DNA of 40,949 nt from Acidimicrobiaceae bacterium (GTDB lineage Bacteria > Actinomycetota > Acidimicrobiia > Acidimicrobiales > Aldehydirespiratoraceae): assembly GCA_009843915.1 (NCBI GenBank), contig VYCM01000108.1, positions 1 through 40,949 on the forward strand. Direction: 5' to 3'. Both the position numbers and the translations under genes were made by a program. The notes under the pieces are model-generated. The model was not told where the DNA came from and made no database searches. It worked only from the letters and a program-made list of their open reading frames with translations. Positions 1 through 40,949 of the stretch are shown here, in pieces. Every line of letters begins with the position of its first letter. Position 1 is the stretch's first letter.

Positions 1-91
1 CAGCCCCCGTGACAACTACATTCGCTACGCCCACGCCCGCAATCTAGGTACTCGCCGCCACCAACCACGAACTAAGGAGCAGCACGACCGA

Positions 92-1219
92 ATGACCGCG
101 ATCGACGTCAGCCCCTCCGATCTGGCCGCTGCCCGCGAGCCGATCGAAACCGCGTCCACGCTGCCCCCGGCGTTCTACACCGACCAGGCCGTCTACGACG
201 AGATCGTCGACCGGGTCTTCCGGCACTCATGGCTGCCGGTCGCTCACATCTCGCAACTGACCACACCCGGCGACTACGTGGCGCTGGAGATGGCCGGCGA
301 GCCGATCGTCGCCACGGTCGACCGCGACGGTGAGCTGCACGTGCTGTCGAACGTGTGCCGGCACCGGTGGGCGAGCATCGCGGAGGGCCGCGGTTCGGCC
401 CCGGCGCTGCAGTGCCCCTACCACCTGTGGACCTACGGCCTCGACGGGCGCCTGTCGGGCGCACCCCGCATGGACAGGGTCGACTTCGACAAGTCCGACT
501 GCCGGCTCCCGGAGTACCGCCACGAAGTCTGGAACGGGTTCGTGCTCATGACGTTCGACCCCAGCATCGAACCGCTCGCTCCCCAGGTCGCAGGCCTCGA
601 TGCCTTGGTATCCGGCTGGCGGCTCGACGAGCTCGTCGTCTCGGCCACGCTCTCCGAGACCGCCGACTGGAGCTGGAACGCGATGGTCGACAACTGGGCC
701 GAGAACTACCACGTCGCCAGCGTGCATCCCGACTCGCTGGAGCAGATGACGCCGGCGTCACTGACCGAGCCCCTCGACAATGGCGGCGAGCCCTGGTGCT
801 ACGCACGCATCGGCAACACCCTGGAGTACCAGGCCACCATCGACCGGCCCATCTCGACGCTCGACACCGATCAGACCACATACTCGGCAGCCGGCGTGGT
901 CTTCCCGCTGCTGTGCTTCTTCACGTTCCCCGACATGGCCGCGTGGTTGCACGTGAGGCCGACCCGGCGGGTCGACGAACTCGACATCGAGCTGTTCCTG
1001 CTGGTGGAGCGCGAGTTGGCCGAGTCCGAGTACATCGAGCAGATCCGGGAGGCTCAACTCGAGCTGGGGCGATCGGTTTGGGAGCAGGACGCTGAGATGT
1101 GCCGCCGGTCCTATGCCGGCCTCAGGTCAGCGTCGGCCCGCCCGGCCCGGCTGTCGCATCTCGAGCTATCGGTGTGGCAGACCCAGAACTGGCTGCTGGA
1201 CGCGCTAGGCATGCCGTGA
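92..1219 (+). CDS. Rieske non-heme iron oxygenase, alpha subunit (375 aa)
   Basis: This is a terminal oxygenase that would insert oxygen into a substrate at a mononuclear Fe(II), using electrons relayed from a [2Fe-2S] cluster. The N-terminal Rieske domain shows C89-x-H91 and C108-x2-H111. The catalytic domain shows N201-x2-E204-x-Y206-H207-x4-H212, the iron ligands H207 and H212 with a Glu at the position that bridges the two metal sites. Most ring-hydroxylating enzymes carry Asp there. Glu is reported for the carnitine oxygenase CntA/YeaW group, which hints at a quaternary amine or similar substrate; this is inference. The ATG follows AAGGAG (74-79). It stands alone: no ferredoxin or reductase gene lies nearby, so an electron donor must come from elsewhere. 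The convergent neighbour starts on the other strand at 1283. Family call is firm, substrate unknown. Confidence 0.93.
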   Translation: MTAIDVSPSDLAAAREPIETASTLPPAFYTDQAVYDEIVDRVFRHSWLPVAHISQLTTPGDYVALEMAGEPIVATVDRDGELHVLSNVCRHRWASIAEGRGSAPALQCPYHLWTYGLDGRLSGAPRMDRVDFDKSDCRLPEYRHEVWNGFVLMTFDPSIEPLAPQVAGLDALVSGWRLDELVVSATLSETADWSWNAMVDNWAENYHVASVHPDSLEQMTPASLTEPLDNGGEPWCYARIGNTLEYQATIDRPISTLDTDQTTYSAAGVVFPLLCFFTFPDMAAWLHVRPTRRVDELDIELFLLVERELAESEYIEQIREAQLELGRSVWEQDAEMCRRSYAGLRSASARPARLSHLELSVWQTQNWLLDALGMP

Positions 1220-1282
1220 GGAAGGCACAGTGACTCGCACCGTGTAGCAGCCGCCGTCAAGTCGGGACGGCGTCCGGGCCGC

Positions 1283-1750
1283 TCAGAGCTGGTCGAACAG
1301 GGTGAGGTGCTCGACTAGGCCCTCGTCGAAGCTGGCCATCCAGCGGGCTGCGGCGTGGACCCTCGAGAACAGCCACTGGCCATCGACCCGGCGGTACTCC
1401 TCGGTGTAGGTGCCCGAGGCCCACAGCATCTGTTCGGCGCCGTCGATGAGCTGGACCGACAGCAGCAGCGCCTGCCAGCGTCCCGAGGCGGTGTCGCCGT
1501 CGACTTCGATGAGCGGGGTCACCGCGTAGTGGCGCGACCAGATGCAAGTGCGGGAGTACTCCTCGTTCCACTCGATGATGGCGTCGCGGCCCACCAGATG
1601 GTCGATGGGCTCCTCGATGAACACCGCATCGTCGGTGAACAACTCTGGGAAGCGGTGGTGTTGGTCGGGGTCGTCGCAGTACCAGCAGTAGCGGGCCTTG
1701 AGCGCCTTGATGGCCTCGATGTCCACCAGTCGCTTAAGGCTCGGATCCAT
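1283..1750 (-). CDS. SnoaL/NTF2-like family protein (155 aa)
   Basis: A small alpha+beta-barrel protein of the SnoaL-like superfamily, which holds polyketide cyclases, ketosteroid-isomerase-like enzymes and small dehydratases. The order is typical: an N-terminal helix that opens with a run like DIEAIKALKARYCWYCD, then the FTDDAVF strand, and a C-terminal RRVDGQWLFSRV strand ending in a buried His/Arg/Trp-rich sheet. The reading frame is open far upstream, but the ATG at 1750 is chosen because GGGAG lies 10 nt before it and because it begins the conserved helix; the longer frame would run inside the SDR gene. It sits 17 nt behind that SDR and is almost surely co-transcribed with it. SnoaL-like proteins often act next to SDRs in aromatic or steroid-like breakdown. 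The reaction is unknown. Confidence 0.85.
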   Translation of the reverse strand: MDPSLKRLVDIEAIKALKARYCWYCDDPDQHHRFPELFTDDAVFIEEPIDHLVGRDAIIEWNEEYSRTCIWSRHYAVTPLIEVDGDTASGRWQALLLSVQLIDGAEQMLWASGTYTEEYRRVDGQWLFSRVHAAARWMASFDEGLVEHLTLFDQL

Positions 1751-1767
1751 AGCGTGATCACTCCCGG

Positions 1768-2562
1768 TCACTCGATGAAGCCCTGACCCTCGCGGATTGG
1801 CTCGCCGATGGCGGCCTCGATCAGATCGGCGCTCAGGCCGGCGCCAAGCCCGCCGTCGACCCAGAGCGCGTGCCCGTTGACCATGGCGGCGTCGTCGGAG
1901 GCCAAGAAGTGGACAGCTGCGGCGACATCGGCCGGCATAGCCGACCGGTGGTTGTCCTGATGCGCCAGCGCCATGGCCCGCTTGGCCCAGTGGTCGGCGG
2001 CACCGTCCACCATGGGCGTCTCCACGTTGGTAGGGCAGACGCAGTTGACCCGGATCCCGGAGGGCCCCAGTTCGATCGCCGTGTGCCGGGTGAACCCCAC
2101 CACCCCCCACTTGGAGGCGCCATAGGCACTGATGCCCGGGAAGCCCACCACCCCCGCCATCGAGGCGGTATTCACGATGGAGCCGCCCCTCGCCATGGCC
2201 CGCGCCGCGTGCTTGGTGCCGTGGATCACACCGATCAGGTTGACCTCCAGCACCCGGCGGGTCTCCTCCATGCCGTCCGCGAGGACTCCCTTGCCCGGGC
2301 CGAGTACCCCGGCGTTGTTGACCATGACGTCGATGCGCCCGAGCTCGCGGACCGACGACGCCACCAGGGCCTGCACCGAAGCCTCGTCGGTCACGTCGAC
2401 CTCGAAGAAGTAGCCGCCGAGCCCGGTCGCCTCTGCGGAGGCGTCGGCAAGGTCGGCTAAGACCACTCTGGCGCCCGCGGCCGTGAACCGTCGGGCGGTC
2501 TCGGCCCCGATCCCCGATGCGGCGCCCATGATCACCGCAACCTTTCCTTCGAGTGAGAACAC
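1768..2562 (-). CDS. Short-chain dehydrogenase/reductase (264 aa)
   Basis: A classical SDR that would oxidise an alcohol or reduce a ketone with NAD(P)H in the cytoplasm. The nucleotide-binding turn reads MGAASGIG (residues 12-19; the usual leading Thr is Met), the NNAG motif is at 82-85, and the catalytic triad is S134, Y147 (YGASK) and K151. An Asp (D37) at the end of beta-2 favours NAD over NADP. The start is a GTG at 2562, preceded by an excellent GGGAGGT site (on the minus strand) about 7 nt away. The C-terminus carries a roughly 20-residue tail beyond the usual WVDGG end. It heads a two-gene unit with the SnoaL-like gene and is divergent by only 39 bp from the flavin monooxygenase operon, so the two units may share control. 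Substrate unknown. Confidence 0.93.
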   Translation of the reverse strand: MFSLEGKVAVIMGAASGIGAETARRFTAAGARVVLADLADASAEATGLGGYFFEVDVTDEASVQALVASSVRELGRIDVMVNNAGVLGPGKGVLADGMEETRRVLEVNLIGVIHGTKHAARAMARGGSIVNTASMAGVVGFPGISAYGASKWGVVGFTRHTAIELGPSGIRVNCVCPTNVETPMVDGAADHWAKRAMALAHQDNHRSAMPADVAAAVHFLASDDAAMVNGHALWVDGGLGAGLSADLIEAAIGEPIREGQGFIE

Positions 2563-2601
2563 TTCGCTACCTCCCGAGACGGCAAGCTACCGTCGCGGGC
2601 C

Positions 2602-4068
2602 GTGCCCCAACCAGACGACCGTACGCACCACTGGCTCGTAGTCGGTGCCGGCCCGTCGGGCCTGTCGGTGTCGCTGGCCCTGCGACGGGCCGGCGTCGCC
2701 TTCGAGGGCATCGAGGCCGGATCCGCTGTCGGCGGCATGTGGAACATGGACAATCCCGGCTCCGGCATGTACGACTCCGCCCACTTCATCTCGTCGGCGG
2801 CCCGCTCCGGCTGGGCCGACATGCCGATGCCCGACCACTACCCCACCTATCCCCGCTGGTGGGAGATCCGCGACTACATAGGTAGCTGGGCGGCCCATCA
2901 CGACCTGGCCCGCCACTACACCTTCGGCACTCGGGTCGAGCAGGCAGTGCCGGTCGGCTCGGACCGCGACCAGTGCTGGGACGTGACGCTGTCCACCGGC
3001 GAGGTGCATCGCTACCGGGGCCTGGTCGCCTGCCCCGGCTTCCAGCGGGTACCACACGTGCCGACCTATCCGGGTCGGTTCGGTGGTGAGGCCCGCCACA
3101 GCCAGACCTACAAGTCAGCCGAGGAGTTCCGGGGCAAGCGGGTCATGGTGGTGGGCGCGGGCAACTCGGCGGTCGACATCGCGGTCGACGCGGCCGTCTC
3201 CGCCGACCGGGCGGTGATCTCGACCCGGCGGGCCTACTGGTTCTTTCCCAAGCTGATAGGAGGCGTCCCCCTCGACTGCTTCGCCATCAACTCGGTGTCG
3301 AGCCAGGAGCGGCTGCGCCGGTTCCTGGAGATCCACGTGGGCGATGTGAGCCGGGTCGGCTTCGGCACTCCCGACCATCCGCCGCTGGCCCACCATCCCA
3401 TCCTCAACGACCAGGTCCTGCACCACCTGTCCCACGGCGACCTGGTGGCCCGGCCCGAGATCGAGCGATTCGAGGGCACCACCGTCCACTTCATCGACGG
3501 CACCACCGAGGAGTTCGATCTGATCGTCTGGGCCACCGGCTACTACGACCGGGTGCCCTTCGTGGCCGACGAGCACTGCCGGATCTCCAGCCGAGACACC
3601 GACAACGACCTGTTCATCTGGATGTTCCACCGGCGCCACCCGCAGATGATGGTGCTCGGCCCGGCCAACCTCGCCGCCGGCGGCTACTGGGGGCTGGCCG
3701 CTTCGGCCGACCTGATCGCCAACCACATCCGCGACCGGCAGCAGGACCCGCCGCGCTGGCAGCGCATGCGCGGCATCGTCGAGGGTCCCGAGCCCGACCT
3801 GAGTGGCGGGTACAGCTACTACCAGAAACCCGGCCACCTCAACTACGTCAACGCGGCGGCCCTCGACCGGTACTGCGGGGAACTGGCGGAGAGCCTCGGC
3901 TACGAGCCACTGGCCCACCCCGGTGACTTCAAGGCACCGGAGATGATCGACATCGACAACTGGCTGGACAACCCTCGCCCGCTGTCGATGCCGTCGCACG
4001 GCTCGCTGGCCCCGATCCCCTACCAGCCACAGGACCTCATCGCGAGACAGTCGGAGGAGCAATGCTGA
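2602..4068 (+). CDS. Flavin-containing monooxygenase / Baeyer-Villiger type (488 aa)
   Basis: A class B flavoprotein monooxygenase that would use FAD, NADPH and O2 to oxygenate a nucleophilic N or S, or a ketone. It has an FAD fold at the N-terminus (GAGPSG from 15), an FMO-like fingerprint F160-x-G-x3-H166 followed by S and Y, a second dinucleotide fold (GAGNSAVD, 185-192) and the ATGYY motif at 311-315. Length matches the dimethylaniline/FMO family (450-530 aa). The fingerprint is nearer to N-hydroxylating/FMO enzymes than to typical Baeyer-Villiger enzymes, where the motif ends in W-P/D. The start is GTG at 2602 without a strong ribosome site, in the 39 bp divergent gap. The stop overlaps the P450 start by 7 nt, so translation is coupled. 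Substrate not identifiable from sequence. Confidence 0.9.
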   Translation: MPQPDDRTHHWLVVGAGPSGLSVSLALRRAGVAFEGIEAGSAVGGMWNMDNPGSGMYDSAHFISSAARSGWADMPMPDHYPTYPRWWEIRDYIGSWAAHHDLARHYTFGTRVEQAVPVGSDRDQCWDVTLSTGEVHRYRGLVACPGFQRVPHVPTYPGRFGGEARHSQTYKSAEEFRGKRVMVVGAGNSAVDIAVDAAVSADRAVISTRRAYWFFPKLIGGVPLDCFAINSVSSQERLRRFLEIHVGDVSRVGFGTPDHPPLAHHPILNDQVLHHLSHGDLVARPEIERFEGTTVHFIDGTTEEFDLIVWATGYYDRVPFVADEHCRISSRDTDNDLFIWMFHRRHPQMMVLGPANLAAGGYWGLAASADLIANHIRDRQQDPPRWQRMRGIVEGPEPDLSGGYSYYQKPGHLNYVNAAALDRYCGELAESLGYEPLAHPGDFKAPEMIDIDNWLDNPRPLSMPSHGSLAPIPYQPQDLIARQSEEQC

Positions 4069-5297
4069 AGCCAGTGCCGCCGGGACCGGACGGCGACCAG
4101 TTGGAAGCCATCACCGCTGGCATGTACCCGTACCTAGTCAATCTCCAACAACACGGCGAATTCGTCGCCATCGATCTGGGTGAGATCCGAACGGCGGTGG
4201 TCTACGACCTCGACGCCATCTACCGCATCCTCGGCGACAAGCTCCAGCACATCGGAATGGCTGCATTGCTGCAGCGCCTGAGCCACGCCACCGGCTCGGG
4301 CCTCCTCACCAACTACGACTGGGCCACCTGGCATCCCCGTCGCCGGCGGATCGTGAAGCCTTTGGGAGCCCGAGCCGTGAGCCGGTTCCATGAGCGCATG
4401 GTCGCCATCATCACCTCCGAGCTGGACGCCTGGCCGACGGGCTCCGAGTTCGACCTCCACACGGCGGTGCGACGGATGACGCTGCGAGTGGTGGCCGATC
4501 TGCTATTCAGCACCGACCTCGACGACGACGCCGCCGCGATCATCGACACCGCCGTCGAGGAGATCCACGCCTGGGCCGAGGCCGATCCGGCCAACGCCGA
4601 CCTCGACAACGAGCCCGAGACGTTCCAGGCCGCCATTGCGGCCCTGCACAGCCTGATAGCCGCCGTGGTGGACGCCAGAGACCCGGAACACCCCGGCGAC
4701 GACATGATCGGTGTCCTGATCGATGCGTCGTCGGAACCCCACTCGGCGCTGGACGCCACCGGGATAAGAGACGAGGCCGTCACTCTGATCCTGGCCGGGC
4801 ACGAGACCGTCACCAACACCGTCTCGTTCGCACTGGACCTGGTGGGCCGGAACCAGCACACCCGCGACGCCCCACCCCGCCACATCGTGGACGAGACGCT
4901 GAGGCTCTACCCGCCCGTGCACGTGACCAACAGGGCCGTGGTCGCCGATCTCGACCTCGGCCCCGTCGTGGTGCCGGCCGGGTGGGAGATCCTGATCCCC
5001 GAGTACGTGCTTCTGCGGAGCAGCCGCTACTTCGAGCGGCCCTCGGAGTTCCTGCCCCATCGTTGGACCGATCACAGCCCGCTGCGTCTCGAGCGCCGGG
5101 CCTACTTCCCGTTCCTGACCGGCCCGAAGTTCTGCGTGGGCAGCCACTTCGCCCTGCTGGAGGCGACCGAGGCGGTCGAGCGCTTCCTAGCCCGATTCGA
5201 CCACGAGATGCTCGACCCCGAGCCGCCGTGGGGCCGGGAGTTCGCGCTGTCATTCGCGCCCGACCGCCGGATGCCGTGCAGACTGGCGCGACGATGA
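4062..5297 (+). CDS. Cytochrome P450 (411 aa)
   Basis: A soluble heme-thiolate monooxygenase. The I-helix reads AGHETVTNT (245-253), the ExxR pair is E278/R281 in ETLRLYPP, and the heme loop is FLTGPKFCVG (351-360) with cysteine ligand C358. The usual Arg/His two residues before the Cys is Lys here (K356). The stretch between the I-helix Thr (T249) and the ExxR Glu is only 29 residues, somewhat shorter than in P450cam (35), so the J-helix region is trimmed. There is no membrane anchor. The ATG sits inside the end of the flavin monooxygenase gene with GGAG just upstream, and the stop overlaps the next gene as ATGA. No ferredoxin is encoded beside it. It probably hydroxylates the same substrate line as the adjacent oxygenase. 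Confidence 0.95.
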   Translation: MLKPVPPGPDGDQLEAITAGMYPYLVNLQQHGEFVAIDLGEIRTAVVYDLDAIYRILGDKLQHIGMAALLQRLSHATGSGLLTNYDWATWHPRRRRIVKPLGARAVSRFHERMVAIITSELDAWPTGSEFDLHTAVRRMTLRVVADLLFSTDLDDDAAAIIDTAVEEIHAWAEADPANADLDNEPETFQAAIAALHSLIAAVVDARDPEHPGDDMIGVLIDASSEPHSALDATGIRDEAVTLILAGHETVTNTVSFALDLVGRNQHTRDAPPRHIVDETLRLYPPVHVTNRAVVADLDLGPVVVPAGWEILIPEYVLLRSSRYFERPSEFLPHRWTDHSPLRLERRAYFPFLTGPKFCVGSHFALLEATEAVERFLARFDHEMLDPEPPWGREFALSFAPDRRMPCRLARR

Positions 5298-6349
5298 TCC
5301 CCGAACTCACGCTCGCCGGTCCACCGCGGGACCGCGGTCGCCAGCACGGCGAGGAACTGCGCGGCCTGATCGCCGCCGCTGTCGACGCCTGGTTCGAGGA
5401 TCTGGCTCCCCGCACCGAACCCGGTGCCTTCGTGGCCGAGGTCGCGGCCAGCGGCCTGCTTGCCGCCGCCGAGGCCCACGCCCCCGACCTGGTGGCGGAG
5501 GTAGCCGGCATCGCCGAGGGGGCCGGTCAGGGCTTCGACACCATGTTCGCCTGGCAGCTCATCGACGAGTGCTGGTGGTACCTCGACGACCTAGAGGCCG
5601 AGGGTGCCGCAGAGCGCAGCGGGCGTGAGCGGTGCAGCGCGCTGGCCGTGAACCACGCTGGACAGGGCTTCGTGGCCCAGACTCAGGACCTGTACCGCCA
5701 CTGCGACGGCACCCAGGTGATGCTGCGCTACCTCGACCAGTCGGGGCTCGAGGTCCTGGTGCCGTCACTGGCAGGCCTGCTGGCCCTGAACGGCGTCAAC
5801 AGCGCCGGCGTTGCCGTCTGCATCACCACCTTGAGCCAGCTCGCCCACGGTTCCGACGGGATCGCCTCAGGCCTGCTTGTCCCCATGCTTCTGCGTTGCA
5901 CCAGCATCGACGAGGCCCTGGCCCTGTTGCGACGGGTGCCTATCGCCAGCGGCAACAGCTTCGTGATCGGAGTCTGCCACCGGTCCCTGGCGGTGGAGGT
6001 GTCTTCTAAAGCGATGAGGGTGGTGGCCGACGGCGAACGGGCGCTGCACACCAACCACACCCTCGCGCTGGAGGCGGTGCACACTTTCGGGCGCTTCGAG
6101 AACTCTGTGCAGCGGCTGGCCCAACTGGACGAGCAGGTGCGGCCCGGCTCGACTCTGGACGACCTTGCCGCCGTGTACTCCTCCGGCGCGGTCTGCCAGA
6201 GCCGGGCCACGAACTCGCCGCTCATGAGCGTCGGCACCATGATCTTCGATCTGGGCGACGAGTTGGCGTGCCACTACGCGCCGGGGCCGCTCGACACCGA
6301 CGAGCTGGTCACCTACCGGATGAAGTCTCGCGCCGGGGCGGCGATCTAA
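5294..6349 (+). CDS. C45-family (acyl-CoA:6-APA acyltransferase-like) N-terminal nucleophile hydrolase (351 aa)
   Basis: This resembles the peptidase C45 / isopenicillin-N acyltransferase family, self-processing Ntn-hydrolases that cleave or form amide bonds. After an N-terminal helical part (REHGEELRG-like region near residue 15, and GIAEGAG near 72) comes RERCSALAVN, where C114 is the expected nucleophile exposed by self-cleavage; penicillin acyltransferase cuts before C103. Further marks are QTQDLYRH, GVNSAGVAVC and HTNHTL. The frame is open well upstream into the P450, but the ATG at 5294 overlaps the P450 stop (ATGA) and gives the family's usual length, so it is chosen. Translational coupling with the P450 and flavin monooxygenase suggests it hydrolyses an amide in the same pathway. 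It could also transfer acyl groups. Substrate unknown. Confidence 0.85.
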   Translation: MIPELTLAGPPRDRGRQHGEELRGLIAAAVDAWFEDLAPRTEPGAFVAEVAASGLLAAAEAHAPDLVAEVAGIAEGAGQGFDTMFAWQLIDECWWYLDDLEAEGAAERSGRERCSALAVNHAGQGFVAQTQDLYRHCDGTQVMLRYLDQSGLEVLVPSLAGLLALNGVNSAGVAVCITTLSQLAHGSDGIASGLLVPMLLRCTSIDEALALLRRVPIASGNSFVIGVCHRSLAVEVSSKAMRVVADGERALHTNHTLALEAVHTFGRFENSVQRLAQLDEQVRPGSTLDDLAAVYSSGAVCQSRATNSPLMSVGTMIFDLGDELACHYAPGPLDTDELVTYRMKSRAGAAI

Positions 6350-6359
6350 CCTTCGAGCC

Positions 6360-7316
6360 GTGGCTGCACGAGGCATCGAGGTCGGCAACGACCCGCTGTA
6401 CGAACCCCGCTACTCCGAGATCGCCACCTTCATGCGGGCCCCGTACGTGCCCGATCCCGACGATCTCGACATCGCCATGTTCGGGGTGCCCTTCGACGGC
6501 GGGGTGACTAACCGGCCCGGCGCCCGCCACGGGCCACGCGAGATCCGTAACCAGTCGTCGCTGATGCGAGCCATCAACCATGCCACCGGGGTGAACCCCT
6601 TCGATCTGGCCCGCGTGGCCGACATCGGCGACGTGCGCTTCTCGCGGGTGTTCGACAACGCCGCAGCCACCGCCGACATCGAGGCCTTCACCCGGCGCAT
6701 CGTCGAAGCCGGCGCGCTGCCGCTGGCCGCCGGCGGCGACCACTCGATCACCTACCCGATCTTCCAGGCCCTGGCCAGCCCCCAGTCCCCCATCGGGATG
6801 ATCCACATCGACGCCCACACCGACACCTGGGGGCCGTTCCGGGGCGAGAAGTTCCATCACGGAGCGCCCTTCCGCCTCGCCGCCGAGGACGGGCTGCTCG
6901 ATCCAGCCCGATGCATCCAGATCGGTATCCGGGGCGCCCAGAACTGGGGAGACGGGTGGGAGTTCTCCCAGAGCGCGGGCATGCGGGTGATGTTCATCGA
7001 GGAGTTCGAGGAACTGGGCGTGCAGGGCGTGGCCGCCGAGGCCAAGCGCGTCGTGGGCGACGGCCCCACCTACATCAGCTTCGACGTGGACGGCCTCGAC
7101 CCGGTGTACGCGCCGGGCACCGGCACCCCCGAGGTCGGCGGCATCACCACCCGGGAGGCACTGTCACTGCTGCGCTGCTTCCGGCACCTGAACCTGATCG
7201 GCGGCGACGTGGTGGAGGTGGCCCCGCCCTTCGATCCCTCGGGCAACACCGCCCTGGTGGGAGCCACCCTCATGTACGAGATCCTCTGCCTGCTGGCCGA
7301 GTCCCGCCGCGGCTGA
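6360..7316 (+). CDS. Agmatinase/arginase-family ureohydrolase (318 aa)
   Basis: A binuclear manganese hydrolase of the arginase/agmatinase family; members cleave urea from guanidino compounds (agmatine, guanidinobutyrate, guanidinopropionate). All metal-ligand motifs are present: GGDH with H128, DAHTD with D151, H153 and D155, and FDVDGLDP with D242 and D244. The N-terminal half has the agmatinase-type FDGGVTNRPGARHGP loop (45-59), which marks agmatinase-like rather than arginase enzymes. The start is a GTG at 6360, 10 nt after the previous stop, so it is the last gene of the 2602-7316 operon. Its place after two oxygenases and an amide hydrolase suggests a guanidino or ureido group is freed in this pathway. 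Exact substrate unproved; agmatine would be only a default guess. Confidence 0.92.
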   Translation: MAARGIEVGNDPLYEPRYSEIATFMRAPYVPDPDDLDIAMFGVPFDGGVTNRPGARHGPREIRNQSSLMRAINHATGVNPFDLARVADIGDVRFSRVFDNAAATADIEAFTRRIVEAGALPLAAGGDHSITYPIFQALASPQSPIGMIHIDAHTDTWGPFRGEKFHHGAPFRLAAEDGLLDPARCIQIGIRGAQNWGDGWEFSQSAGMRVMFIEEFEELGVQGVAAEAKRVVGDGPTYISFDVDGLDPVYAPGTGTPEVGGITTREALSLLRCFRHLNLIGGDVVEVAPPFDPSGNTALVGATLMYEILCLLAESRRG

Positions 7317-7339
7317 GCAGAAGCTGCCCGGCCCCGGAA

Positions 7340-7357
7340 CCCGCCGAGCGGGGCGGG
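7340..7357. terminator. Possible bidirectional hairpin between converging genes
   Basis: CCCGCC (7340-7345) pairs with GGCGGG (7352-7357) around a 6-nt loop, in the 45 bp gap between the ureohydrolase stop and the stop of the oppositely running F420-type oxidoreductase. There is no T run, so it would be a weak or factor-assisted terminator at best. Confidence 0.35.
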
Positions 7358-7361
7358 ACGG

Positions 7362-8234
7362 CTAGTCCAGACCCTCCTCGATCATCTTCCAGGCCTGCTC
7401 CGTCTCCTCGGGGGTGCCGAGAATCTCGATCCCGATCTCGTCTGCGCCCGCGGCCGCGTACCGGGCCAGTTCGGCCCTCACCGCGTCGGGGCGGCCCACC
7501 GCCACCAGGTCCATCATGTCGGCGATGCCCTCACGCTCCACCATTGCCCGATACGACGGAAGGGCGGGGTAGATGGCGAGTTCCTCCCGGATCCTGCGCC
7601 TGGCATCGTCGACGTCAGCGGTGACGCACACCCCGACCGCGGCCGACACCATGGCGTCCTCACCGATGGTCGGGCGAACGTAGTTCTCGATCGTGCGTGG
7701 CCCCGTGAACGCCAGCACGGTGCCCTCCGTGCGGTCGCGCGCCAGCGCCAGCATCCTCGGCCCCATCGCGGCCAGCATCACCCTCGGGGCGGGCCCGGGC
7801 ACGTCGATCTCGGTGTGGTGGGACACCTTCGTGCCGTCGACATCCACCCGCTGGTCGGCCAGCAGCGGAAGCACCGCGTCCAAGTACTCGACCATGTGGC
7901 GGTACGGGCGGTCCCATTCCAGCCCCAGCACCCCTACCGCGATCGGCTCATGACTCGCGCCGAGACCCAGCGTGAAGCGGCCGTCGCTGATCTGGTTGAG
8001 CGTCCGGGCCTGCTGGGCTACGTGTTGCGGCAGCGTCGATTGGATGGCCATGACCGTGGTGGCCAACTCGATTCTCGGCACCCGGTCGGCAACCACCGCC
8101 AGCACGGCTACGCAGTCGGCCCGTTCGACCTGGGCGACCATGTAGCGGTGAAGGCCGGCGGCTTCGGCGCGGGCCGCGTTGCGTACTCCGTCGGCCGCAA
8201 GCCTGGGCATGTCCACCAGCGAATACACCGTCAT
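7362..8234 (-). CDS. Luciferase-like, probably F420-dependent oxidoreductase (290 aa)
   Basis: A member of the luciferase-like monooxygenase (LLM) superfamily with a (beta/alpha)8 barrel. Typical signs are ELATTVMAIQSTLPQHVAQQARTL-type helix after strand 3 and the GRFTLGLGASH block (about residues 86-96), which binds the flavin-like cofactor phosphate. In actinobacteria most proteins of this form use F420H2 to reduce C=C, C=N or imine bonds, or oxidise alcohols. Length (290 aa) is usual for single-chain F420 enzymes. The ATG is preceded by AGGAG (minus strand, 8241-8245). The gene diverges from the TetR regulator with a 53 bp gap that contains an inverted-repeat operator, so it is a likely target of that regulator. 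The cofactor is inferred from family, not seen. Confidence 0.88.
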   Translation of the reverse strand: MTVYSLVDMPRLAADGVRNAARAEAAGLHRYMVAQVERADCVAVLAVVADRVPRIELATTVMAIQSTLPQHVAQQARTLNQISDGRFTLGLGASHEPIAVGVLGLEWDRPYRHMVEYLDAVLPLLADQRVDVDGTKVSHHTEIDVPGPAPRVMLAAMGPRMLALARDRTEGTVLAFTGPRTIENYVRPTIGEDAMVSAAVGVCVTADVDDARRRIREELAIYPALPSYRAMVEREGIADMMDLVAVGRPDAVRAELARYAAAGADEIGIEILGTPEETEQAWKMIEEGLD

Positions 8235-8252
8235 GTCGAACTCCTGAAGCGG

Positions 8253-8281
8253 TTGACTTAAAGTGGGCCGCTACCCATAAT
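8253..8281 (+). promoter_or_regulatory. Sigma-70-type promoter of the TetR gene, apparently leaderless
   Basis: TTGACT (8253-8258), a 17 bp spacer and CATAAT (8276-8281) match the consensus well. Transcription would begin about 7 nt after the -10 box, at or next to the GTG start codon at 8288, so the mRNA would be leaderless. No Shine-Dalgarno sequence precedes the GTG. Leaderless mRNAs are common in actinobacteria. Confidence 0.7.
8264..8277. promoter_or_regulatory. Operator 1: TGGGC-N4-ACCCA inverted repeat
   Basis: TGGGC (8264-8268), CGCT, ACCCA (8273-8277) fills the spacer of the TetR promoter and touches its -10 box, an ideal spot for autorepression. It also lies in the only gap that can hold the promoter of the divergent F420-type oxidoreductase. 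The same core with the same 4 bp spacer recurs at 13857-13870 and 22373-22386. Confidence 0.7.
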
Positions 8282-8287
8282 AATGCA

Positions 8288-8881
8288 GTGCCCCGCGTAA
8301 CTGAGGCGACCAGATCCGAACATCGGCGCAAGCTGCTGGAGGCCGCCACCGCCGAGTTCGCAGCCAAGGGCTTCGACGGAGCCCGGGTCGACGACATCTC
8401 CCTGGCCGCGGGACTGGGCAAGGGCACCATCTACAACTACTTCGAATCGAAGCACGAGGTCTTCCGCGAGGCTGTGGCGGCCTGGTTCGCCCGCATCGTC
8501 GAGAACCTCGAACCGCTCCCGGCCGATGCGCCCGTCCGCGAGCAATTGCTGGCGATAGTGCGAACGGACCTGAAGGTGTCAGCCCAGATCGAGGAGTTCG
8601 CCCGGGTCATGTACCGGGAGACCCTCAGGCCGGACCGTGACGAGGTGGCGGCCCTCCTGCCGGCCGTCGACCCGTCCGACCAGGCGCTCGAGGTCGTCAT
8701 CGCGAGGGGCCAGGAGACGGGCGAAATCCGTGCCGACCGGCCGGCCTCCGAGTTCACCCGCGTCCTGCGCAGCCTGGTCAGCGGCCTGATCTTCGAGCGT
8801 TGGATGCCCGAGTCCACCCTCAGGCTGGACGACATTCCCGAACTGGCCGTCGACCTCTTCTTGCAGGGTGTAGGGACCTAG
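8288..8881 (+). CDS. TetR/AcrR-family transcriptional regulator (197 aa)
   Basis: An all-helical ligand-responsive repressor. The N-terminal DNA-binding domain (about residues 10-56) shows the TetR hallmark: helix, turn, then VDDISLAAGLGKGTIYNYF and ESKHEVF. The C-terminal part (60-197) is the variable ligand pocket and dimer interface and has no recognisable ligand signature. The start is a GTG at 8288 fed by a near-consensus promoter without leader. The protein is divergent from an F420-type oxidoreductase and 50 bp upstream of an SDR, the usual position of a local regulator. Inverted repeats of the size bound by TetR dimers stand in its own promoter and in two other promoters of this window, so I infer it governs these units. 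The inducer is unknown; a CoA thioester or pathway substrate is possible. Confidence 0.95.
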   Translation: MPRVTEATRSEHRRKLLEAATAEFAAKGFDGARVDDISLAAGLGKGTIYNYFESKHEVFREAVAAWFARIVENLEPLPADAPVREQLLAIVRTDLKVSAQIEEFARVMYRETLRPDRDEVAALLPAVDPSDQALEVVIARGQETGEIRADRPASEFTRVLRSLVSGLIFERWMPESTLRLDDIPELAVDLFLQGVGT

Positions 8882-8931
8882 TGCAGCCGGCGTCCAACTC
8901 CAGTCCCGATCGCGCAGAAAGCAGGGATGCA

Positions 8932-9702
8932 ATGTTCTCAGTCACAGACAAGGTGGTGCTGGTCACCGGCGGCGGCAGCGGGATAGGTCTGGCCACCGTG
9001 AAGCGCCTGCTGGCCGCGGGGGCCTCCGTCGCCTTCTGCAACCGCTCGGACCACTCCGAGCTGGCCGACCGGTTAGGGGCCACCTTCATCCGGGCTGACG
9101 TGAGCGACGAGGAGCAGGTCCGGGCCCTCATGAGCCAGGTAAGCGACCGGCTGGGATCCATCGACGTCCTGGTCAACAACGCCGGCGTCTGGGACTTCGA
9201 CTGCCCTATCACCACCGGAGACACCGGAGCCTTCCGGCGTGACCATGAGGTCAACGTGATGGGCACGGTCTACTGCATCAAGCACGGCGCGCCGGCCATG
9301 AAGGACGGCGGGGTGATCATCAACGTCTCCTCCCTGGCGGCCCACATCTCGCTGCCCGAGTACGGCCCCTACAGCGCATCCAAGGCGGCGGTGGACGCCG
9401 TCACCCGCAGCGCGGCCATCGAACTCGGCGACCGCGGCATCCGGGTGGTGGCCATCGCGCCGGGCACGGTGGCCACTGAGAGCCTGGCGGACGAGACCGA
9501 CTCGGAGGCCGAGGTGGCCGCCTTCAACCGGCTTACCCCCCTACGGCGGGTCTGCGAGATGGACGAGGTGGCCGCCACGATCCACTTCCTGGCCTCCGAC
9601 GACTGCCGCTACATCAGCGGCAGCTCGCTGCTGCTCGACGGCGGAATGTTGGCGGGCCTCTCGGTCGGCCTGTGCGAGATGCTGATTTCGGCCGGCGAGT
9701 GA
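8932..9702 (+). CDS. Short-chain dehydrogenase/reductase (256 aa)
   Basis: A classical SDR: TGGGSGIG at 12-19, VNNAG at 81-85, catalytic S134, Y147 (YSASK) and K151, and a C-terminal LLLDGGMLAGL end typical of the family. After beta-2 the sequence reads FCNRSD, with no acidic residue at the usual NAD-selecting place and an Arg instead, which leans to NADP(H); this is tentative. The ATG at 8932 is chosen because it opens the conserved beta-1 strand; the frame is open upstream into the TetR gene but has no better start. It follows TetR by 50 bp and its stop overlaps the next frame, so it belongs to an operon with the lipoyl-E1 protein. It probably makes or consumes a keto acid, aldehyde or alcohol for that complex. 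Confidence 0.92.
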   Translation: MFSVTDKVVLVTGGGSGIGLATVKRLLAAGASVAFCNRSDHSELADRLGATFIRADVSDEEQVRALMSQVSDRLGSIDVLVNNAGVWDFDCPITTGDTGAFRRDHEVNVMGTVYCIKHGAPAMKDGGVIINVSSLAAHISLPEYGPYSASKAAVDAVTRSAAIELGDRGIRVVAIAPGTVATESLADETDSEAEVAAFNRLTPLRRVCEMDEVAATIHFLASDDCRYISGSSLLLDGGMLAGLSVGLCEMLISAGE

Positions 9703-9707
9703 CCCCC

Positions 9708-11273
9708 ATGAGCGAAGAGGTACTCATGCCCAAGGTCGGCATGTCGACCAGCGAGATCGTCCTCAACGAGTGGCTCGTCTCATCGGGCGACGAGGTCGTC
9801 GAGGACCAGGTCATCGCCACCGTCGAGAGCGAGAAGACGGTGGTCGAGGTCGAGGCCGTCTGCGACGGTTTCATCGACATCCGGCTCGACGAGGGCGAGG
9901 AGGCGAGACCGGGCGAGCTGATCGCCGTGATCGGCGAGAGCGCGGAGGCGGCCAGAGACGCCCGCGGCCCGGCGCCAGCGCGGGCGCCTGCGACCGTGAG
10001 CACCGTCGTCGCCGCTGAGCCGGTCGTCGTGTCCGATGACAGGGTCGTGATGCTCGACGGCGCGCCGCGGGTCGTCGCCACCCCCGCGGCCCAGAGACTC
10101 GCAGAGCAACACGGCCTCGATCTGTCGACTGTGGACGCGACCGGCCCGAGGGGACGCGTCACGAAGGCCGACGTCGAACGCGCGGTAGCAGGCGCGGCGG
10201 CAGACCCCGCCCCTGTCCCGGACTCGCTCCCAACCGCCGACGAAGCGCCCGAGCCCGTGAGCCGACCGGAGTCCCGACCGCGCCAAGAACGCCCGCCCGC
10301 CGGCAACGACCCCGATCTGCAGAGGGCCCTCCATCGCGAGATGCTGCGGGCCCGCGCCCTGGACGAGGGTCACATGCGCTTCATAAGGCGGGGACGGTGC
10401 GAGAGCATGTCCCACCCCGCCACCGGCCAGGAGGCGATCTCGGCCGGCATCACGGCGGCGCTCGAGCCCGAAGACATCCTCTACCCGACATTCCGGGGGT
10501 TCGGCGACTACCTCGGCAGGGGCACCGACATGAACGCCCTCGTGGCAGAACTGATGGGGCGGCAAACGGGCATCAACCGCGGCGTCGGCGGCATACATCT
10601 CGGCGACCGGGAGCACAACACTCACGGGGTGTCGGGCGTTCTGGGCGCCAACCTGACCATGGCAGCCGGATCGGCCCAGGCGGTCAAGATGCGCGGCGAG
10701 GCTCGGGTGGTGATGGTCCATGTGGGCGAGGGCGCCTTCAACACCCCGGACTCCCACGCCATGATGAACATGGCCGCCATCTGGAGCCTCCCGCTGGTGA
10801 TCATCGTGGCCAACAACCAGGTCGTGGAGTTCAGCTACCACGATGTCCACTTCCCCCCGGACGCCGAGGGCGTCGGGAGCCGGGCCGGCTACTACGGGAT
10901 CCCCAACGAGTGCGTCGACGGCAACGACGTGGAGCTCGTCTACGGCGAGGCCCTCGAAGCCGTCGAGGCGGCCCGCAGCGGCAACGGACCGGTGTTGCTG
11001 GAGTTGGTCACCTGCCGCATCGCCGGCCACTTCGACGCCGACCCCCTCACCTACATCGACGACGGCCTGGTCGAGGAGTGGAAGGGCAGGGATCCGATCA
11101 GCCGCTACGAGGCGATCCTGATCCAGCGGGGAACGATGGACGCCGGCGCGGTCGAGGCGGCCCGAGCCGCGGCCCGTGAAGAGGTCGACACCGCCTTCAA
11201 GCGGGCCCTGGAGGACGAGCTGCCCAGCGCTGGCTACGTGTTCGAGAACCTGGCCGAGACCGGGGTGCTGTGA
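9708..11273 (+). CDS. Fusion: lipoyl domain + peripheral subunit-binding domain + 2-oxoacid dehydrogenase E1 alpha (521 aa)
   Basis: Three parts normally split between two proteins lie in one chain. Residues 2-78 are a biotinyl/lipoyl domain, with K43 in ESEKTVVEVEA as the lipoylation site. After an Ala/Pro linker, residues about 121-160 (ATPAAQRLAEQHGLDLS, then TGPRGRVTKADV) form the small E1/E3-binding domain of E2 proteins. A second Pro-rich linker (161-200) leads to a full E1-alpha domain (201-521) with the thiamine-diphosphate loop GEG at 340-342 to N369/N370, and H441 in the loop that carries phosphorylation sites in mammalian enzymes. No E2 transacylase domain is present. The complex would decarboxylate a 2-oxoacid and reductively acylate its own lipoyl arm. 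Possible starts: GTG 9699 (overlapping the SDR stop), ATG 9708, or ATG 9726 behind AAGAGG; all keep the domains. The stop overlaps E1 beta. Confidence 0.92.
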   Translation: MSEEVLMPKVGMSTSEIVLNEWLVSSGDEVVEDQVIATVESEKTVVEVEAVCDGFIDIRLDEGEEARPGELIAVIGESAEAARDARGPAPARAPATVSTVVAAEPVVVSDDRVVMLDGAPRVVATPAAQRLAEQHGLDLSTVDATGPRGRVTKADVERAVAGAAADPAPVPDSLPTADEAPEPVSRPESRPRQERPPAGNDPDLQRALHREMLRARALDEGHMRFIRRGRCESMSHPATGQEAISAGITAALEPEDILYPTFRGFGDYLGRGTDMNALVAELMGRQTGINRGVGGIHLGDREHNTHGVSGVLGANLTMAAGSAQAVKMRGEARVVMVHVGEGAFNTPDSHAMMNMAAIWSLPLVIIVANNQVVEFSYHDVHFPPDAEGVGSRAGYYGIPNECVDGNDVELVYGEALEAVEAARSGNGPVLLELVTCRIAGHFDADPLTYIDDGLVEEWKGRDPISRYEAILIQRGTMDAGAVEAARAAAREEVDTAFKRALEDELPSAGYVFENLAETGVL

Positions 11274-12253
11274 GCATGGCGGTGGTGAAGTACATGGACG
11301 CCCTGACGGACGCGCTGCGCGAGGAGATGCAGCGCGACGACCGCGTCTTCCTGCTCGGCGAGGACATCAGGGTCTCCAACCTCGGCATCACCGCCGGCCT
11401 GGCCGAGGAGTTCGGCACCGAGCGGGTTGTCGACACCCCCATCCACGAGAACGCGCTAGTCGGTGTGGCCATGGGTGCGGCGCTCGAGGGCATGAGGCCC
11501 GTCGTCGAGATCATGTTCTCGGACTTCGCGCTGCTGGCCGCCGACCAGATCGTGAACCAGGTGGCCCAGTGGCGGTACATGACCCAGGGCCAGTACGAGG
11601 TGCCGCTGGTGATCCGCATGCCCACCGGCGGAGGCTTCGCCTACGGCCTGCACCACTCTCAGTCCACCGAGACCCACTTCTTCCAGACGCCCGGCCTGCC
11701 CATCGCCATGCCGTCCACCCCGGCCGACGCCAAGGGTCTCCTGAAGACCGCGATCCGCTCGAACGACCCCGTCCTGTTCCTTGAGCACATGCTCCTGTGT
11801 CTCCAGAACGCGGAATCGGATGTACCCGACGGCGACCATCTGGTGCCGTTCGGGGAGGCGGCCGTCCGCCGGGAGGGCAGCGACGTCACCGTGGTCGCCT
11901 TCGGCGCCATGGTGAACCAGGCCCTGATCGCCGCGGAGACGCTGGCAGAGCAGGGGGTCTCCGTCGAGGTCGTCGACCCCCGCACCATCGTCCCGCTCGA
12001 TGCTGAAACGATCTTCGCCTCGGTGGCCAAGACCAACCGGCTGGTGATCATCGAGGAGAGCCGCATACGCGGCGGCCTCGGCGCCGAGCTGGCAGCCCAG
12101 GCCGCAGCCGGCGACAACTTCTTCCTGCTGGACGCCCCCATCGAGCGGGTGGCGGCCCCGAACATTCCCGTGCCGAGCACGTCGCAGTTGGAGCAGGCCT
12201 ACCTCCCCGACGCGGGCAAGCTCATCGAGGCGATCCACCGCACGCTGGCCTGA
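11270..12253 (+). CDS. 2-oxoacid dehydrogenase E1 beta subunit (327 aa)
   Basis: The transketolase-like partner of the E1-alpha domain just upstream, forming the alpha2beta2 thiamine-diphosphate enzyme of pyruvate, branched-chain or acetoin dehydrogenase type. Seen features are LGEDI near the start, the DTPIHENALVGVAMGAAL block that includes the catalytic Glu binding the thiamine pyrimidine, the YGLHHSQSTETHF loop with the His expected at the lipoyl channel, and a C-terminal transketolase domain beginning at about residue 200 with the VDPRTIVPLD and IIEESR motifs. It starts at GTG 11270, overlapping the previous stop as GTGA, or at ATG 11276. Length is standard (320-340 aa). Substrate could be pyruvate, acetoin or a branched 2-oxoacid; sequence alone does not decide. 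A strong hairpin follows its stop. Confidence 0.94.
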   Translation: MSMAVVKYMDALTDALREEMQRDDRVFLLGEDIRVSNLGITAGLAEEFGTERVVDTPIHENALVGVAMGAALEGMRPVVEIMFSDFALLAADQIVNQVAQWRYMTQGQYEVPLVIRMPTGGGFAYGLHHSQSTETHFFQTPGLPIAMPSTPADAKGLLKTAIRSNDPVLFLEHMLLCLQNAESDVPDGDHLVPFGEAAVRREGSDVTVVAFGAMVNQALIAAETLAEQGVSVEVVDPRTIVPLDAETIFASVAKTNRLVIIEESRIRGGLGAELAAQAAAGDNFFLLDAPIERVAAPNIPVPSTSQLEQAYLPDAGKLIEAIHRTLA

Positions 12254-12284
12254 CCGGGGGATTGCCTAGCGGACGATCCCCCGG
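12254..12284. terminator. Hairpin terminator after E1 beta
   Basis: CCGGGGGAT (12254-12262) pairs perfectly with ATCCCCCGG (12276-12284), 9 bp with a 13-nt loop, directly after the E1 beta stop. Genes converge here, so it may stop transcription from both sides. There is no T tract. Confidence 0.6.
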
Positions 12285-12298
12285 AGGCCCGCATGTAC

Positions 12299-12316
12299 CG
12301 AGGGCGTTAGCCCTCG
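12299..12316. terminator. Second hairpin, over the stop codon of the binding-protein gene
   Basis: CGAGGGC (12299-12305), loop GTTA, GCCCTCG (12310-12316) make a perfect 7 bp stem with a tetraloop. The loop contains the stop codon of the minus-strand solute-binding protein. Together with the hairpin at 12254-12284 it isolates the two converging units. Confidence 0.5.
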
Positions 12317-13746
12317 AGCAGGAAGTTCAGCTCGGTGAAGTCGAGCGGGAAGAACCCGTCGGGCGCGGTCAGATCGGTGCCGTCAACCGTCACCATCAGG
12401 GGCGCGGTGTTGCAGGCGCCGATCCAGGGAGCCGGTCCGGGGCACGACACCTCGGGGAAGCCCAGGATCGTGTTGCTGGTGAAGCCGCTGTCGAGCGTGG
12501 CGATCACCGACTCGTCAGTGGCATCGGCACCGCCGGCCGCGATCAGGACCTCGCGGGCGATCATCACGTTGCCGAGGGCCCAGCCGCCGAGCCCGGCGCC
12601 GTGTGCGTCTGCCGAGCCGTAGGTGTCGAAGATGTGGTTGATCACCTCGACATCGGCCCCGCCGTCAATGGTGGGCGCCGACGAGACCATCGGCGCGACC
12701 CAGCCGTCGAGGTCGCCCGTGGCGAGCACGTCGACCTGCATGCACGAGTCCAGGGTCAGGATGGGGCCGTCGTAGCCGATCAACTTGGCCGCGTTGGCCG
12801 CGGCCTGGCACTGGGCTCCATCGGCGAGAACGAACATCCACACGTCGTTGGACATGTCGGCCGCAGAGATCGGGCCGGTGAGGTCAGGCTCGAACCCGAC
12901 CGGGATGTGCTGGTTCATATCGATGCCGTTGTCGGCCGCGATGGCCTGGAACGCGGGCACGAACACCTCGACGCTGGGGTCGTCGTACAGGAACAGGGTC
13001 GCGCTGGTCGCCCCGCCAGCGGCTGAGTACACGAACAACACCTGGGACAGGCCGGGTATGCCGGGCTCGAAGGTGTACACGCCGGGGGTGAGGTACTCCC
13101 CGAAGTCGTTGCCGAGAGGCATCGACGCCAGGCCGGCTTCGGCCATGACCGCACCCGAGGCCCCGGTGTTGGTGCCGATGCCGCCGTTCACCACGATGTG
13201 AATGTCGTCGTCGTTGACGAACCGCTGGGCGCAGGCCAGGTGGCTCTCGGGCCCGTCGCCGGCGCCGCAGATGTCGATCTCCACCGGGTGCCCGTCGATG
13301 CCGCCGAGCTCGGCATTGAAGTACGCCACCACGGCTTCGGCCGCGGCCCGCATCTCCGGGAAGGCGATGAGCTCCTCCTCCTGGGCGATCATGCCGATCT
13401 TCACCGCTGGAAGCGAGTCATCGGCAGCCCCGCCGGCCATGTCGTCGGCCACCGCTTTATCAGCCATATCATCGGCCACCGCTTCATCAGCCATGTCATC
13501 GGCCACCGGCTCATCAGCCATGTCATCGGCCACCGCTTCATCAGCCATGTCATCGGCCACCGGCTCATCAGCCATGTCATCGGCATCGTCGGCGGGGGCC
13601 TCGGCCGGCTCGGCCGGTGCTGCTTCGGCCGGCTCGGCGGCCGGCGCCGGCGCTTCGTCCTCGTCATCACCACAGGCGGCCGCGACCAGCGCGAAAACGA
13701 GCGCGACGGCCGACAGGCGGAACATGTTCTTCCTCAGGTGCCTCAT
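12307..13746 (-). CDS. Lipoprotein solute-binding protein of a Liv-type ABC importer (479 aa)
   Basis: A periplasmic-binding-protein type 1 (LivJ/urea/amide-like) receptor tethered to the membrane. Residues 1-24 are a lipoprotein signal (basic MRHLRKNMFRL, hydrophobic core, VAAAC) with lipid-anchored C25. Residues 26-112 are an acidic Ala/Pro/Asp linker holding five 9-residue repeats (ADDMADEPV/A type). The ligand domain begins at VKIG near residue 115. The ATG at 13746 has a GAGGAG site 10 nt upstream; an in-frame start at 13779 would spoil the signal peptide. It is a full-length paralogue of the binding protein at 29247-30617, with matching cysteines and the shared stretches GFEPDLTGP, ADGAQC and ELNFLL near the end. 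No permease lies beside it, so it probably feeds the LivHM-LivG-LivF importer encoded at 25518-29159. The gene diverges from the Rieske operon. Confidence 0.93.
   Translation of the reverse strand: MRHLRKNMFRLSAVALVFALVAAACGDDEDEAPAPAAEPAEAAPAEPAEAPADDADDMADEPVADDMADEAVADDMADEPVADDMADEAVADDMADKAVADDMAGGAADDSLPAVKIGMIAQEEELIAFPEMRAAAEAVVAYFNAELGGIDGHPVEIDICGAGDGPESHLACAQRFVNDDDIHIVVNGGIGTNTGASGAVMAEAGLASMPLGNDFGEYLTPGVYTFEPGIPGLSQVLFVYSAAGGATSATLFLYDDPSVEVFVPAFQAIAADNGIDMNQHIPVGFEPDLTGPISAADMSNDVWMFVLADGAQCQAAANAAKLIGYDGPILTLDSCMQVDVLATGDLDGWVAPMVSSAPTIDGGADVEVINHIFDTYGSADAHGAGLGGWALGNVMIAREVLIAAGGADATDESVIATLDSGFTSNTILGFPEVSCPGPAPWIGACNTAPLMVTVDGTDLTAPDGFFPLDFTELNFLLEG
13447..13581 (-). repeat. 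Five tandem 27-bp repeats inside the binding-protein linker
   Basis: Units begin at 13447, 13474, 13501, 13528 and 13555. Each encodes nine residues (reading ADDMADE then P or A then V). Units 2 and 4 are identical, as are 3 and 5, which differ at the P/A codon; unit 1 carries two further changes. The pattern is that of recent slippage or duplication of a 54-bp double unit. Confidence 0.9.
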
Positions 13747-13826
13747 TTGTCTGGTTCTCCTCGCCCACCGGTCGGGCATCCGGTGCCCGGCCCCGCGAGC
13801 TGTCGGTTCTCCCCGCTGCCCATCGC

Positions 13827-13857
13827 TTGACAGTGATGAGCCTCGGGTGGCTAATAT
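13827..13857 (+). promoter_or_regulatory. Promoter of the Rieske-creatininase operon
   Basis: A perfect TTGACA at 13827-13832 is followed by GCTAAT at 13850-13855 (17 bp spacer) or TAATAT at 13852-13857 (19 bp spacer). The start of transcription would fall near 13862, leaving a leader of about 33 nt with GGGAGG at 13885-13890 before the GTG at 13895. Confidence 0.6.
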
Positions 13858-13875
13858 GGGTCAAGACCCACATTA
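13852..13875. promoter_or_regulatory. Operator 2: TGGGT-N4-ACCCA inverted repeat
   Basis: Arms TAATATGGGT (13852-13861) and ACCCACATTA (13866-13875) match at 9 of 10 positions around a 4 bp centre (CAAG). The site covers the -10 box and the expected transcription start of the Rieske operon, so a bound protein would repress it. Its core equals that of operators 1 and 3. It may also act on the divergent solute-binding protein gene. Confidence 0.72.
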
Positions 13876-13894
13876 ACATCAATCGGGAGGAAGA

Positions 13895-15163
13895 GTGAGG
13901 TCGGAGAGAATCAACGCACTGATCGAGCAGTACCGCCCCGGATACGGGTTGCCCGCCGGCTTTTATACCTCTCCGGACGTGTGGGCAGCGGACCTTGGAG
14001 TCCTGTCACCCTTGTGGTACCTGGTAGGGCACACCTCGCAGATCCCCGAACCCGGCGACACCAAGATCGTGTCGCTGTTCGGCGAGTCGGTGATCGTCGT
14101 TCGGGGCAGCGACGGGGTCGTCCGGGCCTTCTACAACGTGTGCAGCCACCGGGCCGCCCGCATCTGCGACGAGAGCGCCAAGGGCCTGCGCCAGTTCACC
14201 TGCCCCTACCACAACTGGAGCTACAGCCTGGAGGGCCAAATCAAGTCACGCCGCCTCGAAGTGGTCTTCGACGAGACTTTCGACCCGGACGCACACAATC
14301 TCCGTCCTTGCCACCTACGCGTCCTTGAAGGCCTCCTCTTCCTGTCAATTTCGGACACGCCTACCGACTTCGACGAGGCCTACCAGCCCTTCGAGGAGCT
14401 CTTCCGGTTCTACGGGATGGCCAACGCCAAGGTGGCCCGGATCCACGGCTTCCCGGTAGTCGCCAACTGGAAGACCCTCGTCGAGAACACCATCGACCCG
14501 TATCACGTGCCCGTCGTCCACCCCAACTTCACCAAGACCCGCACTCCGGCCTACTGGCAGGCGGCCGCCTCCACCCGAACGGCAGAGGTGATCGCGGCTG
14601 CGACCCAGGCAGAGCAGGAGATGAAGGAATGGGAAGCCGCCCTGACCCAACTCCCCGATGTGACCGGAGTGGTCGTCCAGGACGGCCGGCACGACGAGCA
14701 GTTCCGCTGGCTGGTGCGCGGACCGCTTACCCCCGGCTACCAGTCCGAGACGATCGGCGGCAAGCGGGTTGCCCCGCTTATGGGCCGATTCACCGAGTCC
14801 GACGAGGCGTCGGTGTTCTCCAACTTCAACCCGCTCGACTCGCTGTTCATGTCGGCCGACCACGCCACCATCTTCAACATCAGGCCCCTGGCTCACGACC
14901 GGATCTACTGGGAGACGATGTGGCTGGTCGACAAGGACGCCGAGGAGGGGCGGGACTACGACACCGAAGAGGTGTGCGAGTTCTACACCGAGGTGAATGC
15001 CGAGGACTTCCCGATCTGGGAGCGGACCTACCAGGGCGCAACCTCGCGCGCCTACCGCCCCGGTCGCCTCGCACCCCAGGAGAGCTTCATCGGAGACTTC
15101 CAGCAGTGGTACGTCCGTCGACTCCGCGAGCAAGTGGACGCGCCCGAGCCGGTGTCGGTGTAA
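13895..15163 (+). CDS. Rieske non-heme iron oxygenase, alpha subunit (422 aa)
   Basis: A second terminal oxygenase, distinct from the one at 92-1219. The Rieske domain has C83-x-H85 and C103-x2-H106. The catalytic site has D201-P-Y-H204-x4-H209, the same spacing as the bridging Asp and two His ligands of naphthalene dioxygenase. The long C-terminal domain (420 aa total) fits the ring-hydroxylating/demethylating alpha-subunit family. The GTG start lies behind GGGAGG. It is the first gene of an eight-gene operon and has a strong promoter covered by the shared operator. Neither a beta subunit nor a reductase is encoded in the operon, so it is probably an alpha3-type oxygenase served by a donor from elsewhere. 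Substrate unknown; an N-methyl or heterocyclic compound would fit the amidohydrolase downstream. Confidence 0.94.
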   Translation: MRSERINALIEQYRPGYGLPAGFYTSPDVWAADLGVLSPLWYLVGHTSQIPEPGDTKIVSLFGESVIVVRGSDGVVRAFYNVCSHRAARICDESAKGLRQFTCPYHNWSYSLEGQIKSRRLEVVFDETFDPDAHNLRPCHLRVLEGLLFLSISDTPTDFDEAYQPFEELFRFYGMANAKVARIHGFPVVANWKTLVENTIDPYHVPVVHPNFTKTRTPAYWQAAASTRTAEVIAAATQAEQEMKEWEAALTQLPDVTGVVVQDGRHDEQFRWLVRGPLTPGYQSETIGGKRVAPLMGRFTESDEASVFSNFNPLDSLFMSADHATIFNIRPLAHDRIYWETMWLVDKDAEEGRDYDTEEVCEFYTEVNAEDFPIWERTYQGATSRAYRPGRLAPQESFIGDFQQWYVRRLREQVDAPEPVSV

Positions 15164-15226
15164 GCGCGCCGGCGCAGCCACACTGGCGGCGGGATCCGCC
15201 GGGAGTCTGACAGAAGGGGAGGACGA

Positions 15227-15976
15227 GTGACCCGAGTCGAGGGCAAGGTCGCCATCGTCACCGGAGCAGGCCGGGGGCTGGGAGCCGAGTCGGCCGGGAC
15301 CCTGGCCCGGCACGGCGCCCGCGTCCTGGTGTGTGACATCAACGCCGAGACATGCCGGGCGGTGGCCGACGAGATCGGGCCCGCGGCTGCGCCCTTCGAA
15401 CTGGACGTGACGGACGAGGATCAGTGGGCCGCTGCAGTCCAGTTCTGCCAGGACACCCTCGGCCCTCCCGGCGTCCTCGTCAACAACGCCGGGATCGCGC
15501 GGTTCTCGCCGCTCGAGAGCACATCGGTGGAGCTGTACGAGCAGACGATGGCGGTCAACGCGACCGGCGTGTTCCTCGGGATGCGGGCCGTGTTCGAGTC
15601 CATGAGGCGCAACGGCGGCGGTTCGATCGTCAATATCTCGTCAGCGAACGGGTTCGTCGCGTCCGACGAGGTCGGCGCCTACGTCACCAGCAAGTTCGCG
15701 GTGCGGGGCCTCACCCGGAGCGCGGCCTTCGAATGGGGCCGCCACGGCATCCGCGTCAACAGCGTCTGCCCCGGCATGATCGACACGGCGATGATGATCG
15801 AGGAGGAGGCGGACTACACCCACAAAATCACCACCCTCGAACGCGTCGGCCAGCCCCACGAGATCGCCAACACCGTCCTGTTCCTCGCGTCGGACCAGTC
15901 GAGCTACGCCACCGGAGCCGACTTCGTGGTCGACGGCGGCGTCATGGCCGGCGTCCGCGTCCGCGAACAAGGGTGA
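15227..15976 (+). CDS. Short-chain dehydrogenase/reductase (249 aa)
   Basis: A classical SDR of the FabG/3-oxoacyl or cyclic-alcohol dehydrogenase type: TGAGRGLG at 12-19, VNNAG at 85-89, catalytic S139, Y152 (YVTSK) and K156, VDGG near the end. D37 after beta-2 favours NAD. GTG start at 15227 with AAGGGGAGG (15214-15222) 4 nt ahead. It follows the Rieske gene by 63 bp and its stop overlaps a possible GTG start of the creatininase-like gene, so it is co-transcribed. It likely dehydrogenates the hydroxylated product of the oxygenase. Confidence 0.93.
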   Translation: MTRVEGKVAIVTGAGRGLGAESAGTLARHGARVLVCDINAETCRAVADEIGPAAAPFELDVTDEDQWAAAVQFCQDTLGPPGVLVNNAGIARFSPLESTSVELYEQTMAVNATGVFLGMRAVFESMRRNGGGSIVNISSANGFVASDEVGAYVTSKFAVRGLTRSAAFEWGRHGIRVNSVCPGMIDTAMMIEEEADYTHKITTLERVGQPHEIANTVLFLASDQSSYATGADFVVDGGVMAGVRVREQG

Positions 15977-16008
15977 CCGGTCGCCCAACCTCCAGGGGCG
16001 CCAGCTCG

Positions 16009-16782
16009 ATGGCCCACCTGTCGTGGCCGGCGTACGCCGAGCGGATCGCCAACGGCGCGGTGGTGCTGATCCCGGTGGGAGCGCTGGAGCAGCACGGCCG
16101 CCACCTGCCCCTCGGTGTGGACTTCATGCTGGCCGAAGCGGTGGCGCTGGCCACGGCCGAGCACGTCGATGCCGTGGTCGCCCCGCCGTTCGTCTACGGC
16201 TACAAGTCGCAGCTGCGCACCGGCGGCGGACCCCAGTTCGCCGGTACCGTCGGCCTTGACGGCCACTCACTGTCGAGCGCGATCACCGACGTGCTGCGCG
16301 GCCTCGCCCGCGGCGGGGCCGACAAGCTGGCCATCGTCGACGGGCACTACGAGAACCAGATGTTCCTCACCGAGGCGTGCGACCTGGCCATCCGGGAGTT
16401 CCGCCAGAGCGGGCGGGACGGCGTCAAGATCGTGCAGGCCCGTTACTTCGAGCAGTTCGACGAGGCCATCCTCAAGCGCCACGTCGGTGGCCCGCCTCTG
16501 GACCTCGCCTACGAGCACGCCGGGGTCTTCGAGACCTCCCTGTTCCTGCACCTCTTCGGCGACCTGGTCGACATGGACGCCGCGCCGGAGCAGGCCTTCA
16601 AGGAGTTCCCCAGCTACGACTGCCACCCTCCCCACGACGACTGGGTACCGGCGACGGGAGCGCTGTCGGATCCCCATCGGGCAACGGCGGCGCTGGGACG
16701 GGAGATCTTCGACGCCTGCGTGCAGGGCATGGTGCGCATCCTGGAGACCGAGTTTGGCCCTGAGGGGGACGGGAGCAATTGA
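16009..16782 (+). CDS. Creatininase-family amidohydrolase (257 aa)
   Basis: A metal-dependent cyclic-amide hydrolase. The two-metal ligand set of Pseudomonas creatininase (E34, H36, D45, H120, E122 from memory) maps with identical spacing onto E27, H29, D38, H113 and E115, and the HYEN motif, YKSQ, TGGG and EH-AGVFETS (E169/H170) regions are also alike. This places it nearer to true creatininase than to the MftE or ArfB branches, whose motif is usually HGGN. However, the two aromatic lid residues W154 and W174 appear as F147 and L166, so the substrate may not be creatinine. ATG 16009 is preceded by AGGGG; a GTG at 15973 overlapping the SDR stop is an alternative start adding 12 residues. The stop overlaps the acyl-CoA synthetase start. 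Confidence 0.87.
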   Translation: MAHLSWPAYAERIANGAVVLIPVGALEQHGRHLPLGVDFMLAEAVALATAEHVDAVVAPPFVYGYKSQLRTGGGPQFAGTVGLDGHSLSSAITDVLRGLARGGADKLAIVDGHYENQMFLTEACDLAIREFRQSGRDGVKIVQARYFEQFDEAILKRHVGGPPLDLAYEHAGVFETSLFLHLFGDLVDMDAAPEQAFKEFPSYDCHPPHDDWVPATGALSDPHRATAALGREIFDACVQGMVRILETEFGPEGDGSN

Positions 16783-18917
16783 CGATGCGGCTCGGCGATC
16801 GGATGCGCAGCGGCATCGGGGCCCTGCTCGACCCCCGGTCGGTGGCCGTCGTCGGGGCCTCCGACCGCGAGGGCTCGTTCGGCGGCGAGTGCCTCGACAA
16901 CCTCCGGGGCCACGGCTACCGGCACGAGCTGATGGCGGTCCACCCCAGGCACACCGAGGTGCGAGGCGTGGACTGCGTCCCGAGCCTCGAAGCGTGCCAG
17001 GGCGAGTTCGACGCGGTTGTGTTGGCTGTCGGCGCAGGCCGGGTTCTCGACACCCTCAAGCAGGCCATCGCGGCCGGGGCTCGCAGCGCCATCGTGTTCG
17101 CCTCCGGCTTCGGCGACGGGGGCGCAGAGGGCAAGGCCCAGGAGACGGAGCTGGCCCGCATCGCCAGCAACGCCGGGATGGCCGTGGTCGGCCCGAACTG
17201 CCTGGGCACCATGAACCGCCACACCGGAGCCACCCTCTGGGGCACCTACATGAAGCGGCTGGGAGCCCCAGGACCGGTCTCGATCATCGCCCAGAGCGGC
17301 TCGGTGGCCCAGATGCTGTCCATCGACGACCGGGGCCTGGGGATCGCCAGCATCCTGTCCACCGGCAACGAAGCGGTGGTCACCTCCGCCCATGCCCTAA
17401 ACCACCTGGCCGACGATCCCTTCACCGAAGTGGTCCTGCTGTTCATCGAGACGATCCGCGACCCAACCGCCTTCGCGGCCGCGGCCCGGCGGGCCCGGGC
17501 CAACGGCAAGCGTCTGGCCGTGGTGCGCAACGGCCGCAGCGAGACCGGCTCGGCCACCATCGCCGGCCACACCGGCGGGCTGGCCGGCGACGACGCCGTG
17601 TACTCAGCCTTCTTCGAGCGGCTCGGCATCCCCCGCTTCAACGACATCGACACCCTGCTGGAGGCCGGGGCCTACCTGCTCGCCTTCAAAGATCCGCCCA
17701 CCAGCGGTGGATTGGGCGTCATGACGCTGTCGGGCGGCGAGGCCGGGCTGGCCGCCGACCTCGCCGACGATGCCGGGCTGGAACTGCCGCCGTTCTCCGA
17801 TGAGGGCGCGACCAGCCTCAACGAACTACTGCCAGACTTCCGTTCGCCCAACAACCCGATGGACGGCATAACCCTCGGCTTCGATGTCGAGGGTGTGCGC
17901 ACTGTCTGCGATGCCATGGCCGGCGACACCGCCTTCGGCACGGTGGCCATGGTCTTCGGTGCCCCCGCCGCCGGCGGCCATGACGACGCCTTCGTGCTCG
18001 ACGTGATGCAGGACGGCCTGCTGACCGAGCCGGACGCCGACACCAGGCTGGTCATCGTCAACACGGTGGCAGCCCTCGGACGGAATGCACAGCTCGAGCA
18101 GCGAGCCCGCGAGTTGGGCGGCGTGATGCTTCAAGGCCTGCGGGCCGGACTCGAGGTGATCTCCAAGTGCGGGGACGCCGCTCCCCCGGCAGCAATGCCG
18201 AGGCTGGCCGATGTGGCCGCCCCGGCCGGGCTCGCAGGCTGGGACGGCCTGGATGAGGCGGCACGCTTCGAGGTGATGAACCGAGCGGGAGTGCCGATGG
18301 TGGAGTGCCGGCTGGTCGGCGACCGCGCCGAGGCCGTGACCGCGCTGCACCAGTGGGGCCGCCCGATCGTGCTCAAGGGGTGCGCACCCGATCTGGCCCA
18401 CAAGACCGAGCACGGTCTCGTCAAGACCAACCTGACGGAGGCCGTCGCCGTTGAAGCGGCGTTCAACGACATCGTCGCCGTCCTCGGAGAACTCAACCTG
18501 GCGGGCTCGCACGTCGTGGCCCAGCCCATGGCCCGGGACGGGTTGGAGCTCATCGTCGGCGTGCGCAACGAGCCGGGATTCGGCCCGATGCTGGTGGTCG
18601 GTCCCGGAGGCGTGCTCGTCGACCTGATCAGCGAGGCCAGCATCCATGCCGCCCCGATCAGCGAGGACACCGCGGCGGAGATCGTGTCGACCGGCCGCAT
18701 CGGCCGGCTCATCGACGGCTACCGCGGTGCCGGACCATTCGACCGGGATGCGGCCGCGCGGGCCCTCGTCGCCATGTCGGAGTTCGCGTGGGCGGCCCGC
18801 CACCACATCTCGTTCGCGGAGATCAACCCGCTCATCGTCCACGCCGACGGTGCGTCGGCCGTTGACATCGCCCTCTCGCGGCGCGGGCCGACCTCTCAAC
18901 CGGACGTCCAACCATGA
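16779..18917 (+). CDS. ADP-forming acyl-CoA synthetase, fused alpha-beta (712 aa)
   Basis: It would activate a carboxylic acid to its CoA thioester with ATP, releasing ADP and phosphate. Domains in order: CoA-binding Rossmann domain (about 15-140, opening with DPRSVAVVGASDREGSFG), two succinyl-CoA-ligase-like domains (GPNCLG 138-143, QSGSV 172-176), the phosphohistidine site H264 in GHTGGLAG, and a C-terminal ATP-grasp domain from about residue 490 ending in EINPLIV. Single-chain fused forms of about 700 aa are common in actinobacteria. The start is TTG at 16779 overlapping the creatininase stop, or ATG at 16785. It is coupled to MaoC by an ATGA overlap. Place in the operon suggests it activates the acid freed by the amidohydrolase. 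Confidence 0.93.
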   Translation: MTMRLGDRMRSGIGALLDPRSVAVVGASDREGSFGGECLDNLRGHGYRHELMAVHPRHTEVRGVDCVPSLEACQGEFDAVVLAVGAGRVLDTLKQAIAAGARSAIVFASGFGDGGAEGKAQETELARIASNAGMAVVGPNCLGTMNRHTGATLWGTYMKRLGAPGPVSIIAQSGSVAQMLSIDDRGLGIASILSTGNEAVVTSAHALNHLADDPFTEVVLLFIETIRDPTAFAAAARRARANGKRLAVVRNGRSETGSATIAGHTGGLAGDDAVYSAFFERLGIPRFNDIDTLLEAGAYLLAFKDPPTSGGLGVMTLSGGEAGLAADLADDAGLELPPFSDEGATSLNELLPDFRSPNNPMDGITLGFDVEGVRTVCDAMAGDTAFGTVAMVFGAPAAGGHDDAFVLDVMQDGLLTEPDADTRLVIVNTVAALGRNAQLEQRARELGGVMLQGLRAGLEVISKCGDAAPPAAMPRLADVAAPAGLAGWDGLDEAARFEVMNRAGVPMVECRLVGDRAEAVTALHQWGRPIVLKGCAPDLAHKTEHGLVKTNLTEAVAVEAAFNDIVAVLGELNLAGSHVVAQPMARDGLELIVGVRNEPGFGPMLVVGPGGVLVDLISEASIHAAPISEDTAAEIVSTGRIGRLIDGYRGAGPFDRDAAARALVAMSEFAWAARHHISFAEINPLIVHADGASAVDIALSRRGPTSQPDVQP

Positions 18918-19429
18918 CGACCGGAGGCGACAGGGCCGCGGCCGGCACCGGGCAGGTCCTCACTGAGCTGCGGGCCAAGGTCGGCTGCGAGCTCGGCACC
19001 ACGGAGTGGTTCGAGGTGACCCAGCTCGAAGCCGACGTGTTCTCGGCGCTCACCGACGACTGGGACCACATGCACAATGACCCCGGATGGGCTCGAAGCA
19101 CCCCGTGGGGCGGCACCATCGCCCACGGGATCTACATGATCGCCCTCATCCCGTCGGTGATGAAGAAGCTGACCGCACTCCCTTTCGTCAACGACGACCC
19201 GGAACGCGGCTTCACCCTGAACTACGGCTTCAACAAGGTGCGCTTCGTGGCACCGACACGCATCGACCTCCCGGTGAGGGCCACCGTGGGGGTGCTCTCG
19301 GTGGAGGACAAGGCCAACGGCAGCGTCCTTCTCACCTTCTCGGTGACCTTCCTCCAGCGCCACCATGACGAGGAGGTCACCACCACCTACGCCGAATACC
19401 TCCTCTACATGGACTTCTCGTCCGCTTGA
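18914..19429 (+). CDS. MaoC-like hot-dog hydratase/dehydratase (171 aa)
   Basis: A single hot-dog domain like (R)-specific enoyl-CoA hydratase and the NodN/MaoC group. The catalytic pair is D49-x4-H54 in TDDWDHMHND, followed by the GGTIAHGIYMIALIP helix that lines the acyl-CoA pocket. Length of 171 aa is normal for one-domain forms. ATG overlaps the acyl-CoA synthetase stop (ATGA), so the CoA ester made upstream is the probable substrate, hydrated or dehydrated at its alpha-beta bond. No enoyl-CoA-forming dehydrogenase lies in the operon; an SDR two genes on could oxidise the hydroxyacyl product. Confidence 0.88.
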   Translation: MTTGGDRAAAGTGQVLTELRAKVGCELGTTEWFEVTQLEADVFSALTDDWDHMHNDPGWARSTPWGGTIAHGIYMIALIPSVMKKLTALPFVNDDPERGFTLNYGFNKVRFVAPTRIDLPVRATVGVLSVEDKANGSVLLTFSVTFLQRHHDEEVTTTYAEYLLYMDFSSA

Positions 19430-19473
19430 CCCTCAACCCCGCTTGACCCGCCGATGGCGAAAGGAACCCGCAA

Positions 19474-19860
19474 ATGACCGACACCGAGTCGAAGCCGAAC
19501 GTCGAGCGGCTGTACGAGTGCTTGACCGACGGCCGCTACGACGAGGCCCGGGGCCTGCTTCACCCGGAGTATCGATCCAACACCCAGCCGTACGAGACCA
19601 GCGTCGATGCGCTCATCGAGGAGATCGAGGCGATCAAGCAGGCCATGACGTCCCTCAAACGAGAGACGATCCTGACCATGACTGACGGCGACATGGAGGT
19701 GATCCTGCAACGGGTCGAGGGCATCGACCCGTCCTCGGGCGACACCGTCGCCTACCGATCCGCCGACTTCTTCCGGAAGGCCGCCGACGGGCGCTTCATC
19801 GAGCATTGGGATGCGCTGACCTTCGACGGAGGCGACCTGTTCGACGCCATCGAGCTTTGA
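19474..19860 (+). CDS. SnoaL/NTF2-like protein (128 aa)
   Basis: A small cone-shaped barrel protein. The opening VERLYECLTDGRYDEARGLLHPEY helix and loop, and the late strand FFRKAADGRFIEHWDAL, are characteristic of SnoaL-like/NTF2 proteins with Asp or His in the pocket. The ATG follows AAAGGA (19460-19465) by 8 nt. It lies between MaoC and an SDR in the same orientation, 44 and 13 bp from them, and is part of the Rieske operon. It shows no close likeness to the SnoaL-like protein at 1283-1750. Roles in the family include isomerase, dehydratase and ligand carrier; the reaction here is unknown. Confidence 0.85.
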   Translation: MTDTESKPNVERLYECLTDGRYDEARGLLHPEYRSNTQPYETSVDALIEEIEAIKQAMTSLKRETILTMTDGDMEVILQRVEGIDPSSGDTVAYRSADFFRKAADGRFIEHWDALTFDGGDLFDAIEL

Positions 19861-19873
19861 GGAGGCCGTTCAC

Positions 19874-20671
19874 ATGAGCCTTGAAGGCAAGACCGCCATC
19901 GTCACGGGCGCCTCCCATCCGCGAGGCATGGGCGCGGCGGTGGCCGCCAAGCTCGCCGGCCTCGGTGCGACCGTTGCCTTGGTCGACCTCGAGAGCACGG
20001 CCGACGAGCTGGCCGAGCGGGCGGCCGGCATCGTGGCCTCGGGCGGACGGGCCGGCGCCGTGCATGCTGACGCCACCGACGGTGACTCGGTGCAGTCCTG
20101 CGTGGCCACAGTTGTCGAGCAGCTGGGACCGCCGGAGATCCTGGTCAACAATGCGGGCGTGGGGATCGGCAGCCACCAGCTGCTGGAGAACTCCGAGGAG
20201 ATCTGGTCGCAGACCCTGGCGGTCAACCTCATGGGGGTCAACCGGTTCAGCTGCGCGGTCATCCCCCACATGCAGGCCGCCGGCGGCGGGGTGATCGTAA
20301 ACAACTCCTCGATGTCGGGGCTGGGCGCCATCGCCGGGATACCGCCGCCCTACACCGCCAGCAAGCACGCCGTGATCGGGCTGACCAAGGCCATCGCGCT
20401 GGAGTTCGGCCCCGACAACATCCGCTGCGTGGCCATCTGCCCGGGCTCGGTCAGGACCCAACTGCACGCCCGGGTCATGGAGATGCACATGGACATGCAC
20501 GGGCTGTCGTACGAGGAGGCAGAAGAGCTGGAGGTCAGCTTCATCCCGCTCGGTTACTCCTGCGAGCCAGAAGAGGTGGCCGGCGTGGTGGCCTTCCTGG
20601 TCGGTCCCGAGGGGCGCTACCTGACTGGGGTGAGCATCCCGATCGCGGGCGGTATGGCGCCAGGGCTGTGA
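19874..20671 (+). CDS. Short-chain dehydrogenase/reductase with widened glycine loop (265 aa)
   Basis: An SDR with VNNAG at 91-95, catalytic S145 or S146, Y160 (YTASK) and K164. The nucleotide-binding turn reads TGASHPRGMG (11-20), two residues longer than the canonical TGxxxGxG; the SDRs at 21445 and 31774 share this insertion. D38 after beta-2 favours NAD. The ATG follows AGGAGG (19860-19865) by 8 nt, the strongest ribosome site in the operon. It lies 13 bp behind the NTF2-like gene and 35 bp ahead of the AroM-like gene. Substrate unknown, probably a hydroxyacyl-CoA or cyclic alcohol of the pathway. Confidence 0.92.
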   Translation: MSLEGKTAIVTGASHPRGMGAAVAAKLAGLGATVALVDLESTADELAERAAGIVASGGRAGAVHADATDGDSVQSCVATVVEQLGPPEILVNNAGVGIGSHQLLENSEEIWSQTLAVNLMGVNRFSCAVIPHMQAAGGGVIVNNSSMSGLGAIAGIPPPYTASKHAVIGLTKAIALEFGPDNIRCVAICPGSVRTQLHARVMEMHMDMHGLSYEEAEELEVSFIPLGYSCEPEEVAGVVAFLVGPEGRYLTGVSIPIAGGMAPGL

Positions 20672-20706
20672 CCGCCCGCAAGCAGAGCTGAACAAGGAGA
20701 AAGACC

Positions 20707-21408
20707 ATGACGACAATCGGAGTGCTGGTCCCCTACCGGTCCGACCCGGAGATGATCGCGTTCGTCGAGGAGCACCTCGACCTCGAGGCGGACCTGGTGG
20801 TCTGCGGCTCTCAGGACGGCATGAGCGACGACGAACTGCGGGCGCTGTCCGAAGGGGTGGAGCCCAACTCGTACGCCGAGATCCTCGAGGACGGATCGAC
20901 GGTCAACATCACCCGCGAGGTCGTGCTGGAGGGGCTCCAGCGGCAGGCGCAGCGCCTGCTGCACGACGGATGCGACGCGGTGATGATCTGCTGCACCCTC
21001 CCCTGGGAGGAGCTCGACGCCATGGAGGGCGTAGTCACTCCCTACACGATCCTCGAGGACACCGCGGCCACCGTCGCCGGTGGATCCGGTGCCATCGGGG
21101 TGATGCAGCCGGTCGAGGCGGCCATGGAGGAGGAGATCCAGCACTGGCTGGCCTTGGGCGAACGCCGCGGACTGGAGATCCACGCCCACTACGCCGCACC
21201 GCAGGTGCCCGGAGAGGACGTGGTCTTCAGCGACGACCAGTACGCCGAGGTGGCCCGCTCGCTGGCAGTTCAGGATGTCGACGTGATCGTGATGGACTGC
21301 ATGGCCTACACCGAGCACCACCGGGCCGTGGTGGCCGAGGCGTCGGGCAAGCCGGTCCTGAGGGCCATGCAACTGACCGGCATGGTGGTGGAGCACGCCT
21401 ACCGCTGA
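20707..21408 (+). CDS. AroM-family protein (Asp/Glu racemase-like, 233 aa)
   Basis: It resembles AroM, a family of the aspartate/glutamate racemase superfamily whose role is not settled. The block SQDGMSDDELRAL, the EDGS-x-VNITR strand, the ICCTLPW motif with C95/C96 and the later VIVMDCMAY with C198 follow the AroM layout. The two-cysteine arrangement is that of racemases, maleate isomerase and decarboxylases, with C95 or C96 and C198 as candidate acid/base pair. AAGGAGA (20694-20700) precedes the ATG. It closes the Rieske operon. A racemase or isomerase acting on an acid intermediate would fit, but no function can be stated. Confidence 0.8.
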   Translation: MTTIGVLVPYRSDPEMIAFVEEHLDLEADLVVCGSQDGMSDDELRALSEGVEPNSYAEILEDGSTVNITREVVLEGLQRQAQRLLHDGCDAVMICCTLPWEELDAMEGVVTPYTILEDTAATVAGGSGAIGVMQPVEAAMEEEIQHWLALGERRGLEIHAHYAAPQVPGEDVVFSDDQYAEVARSLAVQDVDVIVMDCMAYTEHHRAVVAEASGKPVLRAMQLTGMVVEHAYR

Positions 21409-21418
21409 CGCCTCCGGG

Positions 21419-21434
21419 CGCCCACCTCAGGGCG
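21419..21434. terminator. Weak hairpin between converging genes
   Basis: CGCCC (21419-21423) and GGGCG (21430-21434) form a 5 bp stem with a 6-nt loop in the 36 bp gap between the AroM-family gene and the oppositely running SDR. No T run; only a tentative terminator. Confidence 0.25.
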
Positions 21435-21444
21435 ACACCCCAGT

Positions 21445-22311
21445 TCAGGCGCCGACGATGCTTATGCCGCCGTCCACTCGCAGGGTCGTGCCGGTGATGA
21501 ACTTGGCGCCCGGGGTGCAAAGGAAGGCGACCGCCTCCGCGATGTCCTCGGGAGTGGCGTAGCGGCCAGGAAGGCTAGCCATGCTCTCCAGGGCCTGGAT
21601 GAACTCCTCGGGGCTGTCGGCGAATCCCCGCTCGGTGAACAGTTCCGCCTCGCGCCGGCTGATGTCGGTCCACACGTTTCCCGGGCAGACCGCGTTCACC
21701 CTGATGTTGTCGGGGCCGAACTCCTCGGCCATCACCTTCATCATGCCGACCGCGCCGTGCTTAGTGCCGCTGTAGCAGCCTCCCCCGGCGAACGCGACGA
21801 GACCGGCCACCGAGGTGTTCTGCACGATCGACCCGCCGCCCCGCTCGCGCATGTGGGGCACCACGGCCGCGGCGAAGTCGACGGGCGCCTTCAGGTTGAC
21901 CCGGTAGGAGGCGTCCCACATGTCGTCGGTGGTATCGGCGATGAAGTGGCCGTGCACCGACCCGGCGTTGTTGACCAGGATGTCGATCCCGCCGAGGGCG
22001 TCGAGCGCGGCCGCCACGACCTTGCCGATCTGCGCCTTGTCGGTGATGTCGGCGGTGACCCCTATGGCGTCGGTGCCCAGCGCCCTGACCTCTTCGACGG
22101 CATCGGCCAGTTCCTCACTGGATCCGACGCCGAGGCCCTCGTAGTTGTAGCGGGGGTCGTCTCCCTCGAGGTCGGTCATCACCAGCTTGGCGCCCCGCAC
22201 CGCCAGCGCCTTGGAGATGGCCCGGCCCTGGCCATTGGGCCTGGACGCCCCGGTGACGATGGCCACCTTTCCCTCCAGCGACTGGGACTTTCTCAGCTCC
22301 TCGATGTTCAT
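21445..22311 (-). CDS. Short-chain dehydrogenase/reductase with mycofactocin-SDR-like insertion (288 aa)
   Basis: An SDR with a widened turn TGASRPNGQG (20-29), VNNAG at 113-117, catalytic S167, Y180 (YSGTK) and K184. After D47 at the end of beta-2 comes an extra segment of about 20 residues (EGDDPRYNYEGLGVGSSEEL) before helix 3. Insertions there are known from SDRs whose NAD is held tightly and recycled by mycofactocin; this one is only similar in place, so the link is a guess. The ATG at 22311 starts the conserved part; the frame runs open to 22383 across the operator, which is not credible as coding. It has its own promoter and operator at 22369-22414, separate from the importer operon upstream. 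Confidence 0.9.
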   Translation of the reverse strand: MNIEELRKSQSLEGKVAIVTGASRPNGQGRAISKALAVRGAKLVMTDLEGDDPRYNYEGLGVGSSEELADAVEEVRALGTDAIGVTADITDKAQIGKVVAAALDALGGIDILVNNAGSVHGHFIADTTDDMWDASYRVNLKAPVDFAAAVVPHMRERGGGSIVQNTSVAGLVAFAGGGCYSGTKHGAVGMMKVMAEEFGPDNIRVNAVCPGNVWTDISRREAELFTERGFADSPEEFIQALESMASLPGRYATPEDIAEAVAFLCTPGAKFITGTTLRVDGGISIVGA

Positions 22312-22368
22312 GGCTCGATCCTTGACTCTCTGGCGCGTGCCGCCAGTGCACGACCGCCGTGGCCTCTC

Positions 22369-22390
22369 ATAGTGGGTAATCACCCACTAT
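22369..22390. promoter_or_regulatory. Operator 3: perfect 9-bp inverted repeat, TGGGT-N4-ACCCA core
   Basis: ATAGTGGGT (22369-22377) and ACCCACTAT (22382-22390) are perfect mirror arms around AATC. It is the most symmetrical of the three sites that share this core (others at 8264-8277 and 13852-13875). It overlaps the -10 box and start region of the minus-strand SDR promoter, so bound repressor would block that gene. Confidence 0.75.
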
Positions 22391-22414
22391 AGGACGGGGC
22401 AGCCCCTTGGTCAG
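22386..22414 (-). promoter_or_regulatory. Candidate promoter of the 22311 SDR
   Basis: On the minus strand CTGACC (22414-22409), 17 bp spacer and TATAGT (22391-22386). The -35 box overlaps the stop codon of the upstream flavoprotein gene. Transcription would start near 22379 inside the operator, giving a leader of about 68 nt. Confidence 0.5.
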
Positions 22415-24381
22415 ATGAGGCGGCCGATGCGGCCTCCCTCGAAGATGGCCGCGTCGGTGGTGCGGGGAGCCACGCAGTCGCCGATGCGGTGCAGCTCCGC
22501 GACGCTGCCCTTGAGGCTGCGGTAGAGGCTGTCGTCGGCGACGCCGCCGAAGCAGCTCACCAGCGTGTCGCACTCGAGCGTGAAGGACGTGCCACAGAGC
22601 ATGTCCACACCCTCAACACGGCCCGGCGAGAAGCGGGTCAGGGCGCTCATCGCTCGCATGGAGGCCACGCCCTTCGAGACGATCCGCGATACGACCGTGT
22701 GCACGGTCTGAGCCTCGGCCTTAGCGCCCGGCGACGCCGCGGGCACCACCAAGTCGACGCGGTGGCCGCGGTCCAGCAGCGTGTCGGCCGCGGTCAAGCC
22801 CTGCAAGTAGTTGTCCCCGGCATACACAACGACCCGTTGCCCCGGCTCCACCTCGGAGCTGAGAACTGAGCGCACATCGACAGAGGCCTCGACGCCTTCA
22901 AGCGCCGGCAGGTGCTCGAACGGCAGGGTGCGGGCCACCGATCCCGTGGCGACCACCACCGCGTCGGGACGCTGCGCCTGCACATCGGCCGCCGACACCG
23001 CGGCGCCGAGGCGCAGGTCCACTCCGAGCGCGTCGAGGCGATTGGAGTAGTAGCGGTGAACGTCGCCCCACTCGCCCCGGCCGCTGCCGCGTTCGATGAC
23101 GCGGATCTGCCCGCCGATCACCTCGGCCCGGTCGAGCAGCGTCACCCGATGGCCGCGTTCGGCCAGCACCCGAGCCGCCTCGCAACCGGCCGGACCCGCG
23201 CCGATCACCATCACCGCCTTGGGCGCCGGCGCAGGCTGCAGGCGCGCCCAGAACGGATCGAACTCGCGCCCGGAGACCGGGTTCTGGATGCAGCTGATCG
23301 GCAGGTGGTGCTCAAGGTTGCCGATGCAGCGCTGGTTGCAGCCGATGCACCAGCGGATCTCGTCGATGCGGTTGGCGCGGGCCTTGCGGGGCATGTCGGG
23401 GTCACAGATCGTGGCCCGTGTCATCGCCACAAGGTCGGCTCGGCCCTCGGCGACGATGCTCTCGGCCATGGCGGGATCCTTGATCCGCCCAGCCACCAGG
23501 ACCGGCACCTGCACCGCCCCTTTGACGCTCTCGGCGAGATGCACGTCGCATCCCGGCTCGACGTACAGCGTCGGGTCCAGCACTCCCTCGCTGGCGTAGG
23601 TGCCGCTGACCACGCTCAGATAGTCGACCAACCCGGACGCCTCGAACGCGGCAGCCACCAGCGGAGCGTCGGCGGCCGCAAGGCCGCCTTCCAGGCGTTC
23701 GTCGGCAACCATCCGGACGCCGAGAGCCATACCGGGGCCGATCACCTCCCGCACCCGGGCGACCACCTCCAGCGGATAGCGCATCCGAGCCTTGAGATCG
23801 CCCCCGTAGCGGTCGTCGCGGCGGTTGGTGATGGGCGTGATGAACGACGACAGCAGGTAGCCGTAGGCGGCGTGCACCTCGATGCCGTCGAAGCCCGCCT
23901 GCGCGCAGATCGCGGCGGCCTCGGCGAACGACTCGGCGACCTCGGCGAGGTCCTCGGGCTCCATCTCCTTGGGCGTCTCGGCGATGGCCGGACAGGCGAT
24001 GGCCGAGGGCGCCAGCAGCGGCTCCATGTCCTCGCCGCTGTCCCAGTACTGGCGCCCGCCGTGGGCGAGCTGGGCGAAGATCGTCGTGCCGTGGGCCTTG
24101 ACGGCGGATGTGCCGGCCCGGAACATGTCGGACTGACCGGGCGCGAAGGCCCAGTCCGAGCGCGGCCAGCAGATCGATTCGGGGTTGCGGGGATGCACCC
24201 GGATGGCACCGGCGATGATCAGCCCTGCGCCTCCGGCGGCGCGAGCCTGCAGGTACTTGATCGTGCGGTCGCTCCACAGCCCGTTGATGTCGAAGTTGTT
24301 GTGATGGGCGCTGACCGCGACGCGGTTGGCGACCTCGACGGGACCGATCCTGATCGGGCTGAAGAGATGCGGGTACGCCAT
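22411..24381 (-). CDS. FMN/FAD iron-sulfur oxidoreductase of the 2,4-dienoyl-CoA reductase / trimethylamine dehydrogenase type (656 aa)
   Basis: An old-yellow-enzyme-like TIM barrel (1-340) carries FMN, with the GIEVHAAYGYLLSSF and RRDDRYGG motifs. A [4Fe-4S] site follows: C345, C348, C352 and C364 (CIGCNQRC then ISCIQNP). The C-terminal half is an FAD/NAD(P) domain opening with GAGPAGCEAARVL (394-). Length and order match 2,4-dienoyl-CoA reductase, trimethylamine and dimethylamine dehydrogenases. In the barrel the usual HAAHGYL reads HAAYGYL, with Tyr (Y173) in place of the second His, which differs from typical dienoyl-CoA reductases. The gene lies 12 bp behind a zinc dehydrogenase and ends the importer operon. 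Either enoyl reduction or N-demethylation is possible; the context of amidohydrolases makes the amine option worth testing. Confidence 0.9.
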   Translation of the reverse strand: MAYPHLFSPIRIGPVEVANRVAVSAHHNNFDINGLWSDRTIKYLQARAAGGAGLIIAGAIRVHPRNPESICWPRSDWAFAPGQSDMFRAGTSAVKAHGTTIFAQLAHGGRQYWDSGEDMEPLLAPSAIACPAIAETPKEMEPEDLAEVAESFAEAAAICAQAGFDGIEVHAAYGYLLSSFITPITNRRDDRYGGDLKARMRYPLEVVARVREVIGPGMALGVRMVADERLEGGLAAADAPLVAAAFEASGLVDYLSVVSGTYASEGVLDPTLYVEPGCDVHLAESVKGAVQVPVLVAGRIKDPAMAESIVAEGRADLVAMTRATICDPDMPRKARANRIDEIRWCIGCNQRCIGNLEHHLPISCIQNPVSGREFDPFWARLQPAPAPKAVMVIGAGPAGCEAARVLAERGHRVTLLDRAEVIGGQIRVIERGSGRGEWGDVHRYYSNRLDALGVDLRLGAAVSAADVQAQRPDAVVVATGSVARTLPFEHLPALEGVEASVDVRSVLSSEVEPGQRVVVYAGDNYLQGLTAADTLLDRGHRVDLVVPAASPGAKAEAQTVHTVVSRIVSKGVASMRAMSALTRFSPGRVEGVDMLCGTSFTLECDTLVSCFGGVADDSLYRSLKGSVAELHRIGDCVAPRTTDAAIFEGGRIGRLI

Positions 24382-24393
24382 CCGGGCGGGTCC

Positions 24394-25512
24394 TTACTCC
24401 TGGGGGAGCAGGTAGATCTTCCCGCAGTCCTTGGTGAGCGCCACTTCAAGGGCGTCCCCGGCCCGGCTCATGGGGTACGTGTGGGTGACGATGGTGTCGA
24501 TCCAGTCCTGCACTTGGCGATCGCACAGCATTCTCAGCAGCCCGTCGCGGTCGCGGAAGCGCACGTCGTGGCCGCCGGTCCAGTTGATGTGCCGGTCCAT
24601 CATGTCGTTGAGGATGCTCACCGAGTAGCCCTCCGACCCCGTGAAGCCCAACGAGAACAGGGTTCCGTAGCGGCGGAGGCCCGCCATGCAACGGTCCAGG
24701 TAGTACGGCGTTCCCGAGCCCTCGAAGGCCACATCCGCTCCCCGGCGATCACCGGTCACCGCATGGATCTGCTCGAGCCAATCGGAGCTGCCGGGATCGA
24801 CCACCGCCGTCACCCCGAGCCGGCGGCACAGGTCCATGCGGTACGGGTTGCGGCCCAGCACCACCACCCGCGCCCCCCGGTGCAGGGCATTGGCCACTGC
24901 GCCCATCCCGATGAAGCCCACCCCGCCCACCAGCACCACGTCTCCAGCCTTCACGCCGGCCTCTTCGGCGGCGGTGTAGGTGCAGCCCAGCGTGCAGTTG
25001 GCCGCAGCCGCGTAATGGAACGACAAGTCGTCGGGCAGCCGCACGACCATGTGCTCGGGTGCCAAGCGGTAGCGGGCCATGCCGAAACCACCCGAGGCGC
25101 TGCCGTTGACCTTCTCGATGCCCAGCAGGCCCGCGGTCACATCCTGGGGGGCCATGCCGTCGTCGTAGCCCTCGTAGGGGATGCCGAGGCAATGGGTGGG
25201 AGACAGCCCCTGGGTGCACACGAAGCACTCCCGGCAGCTGTTGGCCTGGAACACCACCACCCGGTCGCCGACCTCGAACCGCGATCCCGGTTGGGTCTCG
25301 ACGATGGTCCCGACCCCTTCGTGGCCGAGGTGCTCGGGGCTGTCGTGCCACTCGAACTGGTGGTCGCGATAGATGCGGCCCTCGTTGCAAACCGGCGCCA
25401 CCGCCACCTCCACGATCACGAACCCCGGCACGGCCACCGGATAGGGCTTGGTGGCCAGAGCCGCGGTGCGGGGCTCGGGGATGGTCAGCACGGTGTTGGT
25501 CTTGGTAGTCAC
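24394..25512 (-). CDS. Zinc-dependent alcohol/formaldehyde-type dehydrogenase, MDR superfamily (372 aa)
   Basis: A medium-chain dehydrogenase. Catalytic zinc ligands are C42 and H64-E65 (GHEGVG); a structural-zinc lobe has C93, C96, C99 and C108. The Rossmann fold shows VLVGGVGFIG near 210. Overall form is that of class III-like NAD-dependent alcohol dehydrogenases (about 370 aa). It starts at GTG 25512 with GGAGG about 11 nt upstream, 5 bp behind LivF, so an enzyme is built into the transporter operon. With the flavoprotein downstream it may oxidise an alcohol or formaldehyde released by demethylation; that is inference. Confidence 0.92.
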   Translation of the reverse strand: MTTKTNTVLTIPEPRTAALATKPYPVAVPGFVIVEVAVAPVCNEGRIYRDHQFEWHDSPEHLGHEGVGTIVETQPGSRFEVGDRVVVFQANSCRECFVCTQGLSPTHCLGIPYEGYDDGMAPQDVTAGLLGIEKVNGSASGGFGMARYRLAPEHMVVRLPDDLSFHYAAAANCTLGCTYTAAEEAGVKAGDVVLVGGVGFIGMGAVANALHRGARVVVLGRNPYRMDLCRRLGVTAVVDPGSSDWLEQIHAVTGDRRGADVAFEGSGTPYYLDRCMAGLRRYGTLFSLGFTGSEGYSVSILNDMMDRHINWTGGHDVRFRDRDGLLRMLCDRQVQDWIDTIVTHTYPMSRAGDALEVALTKDCGKIYLLPQE

Positions 25513-25517
25513 GGTTG

Positions 25518-26240
25518 TCAGTCCTCCAGTGATTCGACGCCCAGGTAGCTGGCGTCGAGCAGGGCCCGGTCGGCCAGCAGGTCGGATGCGGCTCCCTGCA
25601 TGACCAGGTCGCCGTGGTTGAGCACATAGCCCCGGTCCGATACCTCCAGCGCCAGGTCCACGTGCTGCTCGACCAGCAGCACACCGGCGCCGGTCTCATC
25701 AGCGATGCGGCGCACTACCGGCATCAACTCCTCGTAGATCACCGGGGCCAGGCCCAGGCTCATCTCGTCGACCATCAGCAGCTTGGGCTCGGCCACGATG
25801 GAGCGGGCCAGCGCCAGCATCTGCTGCTCGCCGCCGCTGAGCAGGCCAGCCCGGCGGCTGATTAGCGGTCCGAGGGCGGGAAAGAAGTCGAGGGCCCGGT
25901 CGATGTCGACACTGCCGCGGGTCTTGGCCAGCTGGAGGTTCTCCCGCACCGTCAACTGGAACAGCAGCCCCCGGTTCTCGGGCACATGGATCACTCCCCA
26001 GCGAGCGACCCGGTGAGCCTGGCGCAGCCTCGGGACGGGCCGGCCCGTGATCGTCACCGAGCCGGCCAGGATCTGACCCATCCCCGACACCGTCATCAGC
26101 GTGGTGGTCTTGCCCGCACCGTTCGGCCCGAGCAGGGCCACCACCTCACCCGCGTCGACGTGAAGGCTCAAGCCCCGCACCACGGCCACACCGTCGTAGC
26201 CGGTGTCGAGGCCCTCGATGGTCAGCAGGCGCTCGCTCAT
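25518..26240 (-). CDS. livF: Liv-type ABC importer ATPase, LivF subfamily (240 aa)
   Basis: One of the two ATPases driving a branched-chain-amino-acid-type importer. Walker A GPNGAGKT at 38-45, signature LSGGEQQ, Walker B LLMVDEMSLGLAP, H-loop in LLVEQHVD. The LGLAP ending after Walker B and the short length (about 235-240 aa) separate LivF from LivG. The Pro after DE is Met here. ATG overlaps the LivG stop by 4 nt. The zinc dehydrogenase follows 5 bp on. The solute is set by the binding proteins, not by this subunit. Confidence 0.95.
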   Translation of the reverse strand: MSERLLTIEGLDTGYDGVAVVRGLSLHVDAGEVVALLGPNGAGKTTTLMTVSGMGQILAGSVTITGRPVPRLRQAHRVARWGVIHVPENRGLLFQLTVRENLQLAKTRGSVDIDRALDFFPALGPLISRRAGLLSGGEQQMLALARSIVAEPKLLMVDEMSLGLAPVIYEELMPVVRRIADETGAGVLLVEQHVDLALEVSDRGYVLNHGDLVMQGAASDLLADRALLDASYLGVESLED

Positions 26241-26998
26241 CGGTCGCCCCCGCTGTGGCCCAGGTAGGCCGCGATCACCTCAGGGTCGTTGCGCATCTCA
26301 TCGGGTGTGCCCGAGGCGGTGAGCTCACCGAACACCAGCATGTGGATGTAGTCGCACACGTTGAGCACCAGGCCCATGTCGTGGTCGACAAGCAGCATGG
26401 TGTAGCCCTGATCGACCAGCTGCCGCAACTGGGCGCCGAACCATTCGGTCTCGGCCTTGTCGAGCCCGGCGGCGGGCTCGTCGAGCAGCAGGATCTTCGA
26501 CGACTCGGCCACCAGGGCCCGGCCGACGCCCACCAGCTTTCGCTGACCCTGGGACAGCTCGCGGGGCTGGCGCTCGGCGATGTCGTTCAGGTTGAGCAGG
26601 TCGAGGACCTCCTCCACCCGCTGCTCACGCTGGCGGGGCCGGAAGTAGTCCAGCAGCGCGCCCCGCAGCCTGAGGCGCCGGCTGGCTACGTCGAGATTGG
26701 AGCGAACGGTGATGTCGTCGAAGAGTTCCAGGGTCTGCCAGGTGCGGGTGAGCCCATCATGTGAGAGTTGGTGGGGCGAGCGTCCGAACACCTCCTCGCC
26801 CTCCAGCAGGACAGACCCTCTCGAGTTGTTGGGCAGGAACCCGGTAATGGCGTCGATGAACGTGGTCTTGCCTGCGCCGTTGGGCCCGATCAGCCCGGTG
26901 AGCCGGCCCTGGCGGCATTCCAACGACACGTCGTTCACGGCCAGCAGGCCGCCGAAGCGCACATTGAGAGACCTGGTGGCGAGCACCGCGTCAGACAT
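26237..26998 (-). CDS. livG: Liv-type ABC importer ATPase, LivG subfamily (253 aa)
   Basis: The second ATPase of the importer. Walker A GPNGAGKT at 38-45, signature LSQGQRK (Gln-Gly in place of Gly-Gly, frequent in LivG), Walker B ILLLDEPAAGLD, H-loop MLLVDHDMGLV. AAGL after Walker B is the LivG sign. ATG overlaps the permease stop by 8 nt and its own stop overlaps LivF by 4 nt, so the three subunits are translationally coupled in the order permease, LivG, LivF. Confidence 0.95.
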   Translation of the reverse strand: MSDAVLATRSLNVRFGGLLAVNDVSLECRQGRLTGLIGPNGAGKTTFIDAITGFLPNNSRGSVLLEGEEVFGRSPHQLSHDGLTRTWQTLELFDDITVRSNLDVASRRLRLRGALLDYFRPRQREQRVEEVLDLLNLNDIAERQPRELSQGQRKLVGVGRALVAESSKILLLDEPAAGLDKAETEWFGAQLRQLVDQGYTMLLVDHDMGLVLNVCDYIHMLVFGELTASGTPDEMRNDPEVIAAYLGHSGGDR

Positions 26999-29159
26999 CG
27001 GCCGTCTCCTGGGGTGCGTCCGGTTCCGCGCCGGAGCGCACGCCCCACAGGCGGCGCAGCCAGGCGCCCAACTGGTGGAATTGCCTGCGCTGGAATCCGT
27101 CGATGCCCTCGTTGTTGTAGACGGCAGTGCCGATGAGGAAGAACCCGGCCACGTAAGCGGTGTAGGGGCCCACGTCGATGAACCACTCGTTGGTGACGAC
27201 GATGCCGATGCCCTCGGAGAACAGCGTCCCCGCGGTTATGGCTCCGCCGACAGTGCTGATGCCGCCGAGGTAGGCGAAGGCCAGGACGGTCAGCGAGGCG
27301 AAGATCCCGAACGTGTCGGTGCCGTACGTGCCCAGATTGAACGCGATGAGCGCACCGCCGAGAGCGGCGAAGAAGCTCGATATGGCGAACGCCGACAGTT
27401 TGATGGCTGCGACGTTCACCCCGGCTGCGGCCGCGGCCCGCTCGTTGGCCCGCACGGCCAGCATCTGCTCGCCCAGGCGCGACCGTCGCAGCCGCATCAC
27501 CGAGACGCAGCACAGCGCGCCCACCACCAGCAGAAAAAGCCCGTACCCGCCGGTGGGGATCTTGCCGTCGCCGAAGATGAAGTCACTATTGGGTCCGAAC
27601 TCGATGCCGAACAGCACTGGCGGATCTGTCGTCTTGACGCCGCGGTCGAGACCGAACCACCCTGGGCGCGAGAAGAAGATCTCACCCATGGCAAGGCCGC
27701 TGGCCAACGTGACGATGGCCAGGCTGGCGCCCCGGGTTCGCAGCGACGGGATGGCCGCGATCAGGCCGAACCCGACACCGGCCGCCACCGCCAGCGGCAA
27801 TGAGATGAACAGCGGCATTCCAGCCTGGGTGCCGAAGGACGCCACTGAGAACGCACCGATCCCGGCCAGTGCCATCTGCATCAGCGAGATCTGGCCCACA
27901 TAGCCGGTCACCACCACCAGCGACAGGGCCAACATCACCCCGATCATCGAATTCTGCATGCCGGCCCGGTACTGGAACGGCGCGAACACGGTCAACCAGA
28001 AAGCCACCGCAATCAGCGCGCCGTAGCCGATCAGGCGGCCCCGGGTGATGCGGGGGGCGTACGCCTCGGGCAGCCGCTCCACGGTCAGGGCACCGCGTGA
28101 CGGCAGCGACTCGCCCCGGGCCACCATGGCCAATGCGATGACTACGAAGGGGAGTGCCCTCCGGATACCGATGTCTGGTATCCAGCCCCACTCCAGCTCC
28201 AAGCGGAACAGCTCCTGGTCGACGACACCGAGCATCAGACCAGCGACCGCGGCGATCACGAACGACGACATCCGCCCGATGAGAGCCGCACCCAGCGAGG
28301 AGATGAGCAGCACGGTGAAGAAGTTCGGGGTCACTCCGGTGATGGGCGACACCAGGATCCCTACCAGACCGGCCAGCACCGAGGCCATCACCCAGCTGAC
28401 ACCGGCCTGGAAGTCGGCGTTGAAGCCCAGCAGCGTCGTGAACCGCTCATTCTCGGCTCCCGCCCGGGTAGCGATCCCGAAGCGGGTGTAGCGGAACAGC
28501 ACCCACAGCGCGGCGGTGATCACGATGACCGTCCCCAGCACCCACAGACGATCCTGACCCACCCGGGCACCCAGGATGTCAACCGGATCGTTGGGGAAGA
28601 TCGGCTCGGTCGCCTTAGCCCGAGCACCGAAACGCAGCACCACTGCAGCCTGAAGGAACAGCATGATGCCCACCGAAGCGATCACCTTGGCCAGCACCGG
28701 GGCGTAGCGCAGGGGGCGGAAGATGGCGAAATGGGCCACCAGCCCGAGAGCTGCCGCGGTGGCCAGTGCGATCGCCAGGGCCGGAAACTTGCCCATCGAG
28801 TCACCCATACTGATGAAGGTCGGGAAGTCGATGATCTCCACGCCGGCAATGCCCTCGATCGGCGCCAGCGGGTTGGGCAGCGGCGGCACCGGATACTGGC
28901 CGGTGCCGACCAGCGAGACGTACACGTAGGTCACGTAGGTGGCGATCGCGCCGTGGCCGAAGTTGATGACTCCCGAGGCCCGGAAGGCCACCACCAGCCC
29001 GATGGCCAGCGCCGCGATGATGGCGCCCGAACCGAGTCCGAACAGCACCGGGTCGAAGAAGATGTCCCTTCGGGCTATCGCCGCCACGATCCAGGCGAGC
29101 GCGAGGGCGCTGACAGCAACAGTTCCGATCCGCTCAGCTGGAGACAGTCTGGCGATCAC
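26991..29159 (-). CDS. Fused LivH-LivM permease of a Liv-type ABC importer (722 aa)
   Basis: Both membrane subunits of a branched-chain-amino-acid-type importer in one polypeptide. The N-terminal half (about 1-350) is LivH-like, with SGVINFGHGAIA and an EAA-like loop containing ATRAGAENERFTTLLG. The C-terminal half (about 385-700) is LivM-like, with GYVGQISLMQMALAGIGAF and the loop AVRANERAAAAAGVN. Each loop is the docking point for one ATPase. Many hydrophobic spans are visible in both halves. Separate LivH and LivM of about 300 and 340 aa are the common form; fused versions are known in actinobacteria. GTG start at 29159 with only a weak G-rich ribosome site. A strong hairpin lies between it and the binding-protein gene upstream. 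Confidence 0.94.
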   Translation of the reverse strand: MIARLSPAERIGTVAVSALALAWIVAAIARRDIFFDPVLFGLGSGAIIAALAIGLVVAFRASGVINFGHGAIATYVTYVYVSLVGTGQYPVPPLPNPLAPIEGIAGVEIIDFPTFISMGDSMGKFPALAIALATAAALGLVAHFAIFRPLRYAPVLAKVIASVGIMLFLQAAVVLRFGARAKATEPIFPNDPVDILGARVGQDRLWVLGTVIVITAALWVLFRYTRFGIATRAGAENERFTTLLGFNADFQAGVSWVMASVLAGLVGILVSPITGVTPNFFTVLLISSLGAALIGRMSSFVIAAVAGLMLGVVDQELFRLELEWGWIPDIGIRRALPFVVIALAMVARGESLPSRGALTVERLPEAYAPRITRGRLIGYGALIAVAFWLTVFAPFQYRAGMQNSMIGVMLALSLVVVTGYVGQISLMQMALAGIGAFSVASFGTQAGMPLFISLPLAVAAGVGFGLIAAIPSLRTRGASLAIVTLASGLAMGEIFFSRPGWFGLDRGVKTTDPPVLFGIEFGPNSDFIFGDGKIPTGGYGLFLLVVGALCCVSVMRLRRSRLGEQMLAVRANERAAAAAGVNVAAIKLSAFAISSFFAALGGALIAFNLGTYGTDTFGIFASLTVLAFAYLGGISTVGGAITAGTLFSEGIGIVVTNEWFIDVGPYTAYVAGFFLIGTAVYNNEGIDGFQRRQFHQLGAWLRRLWGVRSGAEPDAPQETADV

Positions 29160-29174
29160 GAGACCCCCTGTGAG

Positions 29175-29218
29175 GCCGAGCCTAGCCGGGCCCTCAGCGG
29201 GGCCCGGCCGGACTCGGC
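29175..29218 (-). terminator. Strong intercistronic hairpin between binding protein and permease genes
   Basis: GCCGGGCCC (29185-29193) pairs perfectly with GGGCCCGGC (29200-29208) around a 6-nt loop, and an outer stem GCCGAG (29175-29180) / CTCGGC (29213-29218) extends it beyond an internal loop. It lies in the 87 bp gap between the binding-protein stop and the permease start. It could attenuate transcription or shield the upstream mRNA, giving more binding protein than permease, as is usual for such importers. Confidence 0.6.
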
Positions 29219-29246
29219 GTCGATGAGAGCGTGAGTGTCGCGGGCG

Positions 29247-30617
29247 TCAGCCCAGCAGGAAGTTCAGTTCCGCGAAGTCCAGGAACGTGAACCCGTCGGG
29301 GGCAGTCATCTGCCCGTCCGCGATGGTGACCATCAGCGGGGAGGTGTTGCAGGCGCCGGCCCACGGATCGGGACCGGGGCAGCTCACGTCGGGGAAGCCG
29401 GGAATGTCGCTGCTGGAGTAGGTGCTGAGCGCTGCCAGTACAGATTCGTCGGTGGCGTCGGCTGCGCCCCCCGCTATCAGCAGGTCCCTCGCTATGACCG
29501 CTTGGCCCAGCGCCCAGCCGCCGAGGCCCGCAGTCTGAACGTCGGAGCCGCCGTAGGTGTCGATGACGCGGTTGATCTCGTCGATCTCGGCGCCTCCGTC
29601 GACCGTGGGAGCGCTGGACACGATCGGACCCGACCAGCCGTCTATTGCGCCCGACTCGACCAGGTCCTGGCTCAAGCACAGATCGTTGCCGAAGATGTGG
29701 CCGCCATAGCCGACCGTATCCGCGCCGTTGGCGGCCGCCGTGCACTGGGCGCCGTCGGCCAGAACGAACAGCCAGCCGTCGTTGGCGGTGTCGGCCGCGG
29801 AGACCGGCCCGGTCAGGTCCGGCTCGAACCCGAGGTAGATGGTCTCGGTGATCGTGATGCCGTTGCTCTCGCCGATGGCGTACAGGGCCGGTTCGAACGG
29901 TGCGATGGCCGGATCGTCGGCCAGGAACAGTGACATGGTGGAGACGTCGCGCTGATTCTTAGCGAACACGAAGAACACCTGGGCCAGGCCGGGCAGGCCG
30001 GGATCGAAGTTGTAGAGGTCGGGGGTGAGGTAGTCGATGAAGTCGTTGCCCAGTCCGAGGTTCGCCTTACCCGCCCCCGCCAGGATCGTGCCCGAGGCGA
30101 TGCTGTTGGACAGGAAGCCGCCGTTGATGACCACATGGATGTCGTCGGCGTTGACGAACTCGTTGGCGCAGGCGATGTGGGACTCCACCGCGTCGCCGGC
30201 ACCGCAGACTACGAGCTCGATGGGATGCCCGTTCGCGCCGTTCAACTCGGCGTTGAAGTAGTCGACGTAGGCCTGGACCGCTGCGGTCACCTCCGGGAAG
30301 GCCATCAGCTCCTCGACCTGGGCGATCAGTCCGATCTTGACCGGCTCCATCGACTCGTCGGCCATTGCCCCTTCGGAATCGTCCATGGCCTCGTCGGCAT
30401 GGTCGTCGTCGTGGTCGGCATGGTCGTCGTCGTCGTCATCGGCATGGTCGTCGTCGTCGTCCATGGGCTCTTCAGCCGGCGCCTCGGCCGGTGCGGCCGC
30501 GGTGGGCTCCGGCGCGGCGGGTGCAGCGTCATCGTCGTCGTCGCCACAGCTCGCCGCCACTAGGGCTAGGGCGAGCAGGCCTGCCGTGAAGAACCTCAAG
30601 CGGGACTTGGGACTCAT
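29247..30617 (-). CDS. Lipoprotein solute-binding protein of the Liv-type importer (456 aa)
   Basis: The first gene of the importer operon and partner of the downstream LivHM, LivG and LivF. Signal MSPKSRLRFF plus hydrophobic core and AASC, lipid-anchored C24. Residues 25-90 are an acidic linker with an unusual Asp/His-rich run (H58, H66, H69, H73). The type 1 ligand domain starts at VKIG (93). The frame is open upstream to 30815, but ATG 30617 with AAGGAGG 9 nt ahead and a proper signal peptide is clearly right. It is a paralogue of the binding protein at 12307-13746; both keep the ligand-domain cysteines and the SCPGP-x-PW-x-GACN stretch near the C-terminus. Solute unknown: amino acid, amide or urea-like compound. 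Confidence 0.94.
   Translation of the reverse strand: MSPKSRLRFFTAGLLALALVAASCGDDDDDAAPAAPEPTAAAPAEAPAEEPMDDDDDHADDDDDDHADHDDDHADEAMDDSEGAMADESMEPVKIGLIAQVEELMAFPEVTAAVQAYVDYFNAELNGANGHPIELVVCGAGDAVESHIACANEFVNADDIHVVINGGFLSNSIASGTILAGAGKANLGLGNDFIDYLTPDLYNFDPGLPGLAQVFFVFAKNQRDVSTMSLFLADDPAIAPFEPALYAIGESNGITITETIYLGFEPDLTGPVSAADTANDGWLFVLADGAQCTAAANGADTVGYGGHIFGNDLCLSQDLVESGAIDGWSGPIVSSAPTVDGGAEIDEINRVIDTYGGSDVQTAGLGGWALGQAVIARDLLIAGGAADATDESVLAALSTYSSSDIPGFPDVSCPGPDPWAGACNTSPLMVTIADGQMTAPDGFTFLDFAELNFLLG
30378..30467 (-). repeat. Asp/His-rich low-complexity coding repeat
   Basis: Encodes residues 51-80 of the binding protein, with runs of Asp (GAC/GAT) broken by HAD triplets; the DNA is a near-repeat of GTCGTCGTC and GGCATGGTC units. 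Slippage-prone. Confidence 0.8.
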
Positions 30618-30662
30618 CGGTGTGTTCCTCCTTCGCGGCTCGTGCACGCATTCTGTGGAGTC

Positions 30663-30692
30663 TTGATAGCTGAATTGTACATATGTTGGCAA
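30663..30692 (-). promoter_or_regulatory. Candidate promoter of the importer operon
   Basis: On the minus strand TTGCCA (30692-30687), 18 bp spacer, TATCAA (30668-30663). It lies in the 196 bp divergent gap to the Lrp-type regulator, which is visibly richer in A+T than the surrounding genes. The spacer contains the palindrome ACATATGT (30679-30686), a possible operator half. Confidence 0.4.
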
Positions 30693-30733
30693 GTCAGCGC
30701 CCGCAGCAATAGTTCCGCTGTCCAATAGACGAA

Positions 30734-30763
30734 TTGACCACGGATTCTGCGCTGAGCTAGACA
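30734..30763 (+). promoter_or_regulatory. Candidate promoter of the Lrp-type regulator
   Basis: TTGACC (30734-30739), 18 bp spacer, TAGACA (30758-30763), about 50 nt upstream of the ATG at 30814. The -10 box is a poor match, so this is tentative. Confidence 0.3.
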
Positions 30764-30813
30764 GGCTGCTTGCGCTTCTTGGATGAGTCCTCGCAATCGC
30801 CCGGAGACCGGAC

Positions 30814-31767
30814 ATGACACTCGCCTACGATGAGCCCGCCATGGCGGATCTGGACGACGTCGACCGAGCCCTGATCGATGCGCTGGTCGCCGACGGCCGG
30901 GCCAGCTACGCCGCCCTGGCCCGTCGCATCGGGATGTCGCAGGCCGCGATCAAGGCCCGGGTCCTCCGGCTGCTCGACAGCGGCGGCATCCACATCCTCG
31001 GACGCATCGATCCACGGGCCCTGGGATACGGCGAGTTCGCCTACTGCCTGATCGACGTGGAGGGACCCGTCGAACCGGCAGCCGATCGGCTAGCCGAGAT
31101 GGACGAGGCCGCCTTCGTGCTGATCCTGGCCGGCGCCCGCGGGCTCTTCGTGGAATTCAGGGCCCGCGACGCCCAGCAACTGGACACCGCCATCGAGCGA
31201 GCCCGGTCCGAGCCGGGGGTGCGGGGTGTCGACGCGCTATCGCTGGTGGCCTACGTCAAGCAGGACTGGTCGCAGTCGGGACAAGACCCCGCCGTTACCG
31301 ACCACCGGCTCGGCGCCCGTAGGCGCCCCGTCGACGCCACCGACATCAAGCTCCTGGAGAGTCTGGCCGCCAACGGCAGGGCCACCTTCGCCGAGATGGC
31401 CGATGCCGCTGGCATGTCGCAGGCAGCCACCCGGGAGCGAACCCTGGCGCTGATGGCCGCCGGTGTGGTGACCGTCCAGACGATCGTCAGCCCCGGTGTG
31501 CTGGGTGTCAAGGGCTACGCCGGCCTGATGATCGAGGTGGACGGAGCGGCCGAGCCCGTCGCCACGAAAGTCGCGGCGATGACCGACATCACCCTGGTGG
31601 CCAGAGTGCTGGGACGCTTCGACGTGATTGCGGAGGCGAGCTACCGCGACGAGGCCCACCTGGCCGAGTTGCTCGACCGCGTCCGCTCGACTGATGGCGT
31701 GCGGCAGGTCGAGTCCTTCGTGTACCTCGTGGAGGTCAAGGAGTCAATGACCGCTGGCCTCAGCTAG
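30814..31767 (+). CDS. Tandem Lrp/AsnC-family regulator, two HTH-RAM units (317 aa)
   Basis: A feast/famine transcription factor that carries two complete Lrp modules in one chain. Unit 1 has a winged helix (about 12-62: DRALIDALVADGRASYAAL, RIGMSQAAIKARV) followed by a RAM ligand domain; unit 2 repeats this from about residue 172 (DIKLLESLAANGRATFAEM, AAGMSQAATRERT) and ends with a second RAM domain. Typical Lrp proteins have one unit of about 150 aa. ATG 30814 follows CGGAG; a second ATG at 30841 would also keep both units. It diverges from the importer operon, so it is the best candidate regulator of amino-acid-like solute uptake here. The RAM domains probably sense an amino acid or related metabolite. 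Confidence 0.92.
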   Translation: MTLAYDEPAMADLDDVDRALIDALVADGRASYAALARRIGMSQAAIKARVLRLLDSGGIHILGRIDPRALGYGEFAYCLIDVEGPVEPAADRLAEMDEAAFVLILAGARGLFVEFRARDAQQLDTAIERARSEPGVRGVDALSLVAYVKQDWSQSGQDPAVTDHRLGARRRPVDATDIKLLESLAANGRATFAEMADAAGMSQAATRERTLALMAAGVVTVQTIVSPGVLGVKGYAGLMIEVDGAAEPVATKVAAMTDITLVARVLGRFDVIAEASYRDEAHLAELLDRVRSTDGVRQVESFVYLVEVKESMTAGLS

Positions 31768-31773
31768 CCGGCT

Positions 31774-32616
31774 CTAGGGAAGGACACCGCCGTCGATGGG
31801 GATCAGGGCACCGTTGATGTAGGCGGCGGCCGGCGAAGCCAGGAACACCACCAGCTGGGCCACCTCGTCGGCCGTGCCCCACCGGCCCAGCGGCACCTCC
31901 GAGGTGAGCAGGCGCCCGGCCTCCTCGTCGGACACGCCCTCCAGGTCGGCCACCAGCCTGCGGTTGGCCACCCCCATCTGGGTGTCGATGGGGCCGGGGC
32001 ACACCCCCACGCAGCGGATCCCGTCGGGTCCGTGCTCCTTGGCGATGAGCTTGGTCATGGCCACCAGGCCGAACTTGGTGACGTTGTAGGCCCCATAGCC
32101 CGGATCGGACACGAGACCCCCGATCGACACGTTGTTGATGATCACGCCCCGGCCGGCCTCGATCATCGGGCCCAGCGCCAGCAGCGTCATCCGGCGGGAG
32201 CCCATGACGTTGACCTGCCAGGACAGGTTCCACTGCTCCTCGGTCTGGTCGACGAACCGGCCCACGCCGGTGGTAGCCCCCGCGTTGTTGAACAAGATGT
32301 CCAGCGAGCCCAAGTCGTCCACAGTGCGGTGTACCACCACCTCGGCCTGGGCCTGGTCGGTGACGTCAAGTGGGGCAGCGAAGCTCCTGACCTCGAAGCG
32401 GTCTCGCAGCTCGGTAGCCAGCGCCTCTAGCGCAGCTAGATCGTCACCCAATCCGTGCGTCTCATCCTGACGGAGTTCGGGGCGGTCGCAGGCCAAGTCA
32501 GTGACCACCACGTCGGCACCGGCCTCAGCCAGACGCCAGGCGGTCGCCTCGCCCATGCCGCCGGACCGGCCCGCGCCGGTGACCAGCGCCACCCGGCCCG
32601 CCAGCATCCCGGCCAC
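31774..32616 (-). CDS. Short-chain dehydrogenase/reductase with widened glycine loop (280 aa)
   Basis: An SDR with the turn TGAGRSGGMG (13-22, two residues longer than canonical), NNAG at 110-113, catalytic S164, Y177 (YNVTK) and K181. As in the 22311 SDR, extra residues follow D40 after beta-2 (ACDRPELRQDETHGLG region). GTG start at 32616 overlaps the preceding SDR stop by one base; an ATG at 32607 is an alternative. It converges on the Lrp-type regulator with a 6 bp gap. Its tie to the rest of the window is only by neighbourhood. Confidence 0.92.
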   Translation of the reverse strand: MAGMLAGRVALVTGAGRSGGMGEATAWRLAEAGADVVVTDLACDRPELRQDETHGLGDDLAALEALATELRDRFEVRSFAAPLDVTDQAQAEVVVHRTVDDLGSLDILFNNAGATTGVGRFVDQTEEQWNLSWQVNVMGSRRMTLLALGPMIEAGRGVIINNVSIGGLVSDPGYGAYNVTKFGLVAMTKLIAKEHGPDGIRCVGVCPGPIDTQMGVANRRLVADLEGVSDEEAGRLLTSEVPLGRWGTADEVAQLVVFLASPAAAYINGALIPIDGGVLP

Positions 32617-33437
32617 TATTGGTCGCCGCCGTCGTCGGAAGCGTCGGCGGCGAGGCGGGACATGACCCCCAGGCTGAAGCCGGCCGGAATGCCGTCGTGG
32701 CAGCCCACCAGCGAGCCGGTCAGCGGGGCGCTGGCGTCACTCACCAGGAAATGGAACACGGGTGCGATCTCGGGCGCGGGCCGGTACATGTCGTTGGCGG
32801 TCAGGTGCCGGATCAGCTCCACATCGGGCGTCGACTCCGACATCATCTCGGTCCTGACGTTGCCGGGCAGAACGCCGTTGACCCGCACATGGCGCGGTCC
32901 CAGCTCCAGCGCCCACACCCGGACCAACTGGTCGAGAGCTGCTTTGGAGGCGCCGTAGGCGGCCATGCCCGGTGCGCCGACCGAGCCAGCCGGTGAGCTG
33001 GTGACGATTATCGAACCGTGATCCCGCACCATGTTCACGCCGTGGCGCACCGCCCGCACCACTCCCAGCGTGTTGACGTCCATTACCCGCTCGAAGACCT
33101 CGAGATCGAGGCCCTCGACGTCGCCGTGGTAGGCGTCGATGCCTGCGTTAAGGATCAGGGCGTCGAGGGCCTCGAAACGCTCAGACACCGCTTTGAATGC
33201 CGTCGCCACCGAGGCGTCGTCGGCTACATCCATGGGCACGAACTCCGCGCCGACGCTCTCGGCGATGGCGCGGCCCTCCGCTCGGCGTCCGCCGATCACC
33301 ACCTGGGCGCCACAGCGAACCAGATGAGCGGCCGCAGCCAGGCCGATCCCGGCCGTTCCCCCGGTGATGGCCACCCGGCGGCCGCTCACGTCGAAGGTGT
33401 CGGCGGTGGCCGTCCTGCTCGTGCTTGTCTCGGTCAT
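32616..33437 (-). CDS. Short-chain dehydrogenase/reductase (273 aa)
   Basis: A classical SDR with TGGTAGIG at 25-32, LNAG at 96-99 (Leu in place of the first Asn), catalytic S147 or S148, Y161 (YGASK) and K165. The stretch IGGRRAEG after beta-2, with Arg residues, favours NADP(H). ATG 33437 has no visible ribosome site; on the minus strand TAAGAT ends 6 nt before the ATG, so the message may be leaderless. It is the first of a two-gene unit with the SDR at 31774-32616 and diverges from the E1 gene across an A+T-richer gap with an inverted repeat. Confidence 0.92.
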   Translation of the reverse strand: MTETSTSRTATADTFDVSGRRVAITGGTAGIGLAAAAHLVRCGAQVVIGGRRAEGRAIAESVGAEFVPMDVADDASVATAFKAVSERFEALDALILNAGIDAYHGDVEGLDLEVFERVMDVNTLGVVRAVRHGVNMVRDHGSIIVTSSPAGSVGAPGMAAYGASKAALDQLVRVWALELGPRHVRVNGVLPGNVRTEMMSESTPDVELIRHLTANDMYRPAPEIAPVFHFLVSDASAPLTGSLVGCHDGIPAGFSLGVMSRLAADASDDGGDQ

Positions 33438-33466
33438 GGCCAGATCTTAGTCATCGAAATTCACGC

Positions 33467-33503
33467 TGTAGGCCGAGCTGAGATACAGAATCAAAGGCCT
33501 ACA
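33467..33503. promoter_or_regulatory. Widely spaced 8-bp inverted repeat in divergent promoter region
   Basis: TGTAGGCC (33467-33474) and GGCCTACA (33496-33503) are perfect mirror arms 21 bp apart, in the gap between the minus-strand SDR and the E1 fusion. The left arm falls at the -35 position of the SDR's presumed leaderless promoter. It may be two half-sites for a dimer or for looping. It differs from the TGGGY-N4-ACCCA sites. Confidence 0.4.
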
Positions 33504-33611
33504 AGATGAAATGCAAGCGTTTCTCATCGTAGAGTGTCGCCGTGGCAGCTCGCGGAGGCCGCGGCCGAGCGGCTGGCGAGCGCAGCGAGCGAGAGCGGAA
33601 GGAACGAGAGG

Positions 33612-35690
33612 ATGCGGCAGATCCTGGATCCGGCAGGCGAGCTGGTGGGACCGGCCCCGGATCTTGACGACTCGCAGCTCGTCGACATGTTCCGCCTGCT
33701 GCTCACCACCCGGATGGCCGACGAGAAGTTGCTCAACCTCCAGCGCCAGGGACGCATGCCCGCCTACTACCAGGTGAGCGGCCAGGAGGCCCATGTGGGG
33801 GCGGCTCTGGCGCTGCGGGAGACCGACTGGCTCTTCACCGCCTACCGGGAGCTGGGCATGTGGCTGGCCCGGGGCATGAGCCCCATCGCCGCGGTCGGCC
33901 TGTGGATGGGCGTGGCCGACGACGACGACCTCTGGGACGTTCGCCGCTACCGGGTGACCCGTCTCAACGCCACCATCGGCACCCATCTCCCCCACGCGGT
34001 GGGCTTCGGCTACGCCGAGCGGCTCCAGGGACGCGACACGGTGGCCATGGTGGTGTTCGGCGACGGGGCCACCTCGGAGTCCGACTTCCATGCGGCCATG
34101 AACTTCGCGGGGGTATGGAAGACCCCCACCGTGTTCCTGTGCCAGAACAACCAGGTGGCCCAGTCGACCACCATCGACAAGCAGACTGCGGCGGCCACGC
34201 TGGCCGCCAAGGCCGACGGGTACGGGTTCTGCGGCGAGCGCGTCGACGGCATGGACCCGCTGGCCATGTACCAGGCGGCCCGCGAGGCCGTGGAGCGGGC
34301 CGCCTCGGGCGGAGGCCCCGCCCTCATCGAGATGCTCACCTACCGGTTCGCACCACACTCGACGTACGACGGCACGCCGGTGTACCGCACCACGGACGAG
34401 GAGTCCCAGTGGCGCGAGCGGGACCCCATCACCCGGATGCGGGCCTTCCTGGTGAACAAGGGCCTGTGGGAGACCGGGCAGGAGGACGACATGAGGGCCG
34501 GGATCTCGGCCGACCTCGAGGCGTTCGTCGACCAGCTCGAGGCCCGGCCGCCGGTGTCGCGCCACTACTCGCCCCGGCAGCTGTTCGCCCGGGCGCCTGC
34601 CTCCCTGACCGAGCAGTTGCACCGCGAGCAGCAGGACGCCGGCGAGGCCCCAGCCGCGCTGGAGCCCGACGAGGTGTGGACCGTCGCTGAAGACCCGTCG
34701 CCCACCGGCGAGACCCACCGGCTCGACATGACCGAGGCCCTCAAGCTGACACTGCACGCGGCCTTCGAGCGCGATCCGTCGCTGGTGACGCTGGGGGAGG
34801 ACGTGGGCGTGGAGGGCGGCGTGTTCCGGATCACCGAGGGCATGCACGAGCGCTTCGGCGCCGACCGGGTGATCGACACCCCGCTGTGCGAGACCGGCAT
34901 CATGGGCACTGCCGTGGGCATGGCCATGGCCGGGCTGAGGCCGGTGGCCGAGATCGAGTTCGCGGGCTTCGTGTACCCGGCCTTCGACCAGCTCATCGGC
35001 CATGTGGCCCGTATCCGGTGGCGCTACCGGGGTCACTTGACCGCTCCGGTGGTGGCCCGGCTGCCGGTGGGAACCAACCTCGACAACCACGAGTTCCACA
35101 CCGACTCACCCGAATCGCTCTTCACCCACGCGCCCGGGCTGGTGGTGGTGTATCCCTCCAACCCCTACGACGCCAAGGGCCTCATGGAGTCGGCGCTGGC
35201 CAGCGACGATCCGGTGGTGTTCCTGGAGCCCATCTCGCTGTACCGGGGGCTCAAGCAGGACGTGCCCGTCGAGCCCTACGGGATCCCGTTCGGGCGCGCC
35301 CGGGTGCTCCGCGAAGGCACCGACGTAACCGTCGTGTCGTGGGGTCCGCCGGCGCGCCAGGCGCTCAAGGCGTCCGAGACCCTCGCCAACGAGGGTGTGT
35401 CGGCTGAGGTCGTCGACCTGCGGACCTTGTATCCGTGGGACCGCGAGACCGTGCTCGACAGCGTGGAGCGGACCGGGCGGCTGGTGGTGGCCCATGAGGC
35501 CCAGACGACGAGCGGATTCGGCGCCGAGGTGTTGGCCGCGGTCAGCGAGCAGGGTCTCTACTCCTTGGAGGCGCCCCCGGTGCGGGTGGCCCACATGGAC
35601 GTCTTCTGGGGTCCGACGCAGCTCGAGCGGTACTCGATGGTCACCGCCGAGCGCATCGCCGCCGGCGTCCGCCGAGCTCTGGCCGACTGA
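33612..35690 (+). CDS. 2-oxoacid dehydrogenase E1, fused alpha and beta subunits (692 aa)
   Basis: A thiamine-diphosphate enzyme like branched-chain 2-oxoacid or pyruvate dehydrogenase E1 with both subunits in one chain. Alpha (about 1-345): YYQVSGQEAHVG, TAYRELG, the cofactor loop GDG (150-152) to N179/N180, and RFAPHSTYDG with H249. After a Pro/Glu linker, beta (about 366-692): LGEDVGVEGGVFR, DTPLCETGIMGTAVGMA, HTDSPESLF and DLRTLYPWD. YREL instead of YRxH resembles branched-chain enzymes (YREAG in human). The frame opens at GTG 33534, but ATG 33612 has AAGGA at a good distance and starts the conserved part; the extra 26 residues are an Ala/Arg-rich stretch over a CGAGCG repeat. It is followed after 1 bp by E2. 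Such fused E1 proteins are known in several phyla. Confidence 0.93.
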   Translation: MRQILDPAGELVGPAPDLDDSQLVDMFRLLLTTRMADEKLLNLQRQGRMPAYYQVSGQEAHVGAALALRETDWLFTAYRELGMWLARGMSPIAAVGLWMGVADDDDLWDVRRYRVTRLNATIGTHLPHAVGFGYAERLQGRDTVAMVVFGDGATSESDFHAAMNFAGVWKTPTVFLCQNNQVAQSTTIDKQTAAATLAAKADGYGFCGERVDGMDPLAMYQAAREAVERAASGGGPALIEMLTYRFAPHSTYDGTPVYRTTDEESQWRERDPITRMRAFLVNKGLWETGQEDDMRAGISADLEAFVDQLEARPPVSRHYSPRQLFARAPASLTEQLHREQQDAGEAPAALEPDEVWTVAEDPSPTGETHRLDMTEALKLTLHAAFERDPSLVTLGEDVGVEGGVFRITEGMHERFGADRVIDTPLCETGIMGTAVGMAMAGLRPVAEIEFAGFVYPAFDQLIGHVARIRWRYRGHLTAPVVARLPVGTNLDNHEFHTDSPESLFTHAPGLVVVYPSNPYDAKGLMESALASDDPVVFLEPISLYRGLKQDVPVEPYGIPFGRARVLREGTDVTVVSWGPPARQALKASETLANEGVSAEVVDLRTLYPWDRETVLDSVERTGRLVVAHEAQTTSGFGAEVLAAVSEQGLYSLEAPPVRVAHMDVFWGPTQLERYSMVTAERIAAGVRRALAD

Positions 35691-35691
35691 A

Positions 35692-36846
35692 GTGGCGCAC
35701 GTCTTCAAGCTCCCGGCCGTGGGCGACACCATGGTCGAGGGCGAGATCGTGGAATGGCTCGTCGAGGTGGGTGACACCGTCGAGCTCGACGAGCCCATCT
35801 GCTCGATCGAGACCGACAAGTCGGTGGTGGAGATGACCACCCCCTACCGGGGCACGGTGCTGGCCCTCGGGGGAGAGCCCGGCGATGTCATCGAGGTGGG
35901 CGAGACCCTCATCGTGGTGGGCGAGCCGGGCGAGGAAGTCCCCGCGGACGAGCCCGAACCAGAGTCTGCGGCCGCCGCGGCTTCGATCCCGCACCAGATC
36001 GCCGCGCCGGCCCCGCCCCAGCTGGACCCGTCCGACTCTGTCAAGGCCCTGCCCAAGGCTCGGAAACTGGCCCGGGAGCGGGGCATCGACCTGGCCGCCG
36101 TGGCCGGCACCGGGCCAGGCGGCTCGATCACCGTCGCCGACGTCGAAGCAGCAGCCACGCCGCCCCCGGCGAGCGGTCGGCGGACGCGGTTGTCGGCCAC
36201 CCGACGCTCCATCGCCCGGCACATGACTGAGTCCATGCAGATCCCGCAGTTCACTTCGATGGTGGACGCCGACGCGAGCGGCCTGTTGGAAGCACGGGCA
36301 GCCGCAGCCGCCGAGACCGGCTCGCGAGTGTCGCTCGATGCTCTGCTGATGGCGCTGCTGGTGCCTGTGCTGCGGGACCATCCCGTCATGAACGCCAGGC
36401 TCGACGGCGACGAGATCGAGTACTTCGAGCGCTACGACATCGGTGTGGCCGTCGACACTCCCGACGGGCTGATGGTGCCGGTGGTGGGGGGCGCCGACGC
36501 CCTCTCAGTGGCGGAGCTGTCGGTCGAGGTCCTGCGCCTGGCCGCGGCGGCTCGTGACCGTACCTTGGCGCCCCACGAGCTGGCCGGGGCGACGGCCACC
36601 GTCAACAACGTGGGCGCGCTCGGGATGCTGGCCGGCACGCCGATGCTGCCGGTGGGCACCAGCATGATCGCTGCCTTCGGCATGGCCCGGCCGGTCGTAA
36701 GGCTGATCGATGGCATTCCGACGGAGGTGCCGACCATGACCGTGTCGGCCACGTTCGACCACCGCATCATCGACGGTGGCGCCAGCGGCCGCTTCCTGGC
36801 CCAGCTCAAGGAAGCCATCGAGGAGGCAGCCCACGGCGCACCCTGA
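35692..36846 (+). CDS. Dihydrolipoyl acyltransferase E2 (384 aa)
   Basis: The core of the second 2-oxoacid dehydrogenase complex; transfers the acyl group from lipoate to CoA. Lipoyl domain 1-78 with K43 in IETDKSVVEMTT, Ala/Pro linker, subunit-binding domain 118-155 (PKARKLARERGIDLAAV, then GSITVADVE), second linker, catalytic domain about 163-384 with RRSIARHM and the active site H357-x3-D361 in DHRIIDGG. Short for an E2 (single lipoyl domain). GTG start at 35692, one base after the E1 stop, chosen because it opens the lipoyl domain; the frame extends upstream only into E1. No E3 (dihydrolipoyl dehydrogenase) follows, so it must be supplied from elsewhere in the genome. Confidence 0.95.
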   Translation: MAHVFKLPAVGDTMVEGEIVEWLVEVGDTVELDEPICSIETDKSVVEMTTPYRGTVLALGGEPGDVIEVGETLIVVGEPGEEVPADEPEPESAAAAASIPHQIAAPAPPQLDPSDSVKALPKARKLARERGIDLAAVAGTGPGGSITVADVEAAATPPPASGRRTRLSATRRSIARHMTESMQIPQFTSMVDADASGLLEARAAAAAETGSRVSLDALLMALLVPVLRDHPVMNARLDGDEIEYFERYDIGVAVDTPDGLMVPVVGGADALSVAELSVEVLRLAAAARDRTLAPHELAGATATVNNVGALGMLAGTPMLPVGTSMIAAFGMARPVVRLIDGIPTEVPTMTVSATFDHRIIDGGASGRFLAQLKEAIEEAAHGAP

Positions 36847-36866
36847 AAGCTTCTAATGGCTCAGGG
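36841..36866 (+). terminator. Possible hairpin terminator after E2
   Basis: CCCTG (36841-36845) pairs with CAGGG (36862-36866) and an inner AGC (36848-36850) with GCT (36859-36861), with a 2-nt bulge and an 8-nt loop. It overlaps the E2 stop codon. There is no T run. Confidence 0.35.
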
Positions 36867-36873
36867 GAAAGTA

Positions 36874-36915
36874 AGGGATGTCCCTGGTTGGGGAGGTTCG
36901 GGGCGCTCGTAGAGT
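36874..36915 (+). promoter_or_regulatory. Upstream region of the ABC exporter: palindrome and weak promoter
   Basis: AGGGA (36874-36878), TG, TCCCT (36881-36885) is a perfect 12 bp inverted repeat. It is followed by TTGGGG (36888-36893), a 16 bp spacer and TAGAGT (36910-36915), a weak sigma-70-like pair. A repressor on the palindrome would abut the -35 box. Both calls are tentative. Confidence 0.3.
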
Positions 36916-36952
36916 CCCGCTTGAGCCTTCACAACCCCTCCTAGGAGAACCT

Positions 36953-37702
36953 GTGACTACCTCCCCCACCCAAGCATTGGCCACAGCCGCCCGGGCGGTG
37001 GCCGCCAGCAAGATCTACGGCTCCGGCGACACCGAGGTGCGAGCGCTCGACGCCATCGACGTGGACTTCGAGCAGGGCCGCTTCACTGCCATCATGGGCC
37101 CGTCGGGGTCGGGCAAGTCCACCCTGATGCACTGCATGGCCGGGCTCGACACCGTCACATCCGGCCAGGTGATCATCGGCGACACCGACCTCACCACCCT
37201 GTCGGAGAAGGACCTCACCCTGCTGCGCCGCGACAGCGTCGGGTTCGTGTTCCAGGCCTACAACCTGGTGCCCACCCTCACCGCCATCGAGAACATCACC
37301 CTCCCCATGGACCTCGCCGGCGAGAAGGGCGACGAGGTCTGGGTCGACGAGGTAGTCGACGCCACCGGGCTGTCGGACCGGGTCAAGCACCGGCCCAACG
37401 AGCTGTCCGGAGGCCAGCAGCAGCGGGTGGCGGTGGCCCGGGCCCTGGCCAGCAGACCCCAGATCATCTTCGCCGACGAACCCACGGGCAACGTCGACTC
37501 CAACACCGCGGCCGAGATCCTCGGCTTCATGCGGAGCGCGGTCGACCAGATGGGCCAGACCATCGTGATGGTCACCCACGACCCGGTGGCCGCCTCCTAC
37601 GCCGACCGGGTGGTGTTCCTGGTGGACGGCAAGATCGTGGACGAGCTGGCCGACCCCACGCCTCAGGGCATCCGGGACCACATGACCCGGCTCGGCGCCT
37701 GA
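36953..37702 (+). CDS. MacB/LolD-type ABC transporter ATPase (249 aa)
   Basis: The cytoplasmic ATPase of a type VII (MacB/FtsX-like) ABC system, which transmits force to extracytoplasmic domains for export or envelope work. Walker A GPSGSGKS at 49-56, Q-loop VFQAYNLVPTLTAIEN, signature LSGGQQQRVAVARAL, Walker B IIFADEPTGNVDS, H-loop VTHDP; the ADEPTGNVD wording is typical of the LolD/MacB group. The frame is open to 36878, but GTG 36953 has AGGAG 5 nt ahead and is chosen. It is followed by two FtsX-like permeases. Nothing ties it to the catabolic genes upstream. Confidence 0.94.
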   Translation: MTTSPTQALATAARAVAASKIYGSGDTEVRALDAIDVDFEQGRFTAIMGPSGSGKSTLMHCMAGLDTVTSGQVIIGDTDLTTLSEKDLTLLRRDSVGFVFQAYNLVPTLTAIENITLPMDLAGEKGDEVWVDEVVDATGLSDRVKHRPNELSGGQQQRVAVARALASRPQIIFADEPTGNVDSNTAAEILGFMRSAVDQMGQTIVMVTHDPVAASYADRVVFLVDGKIVDELADPTPQGIRDHMTRLGA

Positions 37703-37740
37703 GTCCTGCTCGCCGACCGCCCTCTGCCCTAGGCCCCGGC

Positions 37741-40311
37741 ATGCTGCGCCTGGCCCTCAAGTCGCTCCTGGCCCACAAGATCCGCTTCGCGCTGACCGCG
37801 GGGACCATCGTGCTGGGCGTGACCTTCGTGGTGGCTGCCTTCGTGACCGCCGACTCGCTGCGGTCCACCTTCGACGAGATCGGCGTGGACATCAACACGG
37901 GCAAGGACTTCACCGTGCGGGGCGAGCTCGGATTCGGTGAGATCGCCAACGCTCCGCCCGTTCCCGACAGCCTCACCGACACCATCCGGGCCGTCGACGG
38001 GGTGGAGGTCGCCGAGGGGCGCTTCTTCGTGGACGGGGTCATCCCCGTGGACGGCACCGGCGAGGCCGTGTCCACCCTTGGTGGGCCTATCGCGGGCGTG
38101 AACTGGACCGAGGACGAGTCGCTCTCTCAGTACTTCCTGATCTCCGGCCGGTGGCCCCAGGGGCTCTCGGAGTTCGCCATCGGCGCCGGGACGTTTGCCG
38201 ACTACGACTTCGAGTTGGGCCGCGACTACCAGGTGATTACCCCTACCGGTCCCCGCACGTTCACCCTCACCGGCACCATGCAGTTCGGATTCCCCGAGGA
38301 CGCCGGCGCCGGAGTGGTGTTCTCGGTGTTCGACACCGCCACCGCCCAGGAGGTGCTCGGCTACGAGGACCTGTTCAACGAGATCGACCTGCGGGTCTTG
38401 CCCGACGCCGACCTCGACGAGGTCCGCAACCGCATCGAGGCGGCCCTGCCCGCCGGGACCGAGGTGATCAGCTCCGAGGAGGCCGCCGAGGAGTTCGGCG
38501 ACTTCTTCGAGTTCTTCATCGGACCGCTCCAGACGATCCTGCTGACATTCGCCTTCGTGGTGCTGTTCGTCAGCACGTTCATCATCTCCAACACCTTCAA
38601 CATCGTGCTCGGTCAGCGAGTGCGCGAGCTCTCGCTGCTGCGGGCGCTGGGCGCCACCCCCCGCCAGGTACGCCGCTCGGTGCTGATCGAGTCGCTGGTG
38701 ATCGGCGTAGCCGCCTCGGCCGCGGGCATCGGGCTGGGCATGCTCGGCGCCCTCGGACTCGGGGCGCTGTTCGACGCCTTCGGCGCCTCCCTACCCGACG
38801 GTCCGATGCCGCTGCGGCTCCGCACCGTTGCCTGGGCGTTCGCAGTGGGGGTCGGCTTCACGGTGATCGCGTCGCTGGTCCCGGCAGTCAAGGCATCGAG
38901 AGTCTCGCCCGTAGCAGGGCTGCAGGAGAGCACCGGAGACGACGGCGGGCACCTCCGCCTCTGGCGGCCGATCCTGGGCGCCGCTCTGGCCGTCATCGGG
39001 CTCGTCCTCACCGGCAGAGGGCTGTTCGCCGACTTCGACTCGACCACCACCCAGCTCGTGTCGCTGGGCGCAGGGGCCGCAGTGGTGTTCGTGGCGGTGG
39101 CAGTGCTCAGCCCGCTGATCGCCGGTCCCGTCGTTTCGGCACTGGCCCGGCCCCTGCCGCGGATTCTGCGCACTCCGGGTCGGCTGGCCCGCGACAACGC
39201 GGCCCGCAGCCCCCGCCGGACCGCGGCCACCGCGGTGGCGCTGACGATCGGCCTGGCGCTGGTGGCCATGGTGCTGGTGGTCGGGCAGTCGCTCAAGGAC
39301 ACCTTCTCCGACAGCCTCAGCAGCGCAGTGGAGGCGGACTACCTGATCAGCACCGAGACGTTCTCCGGCGTGCCCAAGACCCTCGCCGACGAGCTGAGGG
39401 AAGCGGGCGCGGGCACGGTGGTCAGCCTGGACGAGGACACTGTGCAGATCCGCAGCCCTGCCGCGCCGGACTGGATCCTGCAGACCGACATAACCGTCAC
39501 CGACCTGGCCGACATCGGCGAAGTCGCCAACCTGGGCATCCGAGACGGCTCCCTGAGCAGCATCGACCCGGCCTCCGCAATTCTTGTTCACGACGAGGCG
39601 GCTGCCGACTGGGGGCTGTCGGTCGGGGACGAGGTCGAACTCACGCTGATCAACGGCGAGACGCTGGAGGCGACGGTCGGCGCGGTGTTCACCGAGACCC
39701 AGCAACCGTTCTGGGGCGAATGGCTGATAGACGAGTCCCTGCAAGAGCAGACGGGCCCGACTCACCGCTTCGACGACTGGGTGGCCGTCAAGGTGGCCGG
39801 CGATGATCCCACCGCGGCCCAGGCCGCTATGGGCGAGGTGCTCGCCGACTACCCGCAGGCCACTCTGGAGGACCGCCAGCAGTTCCAAGAGAACGCGGAG
39901 TCGAACCTGAACACAGTGCTGGCGCTGGTCAACGTGTTCCTCCTGTTCGCGCTGGTAGTGGCCCTGGTCGGGATCGTCAACACCCTCACGCTGTCGGTGT
40001 TCGAGCGCACCCACGAGATAGGACTGCTGCGGGCGGTGGGCATGACCAGGCGCCAGCTGCGGCGGGTCATCCGCTGGGAGGCGGCCACCATCGCCCTCTT
40101 CGGCGCACTCGTCGGAGTGGCGCTGGGGCTGGCCTTCGGTGTGGCCCTCTCGGTGGCGATCCCCGACAGCATCATCGACCGGGTGTCCGTGCCCGGCGTC
40201 CAGATGGTCGGGCTCGTTCTTGTGGCCGTGGCCTTCGGGCTGCTGGCGGCGGTGTTCCCGTCCTACCGGGCGGGCCGCATGAATGTCCTCGAAGCGATAG
40301 CCGCGGACTGA
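37741..40311 (+). CDS. FtsX/MacB-like ABC permease, duplicated form (856 aa)
   Basis: The membrane partner of the ATPase upstream. An N-terminal span (about 12-36) anchors a large extracytoplasmic MacB-like domain (about 40-260). A first FtsX domain with three spans follows (about 262-390, with RVRELSLLRALGATPRQVRRS, the ATPase-coupling helix). After another anchor near 495-520 and a second extracytoplasmic domain, a second FtsX domain ends the protein (about 735-850, with ERTHEIGLLRAVGMTRRQLRR). The two-fold repeat with about 850 aa is common in actinobacterial lipoprotein- or drug-related systems. ATG at 37741, 38 bp after the ATPase stop, with no clear ribosome site. Cargo unknown. Confidence 0.93.
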   Translation: MLRLALKSLLAHKIRFALTAGTIVLGVTFVVAAFVTADSLRSTFDEIGVDINTGKDFTVRGELGFGEIANAPPVPDSLTDTIRAVDGVEVAEGRFFVDGVIPVDGTGEAVSTLGGPIAGVNWTEDESLSQYFLISGRWPQGLSEFAIGAGTFADYDFELGRDYQVITPTGPRTFTLTGTMQFGFPEDAGAGVVFSVFDTATAQEVLGYEDLFNEIDLRVLPDADLDEVRNRIEAALPAGTEVISSEEAAEEFGDFFEFFIGPLQTILLTFAFVVLFVSTFIISNTFNIVLGQRVRELSLLRALGATPRQVRRSVLIESLVIGVAASAAGIGLGMLGALGLGALFDAFGASLPDGPMPLRLRTVAWAFAVGVGFTVIASLVPAVKASRVSPVAGLQESTGDDGGHLRLWRPILGAALAVIGLVLTGRGLFADFDSTTTQLVSLGAGAAVVFVAVAVLSPLIAGPVVSALARPLPRILRTPGRLARDNAARSPRRTAATAVALTIGLALVAMVLVVGQSLKDTFSDSLSSAVEADYLISTETFSGVPKTLADELREAGAGTVVSLDEDTVQIRSPAAPDWILQTDITVTDLADIGEVANLGIRDGSLSSIDPASAILVHDEAAADWGLSVGDEVELTLINGETLEATVGAVFTETQQPFWGEWLIDESLQEQTGPTHRFDDWVAVKVAGDDPTAAQAAMGEVLADYPQATLEDRQQFQENAESNLNTVLALVNVFLLFALVVALVGIVNTLTLSVFERTHEIGLLRAVGMTRRQLRRVIRWEAATIALFGALVGVALGLAFGVALSVAIPDSIIDRVSVPGVQMVGLVLVAVAFGLLAAVFPSYRAGRMNVLEAIAAD

Positions 40312-40333
40312 CGGCAGGCAAGGGGGTCCCAAG

Positions 40334-40949
40334 ATGTTCAAGCTCGCCCTCCGCAGCCTGATCGACAAGAAGCTGCGCTTCGCGCTGACGACGCTCGTGG
40401 TGGTCATCGGCGTGATGTTCGTAGTGGGCTCGTTCACGCTCACGGACAGCCTGCGAGCGACTTTCGGCGGTCTGGCCGAGGACATCGCCAAGGGCGCCGA
40501 CCTCACAGTGCGTGTGGACCAGGAATTCGGCGGTGACTTCGAGCGGGCCACCGTGCCGGAGGCGGTGGCCGAGCAGGTGGCCGGCGTCGAGGGCGTGGAC
40601 CTGGCGCGGCCCGAGTTGGCCGCCCTGAACGTCTTCATCGTCGACGGAGACGGCGAGCCGATAAGGCCTCCGGGCCCGCCGGCGCTGGGCTTCAGCTTCA
40701 ACCCGGGCTCGTTCTTCATCACTGGAGGCCGGCAGCCGGCCGGGCCCGGCGAGTTCGCGGCCGACAGGGTGACCGCGACCAACAACGACCTGCGGATCGG
40801 CGAGACCTACCAGATCAACGGCCCACTCGACGCCGAGCCCTTCGAGTTGGTCGGCGTGTTCAACTTCGGATCTCCCGACTCTCACACCGGCCTAGGCCAG
40901 ACGATGGCCGCCTTCGAGCTGGAGGAGGCCCAGCGCTTCTTCGGCATGG
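40334..40949 (+). CDS. Second FtsX/MacB-like ABC permease, cut by the window edge (first 205 aa)
   Basis: A partial reading frame that is open to the end of the window. ATG 40334 has AGGGGGT (40321-40327) upstream and lies 22 bp after the previous stop. It starts MFKLALRSLIDKKLRFALTT, a hydrophobic span (about 16-38), then an extracytoplasmic domain, and is clearly a paralogue of the permease at 37741-40311, whose opening is MLRLALKSLLAHKIRFALT. It is probably a tandem duplicate of about 850 aa that serves the same ATPase as a heteromer or alternative partner. The missing C-terminal part prevents a fuller description. Confidence 0.9.
   Translation, partial: MFKLALRSLIDKKLRFALTTLVVVIGVMFVVGSFTLTDSLRATFGGLAEDIAKGADLTVRVDQEFGGDFERATVPEAVAEQVAGVEGVDLARPELAALNVFIVDGDGEPIRPPGPPALGFSFNPGSFFITGGRQPAGPGEFAADRVTATNNDLRIGETYQINGPLDAEPFELVGVFNFGSPDSHTGLGQTMAAFELEEAQRFFGM

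Follow-up and report, generated by a model that had tools for sequence, protein, structure and literature searches.

The locus analyzed here raises the question of what an E1 does with its acyl group when it carries its own swinging arm and its operon encodes no transferase. Arm, dock and transferase are usually regarded as parts of a single E2 chain, the one that builds the core of a 2-oxoacid dehydrogenase complex. On a contig of 40,949 nt from an Acidimicrobiaceae bacterium (assembly GCA_009843915.1, contig VYCM01000108.1; the whole contig is called the window), a lipoyl domain and a subunit-binding domain are joined to E1 alpha. An earlier note, made from this sequence, had read the arrangement as an E1 with its own arm and E3 dock, possibly working in a coreless complex.

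Layout of the fused gene and its operon

The frame at 9708-11273 is a single open reading frame on the plus strand, which runs from ATG to TGA, has no internal stop and encodes 521 aa. Pfam detected three domains, all exceeding the gathering score, and the gene is tightly flanked on both sides:

8932..9702, plus strand: SDR oxidoreductase (Pfam adh_short_C2, 216.4 bits)
9708..11273, plus strand: fusion of lipoyl domain, peripheral subunit-binding domain and E1 alpha (521 aa)
9717..9932, plus strand: lipoyl domain, residues 4-75 (Pfam Biotin_lipoyl, 43.5 bits, cut-off 22.1)
10071..10178, plus strand: peripheral subunit-binding domain, residues 122-157 (Pfam E3_binding, 57.7 bits, cut-off 23.7)
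10188..10307, plus strand: second linker, residues 161-200 (alignment; median dN/dS 0.57)
10338..11219, plus strand: E1 alpha domain, residues 211-504 (Pfam E1_dh, 179.3 bits, cut-off 22)
11270..12253, plus strand: E1 beta (Pfam Transket_pyr and Transketolase_C; NF006667, 331.7 bits, cut-off 321)

The SDR stop codon lies 5 bases upstream of the fusion ATG, and the GTG of E1 beta overlaps the fusion TGA (an alternative in-frame start is the ATG at 11276). The 5-base gap and the start of E1 beta at the fusion stop suggest that SDR, fusion and E1 beta form one operon. Lys43 of the lipoyl domain (codon 9834-9836) lies within the motif ESEKT. The open reading frame and the Pfam matches thus agree with the earlier note, which had placed a lipoyl domain with K43, a subunit-binding domain and E1 alpha in one chain, followed by E1 beta. 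Its statement that chain and operon lack the transacylase domain was confirmed as well, by Pfam and by synteny: no match to PF00198 (2-oxoacid_dh) was found in either, the closest on the contig being at a distance of 25 kb.

With an E1_dh match above the gathering score and an E1 beta partner at 11270, the chain has the features of a 2-oxoacid dehydrogenase E1 alpha (PF00676). Of the features of an E2 acyltransferase, it has the lipoyl and peripheral subunit-binding domains and lacks PF00198. The E1 alpha domain and E1 beta align over their full length with solved E1s, and the E1 is predicted to be of the 2-oxoacid dehydrogenase type. The scores with the NCBIfam models for pyruvate dehydrogenase E1 alpha are below the cut-offs (TIGR03182, 212.5 bits, cut-off 393.85; TIGR03181, 204.8 bits, cut-off 411.35).

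The operon lies within an oxidative gene cluster (92-32616), which contains Rieske oxygenases, flavin monooxygenase-like, P450-like and F420-type oxidoreductase-like genes and several SDRs, together with creatininase, AroM, an NDP-forming acyl-CoA ligase and genes of a branched-chain amino acid-type ABC transporter. Part of this cluster is conserved, and partly rearranged, in the related loci L043-L050. The gene at 12307-13779 on the minus strand encodes a periplasmic binding protein; near its N-terminus, VADDMADE-like units recur in an acidic stretch.

Conservation and selection in the genus

The genus (Acidimicrobiaceae-type) was represented by 16 genomes from a 61-genome search and a public genome scan; the latter, which is limited to close relatives, gave 21 loci, of which 8 are the locus of the fusion. 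The fusion is intact in seven of the 16, the genome of the window (G000) and G002, G007, G011, G013, G014 and G015, and the six further chains are 83-95% identical to that of the window. Conservation free of frameshifts, a check that the earlier note had proposed, was thus found in all seven assemblies. The locus is unfused in two genomes (G001, locus L049; G009, locus L050), and no close match to it was found in the remaining genus genomes searched (G003, G004, G005, G006, G008, G010 and G012). A Pfam rescan of five of the six other fusions (L045 was left out) and of both unfused E2s returned the expected domains.

The median pairwise dN/dS values of the seven fused genes, which rest on 20 or 21 of the 21 pairs, are 0.16 for the lipoyl domain (residues 1-78), 0.22 for the binding domain (120-160) and 0.23 for E1 alpha (201-521), revealing purifying selection on all three. 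The two linkers have higher values, 0.68 for the first and 0.57 for the second. Lys43 is retained in all seven fused chains, LipA is encoded, and attachment of lipoyl is predicted. The low dN/dS values together with the retention of Lys43 suggest that all three fused domains are probably in use.

The role of the binding domain is less clear. The earlier note had taken it for an E3 dock, and the E3_binding score of the fusion is indeed higher than the 45 bits of the unfused E2s. However, compared with the E2 of 3duf, the first Arg of an Arg-Lys/Arg pair is replaced by Gln in all seven fused chains. This Arg is presumably a contact residue. Because a conserved Arg was lost in every fused chain, docking of E3 to this domain is uncertain.

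The copy of the locus in the window (8900-12075) is recombinant. It matches G015 exactly (1.000) between 8900 and about 10.3 kb and G007 exactly (1.000) beyond about 10.9 kb, which places the switch at about 10.3-10.9 kb, inside the fused gene. In addition, a tree of a second E2 of these genomes (the C98 E2, see below), which has weak basal support, intermixes fused, unfused and locus-free genomes. Both results suggest that the locus seems to move within the genus.

Unfused relatives and origin of the fusion

At the two unfused loci, the same SDR and E1 beta genes that flank the fusion enclose two separate genes, an E2 of 426 aa and an E1 alpha of 324 aa that starts at an ATG of its own (11319). 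The SDR gene adjoins in all nine loci, and in two of the nine genomes having the locus the E2 gene lies directly between it and a separate E1 alpha. The earlier note had asked whether neighbors always lack E2; this is true for the seven fused operons and not for the two unfused loci. Both unfused E2s contain a lipoyl domain, an E3_binding domain and a 2-oxoacid_dh domain (186.5 and 190.9 bits). The catalytic domain aligns lengthwise with the E2 of 3duf and has DHRLVNG in place of DHRMIDG; the E2 of A. vinelandii reportedly also has Asn at this position.

The fused chains align with the unfused E2 through the end of the binding domain; the remainder follows E1 alpha, starting near the third residue of the latter, and the catalytic domain is absent. 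The linker of residues 161-200 marks the site that the E2 catalytic domain and the E1 alpha start occupy at the unfused loci. The E2 and E1 alpha genes are in different frames in L049, whereas they form one joined frame in the fused chains. The E2 adjoining E1 alpha shows the source of the fused lipoyl and binding domains, and the fusion is best read as the E2-E1 alpha gene pair minus the catalytic domain.

A move of the catalytic domain to another place in the genome was considered and rejected. With the L049 catalytic domain as query, 99-100% matches were obtained only in the two unfused genomes among the 16 of the genus. The best matches in the seven fused genomes had at most 40% identity and belonged to other E2s or to the OdhA-type chain. 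The lack of a closer match in the fused genomes suggests that this domain was most likely lost rather than relocated. An assembly gap could conceivably hide it in one incomplete MAG, but hardly in all seven (completeness of the fused MAGs 84-95%; G000 87.8%, 151 contigs).

The direction of the change was approached with trees. In a locus tree of the concatenated SDR, the gene before SDR, E1 alpha and E1 beta, the two unfused loci are split from the seven fused loci with 100/100 support. In an E1 alpha tree with distant outgroups, the unfused pair falls inside the fused group. Read literally, this tree would imply that the fusion arose more than once or that the catalytic domain was acquired again. 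Long branches, which were flagged as meeting, and the recombination mosaic make it unreliable for rooting; it is not neutral evidence, and we do not rely on it. The direction of loss rests therefore on the locus split and on the usual domain order of E2, which is the basis for reading the fusion as derived.

Other E1, E2 and E3 genes in the genome

The statement of the earlier note that there is no E2 holds for the immediate operon, yet not beyond it. Apart from the E2 beside E1 alpha at two of the nine loci, E2s are present elsewhere in the genome, and one of them lies in the window, as part of an E1 alpha-beta/E2 pair (33534-36846) 22 kb from the fusion:

33534..35690, plus strand: second, separate E1 with alpha and beta in one chain of 718 aa (translation; PF00676 at C103:33696-34550)
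35692..36846, plus strand: complete E2 with lipoyl, E3_binding and 2-oxoacid_dh domains, the last with 199 bits, and a DHRIIDG motif (Pfam, translation; start assumed to be the GTG at 35692)

These two genes form a compact complex, and the next genes encode an ABC ATPase and an FtsX-type permease; no E3 gene was seen there.

The genome contains six places with PF00676, three with PF00198 and three with E3_binding. The three PF00198 places are the E2 of the window, a frame of 1245 aa (C151) with PF00198 and PF00676 matches and thus an OdhA/KGD-like layout, and the C98 E2. The latter is of the mycobacterial type, its best solved relative being the E2 of PDB 9y7v (394 bits), and its gene lies beside the only lipoamide dehydrogenase gene of the genome above the cut-off and near LipA. 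All seven fused genomes have at least two other non-OdhA catalytic domains, and in each of them one lipoamide dehydrogenase and one LipA were found above the family cut-offs. As six E1 alphas face three catalytic domains in the window's genome, some sharing of E2s among its E1s is likely in any case.

E1 sets with a free lipoyl protein

An arm without a transferase domain also occurs in two other E1 sets of this genome. One (C13; L132:3442-5743) consists of E1 alpha, E1 beta, a lipoyl protein of 89 aa and an SDR, the other (C26; L130:3898-6913) of a lipoyl protein, an SDR and a single-chain E1 alpha-beta. The C13-type lipoyl protein is present with at least 85% identity in 14 of the 15 other genus genomes, the exception being G007. 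At 8 of 12 scanned loci a partial E1 alpha lies at most 1.5 kb from it, and a catalytic domain was found in none of these 12 short stretches.

Similar sets occur on plasmids. Eleven plasmid E1 loci were examined, picked among the matches listed (40 of 629 matching records). Four of them (Sphingobium sp. MI1205, Azospirillum sp. B510, Rubrobacter indicoceani and Shinella sp. WSC3-e; L149, L150, L151 and L156) encode E1 alpha, E1 beta and a free lipoyl protein of 76-80 aa, and an E2 was absent from the stretch examined. A full E2 is present at four others (Rhodococcus jostii RHA1, Priestia aryabhattai, A. brasilense and Natrinema sp. SYSU A 869), and neither a lipoyl protein nor an E2 was seen in the stretches of the remaining three (Rhodococcus sp. 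USK13, Solidesulfovibrio magneticus and Microbacterium sp.). Together with C13 and C26, the plasmid loci indicate that an arm-bearing E1 without a transferase is a repeated layout, of which the fusion is the covalent form.

The fusion itself was not seen outside the genus in samples of plasmids and of the class, phylum and order, which are a weak test. None of the 629 matching plasmid records covers 80% of the query in one place. Among 218 genomes of the class, one had a match at E <= 1e-58, and this was the window's own genome; among the 61 genomes sampled from the order, it was confined to members of the genus that the fusion was seen. An E1 alpha match at E <= 1e-55 was found in 13 of 395 other genomes of the phylum; eight of these have E1 alpha and E1 beta without a lipoyl or catalytic domain (in stretches of 6.5-11.5 kb), five have a transferase domain, and none is fused.

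Possible fates of the acyl group

We incline, with reserve, to the reading that the E2 catalytic domain was lost from an SDR-E2-E1 alpha-E1 beta operon and that the fused E1 uses an E2 in trans. The sequences establish four points: how the gene is laid out, that this layout is conserved, that an unfused syntenic form exists with the catalytic domain in place, and that no copy of this domain was found by searching the fused genomes. In this scheme, the ancestral operon would have dropped the catalytic domain, and the lipoyl and binding domains would have joined E1 alpha in frame. The alpha2-beta2 E1 would cleave its substrate with ThDP and reductively acylate its own tethered lipoyl-Lys43. The acyl-dihydrolipoyl domain would then move in trans to a shared E2, whose catalytic domain would form acyl-CoA, and the shared lipoamide dehydrogenase would re-oxidize the arm. 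Candidate acceptors are the C98 E2, near the E3 and LipA genes, and the E2 of the window 22 kb away; the pairing of the fusion with either would be by elimination. The fused E1 would thus act as a mobile feeder with an arm of its own, supplying a common E2/E3 hub. Exchange in trans has a precedent: according to PMC10415282, OdhA of C. glutamicum has a transferase but no arm, and uses the lipoyl groups of AceF in trans within a PDH/ODH supercomplex.

A coreless, CoA-free route, as suggested in the earlier note, would leave transfer out altogether. The E1 would charge its own arm, E3 would re-oxidize it, and the acyl group would be hydrolyzed or given to a small acceptor; any activation of the free acid would fall to a separate acyl-CoA ligase. 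The lack of a catalytic domain in the fused chain and operon fits this scheme, which would also extend to E1 operons whose lipoyl protein is free, namely C13, C26 and four of the 11 plasmid loci picked among the matches listed (40 of 629). AMP-binding acyl-CoA ligases adjoin two of these four (Sphingobium and Azospirillum), and the NDP-forming ligase of the window lies at 16779-18917. However, the latter is also found near unfused loci that retain their own E2 and thus does not track the loss of the catalytic domain, neither a hydrolase nor any other acceptor enzyme was seen with a specific link to the fusion, and every fused genome has kept E2s and an E3 able to serve in trans. We place borrowing in trans, because it needs nothing new, ahead of the coreless scheme, which persists as one conceivable consequence among several and seems unlikely to us. 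We are equally doubtful of its wider form, in which E1s with a private arm and no acyltransferase would be a coreless class of lipoate enzymes without E2-made acyl-CoA, to which this genus would have come by discarding the catalytic domain of an existing E2. Such a class would oxidize 2-oxoacids or hydroxyketones, with the arm fused here and free elsewhere. A different substrate could be combined with any of these routes. In an acetoin-type reaction, the SDR would produce an alpha-hydroxyketone by oxidizing a diol or another hydroxy compound; its cleavage by the E1 would release an aldehyde and leave an acyl group bound to the arm. The constant position of the SDR gene next to the fusion or its unfused counterpart would suit this, as would SDRs within or beside the E1 sets C13, C17 and C26, and the Rieske, P450 and flavin oxygenases in the surroundings. 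Among the NCBIfam matches of the SDR are models of butanediol dehydrogenase and of acetoin reductase, neither reaching the cut-off; its best match, though, is a glucose 1-dehydrogenase subfamily, just below the cut-off. Moreover, SDR genes are very common in the window, and E1 alpha and E1 beta score best with pyruvate dehydrogenase-type models (E1 alpha well below the cut-off), so that an acetoin-type substrate is possible, albeit on the unlikely side.

Two further alternatives concern the chain itself. Besides the full-length chain, the gene might give rise, through an internal start, to a free-standing E1 alpha, in which case the N-terminal part would serve as a subunit like the E3-binding protein. 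In-frame ATG, GTG or TTG codons do occur in the linker of six of the seven fused genes (ATG in G007 and G011), but their positions vary between genomes, G013 has none before the Met of LHREM, and the ATG of the unfused E1 alpha is not conserved in the alignment of the fused chains, which makes translation in two pieces improbable. An assembly error or a decaying gene might be suspected as those relatives for which a taxon is given are Acidimicrobiaceae or Acidimicrobiia MAGs. The former was rejected because the frame is intact in seven assemblies, and decay of the arm or the dock because dN/dS indicates purifying selection on the three domains; the probability left for either is negligible.

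The preferred reading, loss of the catalytic domain and acyl transfer in trans, would turn the two unfused and the seven fused genomes into a natural before-and-after pair, in which arm and dock move to the E1, the transferase is discarded and selection continues. The locus poses, with natural parts, the question of whether an E1-borne swinging arm passes its acyl group to a foreign E2 or needs no E2, and operons in which an E1 is accompanied by a free lipoyl protein but by no E2 pose it more widely.

Comparison with known systems

The earlier note knew of no characterized enzyme of this layout. Correspondingly, no description of a chain of lipoyl domain, binding domain and E1 alpha was found in the literature accessible in full or in part, including PMC10415282 and PMC6067878, with thin coverage of subscription journals; such an absence is weak evidence. 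A lipoyl domain on E1 beta is already known from a curated model, and what appears to be new, on this same weak evidence, is the chain with a binding domain and E1 alpha.

In this curated family (NCBIfam NF008854 / PRK11892), an E1 subunit likewise carries an N-terminal lipoyl domain, and residues 1-96 of the fusion match positions 1-98 of the model. However, the two halves of NF008854 match separate proteins here, the N-terminus of the fusion with 40.2 bits and E1 beta with 329.6 bits, both below the cut-off of 454. In the family the arm is on E1 beta, whereas the fusion has it on E1 alpha and has a subunit-binding domain in addition. Lipoyl-E1 beta chains occur in alphaproteobacteria beside a normal E2.

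The E3-binding protein, or protein X, combines a lipoyl and a binding domain without transferase activity and keeps an E2-like core domain. The fusion shares the first two domains and has a whole E1 alpha (E1_dh) instead of the core domain. E1 operons whose lipoyl protein is free (Sphingobium, Azospirillum, Rubrobacter, Shinella, C13 and C26) resemble it in having a private arm and no catalytic domain nearby, but there the arm is unattached, a protein of about 76-90 aa that lacks a binding domain.

The closest counterpart is the E2 of the two sister genomes, which has the same lipoyl and binding domains at the same syntenic place, next to the same E1 alpha and E1 beta. Unlike the fusion, it has kept its catalytic domain and is encoded by a separate gene. 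The actinobacterial OdhA/KGD proteins, as described in PMC10415282, are likewise E1s fused to a part of E2, in their case the E2o catalytic domain on E1o, with the missing part supplied in trans. They are the mirror image of the fusion: OdhA is a transferase without an arm, and the fusion an arm without a transferase, with its E1 alpha and E1 beta on separate chains.
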